Shown here: positions 1 to 25,285 of the stretch, one piece after another
Layout of the letters: each line of letters opens with the position of its first letter
Numbering within the stretch: position 1 is the first letter of the stretch
Origin: a virus
Reading direction: 5' to 3' (one strand)
Virus record (IMG/VR): IMGVR_UViG_3300025009_000358
Span: 1-25,285 of that record
DNA: 25,285 nt
Position numbers and translations under genes: made by a program
The notes under the pieces: model-generated
The model's input: the letters and a program-made list of their open reading frames with translations, nothing else
Databases searched by the model: none
Told to the model about the DNA's origin: nothing

Positions 1-350
1 CCGTAAGGATCAAACTCTACTTTGTCATGCTCGCCCTCTACGACAAAGTGGCCAAACGGCAACGGCTTTGCATCACGCTCGAACCGGAGTATCACTTTTT
101 CACCGAGCGCCTTTTGATAGTCTGCGCTCTCTTTGGTAATCGACCATTTGACGCCGGTCAGCATCCTGAGCAATGCCGCCGGATCGTTTACAAAGCAATC
201 GTCATTGATGATCTTGTCTTTTATCGCTTGCAAATACGCCTGATAGATATCAGTCGATCCCGCCTTGATCTCTTCAGCGATATAGACGATGGATAAAAAG
301 TAGCACCCCGCAGCGCCGATGCGTTCAAAGTCTTTTTGTGTTGCTCTCAT
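1..350 (-). CDS. DUF261-like / C39-like peptidase candidate, cut by the window edge
   Basis: The frame is open from an ATG at 350 to the left edge, giving 116 residues without a stop; the C-terminus lies outside the window. The start is supported by GGAG seven bases upstream, and the ATG overlaps the previous gene's stop (ATGA). Near the N-terminus is GAAGCYFLSIVYIAEE, with Cys16 at the head of a hydrophobic helix. Near the cut end is GHFVVEGEHDKVEFDPYG. A Cys at a helix start plus a later H-F-V-V strand and a D-P turn is the layout of C39/papain-like cysteine peptidases, and the GCYF start resembles DUF261 proteins known to me from spirochaetes and phages. Placed after the tail spike and a membrane protein, it sits where a lysin is expected. 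The peptidase and lysin roles are inference. Confidence 0.5.
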   Translation of the reverse strand, partial: MRATQKDFERIGAAGCYFLSIVYIAEEIKAGSTDIYQAYLQAIKDKIINDDCFVNDPAALLRMLTGVKWSITKESADYQKALGEKVILRFERDAKPLPFGHFVVEGEHDKVEFDPY

Positions 351-712
351 GGCCCGTCTCCACAATCAGCGGTCATTGCCGCCTGTGCGTTTTCAGATGC
401 CCGCCCGTTGAGGATATCCTCGGCGGCGTCGGCGTGTTCAAGGGCTTTGGTAGCCGATCCATTGACTCCAAGCTCGCGGAATGCATACGAGTGGGAACGG
501 CTCGCCTTTACCATATGCCTTTCAACCTCAAGTATTTTTGTGATGTTCGCCGCCTTCACTTCGTCGCTCGCAAGCATCTTGATAATATTTGCCTCAAATC
601 TCCGCATCGACCGAAGTATTTTAGCCGCTACAACGCCGACAACCGTAAGCGCTCCTGATACCACGGTACCTATCGCGGCGGTCATAATAAATTCAGGCAC
701 GGTCGTGTTCAT
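347..712 (-). CDS. Small one-pass membrane protein, holin-like candidate
   Basis: The 121-residue product has one clear hydrophobic segment at about residues 9-33 (rich in A, V, G and I). It is followed by a basic stretch (KILRSMRR) and then a charged, mostly helical soluble region of about 85 residues. AGGAG seven bases upstream fixes the ATG at 712. Its stop overlaps the start of the following gene (ATGA), so the two are probably translationally coupled. The position, directly after the tail spike and before a possible lysin gene, is where phages often carry a holin or another lysis-associated membrane protein. A single membrane segment with a long cytoplasmic helix could also fit an anchor or superinfection protein. 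No family was recognised with certainty. Confidence 0.6.
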   Translation of the reverse strand: MNTTVPEFIMTAAIGTVVSGALTVVGVVAAKILRSMRRFEANIIKMLASDEVKAANITKILEVERHMVKASRSHSYAFRELGVNGSATKALEHADAAEDILNGRASENAQAAMTADCGDGP

Positions 713-736
713 CCAGTTGCTCCTATTTCCAGCGGC

Positions 737-2830
737 CTATTCATACAGCCCTTCGGCGTGCCAGTTGACATATCCGTAGCCGGTGGTTGCGGTATTGTTC
801 CACTGCAGCGCCCTCAAAGTGCCAAGTGTGGCCGATCCTGCCGTAGGCAATGCCCGCACCATGTGGAAGGTGTTTCCATTTATCAAATCAAGCAAACTAC
901 CTTCCAACGTCCACCAATCAGCTACGAGGTTTATCGGCAACGTGATGTTAAACTCCCGCGACGCGCTGCTCGCGTTGCTCGTCGACACCCACGCCCTGCC
1001 CCAAACCCTCGCGTAACCGTTGCTGTACTTTTCGTAGTGGGCGTCATCCTGTGCTCCGGTGCCACCTGACTCGATTATCCCCGCGCCGATGCGGGCGTAG
1101 CGCTGGAGGGTGGCGAGATACGCGTCGCGGTCAGCTGCGGCGACGTATGCAAAATATATATTGCCGTTTAGCGATTGTGTGTAATATTGATAGTATCCGA
1201 ACAGTCCGGTATCCAGCCCGCCAGCCCACGCGCCTGTATATATGTCCTCGACAAACTGGATGTCAGACACACGGAGGTATGTGACGCGGGTTGCCCCGTT
1301 GATGTCAACTATCGCATCCGCATAGTAGCTTTCAACGTCGATCTCGTCGATCTCGCTTCCCCATGTCCCAGTGTTGGTTTTTGATTTGACATATCCATCG
1401 GCCTGATCAATATAAAACGCCTTTCGGTTTCCGTTGGCGTCAAGTATATATCCCCCTGCGGCTTCGATGTCTGCGGTGACCGTTGAGGCCGCGCTCCACC
1501 CCGACGAGTAGCTCCGCTCTTCGAGGTCTGCGGTCGACGCCGCCCTGTAGCACGCATACAGGAACCCGCCATGGACGATGAATCTCAGGCCGCCGGCATT
1601 GTCAGAGGCAAGAAGCGTGCTGTGCGATACCCATGCCCCACCGGATCGTTTCAGGACAACATGGCTGGCCGTGCCGATCACCCCGTACGCCAGCAACAGG
1701 TCTCCGTTCACGTCGCGGCCATATGACGGGTTTTTGGCGTTTGACGAGACAAGCACCTCTGATCCAAAAGTCAACCCATTGCTTACTTTTTCATATAGGT
1801 CGATGGTCGTGCCGTTGTCCCAACTGTATGCGTAGCGGATTTCCGTGTCGCTTACAAAGATAACGGAGGTGGTACCGCCTGTTGCGGCATGGAGATCGGC
1901 AATCTTTGCATCGCTCCACTCACTTGTTATGTTCGCCTCGAAATCGCCGTCCATCAGGACGGCACCACCTACCCCAAGCCTGCCGATACGGGCGACGAGC
2001 AGCTCATCAGTAGCAGGTGTAGTATCAGGGGTATCCAGCCAATCGATCTTCTCATCAGCGAGTTGCACCGTGCGTTTCTGGACGCCTGAGCCTGTTTCAT
2101 AACGTATCCTTCCACCGTCGGGGACGGTTATCTGATTGGCAAACAAGTCATCGATAAAAGCGGTATTGGCCGCAAGATATTGCGCCATTACCGAGCTTGA
2201 TGCAAGTGTCTGGATGAACGCCGACACCGCCGACAGGACGTTGTAAAATCCGGCTTGCGCCGCAATGACCGCAAACACATCGACGCCTGAACCTATATAG
2301 TCAGCGATGTCTCCATACGGCCCTCCTGCTATCCCGCCAGCAGACTCGGCGATTGTCGCCCTGCATATGTCAGGCCATGCAAGGGACAGCATCGCCACCG
2401 AAGGAGCCGCTTGCTTGTCCCATGTAAACCCGCTCCATACATAGATGCCACGCTCGGCTTGTGTCGCTGAATACGCGGTTGCTATGTCGTTGACATTGGC
2501 AGACGCTGGCAAGCTGGCAAATGGATAGATACCTATGTATCCAGGAATTTGCGCGATGGTTTGCGGCGAATTGATTACCCCTGCCCCGGTGACAGTGATA
2601 TCCCTGATGTCATAATTGGATGCACCGCTTACGTCAAACACATCTTCAACACCGATCCCGGTGGGGATAAAATATGTCCTGTTCCCCTCGCCAACAAGAT
2701 TGATATTGTCGCGCATCACTATGCTTGCATGGATGTTGTAATCTCCACGGGTTAAATAGACAGTACCACCGCCTGCGTTTGTAAACACCGAATCAATGGC
2801 AGCCTGTATCGTAGTATCGTCATTGGCCAT
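737..2830 (-). CDS. Modular tail spike / tail fibre protein
   Basis: This 697-residue protein is probably the distal receptor-binding protein. Residues 1-90 look like the start of a right-handed beta-helix of the pectate-lyase type (TIQAAIDSVFTNAGGGTVYL). Residues 125-137 are aromatic-rich (GIYVWSGFTWDKQ). Residues 185-230 form an Ala-rich helical stretch, followed by a V-P-D-G-G-R-I-R-Y beta motif typical of phage fibre stems. Residues about 300-575 contain repeating strands with W, Y and D/N-G turns that suggest a beta-propeller. The C-terminus (585-697) contains YEKYSNGYARVWGR, a pattern often seen at fibre tips. GGAG five bases upstream sets the start. It follows the hub genes and precedes the lysis-like genes, as expected for an adhesin. 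No catalytic residues for a depolymerase could be assigned. Confidence 0.8.
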   Translation of the reverse strand: MANDDTTIQAAIDSVFTNAGGGTVYLTRGDYNIHASIVMRDNINLVGEGNRTYFIPTGIGVEDVFDVSGASNYDIRDITVTGAGVINSPQTIAQIPGYIGIYPFASLPASANVNDIATAYSATQAERGIYVWSGFTWDKQAAPSVAMLSLAWPDICRATIAESAGGIAGGPYGDIADYIGSGVDVFAVIAAQAGFYNVLSAVSAFIQTLASSSVMAQYLAANTAFIDDLFANQITVPDGGRIRYETGSGVQKRTVQLADEKIDWLDTPDTTPATDELLVARIGRLGVGGAVLMDGDFEANITSEWSDAKIADLHAATGGTTSVIFVSDTEIRYAYSWDNGTTIDLYEKVSNGLTFGSEVLVSSNAKNPSYGRDVNGDLLLAYGVIGTASHVVLKRSGGAWVSHSTLLASDNAGGLRFIVHGGFLYACYRAASTADLEERSYSSGWSAASTVTADIEAAGGYILDANGNRKAFYIDQADGYVKSKTNTGTWGSEIDEIDVESYYADAIVDINGATRVTYLRVSDIQFVEDIYTGAWAGGLDTGLFGYYQYYTQSLNGNIYFAYVAAADRDAYLATLQRYARIGAGIIESGGTGAQDDAHYEKYSNGYARVWGRAWVSTSNASSASREFNITLPINLVADWWTLEGSLLDLINGNTFHMVRALPTAGSATLGTLRALQWNNTATTGYGYVNWHAEGLYE

Positions 2831-2832
2831 AG

Positions 2833-3663
2833 TTACTCCCCATCACAAAAATAGTTTGATTGCCCTGTCCATGACGACGACGCAACCAATATTACATTGT
2901 CCCGATTGTTTAGCCACTGCGCCATTCCAGCGGAAACAATCCTTGATCGCGTGCTCGTAGTCTTTGACCATGCGCCCATTGGCGGCAAACACGTTACCCG
3001 GGTACTTCCTATATTCCCTACGCTTCTGGAGAACGAGATAGACTCTATTTCAACGTCAGTATCGATAAGCTCGCACTCTGATACTTGCCCATTTATCGTG
3101 TAGCTCAAGCTTAGGTGCCATACATCGCCAATTTCATATTCGTAATGACACCCCGGTATTGCCAACCCATAAACCGGGCGTGCGTCAAATGATTTTTGAA
3201 GGTAATCACCAAGCGATTCTATCTGTTCAAGATTTATTATATACGAGTTTGATATCTCAATGGAAGATTCTCCGTTGTTTTCTATCGACTCGCTGTTTTT
3301 CCGCTCCCATTGATATGCCTCGCTGTGACATACGACTGGCATCCCGGTAATAGCCAGACCAGCAATGGCAACATTTCCCCCGGTAGCGTTGACAAGTCTC
3401 AGTATCGCGCCGTCTGGATATTCGGTAAAATTGGTATAGTCTGTTAGTGTATTATGCCCTTGTACCCTGCCATCTCTAAGCCCTACTATATCCCTTGACT
3501 TTAACTGTCTCCATCCGGTTACAACAATAGTTTCGGTGAACCTCCCGGTGTTGAAATAATTTACTATGTTTGATACAGTTTCGTTATATGCTTGATATGT
3601 TCCGCGTATCGCATCATCAACCGCGTTAAATATACCGCTTACTATTCCGCTTAGCCAACTCAT
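2833..3663 (-). CDS. Tail hub-associated protein, probably the distal part of a split hub
   Basis: The 276-residue product begins with an amphipathic helix (MSWLSGIVSGIFNAVDDAI) and continues as a beta-rich protein. Residues about 160-215 (ARPVYGLAIPGCHYEYEIGDVWHL, written here only to its key parts) have the Y-E-I-G-D-V-W pattern found near the C-terminal end of phage tail hub proteins, where a strand before G-D-V marks the closing beta domain. Its ATG shares one base with the stop of the 942-residue gene upstream (TGATG), so translation is probably coupled and the two proteins are likely made in similar amounts. I infer that it acts in the baseplate with that protein. A minor tail or fibre-attachment protein is the alternative. 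Confidence 0.6.
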   Translation of the reverse strand: MSWLSGIVSGIFNAVDDAIRGTYQAYNETVSNIVNYFNTGRFTETIVVTGWRQLKSRDIVGLRDGRVQGHNTLTDYTNFTEYPDGAILRLVNATGGNVAIAGLAITGMPVVCHSEAYQWERKNSESIENNGESSIEISNSYIINLEQIESLGDYLQKSFDARPVYGLAIPGCHYEYEIGDVWHLSLSYTINGQVSECELIDTDVEIESISFSRSVGNIGSTRVTCLPPMGAWSKTTSTRSRIVSAGMAQWLNNRDNVILVASSSWTGQSNYFCDGE

Positions 3664-6491
3664 CAGACTTCCTCTGATCTTGATGTAGATTCATATTCTG
3701 AATATTCAGCAATATATGTTTCGGTATTGTCCACCGCAGGGTCAGAATCTGGAATCTCTTTCCCACTGGCAACCGTTCTCGTAAAATTGCCATCGGTATC
3801 AGTAGCTGACTTTTTTAATCCTGCACTTGCACCTGCCATCCACACATTTACACGCGAGCTGCTTTTCTCTATACAGTTCCCTTTCAGGACTATTGAATTC
3901 ATAACCGGGACAAGCCCGCCGGATATGGCGTTTCCGTTTGCAAGACTTCCCAGCGAGGCTTGAGCATCGTCAACAATCCCTGAATCCATGAACACTATTC
4001 CGGCAGAATCTACACGAAAGTTTCTGGCCGCGCACGCAGAAGCCATCTCCTGTAAATGGCTGATAATGTTGTCTCCCTTTTGCACCCATGCCCATGGATG
4101 GATATAAGCCACATCGTTCGTGTCTACCCCAATCCAGTCGTATGTTCCGGCTTGTCCGTCATCATATGAGATTATCCCCGATGAGCCATCTGTTGCGTTG
4201 AGTATCCACCAGTCAACTTCTCCGCCTCGCTTGAGCATTGCGCAATCGAGAGGAACATCGGTAAACCCGCCGGCGCCGGAAAGCAATACAATCCTCATCC
4301 TGTTTGACGTCGAATCTGTTACGGTGTGCGATACAGACCACCGTTCCCACCCAAGACCGCCATGAGTATATGCAGCATCGGTATATCCGGTACTTGTTGC
4401 CGCCAAAGATTCGCCACACCTGATCGTACCGACAATGGCACTCGCAGAATATATCCATATCGACGCGTTGAATACGTCTCCGATTGAAAGCGAATCTTCT
4501 CCGGCAAACGTGACGTACTGCTGAATGAGTTGCCCGTCGCTTGCGGTTAGCTTTCCGCAATATGATCCTGCAAGCATGGCCGTGGTATCACGCGCCAATG
4601 TTCCGGTCGTCAGCCATGAGTCGCCTATCGTTGCATTTTCAAATCCAGAGTTTCCCAGGTAGTTGGTAAACTCTCTCCTGGTAACAATCCGCGCAAGCTC
4701 GTGGAACAATGAGTTGATTCCGTCTTCCTGCGCCAGCTCATAATTTTCCCACTTGTACGATCGTCTTGCTGTCTTGCGCCCAAGCTCCGTCATGGCATCT
4801 TCGGCGGATATTGATATGGTAGACAATCCTCCAACGCTTGTTTGCCGTGGAAACGTTCCTTGCGGAATCATTCCGATGAATATCCGTTCAAAGTCAGGAT
4901 CTCGATTTATACAGTATGTCGAAGGCAGGCCGGCCACAAGCTTTGTAATTTCAGTTTGCGACAGCGCCCGGTCATAGATGCGAAACTCTCCTATGGTGCC
5001 AAGCAACGTTTCGCCTATTGTCAATACGTTGGTTGCAGGCTTGACCATGGTCAGCCCGGCAATGGTCTCTATCAATGTTCCGTTTCTGTATATCAGAATA
5101 CTTCCGGCGGTATAATTTAAAACCACCGTAACCATTGCCTGAACTCCGCTGTATCCGGTGAAAAATGTATTTGCCCCCGCCCCCTCGATGCTGTCGCCGT
5201 CCCAATAGGCAATCCTCAAGATTGCGCTGTTGGCGTCAGGGCGACGGATTGAAAAATGGTCATCTTCGGATTGAAACAAGTATTGTTCAAGCGCGCCTGA
5301 TTGCTCGGTATTAACCCACGCATTGATTGTCATTATATTGGAAAATGCAAACTCCGGGATTGTAACGTGGTCGGCTACTCCATCTAACGACAGCGCCGCT
5401 CCGTTGGTTTCAGCAACCGCTTCGCATCCGCTTATCAATCCATGCAAGCAGTTCCCTGAATAATCAATCAAGGCATATCCATCAGACACGGCAGGGACTC
5501 CAGAAGAGTCAAGCAAACACACCGCATCGTATAGGTCTGGATCGTTGTCGGGTTTCTTGCGCCATTCTTCTATTTCCAGCCCTACCTTCCGCGAAAGATA
5601 ATGTTGATCCGAAGTCCCATTGTATGATCCGACCTCTGGCGCAAACGTTGCGAACAAGTCAGTGTTGAATTCTCCCGACAGATTCAAAAGCGACAATGAC
5701 GCGCTTGATGCCTTGTATCCGGCTGGCCTGTTGATTGAAAACGATGTCACGCAAGAAGTATTTTCTCCGTCGACATTGCATCGTGTTTTCCCGACAGCGT
5801 TTTTTTCAAAGTCCCAGAATATCTCTTCATGCCCTACGTGGGGGAATCCAGTCCGCACCTCATCGTAAGTGGCCGCTACGTCCGGGACAAGGCGGATATA
5901 TTTTATGTCATATGCCCCGGTACCGACGATCATGACAGGAGTGTTTTTGATATCAGCTGATGTCAGCGTACCGAACAACATGCTGTTTCCCTGATACAGG
6001 GTAGCGGTGTCGCCATCCTGTACGTGCGTGAACCTGATCCACTGTTGCAGTTGGAGGTTGGATGCAAATACGATGTCGTCGCGCGCCAATGTTTCCACGC
6101 TCGCGCCAATACCTATATAGCTGGCAAAATAGTCTCCGGTACTTTCGTAGTACAACGCAAACCTGTCTTTGTCTGTGAGCGTGACTTCGGACGCAAATTG
6201 TACAAGCGCGGTGTCGCTTGCCACATTGTATGCAAACTTTGGTTTCGCCATTATCTGCAAGGTGAATATTGCTGGGTTGAATCCTGACAACAGATAGGTA
6301 AGCGTAGCGTTCTCGCTTAACGCAAACCGTCCTGGTACGTGTATCTGGTCAGTGGATGCAAGTTCTATGTATGCCGGAGTGCCTGATATCGGAGCATATT
6401 CTTTGCCGCGCGGATCGATGTAAAATCGAACCTCGGAATTGAAATCCTTGTCCCTGGAACTGCGCCCGGTTTCAGACAAATACTTAATCAT
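3663..6491 (-). CDS. Large tail hub / baseplate protein with lectin-like insertions
   Basis: This 942-residue protein lies where the tail hub or tip protein belongs, after the chaperones and before the fibre. Hub-like segments at about 255-320, 525-610 and 795-900 appear to be interrupted by carbohydrate-binding-like modules. The clearest is residues 330-520, a laminin-G/concanavalin-like domain with ALIDYSGN, AALSLDGVADHVTIP, INAWV and the closing GEFRIYDRALSQTEI motif (501-515). A second jelly-roll region spans about 60-205 (FTLQIMAKPKFAYNV...WIRFTHVQDGDTATLYQ). A third at 612-755 (NSGFENATIGDSWLTTG to RMRIVLLSGAGGF) resembles CBM4/9-like domains. The start at 6491 overlaps the preceding stop by eight bases and has GGCGGAAG just upstream. 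The protein is likely a receptor-contacting tail tip. Module boundaries are approximate. Confidence 0.7.
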   Translation of the reverse strand: MIKYLSETGRSSRDKDFNSEVRFYIDPRGKEYAPISGTPAYIELASTDQIHVPGRFALSENATLTYLLSGFNPAIFTLQIMAKPKFAYNVASDTALVQFASEVTLTDKDRFALYYESTGDYFASYIGIGASVETLARDDIVFASNLQLQQWIRFTHVQDGDTATLYQGNSMLFGTLTSADIKNTPVMIVGTGAYDIKYIRLVPDVAATYDEVRTGFPHVGHEEIFWDFEKNAVGKTRCNVDGENTSCVTSFSINRPAGYKASSASLSLLNLSGEFNTDLFATFAPEVGSYNGTSDQHYLSRKVGLEIEEWRKKPDNDPDLYDAVCLLDSSGVPAVSDGYALIDYSGNCLHGLISGCEAVAETNGAALSLDGVADHVTIPEFAFSNIMTINAWVNTEQSGALEQYLFQSEDDHFSIRRPDANSAILRIAYWDGDSIEGAGANTFFTGYSGVQAMVTVVLNYTAGSILIYRNGTLIETIAGLTMVKPATNVLTIGETLLGTIGEFRIYDRALSQTEITKLVAGLPSTYCINRDPDFERIFIGMIPQGTFPRQTSVGGLSTISISAEDAMTELGRKTARRSYKWENYELAQEDGINSLFHELARIVTRREFTNYLGNSGFENATIGDSWLTTGTLARDTTAMLAGSYCGKLTASDGQLIQQYVTFAGEDSLSIGDVFNASIWIYSASAIVGTIRCGESLAATSTGYTDAAYTHGGLGWERWSVSHTVTDSTSNRMRIVLLSGAGGFTDVPLDCAMLKRGGEVDWWILNATDGSSGIISYDDGQAGTYDWIGVDTNDVAYIHPWAWVQKGDNIISHLQEMASACAARNFRVDSAGIVFMDSGIVDDAQASLGSLANGNAISGGLVPVMNSIVLKGNCIEKSSSRVNVWMAGASAGLKKSATDTDGNFTRTVASGKEIPDSDPAVDNTETYIAEYSEYESTSRSEEV

Positions 6492-6837
6492 TGCTTCCGC
6501 CTGTTGACTCGTAACTGCGTTCCATCGTACTTACAATATCCCACCACAAGCATGGCTGGTCAAGGCTGCCTCCGGCATTCGGAGGTAGCTTCATTGATCG
6601 CCATTGCTTCCACATTTGCACTGCCTCCCAAAAATCCTCGGTCGCATAATCAGGTAGCGTATTGCGCTGTACCCTGACCCCGAATTCAGGTATCGCTTCC
6701 TGTTCCGACAACAGTATTGTAGTCGGAACCGCCTTCAGCTGCCGCGCTGTTTTTTCGTCGAAATATCCTTTGCTCCAGCAGTAGAAGGCGATTCGGAGTT
6801 TTTTAGCATCTCGTGGTTGCCTCCTTGCTTCTGCCAT
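6484..6837 (-). CDS. Tail assembly chaperone, frameshift extension (gpT-like part of a G-GT system)
   Basis: This 117-codon frame overlaps the upstream chaperone gene by 103 bases in the -1 frame. It is Trp- and Lys-rich (FYCWSKGYFDEKTARQL, WEAVQMWKQWRSMKLPPN). In lambda and many siphoviruses the equivalent frame is expressed only as a fusion to the upstream protein after ribosomes slip by -1. Here the slippery heptamer at 6798-6804 joins the two frames exactly, predicting a fusion of about 221 residues. The ATG at 6837 could also be used, but the only strong SD-like sequence (AAGGAGG) lies downstream of it, so independent translation looks unlikely. The fusion would bind the tape measure and recruit tail tube subunits, as known for lambda gpGT. 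Confidence 0.72.
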   Translation of the reverse strand: MAEARRQPRDAKKLRIAFYCWSKGYFDEKTARQLKAVPTTILLSEQEAIPEFGVRVQRNTLPDYATEDFWEAVQMWKQWRSMKLPPNAGGSLDQPCLWWDIVSTMERSYESTGGSND

Positions 6838-7148
6838 ATATCATGAGCCGCTATGCACAGCATGAAGCTGATGATATGATCTTCATCAGGATATGACAAC
6901 AGCTTGTCCAATGCATCAAGCGGTTCGCCTTTTGAGTTTGTGAGGTTGCGTATTCCGATGACACATTTGTTGAGTAGCGCCTCGGTGCCAGGCATGGGCC
7001 CTTTTGCCTTGTCGAGCAGTTCTATTTTTTCACGGTTGGTCAGTGCCCGGTAGTCGATGGCCACTCGCTCGGATTCAGGCAACGCATTTTCTTCCTTCAG
7101 GTATTCCACATACCAAGTTCCGCCGAGCACGGCTTCTTTCAAAATCAT
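6735..7148 (-). CDS. Tail assembly chaperone, short form (gpG-like)
   Basis: This 137-residue, mainly helical and acidic protein lies directly after the tail tube genes, the standard place for the siphovirus tail chaperone. It begins MILKEAVLGG and carries a helical core (ALTNREKIELLDKAKG) and a C-terminal helix (DHIISFMLCIAAHDIWQKQ), followed by a low-complexity Ser/Lys tail past residue 117. That tail starts exactly where the slippery sequence lies, as expected if it is only the zero-frame ending of a frameshift gene. The start has AAAGGG six bases upstream. The assignment rests on position, size and the frameshift architecture more than on sequence recognition. Confidence 0.75.
   Translation of the reverse strand: MILKEAVLGGTWYVEYLKEENALPESERVAIDYRALTNREKIELLDKAKGPMPGTEALLNKCVIGIRNLTNSKGEPLDALDKLLSYPDEDHIISFMLCIAAHDIWQKQGGNHEMLKNSESPSTAGAKDISTKKQRGS
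6798..6804 (-). promoter_or_regulatory. -1 programmed frameshift slippery heptamer A AAA AAC
   Basis: In the mRNA sense the chaperone frame reads CTA AAA AAC TCC, so the heptamer A AAA AAC sits in the X XXY YYZ register of the zero frame (codons 116 and 117). A slip of one base back gives AAA AAA CTC, exactly the frame of the downstream overlapping ORF. Fifteen bases upstream is an SD-like AAGGAGG, which may act as a stimulator as in E. coli dnaX, although the spacing there is nearer ten. Only a weak CTCC...GGAG stem is visible downstream. Confidence 0.82.
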
Positions 7149-7160
7149 GCAACGCCCTTT

Positions 7161-7574
7161 CTACGATGTCGAGATTGCAACGCCACCGGAGCAATGGAAC
7201 GACGCGCTGAAACTTGCTACCCCGGCAACCTCGGTTCCGATCTGCACGTTGGTAAGATTTGCCGCAGACGCCGTGTATTTCAATTTGCTCCCTGCGGTTG
7301 CCGACACGATGAACACGACAGCAGCCGCAGCCAATGTACCCGCTGATCCAATCATGTCCAGCATGAGATTCTGTTGAGCGCTGGTTGACAGGTCTCCGCT
7401 GATCTGCCCGGATGCGTTGCGCAATCCCATCACCGAGGTAGTGTCTGCGTTCCCGAATGCCGTGGTGTCATTGTTCCCTACGTCTACCGTCATGCTCCAG
7501 TTTTTTATATTGGCTACGGCAGTCCCGCCATACGTAACCGATCCAAGAACACCTTTCATGCTTGTAGTTGCCAT
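7161..7574 (-). CDS. Major tail tube protein, second copy
   Basis: This 137-residue protein has the tail-tube signature GSVTYGGTAVANIKNWSM, then an acidic strand with DVGNNDTTAFG, then G-L-R-N-A-S-G-Q-I-S-G-D-L, as in the phage tube families with K-x-W-S and S-F-G-D motifs. The C-terminal strand reads IQIGTEVAGVASFSASFH. It is a clear paralogue of the gene immediately upstream, with equal length and near-identical core motifs. AAGGAGGG six bases upstream marks a strong start at 7574, consistent with high expression. It would form the hollow tube polymerised around the tape measure, or a minor variant of it. It is followed by the chaperone pair. Confidence 0.8.
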   Translation of the reverse strand: MATTSMKGVLGSVTYGGTAVANIKNWSMTVDVGNNDTTAFGNADTTSVMGLRNASGQISGDLSTSAQQNLMLDMIGSAGTLAAAAVVFIVSATAGSKLKYTASAANLTNVQIGTEVAGVASFSASFHCSGGVAISTS

Positions 7575-7586
7575 TCCATTCCCTCC

Positions 7587-8000
7587 TTATGTTGACCGCG
7601 CTACGCCACCTGACAGGTGGAACGACGCGCTGAAACTTGCTACCCCGGCGACTTCGGTTCCGATCTGGATATTTGTAAGGTTCGCTTCTGACGCTACAAA
7701 CTTCCACGCCTGAGGGGATGCCGTAGACAATATCAAATGAAGTCGTACAGACGTAAGAGTCCCGGTGCTTGACACCATGTCAAGGAATCCGTTCTGGCTT
7801 GCGTCTGTTGATAGGTCACCTGCGACTTGTCCGCTTGCATTGCGCAGTCCCATTACCGATGTCGTGTCGGTGTCGCCGAATGAACTGGTATCATTGTTGC
7901 CGACATCTACGGTCATCGACCAATTCTTGATATTGGCTATTGTCGTTCCTGCAAGCGCCCCGGTCTTTACCGAACCGCTTACGCCTCTGAAGACTGCCAT
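7587..8000 (-). CDS. Major tail tube protein, first copy
   Basis: This 137-residue paralogue of the following gene shares IANIKNWSMTVDVGNNDT, TSVMGLRNASGQ and the C-terminal GTEVAGVASFSASFH. The middle of the protein (about residues 75-105) differs most between the two, so the exposed or lumen-lining region has diverged while the tube fold is kept. A strong SD (AAAGGAGA) lies seven bases before the ATG at 8000, and the gene overlaps the end of the zinc-ribbon gene by 22 bases. The last codons contain a 6-bp inverted repeat (7606-7620) that the second copy lacks. Which copy is the bulk tube subunit cannot be told from sequence. Confidence 0.8.
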   Translation of the reverse strand: MAVFRGVSGSVKTGALAGTTIANIKNWSMTVDVGNNDTSSFGDTDTTSVMGLRNASGQVAGDLSTDASQNGFLDMVSSTGTLTSVRLHLILSTASPQAWKFVASEANLTNIQIGTEVAGVASFSASFHLSGGVARST

Positions 8001-8146
8001 GTGCTCTTCTCCTTTCGAGGCTTGTCCGCCTCAACAAACGGAACCATGATACTTCCACACGGCAGTCCGTCCGATAATTTCTCTATGCAAAACTTCGGGC
8101 CATTGCCGTCAATGACCTTCCCGCACGCGGTACATTTCAGCTTCAT
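7979..8146 (-). CDS. Small zinc-ribbon-like protein
   Basis: The 55-residue product has four cysteines at positions 5, 8, 20 and 30 (KCTACG ... KFCIEK ... GLPCGS), a spacing that fits a small zinc ribbon. An upstream in-frame start exists, but the ATG at 8146 is preferred: it overlaps the preceding stop (ATGA) and has AAGGGG about eight bases upstream. It lies between the MptE-like gene and the tail tube genes. Its role is unknown. A transcription or translation modulator, or a chaperone cofactor for tail assembly, are guesses only. Confidence 0.65.
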   Translation of the reverse strand: MKLKCTACGKVIDGNGPKFCIEKLSDGLPCGSIMVPFVEADKPRKEKSTWQSSEA

Positions 8147-8862
8147 GCAATGCCCCCCTTTATCGTCAATATCAAATCGTCGCAATCAATCAATGCGCCT
8201 TGCAATTGCCATAGAGTTTTGTTTGCCGCCTCGACAATCAATTTTTGCTTTTCAATATCACCTTCAAGATCATGTTTTCGTTTTTCTATGATCGAGCATA
8301 CCACATCATAGTCATCGTAGCCATACCATTGTTTACACACAGACAGTTGCGATTCTTCCGGAGCCACAAACAGTATTCCGCGCTCCCTTGCAACACCAGC
8401 GTAATACTTCACGCCTCCACGCTGATGCGCATACTCTGATCGATGCGCCATGTTGATCCCGTATAGATATATTTCTTTGTACCCAAGATGGATTGCATAA
8501 GCCATCATGTACGCAACCGTAGAAGTGAATTCAGCCCCGACATTGGCGGCTATCGCATCGACAGGGTACGATTCAGACAACGGCATAAGCGGATCGTATT
8601 TGAGCATCACCACCGGAATAGAAACGGAATTGATCGCCGAGATCCTATCGCTGCAGTCTTTGTGCATTTCAAATAGCGCATCGACGCGATGGACGTCGTT
8701 CCACTGGTCATCTGATGTTGATGCTGTTTTATCAACTCCCAAAGATTTTGAATAAGCCGCGCTTGATATTGCCCATATGTCATATGATGTATCTGCATAT
8801 GGAGCGTCGCGTTTTGATGCAGTTGATCCGATTATGCAAACCTTGTCATTTTTTCTGAGCAT
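8143..8862 (-). CDS. MptE-like / DUF115-like Rossmann-type protein of phages
   Basis: The 239-residue product opens with KVCIIGSTASKRDAPYADT, a nucleotide-binding-like loop after the first strand. It continues with YDIWAISSA, an aromatic FEMH motif near residue 65 and, around residues 110-145, the helix-strand core FTSTVAYMMAYAIHLGYKEIYLYGIN followed by SEYAHQR (key residues only). I recognise this layout from phage and bacterial proteins related to 6-hydroxymethylpterin diphosphokinase MptE and DUF115, some of which are glycan-linked. The last 45 residues form a charged coiled coil. Its ATG shares one base with the tape measure stop (TGATG). Lying in the tail operon, it could modify a virion protein or a nucleotide-linked sugar, but the substrate is not visible. 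Confidence 0.55.
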   Translation of the reverse strand: MLRKNDKVCIIGSTASKRDAPYADTSYDIWAISSAAYSKSLGVDKTASTSDDQWNDVHRVDALFEMHKDCSDRISAINSVSIPVVMLKYDPLMPLSESYPVDAIAANVGAEFTSTVAYMMAYAIHLGYKEIYLYGINMAHRSEYAHQRGGVKYYAGVARERGILFVAPEESQLSVCKQWYGYDDYDVVCSIIEKRKHDLEGDIEKQKLIVEAANKTLWQLQGALIDCDDLILTIKGGIA

Positions 8863-10688
8863 CAGAAACCCCTCTGGTCATGCTTGACCGCACCGACCGC
8901 CAACGATTGCAACTGCTGTGTCGTCCAGATTGACCCTGATATATTCTGGACGATTGTTGTCCCCCCACCGCTTTGCATCCCGCCTTTGCTGTGAGGAACA
9001 AACGCAAAATCTTCTTTCCCGGCCTCTCCCGCTAAAAACAATGTAGGTTTATCAACAGTGCCAGACCCACCTTCCGCCATCGGTATCGCCCTTACCAGTC
9101 CGGCGGTTGTATATGCAGCCGCTGACAACGCTGTATATCCAGCTCCCTGTACGATGTTGCCAGTCAAAAACGCTTTCCCCGCCAATAGCCCAAACTCAAG
9201 CGCATATGATTCAATGACAGCGGCCACAGCTTCAAGCCCGGCTTTTGCAAAACTTTTCCAAAGTCCTTCGCCCTCGAGCAATGAATCCGCCATTGTTTTA
9301 CCCATTGCGGAGTACGCGGATTCTGTTGCGTCTTTTAGTCTTTCCTCTTTTTCTATAACCGCATCAAGTGCTATGCTTGACTCGCCTATTTGTATAGTCC
9401 AGTCGCCCCATGCGTCAGATATCTGCTTTACATCATTTCCGCTATCAATAGTTTGTTCAAGCCCTTTGTTTAATCCATCAAGCAAGCCCCATGTAGTCAA
9501 TACATCATCGCCCCATTCCTCGAATACGGCATCCATTGCGTCTATGTTTTTTAATGCGTCGGCGTCGTCTTTTGCTCTTTTTTCAGTATACTTGGCTAAT
9601 TGTTCTGCATTTTTTATTTCAGATTCGGCGGCTGAATCAGTACGACCTTTATATAGTTCTACAAGTCTTATCTGTTCTTTTATCGCCTTGATCTCATCTT
9701 CTTTGGATTTTATGGAAGAGTCAACTCCGCGCTTGTCATATTGTGTTATACGCTTTTGTTGTAAATCAGCAAGCTGTTGTTCTGCGACGAGAAGTTTATC
9801 CTGATTGCTTGCAGTACCATTGGCAGTACGATCCATCGCTTCGTTAAAATCATTCTGCGCTTTAAGAGCGGCCCCGATACCTTCCGCCATTCTGATCCAT
9901 GCTTCGCGCCATGGCTTCAAGTCTCTTGATATTGATTGGCCTAATTCTTCGTTAAGATCGCCTAGCGCGTTGCCAAGTTTCACTTTTACTGCGCTGGCGG
10001 TTTCTCCGGCCGCTCGCGCCGCTCCGCCAAACTCGCTGGCAAGCTCGCCCATGATTACTTTTTGAGCGCTGGCTATATCGTCAACGGCCATGAAGGATTT
10101 GACCATCTCGGATTGATCATCGGTAAGCTGGACGCCCACCTTGCGCAGTGCGCCGATACCCTCGATCGGCTCGTTGAGCGCCTTTCCTATCTGGACTATC
10201 GCTGTCTGGAGGTCGCTTCCCATGACCGTTGACATATCCATGGCGGTCTCTATGACTCCAGGGAATATGTCTCCGCCGATTTCCTTGAACGTCAACAAGA
10301 CGGCCTGCGCTGCTATTGTCGTCTCGTCTCCGAACTTCGTGACTTTCTGTAGCTCCAACGCCATGCCATGTAGTTCTTTGCTTGTCAATCCTACTATGTT
10401 CCCGGTTGACTTCAGCACAGCCTCAAGGTTCGATGTGGCAAATTCCTGCTGCGCCCAAGAATCCTCAAGCGCATCGGTGACGGCCTTTATTTTTTTAAAC
10501 GCATCGATGACCATCTTCCCGGCGGCTACCGGGCCTTGCATCACGTCGCGCATCCTGGCGAACGTAGCCCCAAGAGTTGTATTTGAGTCGCCGGTTTCCT
10601 TTGCTGTGCGCTGGTATTGTTTCAGCTTTCCGACAGCCTCGGCAACGTCGGCTTTTATCTGCAGCTTTAGCTCTTCAACCGTTGCCAT
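8862..10688 (-). CDS. Tail tape measure protein
   Basis: This 608-residue protein sets tail length and is probably ejected with the DNA. The N-terminal helix (MATVEELKLQIKADVAEAVGKL) and core (EPIEGIGALRKVGVQLTDDQ, preceded by an Ala-rich helical domain) match the conserved region of siphovirus tape measures. Residues about 270-390 are charged coiled coil. Residues about 480-550 are strongly hydrophobic (GLLAGKAFLTGNIVQGAGY), fitting a membrane-penetrating segment. The C-terminus is Gly-rich (SKGGMQSGGGTTIVQN). At about 0.15 nm per residue the tail would be near 90 nm, which is short to medium. The ATG overlaps the upstream stop (TAATG). Unusually, it lies before the tail tube and chaperone genes. 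Confidence 0.88.
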   Translation of the reverse strand: MATVEELKLQIKADVAEAVGKLKQYQRTAKETGDSNTTLGATFARMRDVMQGPVAAGKMVIDAFKKIKAVTDALEDSWAQQEFATSNLEAVLKSTGNIVGLTSKELHGMALELQKVTKFGDETTIAAQAVLLTFKEIGGDIFPGVIETAMDMSTVMGSDLQTAIVQIGKALNEPIEGIGALRKVGVQLTDDQSEMVKSFMAVDDIASAQKVIMGELASEFGGAARAAGETASAVKVKLGNALGDLNEELGQSISRDLKPWREAWIRMAEGIGAALKAQNDFNEAMDRTANGTASNQDKLLVAEQQLADLQQKRITQYDKRGVDSSIKSKEDEIKAIKEQIRLVELYKGRTDSAAESEIKNAEQLAKYTEKRAKDDADALKNIDAMDAVFEEWGDDVLTTWGLLDGLNKGLEQTIDSGNDVKQISDAWGDWTIQIGESSIALDAVIEKEERLKDATESAYSAMGKTMADSLLEGEGLWKSFAKAGLEAVAAVIESYALEFGLLAGKAFLTGNIVQGAGYTALSAAAYTTAGLVRAIPMAEGGSGTVDKPTLFLAGEAGKEDFAFVPHSKGGMQSGGGTTIVQNISGSIWTTQQLQSLAVGAVKHDQRGF

Positions 10689-11056
10689 TATTTGGCCTTC
10701 TCTTCGGCGATGGCGGACTTGACTGCCGCTTTGATGGTTGACCTCATCTTGGCACGCGCAGCTTTTGCCGCCGGGCGAATGTACGGATGTGCCAGCCTGC
10801 TCTTTGATCCATACTCCGCAATGTTGGCGTATACCGATTTGATGTACACAAACCCTGCATGGAGCATCGGCGAGTAGTACGTTTTCAGGTCTTCCTTGAT
10901 GTGCACTCCGTCCGGCTCTGGATCATACGGAGCGTTCTTTACAGCTGATATGTAAGCGGCATCTGTTGCGATCTTGATTATCTCGTCTGATATTTCTTCC
11001 GGGATGTTTTCATACCCGAACTTTCCGAGCGTACCTTTGATGCTGAGCGTAATCAT
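10688..11056 (-). CDS. HK97 gp10-like neck/tail protein
   Basis: This 122-residue protein belongs with the HK97 gp10-like family (PF04883). It shows the N-terminal helix (EEISDEIIKIATDAAYISA), the motif KNAPYDPEPDGVHIKEDL, and the C-terminal pattern A-E-Y-G-S...A-H-P-Y-I-R-P-A followed by a basic Ala/Lys-rich helix. These proteins act at the head-tail or tail-terminator interface. It overlaps the upstream DUF3168 gene (ATGA) and the downstream tape measure (TAATG), so it is translated as part of a tight block. The canonical order stopper, gp10-like, tail terminator is slightly permuted here, because gp10 follows the terminator. Confidence 0.82.
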   Translation of the reverse strand: MITLSIKGTLGKFGYENIPEEISDEIIKIATDAAYISAVKNAPYDPEPDGVHIKEDLKTYYSPMLHAGFVYIKSVYANIAEYGSKSRLAHPYIRPAAKAARAKMRSTIKAAVKSAIAEEKAK

Positions 11057-11448
11057 CGTTCATACTCCGGCGTCCAGTATACCATTCCGTGCCACCACTG
11101 CTCGTCTTGATCCCTGACCACGCGAGGCCCCGACGCAACCGAAAATATTACGTTGAGGTCTGTAGTCAAAGCCCCAGTGAATCTGTTCAACGCCGTGGCA
11201 AGCAGATTGCCTATCGCTACGCAACTAGATGCGTTCTTCGAGAAGATGTCAAACTGTATTTCAGGTTGCGCCGTGTTTGTCGAGCTGAATGAATACGGCT
11301 CGTTGCTCGGCGTTACAAGCTGATACCGGATATGGTCGGTATCAAGCTCATCTGGTGCCGCTCCATAATACACGTCGCTCCCGATGTACGCGGTTATCGC
11401 GGTCTGGGTGAGCATCCATGTATTGATTGCGGCTTCGATGGTTGCCAT
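11053..11448 (-). CDS. Tail terminator / tail completion protein (DUF3168)
   Basis: The 131-residue product matches DUF3168 (PF11367): an N-terminal helix (MATIEAAINTWMLTQTAITA), then GSDVYYGAAPDELDTDHIRY, a central strand with Q-P-E-I-Q-F-D-I-F-S, and the helix CVAIGNLLATALNRF. It ends with a W-H-G-M-V-Y-W strand. Family members form the ring that caps the tail tube and joins it to the head. The ATG shares a base with the stop of the stopper gene (TAATG), and its own stop overlaps the gp10-like gene. Spacing and position between stopper and gp10 support the call. Confidence 0.8.
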   Translation of the reverse strand: MATIEAAINTWMLTQTAITAYIGSDVYYGAAPDELDTDHIRYQLVTPSNEPYSFSSTNTAQPEIQFDIFSKNASSCVAIGNLLATALNRFTGALTTDLNVIFSVASGPRVVRDQDEQWWHGMVYWTPEYER

Positions 11449-11759
11449 TACTTTGACTCCACGGCGACGATCTGCAATTCGCGCCCTCGCTCATCGGGGT
11501 TTATCACGGCGGTGAACCTGAATCGTCTGCCGCTGAATATCCCGATGCTTGCTGTCGTCACTCCTTTGATATACCGCATGGTGATCTTGTGCGTCAACAC
11601 ATTGGCGGTTCCACCTAGTCCCTGATATTCCTTCCCGCTCATCGGAGAAATGTCACACGCGAATGTTCCGAGTAGTGTCAAGGTTTCAGTTGACGATACG
11701 CCACCGGACAGCCTGACATCGTATACCGCCATGCGGTGCCGAAGGCGTCCTGCTCTCAT
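11448..11759 (-). CDS. Head-tail joining protein / stopper (SPP1 gp16-like)
   Basis: The 103-residue product fits the phage head-tail joining family (PF05521): MRAGRLRHRMAVYDV at the start, a central GTFACDISPMSGKEY, then HKITMRYIKGVTT and GRRFRFTAVINPDERGREL, a small beta-barrel with a basic N-terminus. It would close the connector after DNA packaging. The ATG at 11759 overlaps the upstream stop (ATGA) and has AAGGGGG about nine bases upstream, so it is preferred to the earlier in-frame start. It is separated from the connector gene by five virion accessory genes, which is unusual since the two normally sit side by side. Confidence 0.82.
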   Translation of the reverse strand: MRAGRLRHRMAVYDVRLSGGVSSTETLTLLGTFACDISPMSGKEYQGLGGTANVLTHKITMRYIKGVTTASIGIFSGRRFRFTAVINPDERGRELQIVAVESK

Positions 11760-12511
11760 GACGTAACCCCCTTCCAATCCCCACCGGAAAGCACCGACAC
11801 ACTCTCAACTGTTTTCCATTCTTCGCCTGTTACAATCTGGCATTCTGACACAGTATACCACTGATCGTTGACACATATCAACCCGAGCGATGTTGACCCT
11901 ACAGATATAGACGGATTACCGACTTCCGACACGGAATAAATCGAGTCGCCGGATAGAACGTGTATCTGCCCTGTTAACGGCTCGCCAACCGATGACGCGG
12001 AAGTGATAGCTTCGGCGAGCAGGTTGTAGACAACCACAAGCACGGGAGAGCCGACGACAGACGATGATACTATCGACGTTGCTGTCAGCCCATGGATTTG
12101 TCCAAGCGCAGGCTCGCCAACCGATGACGCGGACGATATTGAGTCGGCGTACAAGTCGATGGTTGCTTGCACTTCGATAAGCTCAGGGTTGCCGACAGAC
12201 GATTCAGATGCAATCGACAAAGCGGCGATGGCGTGTGTTTGACCGACATCAGGTGTTCCAACCGACGGTGCCGACGCGATGGCTAATGCGGTCAGTCCAT
12301 GAACCTGCGCAATGGCCGTGTAGCCGACTGAAGACGCGGACGACGCGCCATTGGCGGTGAGATTGTAGACGGTTCCAGCGGCGGATACCGACAGTAGTTC
12401 TTGCTGGATTATCTCGAACGATCCGGTGCGTGTATCACGGACGAGGCTTCCACCCATCCATTTATTAGATCGTCCGTTTTTTCTCTCGCCGCGCACCTTC
12501 GGCTGGATCAT
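11756..12511 (-). CDS. Repeat-containing virion protein (about seven 22-residue repeats)
   Basis: The 251-residue protein has a basic N-terminus (MIQPKVRGERKNGRSNKW), then from about residue 47 to 205 roughly seven repeats of 21-24 residues. The consensus is h-x-L-x-A-x-x-I-x-S-x-S-x-V-G-x-P, for example HGLTALAIASAPSVGTPDVG and HGLTATSIVSSSVVGSP. The C-terminus has two copies of a short W motif (TGEEWKTVESV and SGGDWKGV). Similar Ser/Ala/Val/Gly repeats occur in phage fibre and neck proteins. At the DNA level the repeats share a core around ctcgccaaccgatgacgcgg. Its ATG shares one base with the upstream stop (TGATG). It is probably an extended surface fibre or collar component. No enzyme motif is seen. 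Confidence 0.65.
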   Translation of the reverse strand: MIQPKVRGERKNGRSNKWMGGSLVRDTRTGSFEIIQQELLSVSAAGTVYNLTANGASSASSVGYTAIAQVHGLTALAIASAPSVGTPDVGQTHAIAALSIASESSVGNPELIEVQATIDLYADSISSASSVGEPALGQIHGLTATSIVSSSVVGSPVLVVVYNLLAEAITSASSVGEPLTGQIHVLSGDSIYSVSEVGNPSISVGSTSLGLICVNDQWYTVSECQIVTGEEWKTVESVSVLSGGDWKGVTS

Positions 12512-13302
12512 CAGTTGCTCGCTATCTCGATATCATACTCCGGGAGTCCAAGCGCGGTTGAGTCCGGGCGGTTGTATACGGTCAGCGCGGAATCGGCAAA
12601 TATAAGCGGCGCGCCAGTCCCGAACATATCGCGCTGTTCGGAATATCCGGCAAAGGGAATACGGACATAAGCAAGCGGACGGAGTACAAGCACGTTGAAT
12701 GTCCCGACAGTGGACACGGTGGAAGTTACCACGTCGATGCGCTTGACACCTTTTCCACCGGGCATCGGCAAGCGGTACATGCGCCCAAGTATAGGGGCTA
12801 CTCCTGTGGCGATGGTGCCAGTATCTCTGGAAACGTCGGTGCCATCCGTGTATTGGATGCGGATTGACTGGCTTCCGGTCATTGCAGTAACTTGTTCGAG
12901 CCATATCTCGCACCCGGTAAAATCCGTCCCACTCGGTACCCGTGAAGCAAACGACGGTTGCCCTGTAAGCGTTACGTTGGCATTGTACGCATACGCTCCG
13001 CCTTTCCACAATAGGTCTGCAAGCATGACCTGTCCTGCCACGGAACAATAAGCATTTATGCGCGTTATTTTCCCAACACCATCGCCACCGAATGCGTTGA
13101 TGGTCGGACATCCGGTCGTCGCGTCAGTAGGTACCACTCCAGCAGCTGTATCGGTTCCGGCCAGTACACCGGCTCCGGGAGTACCGGCAAGGTGGAACGG
13201 GCTTGACCACATTTGAGCGACGGTTGTAATCGAGGCGGTCTTTTTCTGGAGAACCATCTGCTTTGTCGAGGCAAGATAATCGTCAAAGGTTGATAAGGCC
13301 AT
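12511..13302 (-). CDS. Conserved virion structural protein
   Basis: The 263-residue product starts MALSTFDDYLASTKQMVLQK and continues as a mostly beta protein with GTPGAGVLAGTDTAAGVVP, a TINAFGG turn and FTGCEIWLEQVTAMTG. I recognise this from other tailed phages as a conserved structural protein of unassigned role, usually near head or tail accessory genes. The ATG at 13302 is two bases after the previous stop; no clear SD is visible, so reinitiation is likely. In-frame codons further upstream overlap the preceding gene and read as its shadow, so the longer form was not used. A head or neck surface role is inferred from the neighbours. Confidence 0.65.
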   Translation of the reverse strand: MALSTFDDYLASTKQMVLQKKTASITTVAQMWSSPFHLAGTPGAGVLAGTDTAAGVVPTDATTGCPTINAFGGDGVGKITRINAYCSVAGQVMLADLLWKGGAYAYNANVTLTGQPSFASRVPSGTDFTGCEIWLEQVTAMTGSQSIRIQYTDGTDVSRDTGTIATGVAPILGRMYRLPMPGGKGVKRIDVVTSTVSTVGTFNVLVLRPLAYVRIPFAGYSEQRDMFGTGAPLIFADSALTVYNRPDSTALGLPEYDIEIASN

Positions 13303-13304
13303 GG

Positions 13305-13673
13305 CTATACCGCGTCCGCAAATCCGATATCGAATGCCGCAAGGGTAAACGTGTTTCCGGTTGTCACAGCTTGTGAGGCTGACAACGCACCAGTGGCAAT
13401 AAGTCGCGAATTGCCTGTATCTGATACCGCCCAATGGCTCGCAGTCCCATCCCCGGTAACGCTTCCGTCAGTGATTGCCGCGACTACCACCTTTCGTCCA
13501 TTTGGAGTCCTGTCTGTAGGCGCGCCGATTGACAACGAAGTTTTGTTGCCCAATGTATAGGTTGTTATCGCCTCGGCATATGTGGCCGGTTCTTGACTGC
13601 ATATATCAAGCCTGCCGCCATCATTTATCCCGGCGAGCGCAAGGTCAAAAAAGTAATCAGCTATCAATGCCAT
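13305..13673 (-). CDS. Conserved small virion protein
   Basis: This 122-residue protein is known to me as a recurrent conserved phage protein. It has a short N-terminal helix (ALIADYFFDLALAG), then DICSQEPATYAEAITTY with the phrase S-Q-E-P-x-T-Y-A-E-A, then S-x-G-A-P-T-D-R and G-R-K-V-V-V-A-A-I-T-D-G. It ends in strands with HWAVSDTGNSRLIATGALS and GNTFTLAAFDIGF. No function has been assigned that I can name. AAGGAGAAACT just before the ATG is a strong ribosome binding site. Its position within the block of beta-rich virion genes suggests a fibre-base or decoration role. Confidence 0.7.
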   Translation of the reverse strand: MALIADYFFDLALAGINDGGRLDICSQEPATYAEAITTYTLGNKTSLSIGAPTDRTPNGRKVVVAAITDGSVTGDGTASHWAVSDTGNSRLIATGALSASQAVTTGNTFTLAAFDIGFADAV

Positions 13674-13682
13674 AGTTTCTCC

Positions 13683-14459
13683 TTACACCGTATATTTGAA
13701 AAACAACGTCCCGTCGGCTTTTCCGGCTGCCGTAGGAGCCGATCCTGTGCCGTAAAATATTTCAGGCCGGTTTGTTATCGGTGTCGCTTCCGGCAACGCG
13801 ATCCCGTTTTCATCCACCGTCATGCGCACGTGTTCCGGGCCACTGCCGCCAGTCAGCAATAGAATCTGAGATCCTGCGCGGTTCGGGTTGAGCAGAAGTC
13901 GCGGAGCCTCGGCTTGGATATAAGCATCGTTAGGGCCATACTCCGGGTAATCCTCGGAGTCATAAATAGACGAGTCAATGCCCATGTCAACGTAATTTGA
14001 CAGGTCGCTCCCATTGTCGGCAGTCGCCACCCAATCGGAGGATGCAATTGCCCCTTCTTCGGTGTTGTTTATATTTGCCTGTAGCCACCCGTCAACAGAG
14101 CGGCCAAGCGCAAGCGGATTGTCCGGGAGCACATCAGGGAGGCCAATGATCACCGACTTCGTGTTTTTGTCAAACTTGAAATCAGAAGCCGCGCCAATTA
14201 CTCCGCCGTCGTTGAACTGTACTTCCTTGTCAACGCCTACCGGGAATTGCGGGCTAGACCACTCGGTGTCGTAATCTGTGCCGGTTTTTTTTGTAAGCTG
14301 TTGCCCCGTCGTGCCCCCGACAGGAACCCCTATTCCAGTCGCCACCGCTCCGACAGACACGGAAACCTGGGATATATTTGAAACCGTAATCTCAACAGGA
14401 GATCCATCGTCAACCGTAACAAGTATCGGCTGTTCTACCACTGTTACTTCAACACTCAT
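13683..14459 (-). CDS. Fibre-like virion protein (neck or tail fibre)
   Basis: The 258-residue protein has a Val/Thr-rich N-terminal beta region (about 1-45) and then the motif PVGGTTGQQLTKKTGTDYDT followed by E-W, a phrase shared by many phage fibre and collar proteins. A repeated strand-turn section (EVQFNDGGVIGAASDFKFDK) is typical of trimeric fibre shafts, where each short repeat ends in a G or N turn. The C-terminus contains YGTGSAPTAAGKADGTLFFK. It overlaps the preceding gene by four bases. Encoded in the head/neck block rather than after the tail hub, it may form head fibres or neck whiskers. A tail fibre is the alternative. Confidence 0.65.
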   Translation of the reverse strand: MSVEVTVVEQPILVTVDDGSPVEITVSNISQVSVSVGAVATGIGVPVGGTTGQQLTKKTGTDYDTEWSSPQFPVGVDKEVQFNDGGVIGAASDFKFDKNTKSVIIGLPDVLPDNPLALGRSVDGWLQANINNTEEGAIASSDWVATADNGSDLSNYVDMGIDSSIYDSEDYPEYGPNDAYIQAEAPRLLLNPNRAGSQILLLTGGSGPEHVRMTVDENGIALPEATPITNRPEIFYGTGSAPTAAGKADGTLFFKYTV

Positions 14460-14773
14460 TTTTTATCCCATACTGTAATGCCAGCGAGTTCAGTACGCGG
14501 GATACCGCCAACAGTGCGCGTGTAATACCATCTGAGGTTTCTGTTTGCAAGCACTCCGGTAAGCGTGCTAGCCAATGACAGCACGAGTGTACCGGCTGAT
14601 TCGTCCGTGACAGTGCAGGCAATTGCTTGTATGAGTATTCCGGCTTCGGTTATCCCTGCTTCAAATGTTTGCCCGGCAATTGTGCTCGCATAATCAATCG
14701 TCATTTCAAGCCCATCGCCAGCCATCTTGTACAGCGGGAAATCAGCCGGACGTTCGTCAAATGTTTGGCTCAT
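14456..14773 (-). CDS. Small beta-rich virion protein
   Basis: The 105-residue product overlaps the connector gene by four bases (ATGA). It reads as one beta domain: FPLYKMAGDGLEMTIDY, T-F-E-A-G-I, then LVLSLASTLTGVLANRNLRW and YTRTVGG..RTELAGITVWDK. This plan (linear-polymer-like strand, D-E-S-A-G-T turn, L-S-L, then R-W-Y-Y, ending T-V-W) is shared with small phage proteins placed at fibre bases and baseplate upper proteins. SD AAGGTGA lies eight bases upstream. I infer that it is an adaptor for the fibre-like protein encoded just downstream. The evidence is gene order and fold style only. Confidence 0.6.
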   Translation of the reverse strand: MSQTFDERPADFPLYKMAGDGLEMTIDYASTIAGQTFEAGITEAGILIQAIACTVTDESAGTLVLSLASTLTGVLANRNLRWYYTRTVGGIPRTELAGITVWDKK

Positions 14774-15714
14774 ATCGATATCACCTTGTCAAATCCGAGA
14801 AGCACCTTCACGCCCCACGATATATTGACTGGAGCAACAAACTGTGGCGTCGGGTTGCTGTCTTCCCTGTTTTCGTACAGGTCTCCGACAAGCATCATGA
14901 TCGCGTGTCTGACTTTCGATGGCACGCTTGAGGCAGTCGCTCCGTACCCGGCGGTATAGGTTATCTTGATCCCGGCAAGCTCGCGCAATGTCGCACTTGG
15001 CCACTGGTATCCATAAGCCGGAGTTACCCGCCCGACAAAGCCGGTCGCGTCAAGCTGGTATTCTGTAACTGGTGTCCATGTCGATGCAGTCCCAGCGGAA
15101 TCGATGTATGTTATCGATGATATCGCAATGGCAGGCGGCATGGGGAGTTCAAGCGCCCCGCATGGCCATGCGTCAAGTGTAAGCTCATACGTCCTGGTGA
15201 TGTATGCACGGTGTTGGAGCTCTTCGCAAATCTCCCGCGCCGTGGTAATCAGCGTGCCGATATATATATCGTCGGATGTCATGTAGTTTCCGGTGATGAC
15301 GGATGATCCGAAGTCGATAGCTCCGACCGCCACCGTTCCGACTACGCGGATGTATTGCTTTATCCCAGTGTAGGCTTTTTCATAAGTGCCAGCGGCTGTT
15401 ATCTGTGTATACGTCTGGCCAGGCCAGTCCGCATATCCAGCCCCAAGCGTGGCGCTTTCCTGTATTTTGTAATCAAGCGTAGCTCCGGCGGCAACCGTTC
15501 CGACGCTGATCTGCACCAATGCTGACTTGTTGAGCACGTCAACGCCAGTACCGATAATCCCGTAGGCCGCCGTTATGGGCCACGCGTCCGGGGCGATACA
15601 TATTGTTGATGCCACCTCATCGGCGAATGTGCCGGTATCGAGGCGGAGATGGGCCTTGCATTCCGCAAGCGTGACTGGTTCAATTGTCGGCGCGACGGAT
15701 ATTACAAGGCCCAT
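14770..15714 (-). CDS. Head-tail connector (phiE125 gp8 / HK97 gp6-like) with an inserted beta domain
   Basis: The 314-residue protein starts PTIEPVTLAECKAHLRLDTG, the hallmark start of the gp6/gp8-like connector family. It resumes at about residue 148 with DDIYIGTLITTAREICEELQ, R-A-Y-I-T-R-T-Y-E-L-T-L-D-A-W-P, PMPPAIAISSITYIDSAGT and the end V-P-S-K-V-R-H-A-I...L-Y-E-N-R-E. Residues about 34-146, normally absent from this family, form a beta module (LVQISVGTVAAGATLDYKIQ...YADWPGQ...KQYIRVVGTV) resembling free-standing phage decoration-type proteins. AGGAG six bases upstream fixes the ATG at 15714 rather than an upstream TTG. The connector ring binds the portal and extends the neck. Confidence 0.82.
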   Translation of the reverse strand: MGLVISVAPTIEPVTLAECKAHLRLDTGTFADEVASTICIAPDAWPITAAYGIIGTGVDVLNKSALVQISVGTVAAGATLDYKIQESATLGAGYADWPGQTYTQITAAGTYEKAYTGIKQYIRVVGTVAVGAIDFGSSVITGNYMTSDDIYIGTLITTAREICEELQHRAYITRTYELTLDAWPCGALELPMPPAIAISSITYIDSAGTASTWTPVTEYQLDATGFVGRVTPAYGYQWPSATLRELAGIKITYTAGYGATASSVPSKVRHAIMMLVGDLYENREDSNPTPQFVAPVNISWGVKVLLGFDKVISI

Positions 15715-15723
15715 TGACAACTC

Positions 15724-16059
15724 CTATTCGTAGACTACGACGACCGACCATGTAAGCCCGGCCGCGTTCGTCTTTGTTATGACTAGATCGTCATCGCTCC
15801 TGAGATAATGCGGGCGAGTCGGTTGCCAGCTGTAATCAGCAAGCCCGTTCATGGCTTTGGTATCAAGCACGGCATCGTAGCGCTCGTTTATCCCGGAATC
15901 GATTTTGACAATAAAGTCCTCGGCAGCGCTCGCGGCGCTTAAGTGCAACCGAACCTGATGCACCGCGATTTCCTGCGCTTCGATGGCGGTTGACGTTCCC
16001 GCCATCTGTTTGCACCGGAGCAGGATCGCTCCTACTCCGTCCGCCGTGTAGTACTTCAT
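15724..16059 (-). CDS. Small beta-rich phage protein, decoration-like
   Basis: The 111-residue product begins MKYYTADGVGAILLRCKQM and has a strand-rich body (IAVHQVRLHLSAASAAEDF, VKIDSGINERYDAVLDTK) ending ADYSWQPTRPHYLRSDDDL. Similar short proteins of unassigned role lie next to capsid and connector genes in other phages. The ATG at 16059 overlaps the previous stop (ATGA). An in-frame GTG at 16080 is possible, but the ATG fits the coupling seen across the operon. A hairpin of 7 bp with a 3-nt loop (16063-16079) lies just upstream of the ATG. A domain with one tight beta-sandwich is likely. Confidence 0.6.
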   Translation of the reverse strand: MKYYTADGVGAILLRCKQMAGTSTAIEAQEIAVHQVRLHLSAASAAEDFIVKIDSGINERYDAVLDTKAMNGLADYSWQPTRPHYLRSDDDLVITKTNAAGLTWSVVVVYE

Positions 16060-16757
16060 AGCTGGATGCAGCGCATCCACTCCACCGTAGCAGTTTTCGC
16101 GGCTGCCGCGCCATTGGCGTAGAACAGCGATGGCGTCAATACCGCCGTCGGGAATCCTGCCGACATGCTCGTTACCTCGACACCGTCATGGTAGTACGTG
16201 ACCGTGCCGACCCCATCATAGTAAATCTCGTACAGCATCGACGACGTAGTGACAGCCGTCGCGGAGTTTACCGAGCTTGCGGCAGCGGCTTTCAATGCCC
16301 CGGCGACCGCTACAGTTCCGCCATCAACCTTGTAGAAATAAATCCCGTCGGAGGAAAGGTTGAGCGCGTGCGCAGCCATCAGCGTGGTATCGGTATTCCC
16401 GAGCCCGACAAACAAGTCGGACTGCGTGGCGTCGGATATCGCTATCTTGGCGCCAAAGTACAGCGGATGACCTACTGCGAGCTGGAACGGCGTACCGACT
16501 ACCTGGAGGTTCGTGCTGTCGTTTTCGTTCGCGGCGTTGGTAATCAGCGCACGTTGCCCGGCGGTTGTGCCCTGCGCGATGACTGTGGTACCGGCACCGA
16601 TATCGACATAGGTAACCGTGTACTCGCATGCCGTTGTGAAGTCAGACCCGAACCGCATTTCCCATTCGCGGACATCCGGCCCGACGGCTTTTACGAACCT
16701 GTAATCGTAATCGTCATAATAGACGAGGGTTGATCCAACCCATCTGCTTTTGATCAT
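16056..16757 (-). CDS. Virion protein, paralogue of the preceding gene
   Basis: This 233-residue protein is a diverged tandem copy of the 237-residue gene upstream. Shared blocks include VREWEMRFGSDFTTACEYTV, LQVVGTPFQLA, PLYFGAK, FVGLGNTDT and the terminal WMRCIQ. The body is a beta-sandwich of the lectin/jelly-roll type by appearance (G-x-x-Y-F-G-A-K strand, D-L-F-V-G-L strand, Y-Y-D-G-V-G-T-V turn). AAAGGAGGG nine bases upstream of the ATG at 16757 indicates strong expression. A head-surface decoration or fibre role is inferred from its location after the capsid gene. Confidence 0.7.
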   Translation of the reverse strand: MIKSRWVGSTLVYYDDYDYRFVKAVGPDVREWEMRFGSDFTTACEYTVTYVDIGAGTTVIAQGTTAGQRALITNAANENDSTNLQVVGTPFQLAVGHPLYFGAKIAISDATQSDLFVGLGNTDTTLMAAHALNLSSDGIYFYKVDGGTVAVAGALKAAAASSVNSATAVTTSSMLYEIYYDGVGTVTYYHDGVEVTSMSAGFPTAVLTPSLFYANGAAAAKTATVEWMRCIQL

Positions 16758-16769
16758 GCTGGCCCTCCT

Positions 16770-17483
16770 TTAGACGATCTGGATGCAGCGCATCCAGTCA
16801 ATGGCACAGGTTTCCGCCGCACCAGTCGCGCTCGACTGGAGCACGATGGACGGAGTCAATACGACGGTAGGAACATACGTGGTATGAGTCGCCATCAGCA
16901 CGCGGTCAAGGTAGAAGCTCAGCGTCCCGCTTCCGTTGTATAGGAACTCGAACACGTGAGCGGACGTATCAAGCACCTCCGATGCCGTGGTAGTGACGCT
17001 GTTGGCGTGTATCTCGTTGTATGCCACAAGCGCCGTTGACGACAGCGCATACCATCCTGCCGCGCTGGCTGCAATGTCTATCGCATGCGCCGCGATGATC
17101 GCGGTGTCAGTCGATGCCAGTCCTACAAAGAAATCGTTTCCGTCTGCGGTGTTGAAATCCAGTTTCGCCCCGAAGTACAGCGGCTTGTTTGCGGCGAGCT
17201 GGAACGGGGTTCCGACTACCTGGAGGTTGAGACCAGAGTTTGCTGCCGCTGCGGTTGTTATCAGCGCTCGGCGTCCTGCTACGATGCCCTGGGCTATCGT
17301 ATCGGCTCCGATGACCGTTGCCGTGTATTCACACGCGGTTGTAAAGTCGCTGCCATAGCGCATCTCCCATTTCCGCACGTCGCGGCCAATGGCGTCGATC
17401 CATGACGCTTCGCTTGCCTCGTCGTAAAAAACGAGATTGTCGCCAGTTGCGCCAGCGATCATTCTGCTTTTAGGCGCTCCCAT
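16770..17483 (-). CDS. Virion protein, first copy of a tandem pair (decoration-like)
   Basis: This 237-residue protein begins MGAPKSRMIAGATGDNLVFY and shares VRKWEMRYGSDFTTACEYTA, NLQVVGTPFQLAANKPLYFG, FFVGLASTDT and the C-terminal DWMRCIQIV with the gene downstream. Both appear to be single beta-sandwich domains. AAAGGAGA six bases upstream supports the ATG at 17483; a longer in-frame start would run far into the small gene upstream. The gene overlaps that small gene by 14 bases. It sits two genes after the major capsid protein, where decoration proteins are usual, although it is longer than the usual 100-150 residues. Confidence 0.7.
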   Translation of the reverse strand: MGAPKSRMIAGATGDNLVFYDEASEASWIDAIGRDVRKWEMRYGSDFTTACEYTATVIGADTIAQGIVAGRRALITTAAAANSGLNLQVVGTPFQLAANKPLYFGAKLDFNTADGNDFFVGLASTDTAIIAAHAIDIAASAAGWYALSSTALVAYNEIHANSVTTTASEVLDTSAHVFEFLYNGSGTLSFYLDRVLMATHTTYVPTVVLTPSIVLQSSATGAAETCAIDWMRCIQIV

Positions 17484-17631
17484 TGCGCTTCTCCTTTGGC
17501 TGTCTGTCAGCCTGCTTGTGGATCTTCTCCGCAAAGCCAATTGATATCAGCTTCACGTCCGTGGCTTCTCCGCGATCCACTACGTCCCCTGGCTTAAAGT
17601 CTAGCCAGGGGACAAGTAATTTTACCGCCAT
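17470..17631 (-). CDS. Very small conserved capsid-proximal protein
   Basis: The 53-residue product reads MAVKLLVPWLDFKPGDVVDR, then a DVKLISIGFAEKI segment and a basic tail ending KRNGSA. Proteins with this V-K-L-L-V-P...F-K-P-G-D-V-V pattern and an S-x-G-x-A-E turn are common just downstream of phage capsid genes and are probably small structural or assembly proteins. Its ATG shares one base with the preceding stop (TGATG) and no clear SD is visible, so translation probably depends on coupling. A perfect 11-bp hairpin lies inside its coding sequence, starting 18 bases after the start codon. Confidence 0.72.
   Translation of the reverse strand: MAVKLLVPWLDFKPGDVVDRGEATDVKLISIGFAEKIHKQADRQPKEKRNGSA
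17584..17613 (-). promoter_or_regulatory. Perfect 11-bp RNA hairpin inside the small capsid-proximal gene
   Basis: In the mRNA sense GTCCCCTGGCT pairs perfectly with AGCCAGGGGAC across an 8-nt loop. It covers codons 7-16 of the 53-codon gene and starts 18 bases after the A of the start codon. No U-tract follows, so it is not an intrinsic terminator. It may dampen translation or protect mRNA 3' ends between the heavily expressed capsid unit and later genes. The structure is seen; the role is inferred. Confidence 0.6.
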
Positions 17632-18107
17632 CAGGAAATGACCGTCGGCGACTCGGGCCCCTCGTACCGCGAGCCTGACATGACGTACATCACGCAGATC
17701 GGGGTGGTGGTAGCCGCTCCGCTCAGCGTGATGTTGAACCATGGCAAGCCGTCGGTCATCTCGGCCGCGTCCAGTTCGATCACCGCCATCTGGTTGGAGA
17801 TTGAGTCGTTGGTGAACGCGAGGGCCGTGGTGGAGTTGAGCACCTTGGCCGCGAGCACGTCGGTGCTTGCGGTCGTCTCAAGGTAGTAGTTGAACGGGAT
17901 CACCGCAGCGCTTCCGGCGGCAGCGTCGGCGGCGTTGTACGCGGTTACCGTGATGGCTCCGCCATTGGTCGCGCCAGTGGCAATCAGTACGCTGATGTGG
18001 GCATAGTTCTCCATGTTCACCGCTTCAAGAGTGGTAACTCCATTGGCGGAAATCGGATAGGAACCTATGACTACATGCGCCTGTTCGGCAATGTTAAAAC
18101 CTTTCAT
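17631..18107 (-). CDS. Capsid-proximal decoration-like protein
   Basis: The 158-residue protein starts MKGFNIAEQAHVVIGSYPIS and continues as a beta-rich, Ala/Thr-rich fold (HISVLIATGATNGGAITVTA, TDVLAAKVLNSTTALAF, GLPWFNITLSGAATTTPICV). It is immediately downstream of the major capsid gene with a strong SD (AAGGAGG), which suggests a highly expressed capsid decoration or head fibre protein. The middle resembles the single-domain phage beta modules described for the connector insertion, but the resemblance is of pattern only. It could also be a minor capsid or scaffold-related protein. Confidence 0.68.
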   Translation of the reverse strand: MKGFNIAEQAHVVIGSYPISANGVTTLEAVNMENYAHISVLIATGATNGGAITVTAYNAADAAAGSAAVIPFNYYLETTASTDVLAAKVLNSTTALAFTNDSISNQMAVIELDAAEMTDGLPWFNITLSGAATTTPICVMYVMSGSRYEGPESPTVIS

Positions 18108-18119
18108 GGTTAGCCTCCT

Positions 18120-19430
18120 TTAGGCCCTGCTCGCGAGAGCGACGAATGGCGACACGGTGGAACTGGTTCCCTTGTACGGGGTCAGCGTGGACTTCCAGAG
18201 CGGCTGTCCGTTGTTCCTCATGCGGAACCTGAACGCGGTTTCTCCGGTCGTGTCGAACTTGACATGGATGGACGACATGGACTGCAACCCACCCTTTTCG
18301 ATTATGCGGTACTGGCTGAAATCGGCGAGGATGATATCCCCGACGGTTCCAAGTGCCGCCGACTGCTCGGCGAACTCGACGGGTATTCCAAGCAGCGTAC
18401 CATACGGAGTCCCGGCGACCGAGTTGCCCGGAATGTATACCGGGAATCCGGCGGTGCCGACCTTGACTGAAAGCGCCATGAGCTGCGGGAACGCCTCGCG
18501 GTTGATGACCCAGCGGGTCTTGCCCATGTTTGAGCCCGCCCACAAGCGCGCGTACATCTTTGTGATGTTTTCGAAGTTGATGGTAGCGGCTGACTGGCCT
18601 GTTTCCTTTGCAACGGAGACGAGACAAGCGGCGTTCAGGATGCCAAGCATCTGCGCGGCTCCGGTGCCGTTTATCAGCTCGTCGTCCATCTTGAATCCGA
18701 ACTCGCGCCCGAACATGGCGACAATGATGGCTTCAAGCGTGGCGGAGTCCTGCAATTCCTCTTCGGTAACGTAGCAGAGGCCGGTGAGGTTTTCCAGTTT
18801 CAGGTTGGCCTTGCCGAACTTCGGCTGTGCGTCGGTGAGGCTGGCGGGTGCTTCGGAGGTGCGGTACACCCGAACGCCGCCCTGCCGCGATCCGGTCGCG
18901 CGGGAGGTCTCGTCAACATACGCGAACTCAAGCCCGTTGAACGGCCCGGATATCGGGATGTGGTCGCAGAGCTTGACGAGTTTTCCCTCGTCATAGGCGC
19001 GCTGCTCAAGCATCGACGCCTGCTGTGTCCCGACGAGGAATCCGCCCTCTGACGAAACACTGGAATTGAGGCCGGACGCGGCATCGCGGGCACCCAATAT
19101 CCCAAGCGCTTCGGGACGATCCATGTACTTCACGCTGTCTGGCGATCCCATGGCGGCCACGGCCTGTAGATACCGGCCAAGGCTTACCTTCGGATCGTCG
19201 GCCATTTCCCCGCCCTTGGCCTTGGGCGTAGCGCTCATCGTGGTTTCGGTCTCGACTAACTCGACGGTTTCCATCGTGGAAAGCTGGTCGCGCCGTTCCT
19301 TCATCTTCATGGTAAGGTCTTTCAGCTTGGAATAGTCATCGACTTCAAGCTTGTCCTTGCTGTTGACTTCACGGATTTTCTCTCCGATTTCCTGGACTTC
19401 CAGGCGGAGGGCATCGGTCTTTGCTCCCAT
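18120..19430 (-). CDS. Major capsid protein, HK97 fold
   Basis: The 436-residue product fits the HK97-like family (PF05065). An N-terminal charged coiled coil (about residues 1-65, KTDALRLEVQEIGEKIREVN) serves as the scaffolding delta domain. From about residue 100 comes the shell fold with GGFLVGTQQASMLEQRAYDE, LCDHIPISGPFNGLEF, the long helix segment EELQDSATLEAIIVAMFGRE and the C-terminal RFRMRNNGQPLWKSTLTPYK. The delta domain is usually removed by the prohead protease encoded just upstream. AGGAGA eight bases before the ATG at 19430 makes this start better than the earlier in-frame one. It forms the icosahedral shell. Confidence 0.93.
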   Translation of the reverse strand: MGAKTDALRLEVQEIGEKIREVNSKDKLEVDDYSKLKDLTMKMKERRDQLSTMETVELVETETTMSATPKAKGGEMADDPKVSLGRYLQAVAAMGSPDSVKYMDRPEALGILGARDAASGLNSSVSSEGGFLVGTQQASMLEQRAYDEGKLVKLCDHIPISGPFNGLEFAYVDETSRATGSRQGGVRVYRTSEAPASLTDAQPKFGKANLKLENLTGLCYVTEEELQDSATLEAIIVAMFGREFGFKMDDELINGTGAAQMLGILNAACLVSVAKETGQSAATINFENITKMYARLWAGSNMGKTRWVINREAFPQLMALSVKVGTAGFPVYIPGNSVAGTPYGTLLGIPVEFAEQSAALGTVGDIILADFSQYRIIEKGGLQSMSSIHVKFDTTGETAFRFRMRNNGQPLWKSTLTPYKGTSSTVSPFVALASRA

Positions 19431-19471
19431 TGTCTTTTCTCCTGTCCGTCTCCCGACGGTCAATTCTCTGG

Positions 19472-20317
19472 CTAAATCCCCGCCTCTGCCATCAAAGCAT
19501 CGGCCCTTATTCTTGTCTGCTCCGGCGTCTCTGCGATTTCCAGCGTATCGGCAGGATCACCCTGCTGTTCAGGATCGGGGTCACCCCGATCAAGCGCCTT
19601 CCATCCTTGGGCCACCAACGCAACCGCCTCGTGCTTGGAGAATCCACCTGCATCACGCAACAGGATTTCAAGCTCGCGCGGGTTGTTCACTTTCAATGCT
19701 CCTGCGGCCTTCATCTGTGCGGGAATGTGTGCGAAACTCTTGGCGATATGGCATCCATCAAGTTTTGCGGCAACTTCCCCGTAATCTTCCGAATCGTCTG
19801 CAAATCCTTTTTCAACCGCATCCGCCGAAGTCATCCATGTTTCAGCGTCCATCATAGCGATTATTTCTTTTTCGTCAAGCCCGTTTTTGTTGGAGTATAT
19901 CTTGACAAACTCTTGTTTCATTTTGTCAAGAATGTCGGCAGTCTTGCGCATCTCGTCAGCGCCGCCCCATATGCCTGTCGTTGGATTGTGTATCATGAGA
20001 TACGCACCTTCGGCAATGGTAAGCTTTGATCCAGCAAGAGCTACGACAGAGCCGATAGACGCGGCAAGCCCTATGACTTCGACTTCAAGCCGGTCTCTAA
20101 CCGATGCGAGAATATTGTATATCGCCATGCCCTCGAATACCGATCCGCCCGGCGTGTTCAAGTATAGTTTGATCTTGCTTGAATCCTTGACCTCATCGAA
20201 TGCGGCCTTGAACTCTTTCGCGCCAATGCCCCAAAACGAATCTATCTCGTCGAGTATTTCTATCTCGGAGATATCATCTGTTTTTTTCATCTTGAACCAG
20301 CTTTTATTTCTCGCCAT
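19472..20317 (-). CDS. Prohead protease, ClpP-like (S14) family
   Basis: This 281-residue ClpP-like protease matures the HK97-type prohead. The oxyanion/strand motif LYLNTPGGSVFEGMAIYN lies at about 51-68. Ser87 in GLAASIGSVVALAG is the nucleophile by alignment with ClpP, and His110 in AYLMIHNP is the base. The third catalytic position, Asp in ClpP, falls near Glu159-Thr160 (AETWMTSADAV), as in many phage homologues. The ATG at 20317 is supported by GAGGGGG six bases upstream and overlaps the portal end by 14 bases. The C-terminal 100 residues are a charged tail, which may target it to the prohead interior. Confidence 0.9.
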   Translation of the reverse strand: MARNKSWFKMKKTDDISEIEILDEIDSFWGIGAKEFKAAFDEVKDSSKIKLYLNTPGGSVFEGMAIYNILASVRDRLEVEVIGLAASIGSVVALAGSKLTIAEGAYLMIHNPTTGIWGGADEMRKTADILDKMKQEFVKIYSNKNGLDEKEIIAMMDAETWMTSADAVEKGFADDSEDYGEVAAKLDGCHIAKSFAHIPAQMKAAGALKVNNPRELEILLRDAGGFSKHEAVALVAQGWKALDRGDPDPEQQGDPADTLEIAETPEQTRIRADALMAEAGI

Positions 20318-21572
20318 CGTCGGCCCCCTCTGTGTCGTCTTCTTTTTTGGCGTCCGCCAGTTTATTGTCGGCGTTTGTTTTCTCTGCGGCAAGGTTCGGC
20401 TGGCCCCAGTATTCAGCGCCTTTGTCCCCGCCGATCTGGTTCATGTTTTCCCGTGCCCGCCACTCGTCGGCGTTCAGCACCCCATCCTGCCGCATGATAT
20501 GAGATACTTCGGCGCGCGTCTTCGAGTCCCCGCGCAACAGCCCGTCAACGTTGAATTCTGCGAACCGCGTAGCGTTGATTCCGAACAGCTTTGTATTAAG
20601 CTCCTGCTCCCATGCGACATAGCGCGGGAGCATGGTTGACTGCACCATCTCGATGGCGATCTGCTCGACGTTGCGCAAGCCGGAAGCGTCCGCCATTTTC
20701 AGCATGCGCAACGGGAGATTGAACCATCTGGCAACCTCGACATCCTGGAACTGCCGGGTCCCGAGAAACTGAGCTTCCTCCGGGCTGAACGTGATCTTGT
20801 TCCAGACAAGCCCTTCCTCAAGCACCATCGCCTTGTGGGCGTTGACCGGCTTGCTACGCTCTTCGATGGATTCCTTGAGATGCTTTCGTGCGCTGTCTGA
20901 CAAAGAGTTTGGAGTCTGGAACACTCCGCCGGCGTTGAGCCCGTTTTCAAACAGCTTCTGCCCGAAACTTTCGGCGGCAGTAGACAGCCACAAAGACTTG
21001 GCCGCCAGCTTGATGATGCCTTCCCCGGTTATCCCGTCGAACGCAAGCCCCGGAATATGCAGGATGTCGGCATCCGGATACTCGGCATCAGTTCCGTCGG
21101 TCTGCCGGTACTTCCACGCGAGTGCGCGCCCATTGTCTTTCAGGACCGGCGCCATGCGGTTCCCGGCAAGCAGCCATATCCATATCGGACGGCCCAGCTT
21201 GTCGCGTTCTATTCTTGAGAATCCGCCACCGTAAAAAAGCGCGTGAAGCTCCATGGTCGAGCGCCACGAGAACGATGTCATCAGCGGATTCGGTTTGTCA
21301 TGCAAAAGTGAATAAACAGGCGAGCCCTTGAACTTTTCCTTGTCGCCTTTTGCGTTTCGGAAGTACGTTATCAGCGGAAGCATGGCGACGTATTGGGTTC
21401 TGATGGTAGCGGCGTTGAACACGGCAGCTAGGTTCATAGCGGCGGTGTCAGAGAACGCAACGCTTCCGAACATACCGTTCCCGCCGTCAACAAATTGATC
21501 CATGCGCTTGTCTAGGTCGGCGATGCTTTCGCTTGCGCGGTATAACCTCTTGAGTCTGTCGATAATGCTCAT
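20304..21572 (-). CDS. Portal protein, HK97 family
   Basis: The 422-residue protein matches HK97-type portals (PF04860): SIIDRLKRLYRASESI at the start, then AAMNLAAVFNAATIRTQYVA, DKPNPLMTSFSWRSTMELHA, GRPIWIWLLAGNRMAPVL, ILHIPGLAFDGITGEGI and the stem region DVEVARWFNLPLRMLKMADA. It forms the dodecameric ring for DNA entry and exit. It overlaps the large terminase stop (ATGA). The last 40 residues are acidic and variable, as usual for portals preceding a ClpP-like protease. The start at 21572 gives the family's normal length. Confidence 0.93.
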   Translation of the reverse strand: MSIIDRLKRLYRASESIADLDKRMDQFVDGGNGMFGSVAFSDTAAMNLAAVFNAATIRTQYVAMLPLITYFRNAKGDKEKFKGSPVYSLLHDKPNPLMTSFSWRSTMELHALFYGGGFSRIERDKLGRPIWIWLLAGNRMAPVLKDNGRALAWKYRQTDGTDAEYPDADILHIPGLAFDGITGEGIIKLAAKSLWLSTAAESFGQKLFENGLNAGGVFQTPNSLSDSARKHLKESIEERSKPVNAHKAMVLEEGLVWNKITFSPEEAQFLGTRQFQDVEVARWFNLPLRMLKMADASGLRNVEQIAIEMVQSTMLPRYVAWEQELNTKLFGINATRFAEFNVDGLLRGDSKTRAEVSHIMRQDGVLNADEWRARENMNQIGGDKGAEYWGQPNLAAEKTNADNKLADAKKEDDTEGADDGEK

Positions 21573-23236
21573 ATCATCATGAGGCCCCGCTCCTCGTAGA
21601 CTGATTTGCTCTCAACCGCTTGCACTGCCCGCCAGAATGCCATTACCGACGCGACAACACCGTCAACGTGTTTCCCGGTCTTGCCTCGCTCCGGCTTCAC
21701 AATCTTGATGTTCCCGGCCGGATCGCTTGCAGTCTCGGCGCACGCGATCATCCAGTTCATGACCGGATTCCCTCCGGTAGCCATTTCAGCGCCGAGCACT
21801 TTCCGCTCGAACTCCTTGCACGCTGGAGACATCGACAAGAATCCCTGCCTGAACTCCACGCAGTTGATCCCGTCTTGCATTAGGTCGGTAATCAGCCCGG
21901 TCGAATTGTATGGATCGAAATTGAGTTCGTCAATGCTGTATTTTTTGGCGTCTTCGAGTATCTGGTACTTGATAAAATCGTAATCGATGACGTTTCCTGG
22001 CGTTGCCGTGATAAATCCGTTGCGAATCCAGACGGAATAGTTGACCTTTTCACGCTGCTCGCGCTCGCGCATGTTGTCTTGTGGCAGAAAAAACCTGTAT
22101 AAGAATTGGTATTTGTCGCCTTTGATCTCAGGGGGGAAACACAAGACCCACGCCGAAAGGTCGGTGGTCGTCGAAAGGTCAAGCCCGCCAAAGCATTTCC
22201 TGCCAGCCAGTCCGTCCGCGTCAACCGGACCGAAGTTGAGCGCCCACTTGTCGGCGGTAATCCAGCGGGTTTGCGCTTCCGTCCAGATATTCAGGTGCTT
22301 GGTTTTGAAGTTGTTCTGCTTTGACGGCATAGAATATGCCTCTTTGAAATCGTCGCGCATGTTCTCTATTTTTTTTGATATCCCGAGATTCGGGTTTGCC
22401 TTGATCCAGTTGGCCTCATCGGCCCAATCGTCATCGTCATCAAGGGTGAATATAATCCCGAAAACTGTATCGTCGATTTCCGACCCGTCAAGAATCCGCT
22501 TGACGCGCTGCTCCATTTCAAAGCACGGATATCCTTTTTCAAATCCAGCTGTCGTGATGACGAACATAAGCGGCTGGCGGCGCGATCCCATGCCGGTTTT
22601 GAGCACGTCGTACATACCGGAATCAGGATGAGCGTGGTACTCGTCGATCAGTGCCGCGTGTACGTTCAGGCCGTCTGATGTCGCCGAGTCCTGCCCGAGC
22701 GGAACGTACTTTTGCGCTTGCGCTTCGATTGTCAGCGTGTTCTTGAATACGTTTATCATCCCGCGCAGACTTGGCGACGCCTTGACCATGCGCGTGGATT
22801 CGGAGTGTATGATGCAAGCCTGATCGTATTTTGTAGCCGCCGTGTACGTTTCTGATCCTGGCTCGTTGTCGAAAAACGCGAGATAAAGCCCAGTAGCCGC
22901 CAAGTCGGTTGACTTCCCGCCCTTGCGCGCCTCGGTGACATAGGCAGTCCTGAACCGCCTGTATCCGTCCGCACGCTTCCAGCCGAAAATGTTCCACTGG
23001 ACAAACTGCTGGTGCGGCTCGGGCACGAACACCTGCCCGGCCCATTCGCCCTTCGAGTGTTTGCAGAACTGGTAAAAGTCAAGCCGGTTTTGCGCCGCGT
23101 CGCGGTCGAAGTACAAACCGCGCTCGGCACCGTGCTCGATGTCATCAAAGTACCGCTGACATGACAGCTTGACCCACTTGCATGCGACGATTTTTCCATC
23201 GAGGACATCTTGAGCATACTGCTCGGCTGGATGCAA
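21569..23236 (-). CDS. Terminase large subunit
   Basis: The 555-residue packaging motor has VEQ-like helix AEQYAQDVLDGKIVACKWVK at the start, a Walker A at about 102-110 (EARKGGKST), Walker B at about 194-199 (AALIDE, Asp198-Glu199), and a C-terminal RNase H-like nuclease with Asp353 (GLDLSTTTDL), ELNFDPYNSTGLI and the late Asp in KHVDGVVASVMAFWRA. This is the HK97-type TerL of the PF03354 class. No ATG is near the N-terminus. The TTG at 23236 lacks a close SD, while an in-frame CTG at 23248 has GGGAG seven bases upstream, so the true start may be CTG, adding four residues. It is preceded by a terminator and a TTGACA promoter candidate. Confidence 0.94.
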   Translation of the reverse strand: MHPAEQYAQDVLDGKIVACKWVKLSCQRYFDDIEHGAERGLYFDRDAAQNRLDFYQFCKHSKGEWAGQVFVPEPHQQFVQWNIFGWKRADGYRRFRTAYVTEARKGGKSTDLAATGLYLAFFDNEPGSETYTAATKYDQACIIHSESTRMVKASPSLRGMINVFKNTLTIEAQAQKYVPLGQDSATSDGLNVHAALIDEYHAHPDSGMYDVLKTGMGSRRQPLMFVITTAGFEKGYPCFEMEQRVKRILDGSEIDDTVFGIIFTLDDDDDWADEANWIKANPNLGISKKIENMRDDFKEAYSMPSKQNNFKTKHLNIWTEAQTRWITADKWALNFGPVDADGLAGRKCFGGLDLSTTTDLSAWVLCFPPEIKGDKYQFLYRFFLPQDNMREREQREKVNYSVWIRNGFITATPGNVIDYDFIKYQILEDAKKYSIDELNFDPYNSTGLITDLMQDGINCVEFRQGFLSMSPACKEFERKVLGAEMATGGNPVMNWMIACAETASDPAGNIKIVKPERGKTGKHVDGVVASVMAFWRAVQAVESKSVYEERGLMMI

Positions 23237-23285
23237 CGTGTCTGTCAGCGGCTAACTCCCACGTCTCACGACGTTGTACCTCTAA

Positions 23286-23314
23286 CGTGTAATGCATTTA
23301 TATCAGTTTGTCAA
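23286..23314 (-). promoter_or_regulatory. Candidate sigma70 promoter for the terminase-capsid operon
   Basis: A perfect -35 TTGACA (23309-23314) lies just after the intrinsic terminator. With a 17-nt spacer the -10 is TACACG (23286-23291), which matches only three of six consensus bases; no better -10 is found at 16 or 18 nt. The position, at the only sizeable gap before the large terminase, supports a promoter that may need an activator. Confidence 0.5.
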
Positions 23315-23324
23315 GTGCGAATGT

Positions 23325-23360
23325 AAAATAAAAAAGACGGCACGGATTAGCCGTGCCGCC
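23325..23360 (-). terminator. Rho-independent terminator after the unknown cassette
   Basis: In the mRNA sense GGCGGCACGG pairs with CCGTGCCGTC through a 5-nt loop (CTAAT), ten pairs including one G-U, followed by TTTTTTATTTT. It ends the unit driven by the upstream consensus promoter, and the large terminase promoter candidate follows directly. On the opposite strand no T-tract follows. Confidence 0.88.
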
Positions 23361-23362
23361 TT

Positions 23363-23428
23363 ATGTGCCTGCCAACCTAGCCCGGCCCTGCCGTGCCCAG
23401 CCTCGCCCTGCCTGCCCAGCCACGCCGG
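23363..23428 (-). repeat. G-rich pentamer array B
   Basis: In the mRNA sense this 66-nt tract is built from NNNGG-like units in a loose 5-nt period (CGTGG, CTGGG, CAGGG, CGAGG, CTGGG, CACGG, CAGGG, CCGGG, CTAGG). It shares an exact 25-nt core (23363-23387) with array A. It lies between the stop of the 166-residue unknown gene and the terminator. It is not coding in any supported frame. Confidence 0.75.
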
Positions 23429-23433
23429 GTTAT

Positions 23434-23934
23434 TTATACTTTCATTGCCTTTTTAGCTTCTTGCAGGCGCTCGCGGACTTTCCCGAACGACGGCACCAGA
23501 TACTCGTATGCCTTCGCGGTCGCCTCGGCTTCCCCGATGGTCGATTCGAGCCTGCCCATTACCTGCACCCGCAACTCAGGGTCTGACAGCGCCTCTTGCG
23601 TCGGGATGTATGTCATGGCCTTGTCGGGTTTCCCGTGCACATCGGAAAACCGGACAGATTCAAAGGCGCGGTAGACCTGCTTCTCAGGCTCGCTACCTTC
23701 CGGCGACTCTTCGACGGTGACAATCATCCTCAGCACAAGCCGCGCCTGCGCAAGCCGATACTGTTCCCCGGCCTTGGTGTTGTCCCATTCAAAGCACTTG
23801 TGCAATTCGCGCTTTGAGTTTTTAGCCGCCTTGACTACGCTCGCCGCATCGCGGTAGCCAATCGCCATGAGCTCGTCGCCGACTTTCTGCGGATCAGCTT
23901 TTCCGAATCGGCCTTGTTTCCATTCAAAAATCAT
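23434..23934 (-). CDS. Conserved phage protein of unknown function, flanked by repeat arrays
   Basis: The 166-residue product begins MIFEWKQGRFGKADPQKVGD. It is helical and charged, with AASVVKAAKNSKRELHKCFE, then EWDNTKAGEQYRLAQARLVL and a C-terminal helix (KVRERLQEAKKAMKV). I recall similar proteins in other phage genomes beside a G-D-S-P-L-I-V-H protein like the one upstream, always unannotated. GGGAGG six bases before the ATG at 23934 fixes the start; a longer frame upstream would merely translate the G-rich array. The ELHKCFEWDNTKA region could be a helical DNA-binding module, but that is a guess. Position between terminase subunits does not by itself show a packaging role. Confidence 0.72.
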   Translation of the reverse strand: MIFEWKQGRFGKADPQKVGDELMAIGYRDAASVVKAAKNSKRELHKCFEWDNTKAGEQYRLAQARLVLRMIVTVEESPEGSEPEKQVYRAFESVRFSDVHGKPDKAMTYIPTQEALSDPELRVQVMGRLESTIGEAEATAKAYEYLVPSFGKVRERLQEAKKAMKV

Positions 23935-23946
23935 AGGTACCTCCCG

Positions 23947-24003
23947 ATGTGCCTGCCAACCTAGCCCGGCCTTGCCACGCCTGGCCTCGCCTCGCCTGCC
24001 TCG
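23947..24003 (-). repeat. G-rich pentamer array A
   Basis: In the mRNA sense the tract reads as CGAGG, CAGG, CGAGG, CGAGG, CCAGG, CGTGG, CAAGG, CCGGG, CTAGG, TTGG, CAGG. The last 25 bases (23947-23971) are identical to array B, 584 bp away. It forms the leader of the 166-residue gene, between a GNRA-loop hairpin and the SD. Confidence 0.75.
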
Positions 24004-24023
24004 TGCGGGAGTTGCCTCCCGCA
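24004..24023 (-). promoter_or_regulatory. 8-bp hairpin with GCAA tetraloop
   Basis: In the mRNA sense TGCGGGAG pairs perfectly with CTCCCGCA around GCAA, a GNRA-type tetraloop. It begins five bases after the stop of the 197-residue gene and abuts array A. No U-tract follows, so it is unlikely to terminate; it may stabilise the mRNA end or shape the leader. Confidence 0.6.
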
Positions 24024-24028
24024 ATGAC

Positions 24029-24622
24029 TCAAGCCTCGTCGCCGACCGCTACGTGGAACATCCCGAACAGGCCATCACGTTCCGGCCTCCACTCGCCGAC
24101 GCCCACTCCGAATCCGGCGAGGTTGAAAAGGTTGACGATCTGCTCGATGCTCACGGCGTCGGCATTGTACCTGATCGGCAAGACGACCTTCCACAACTTG
24201 AATTCAGGGCGATAGCGGATGTCGGCGGCTCCCATTCCAACTCTAACCATATCCTCGCGCATGGTCGGCTTGCCGTGAATCTCCACCAGTTCGCCCTCGA
24301 TGTGGAACGCTCCGCGAAGCTCGGTCATCTTGAGGCCGTCGGAAAAGCGTCCGCCAGCCGACACCGCAGCCGCCTTGAAGGCGATGGTCGGGAATCCGGG
24401 CTTCCCGTTTTCCAGCCGGTAGAATGCTTCCTCATAGTCCTGTTCCGGGTTCTTCGCAGATTTCGCGGTCTTGGCTTTTTTCATCTGCTTGTCGAGCATT
24501 TCCTTCTTCGCCTTCGCACTCCATGCGTGTACGATAAGCGGGGAATCCCCGACTAGCACGACATCGATTTTTCTGATGTCGATTTTCTTCAGCTCGATTA
24601 CCTGCTCTGTAACTTTGGCCAT
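24029..24622 (-). CDS. Conserved phage protein of unknown function with Gly-rich C-terminal loop
   Basis: The 197-residue product has strand-helix start VVLVGDSPLIVHAWSAKAKK, a basic Lys/Ala helix (about 47-60), then GFPTIAFKAAAVSAGGRF, TELRGAFHIEGELVEIHG, REDMVRVGMGAADIRYRPEF and the conspicuous end NLAGFGVGVGEWRPERDGLF. This family recurs in phages as a hypothetical protein. The alternation of strands with a late G-x-G-x-G loop is reminiscent of RAMP/RRM-like RNA-binding folds, but no family could be confirmed. AGGAGG five bases before the ATG at 24622 sets the start; the earlier in-frame start has none. It is the first gene after a perfect consensus promoter. Confidence 0.75.
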   Translation of the reverse strand: MAKVTEQVIELKKIDIRKIDVVLVGDSPLIVHAWSAKAKKEMLDKQMKKAKTAKSAKNPEQDYEEAFYRLENGKPGFPTIAFKAAAVSAGGRFSDGLKMTELRGAFHIEGELVEIHGKPTMREDMVRVGMGAADIRYRPEFKLWKVVLPIRYNADAVSIEQIVNLFNLAGFGVGVGEWRPERDGLFGMFHVAVGDEA

Positions 24623-24717
24623 GGTGGCCTCCTGTCTGCTGGCTCCCGATGTTCGGGTAGCCCGATAAATCCGCCGCGCGTCGATGGCCAACGGCCTGCG
24701 CGCGATCATCAAGCACT

Positions 24718-24746
24718 ATTATATTGCATTGTAACCACGCTGTCAA
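24718..24746 (-). promoter_or_regulatory. Consensus sigma70 promoter
   Basis: TTGACA (24741-24746), a 17-nt spacer and TATAAT (24718-24723) match the sigma70 consensus at all twelve bases. The -35 overlaps the last codons of the small terminase gene. Initiation near 24711 gives a leader of about 90 nt, which includes a 5-bp hairpin (24653-24665), before the 197-residue gene. Confidence 0.85.
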
Positions 24747-25171
24747 CCCTCAATCGCGGAATTCCGCTGCTTGGCCAAGAACTTGGAAAACTCGTCCTCG
24801 GCTTTCGGCGCTTCGATTTTCAGCGACGACCGGGAGGTGGGATTCATCCCGAACCTGTCGAGCAGTGGCGTGATCGCTTTTACAATTCGCAACTGCATCG
24901 CTATGTCGCCGTCAGCTGTCGCGTCCTTGTAGTTCTTCCACGTCCGCCAGAGAAGCTCCCACGCGATCCCATCCGTGTTCGTCAGGATGCCAAGCTTGAC
25001 CAGCACCCCGCCGTAGTAGTCCCATGCCGGCTTGATATCCTTCATGTCGTCGGGGCAGGGATACAGCATGGCCTCGCCCTTCGGCGGATGCGGTATCGCC
25101 CGCTTCCCCGGATTCCCCCTCAGCGCCCTCAGTTCAGCCGGTTGCGGCTGCGGCCCACGTTTGCCCATCAT
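24743..25171 (-). CDS. Terminase small subunit, P27 family
   Basis: The product of about 142 residues belongs to the P27-type small terminases (PF05119): the basic start GKRGPQPQPAELRALRGNPG, then an N-terminal domain with the W-D-Y-Y-G-G-V-L helix, LWRTWKNYKDA, and the family motif RFGMNPTSRSSL near the end. It would recognise the packaging site and recruit TerL. The ATG at 25171, or the adjacent one at 25168, follows AAGGTGA; an in-frame TTG at 25192 is less likely. It is separated from the large subunit by two unrelated genes and a terminator, which is unusual. Confidence 0.87.
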   Translation of the reverse strand: MMGKRGPQPQPAELRALRGNPGKRAIPHPPKGEAMLYPCPDDMKDIKPAWDYYGGVLVKLGILTNTDGIAWELLWRTWKNYKDATADGDIAMQLRIVKAITPLLDRFGMNPTSRSSLKIEAPKAEDEFSKFLAKQRNSAIEG

Positions 25172-25285
25172 CTCACCTTGCCTTTCAATCAAAGGTTAAC
25201 CCAATATCATCGGCGCATCAAGCCGGTGGCATCGGAATTCATCAGGCTAGTATATCCCCAAAACTTGCGGAGATGTGTTTTAGAC

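Follow-up and report, generated by a model that had tools for sequence, protein, structure and literature searches.

A probable tail assembly chaperone cassette with -1 frameshifting at A_AAA_AAC in a siphovirus morphogenesis cluster and its metagenomic relatives

The minus strand of a 25,285-nt viral stretch (IMG/VR record IMGVR_UViG_3300025009_000358, analysed as a whole and hereafter called the window) very probably encodes a siphovirus G/GT-type tail assembly chaperone cassette, expressed by -1 frameshifting at A_AAA_AAC. This reading, put forward in the initial annotation, is supported by the location of the cassette after two major tail genes, by the cassettes of seven relatives and by the missing start codons in several of their second frames. 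The frameshift mechanism, of the lambda G/GT kind, is already well known, and AAAAAAC has previously been proposed as a slippery site elsewhere. The present analysis adds a family of frameshifted chaperones that the libraries searched (Pfam, PHROGs and PDB sequences) do not recognise, and allows eight sites to be annotated correctly as a fusion. It further indicates that phages use the same A_AAA_AAC design even where no sequence similarity between their chaperones can be detected. The evidence is computational and draws on few homologues, mostly from metagenomic contigs.

The features of the cassette and of its surroundings are collected in Table 1. ORF1 and ORF2 are two frames in a -1 relation that share 103 nt, as had been described, and the heptamer lies in the proposed X_XXY_YYZ register, with codons 116 and 117 of ORF1 reading AAA and AAC in the 0 frame. 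The computed length of the ORF1-ORF2 fusion, 221 aa, likewise agrees with the approximate size given in the initial annotation. Upstream, the -1 frame is shut by a TGA at 6843, and so is open for just 36 nt 5' of the heptamer. Given that A6C occurs eight times on the 25-kb minus strand, only about 0.01 in-register copies would be expected by chance in the 103-nt overlap.

Table 1. Features of the predicted frameshift cassette and its surroundings (window positions unless a relative is named).
Feature	Position	Strand	Remarks
ORF1, short (G-like) chaperone, 137 aa	6735..7148	-	L002 homologue, 45% identity
ORF2, -1 frame (T-like) extension, 117 aa	6484..6837	-	L002 homologue, 48% identity
Slippery heptamer A_AAA_AAC	6798..6804	-	
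AAGGAGG, SD-like, candidate stimulator	6820..6826	-	Strong anti-SD pairing
Predicted downstream stem, 5' arm GAATCGCCTTC	6784..6794	-	Core CGCCTTC, 6790-6784
Predicted downstream stem, 3' arm GAAGGCGGTTC	6726..6736	-	Folding
Inner helix, 5' arm CTGCTG	6776..6781	-	Folding
Inner helix, 3' arm CGGCAG	6739..6744	-	Folding
Second predicted hairpin GTTCCGAC/GTCGGAAC, inside ORF2	6702..6729	-	Folding
Major tail protein genes, two in tandem, adjoining the cassette on its upstream side	7161..8000	-	PHROG 10528
Tape measure protein gene, 5' of both major tail genes	8862..10688	-	PHROG 27166
GAGG 7 nt before the heptamer in relatives	L002:2999-3002, L008:3559-3562, L009:7144-7147, L013:4049-4052, L016:5283-5286		

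Direct scans of viral contigs with the cassette returned L002 at most, which holds both ORFs and an identical CTAAAAAACTCC core. The remaining relatives were reached by scanning with the tape measure protein and then by local profile searches, which yielded cassettes in L008, L009, L014, L015, L016 and L013/L017, with ORF2 profile matches in L008 and L009. Counting the near-identical L013 and L017 once, the relatives comprise seven distinct metagenomic loci (eight with the window), located on separate contigs and 18-48% identical to the window. The annotated phages of the collection contained no recognisable cassette relative, and a search of genome contigs found no chaperone relatives. The L013/L014 group shows no more than weak profile similarity, and was admitted on position, frame relation and an ORF1 profile match to L014 (9e-5).

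An in-register heptamer is found at the junction in all seven distinct relatives, as A6C in L002, L008, L009, L015 and L016, and as A6G inside an A9 run in L013 (with the near-identical L017) and L014. The conservation of the heptamer, which the initial annotation had left to a comparison of homologues, is thus borne out, and none of the relatives combines a broken heptamer with two intact frames. The extent of the first frame is variable. A 0-frame stop lies directly 3' of A_AAA_AAC in four relatives (L008:3570, L009:7155, L015:5709 and L016:5294); the first frame continues past the heptamer for 20 codons in the window and for 2 in L002, where the 20-residue tail of the window protein is missing, and it also continues in the A6G group. 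Homopolymers are typical error sites, and the frame break could in principle stem from a sequencing error or from a recent mutation in a single gene. Yet the identical break and heptamer recur in seven distinct relatives, on separate contigs and at this degree of divergence, and we attach next to no probability to such an origin.

The second half of the predicted fusion is conserved as a continuation of the first, given the behaviour of profiles that span the junction, a motif placed at the heptamer and the missing starts. Fusion profiles built from the window plus L002 match those of L008 plus L009 through the junction, over 182 columns (probability 98.2, E 5.6e-14); L008 plus L009 match L015 plus L016 with an E of 2.5e-13, and the window plus L002 match L015 plus L016, again through the junction, with an E of 9e-8. 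A conserved K-N-L-x-x-A-x-x-x-W motif begins at the heptamer itself. No start codon lies ahead of this motif in the second frames of L008, L015 and L016, the first one being found 180, 189 and 72 nt 3' of the heptamer, respectively, and in L009 a start codon is found only 3' of the first-frame stop. Judged from their sequences, the second half would not be independently startable in L008, L015 and L016. Since the second half is kept as a continuation, and lacks a start of its own in these three relatives, we favour the FRAMESHIFTING reading.

Alternatively, ORF2 might be a separate gene overlapping ORF1, translated from its own ATG at 6837 with no fusion being made. Indeed, the window and L002 each have a -1 frame ATG 33 nt 5' of the heptamer, and their first four ORF2 codons alike spell MAEA. 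However, a conserved Ile-Trp pair of ORF1 spans this ATG and accounts for its being kept, and no SD-like sequence precedes the ATG in the window. Moreover, the lack of a start before the conserved part in L008, L015 and L016, the late start of L009 and the alignment of fusion profiles across the junction all argue against a separate gene, an arrangement that we regard as very improbable; ATG 6837 is probably not used.

In the frameshift scenario, most ribosomes would translate ORF1 to its stop and produce the short chaperone. A minority would pause with tRNAs on AAA and AAC, helped by the RNA stem downstream and perhaps also by the upstream complement of the anti-SD; a slip of one base backwards would then let the two tRNAs pair anew in the -1 frame, and translation would go on through ORF2 to yield the 221-aa fusion. 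If lambda is a guide (PMC5009743), the tape measure protein would be bound by the short part and the major tail protein recruited by the extension. We infer that the slip takes place in vivo, as well as how efficient it is, what each stimulator contributes and which proteins are bound. A point against this scenario is that, at least in Escherichia coli, A_AAA_AAC shifts less readily than A_AAA_AAG (PMC5009743).

The candidate upstream stimulator, AAGGAGG, is present 15 nt 5' of the heptamer, as had been noted. Its conservation among homologues was not confirmed: in the window it constitutes Gln-Gly-Gly codons, which L002 spells differently, and thus the exact element is not kept. Some anti-SD complementarity can nevertheless be found at all eight sites, with varying position and sequence, and the best pairing in the 24 nt before the heptamer exceeds that of coding controls (combined p 3e-5; window alone 0.003). 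In five of the seven relatives a GAGG ends exactly 7 nt 5' of the heptamer, a pattern spotted post hoc. A conserved Glu codon accounts for it in part, but GAG followed by G represents just 10-31% of the Glu codons there. The window is without GAGG at that spot, and its stronger AAGGAGG sits 8 nt further out. As for the suggestion that the stimulator design may be unusual, this is not clearly so, since 15 nt is just beyond the 9-14 nt that a review gives for stimulatory SD spacing in -1 shifts (PMC5009743) and within the 6-17 nt covered by a genomic search for SD elements (PMC4066793). We also considered AAGGAGG as the start signal of an ATG at 6809, which would open a 24-aa frame-0 peptide at a spacing of 10 nt; this is unlikely, given that the other three AAGGAGG copies on the strand lie 6-7 nt before gene starts.

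Downstream of the heptamer, the initial annotation had seen no strong stem. This proved wrong: a strong stem is predicted, with a 7-bp core, a 7-nt spacer after the heptamer and a large apical region, and was probably overlooked because its arms lie about 50 nt apart. The 80-nt fold of the window reaches -29.7 kcal/mol, versus -18.5 in synonymous-codon shuffles (z -2.97, p 0.003, an optimistic value, as the length was picked after the folds had been seen). The local fold is weak and unremarkable at 50-60 nt and becomes strong only at 70-100 nt; a short local hairpin (-7.8 kcal/mol) was dropped as a stimulator, being no better than synonymous shuffles. Among the relatives, L015, L016 and L009 have compact strong hairpins that begin 0-6 nt 3' of the heptamer, and the downstream structure of L002 and L008 is not significant against synonymous shuffles. 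Pooled across the eight loci, synonymous shuffles give a combined p of 1e-4 for the 80-nt folds and of 0.0016 for the 50-nt folds. A second predicted hairpin, with 8 perfect base pairs, begins just 3' of the ORF1 stop and adjoins the predicted frameshift stem.

This enrichment in downstream structure points to ribosomes, and so bears on whether the fusion could be made from an mRNA altered by transcriptional slippage on the A run. An A run is indeed present at every junction, with nine As in L013/L017 and L014, a length at which transcriptional slippage has been documented (PMC5009743). The window and five relatives, by contrast, have just six to eight As followed by C, in a fixed X_XXY_YYZ register. 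We therefore consider a transcriptional origin of the fusion extremely unlikely, and retain ribosomal frameshifting as the preferred explanation.

The slippery site of lambda is G-rich, versus A_AAA_AAC here, and the SD of E. coli dnaX is closer to its slippery run, at about 10 nt. The cassette resembles lambda G/GT in its overlapping frames within a tail cluster, with a -1 shift, predicted for the window, shortly before the first frame ends and a less abundant product that bears a C-terminal extension (PMC5009743); it differs in that the tape measure gene is downstream in lambda and upstream in the window, and in that the family libraries return no chaperone match for it. With dnaX it shares an A6 slippery run, and its candidate SD stimulator upstream and predicted stem-loop downstream have counterparts there, although dnaX uses A_AAA_AAG, shifts with about 50% efficiency and yields the shorter product upon shifting (PMC5009743). 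A stem-loop a few nt 3' of the heptamer, as in dnaX, is predicted in the window, with a large apical region. Parallels in heptamer come from other phages. In Acinetobacter phage vB_AbaS_Loki (gp12/gp13, LN890663), the AAAAAAC proposed for the chaperone lies directly before the first-frame stop and is followed by a hairpin (PMC5313236), a layout similar to L008, L009, L015 and L016 but not to the window, with its 20 further codons. In Loki, as in L002 and L016, a gp10-like gene separates the chaperone from the tape measure; the Loki chaperone proteins have no detectable homology to the window cassette. AAAAAAC has likewise been proposed for the pre-tape-measure chaperone of phiCbK-like phages (Caulobacter phage phiCbK gp93/gp94; PMC3556154), phiCbK being a different and much larger phage that is likened here by slippery site. 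A further case is the archaeal virus HCTV-2 (PMC5009743), and Paenibacillus phage Dragolir may be another (PMC6003738). Finally, the tape measure protein of Rhodobacter phage RcRhea is among the closest named relatives of that of the window (35% over 42%); RcRhea, likened by layout, has the usual order of major tail, frameshifted chaperone and tape measure, unlike the window.

The assignment as a tail chaperone rests on position and frameshift architecture, because the cassette proteins have no match in Pfam, PHROGs or PDB sequences and AlphaFold models of each half are of low confidence (mean pLDDT 42 and 54, two-row alignments). A frameshifted cassette encoding some other protein pair would fit this absence of a sequence or fold match to known chaperones. 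Nevertheless, the cassette of the relatives has major tail-like genes on one side and tape measure genes on the other, the usual site of such chaperones, and the annotated phages Loki and RcRhea have a matching layout; we thus give another protein pair a very small probability.

The window as a whole is a siphovirus morphogenesis cluster, read from right to left. The order begins with small and large terminase, portal, protease, major capsid, adaptor, head closure and tail terminator, and continues with neck (gp10-like), tape measure, a 239-aa protein, the two major tail proteins and the cassette, followed by a 942-aa LamG-domain protein, a 276-aa protein and a pectate-lyase-like protein. The cassette therefore adjoins the major tail genes, but the tape measure gene is upstream of both, and in the stretch 6484-11448 the neck and tape measure genes come first, followed by the 239-aa gene, the two major tail genes and then the cassette. 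In L002/L021, L008, L009, L013, L014, L015 and L016 the cassette instead comes ahead of the tape measure gene, with LamG placed after the tape measure in L002/L021, L013, L014, L015 and L016. L002 and L016 have the neck gene after the cassette and ahead of the tape measure; in L013 and L014 (weak matches) it is found ahead of the 239-aa gene. Misassembly of the window is argued against by its junctions, which are tight start-stop overlaps. The independent contig L011, whose head closure, terminator, neck and tape measure are 57-79% identical to those of the window, likewise shows the order terminator, neck, tape measure, though the contig stops within the tape measure gene. A scan with the LamG protein for further contigs of swapped order returned the L002 contig alone. 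Such a rearranged tail block provides a natural test of whether the order of major tail, chaperone and tape measure genes matters for assembly. A more speculative scenario, which we consider unlikely, is that the tail block was rearranged, with the tape measure transcribed before major tail and chaperone, and that the frameshift signal was retuned alongside, through a long-range stem, an SD moved outward and a 20-codon first-frame extension, keeping a workable short-to-long ratio.

Several other genes of the cluster have noteworthy relationships. The tandem major tail genes are 67% identical to each other, and related copies number two in L002 and three in L009. The 239-aa protein (8143-8862) has a weak, below-cutoff match to the sialyltransferase CST-I (E 0.0024); its homologues precede a major tail-like gene in L002 and L013-L016, and are present in two copies each in L008 and L009. 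Downstream of the major capsid gene, two neighbouring genes (16770-17540 and 16056-16757) look like an old tandem duplication, as either one matches both homologues in L011 and in L016.
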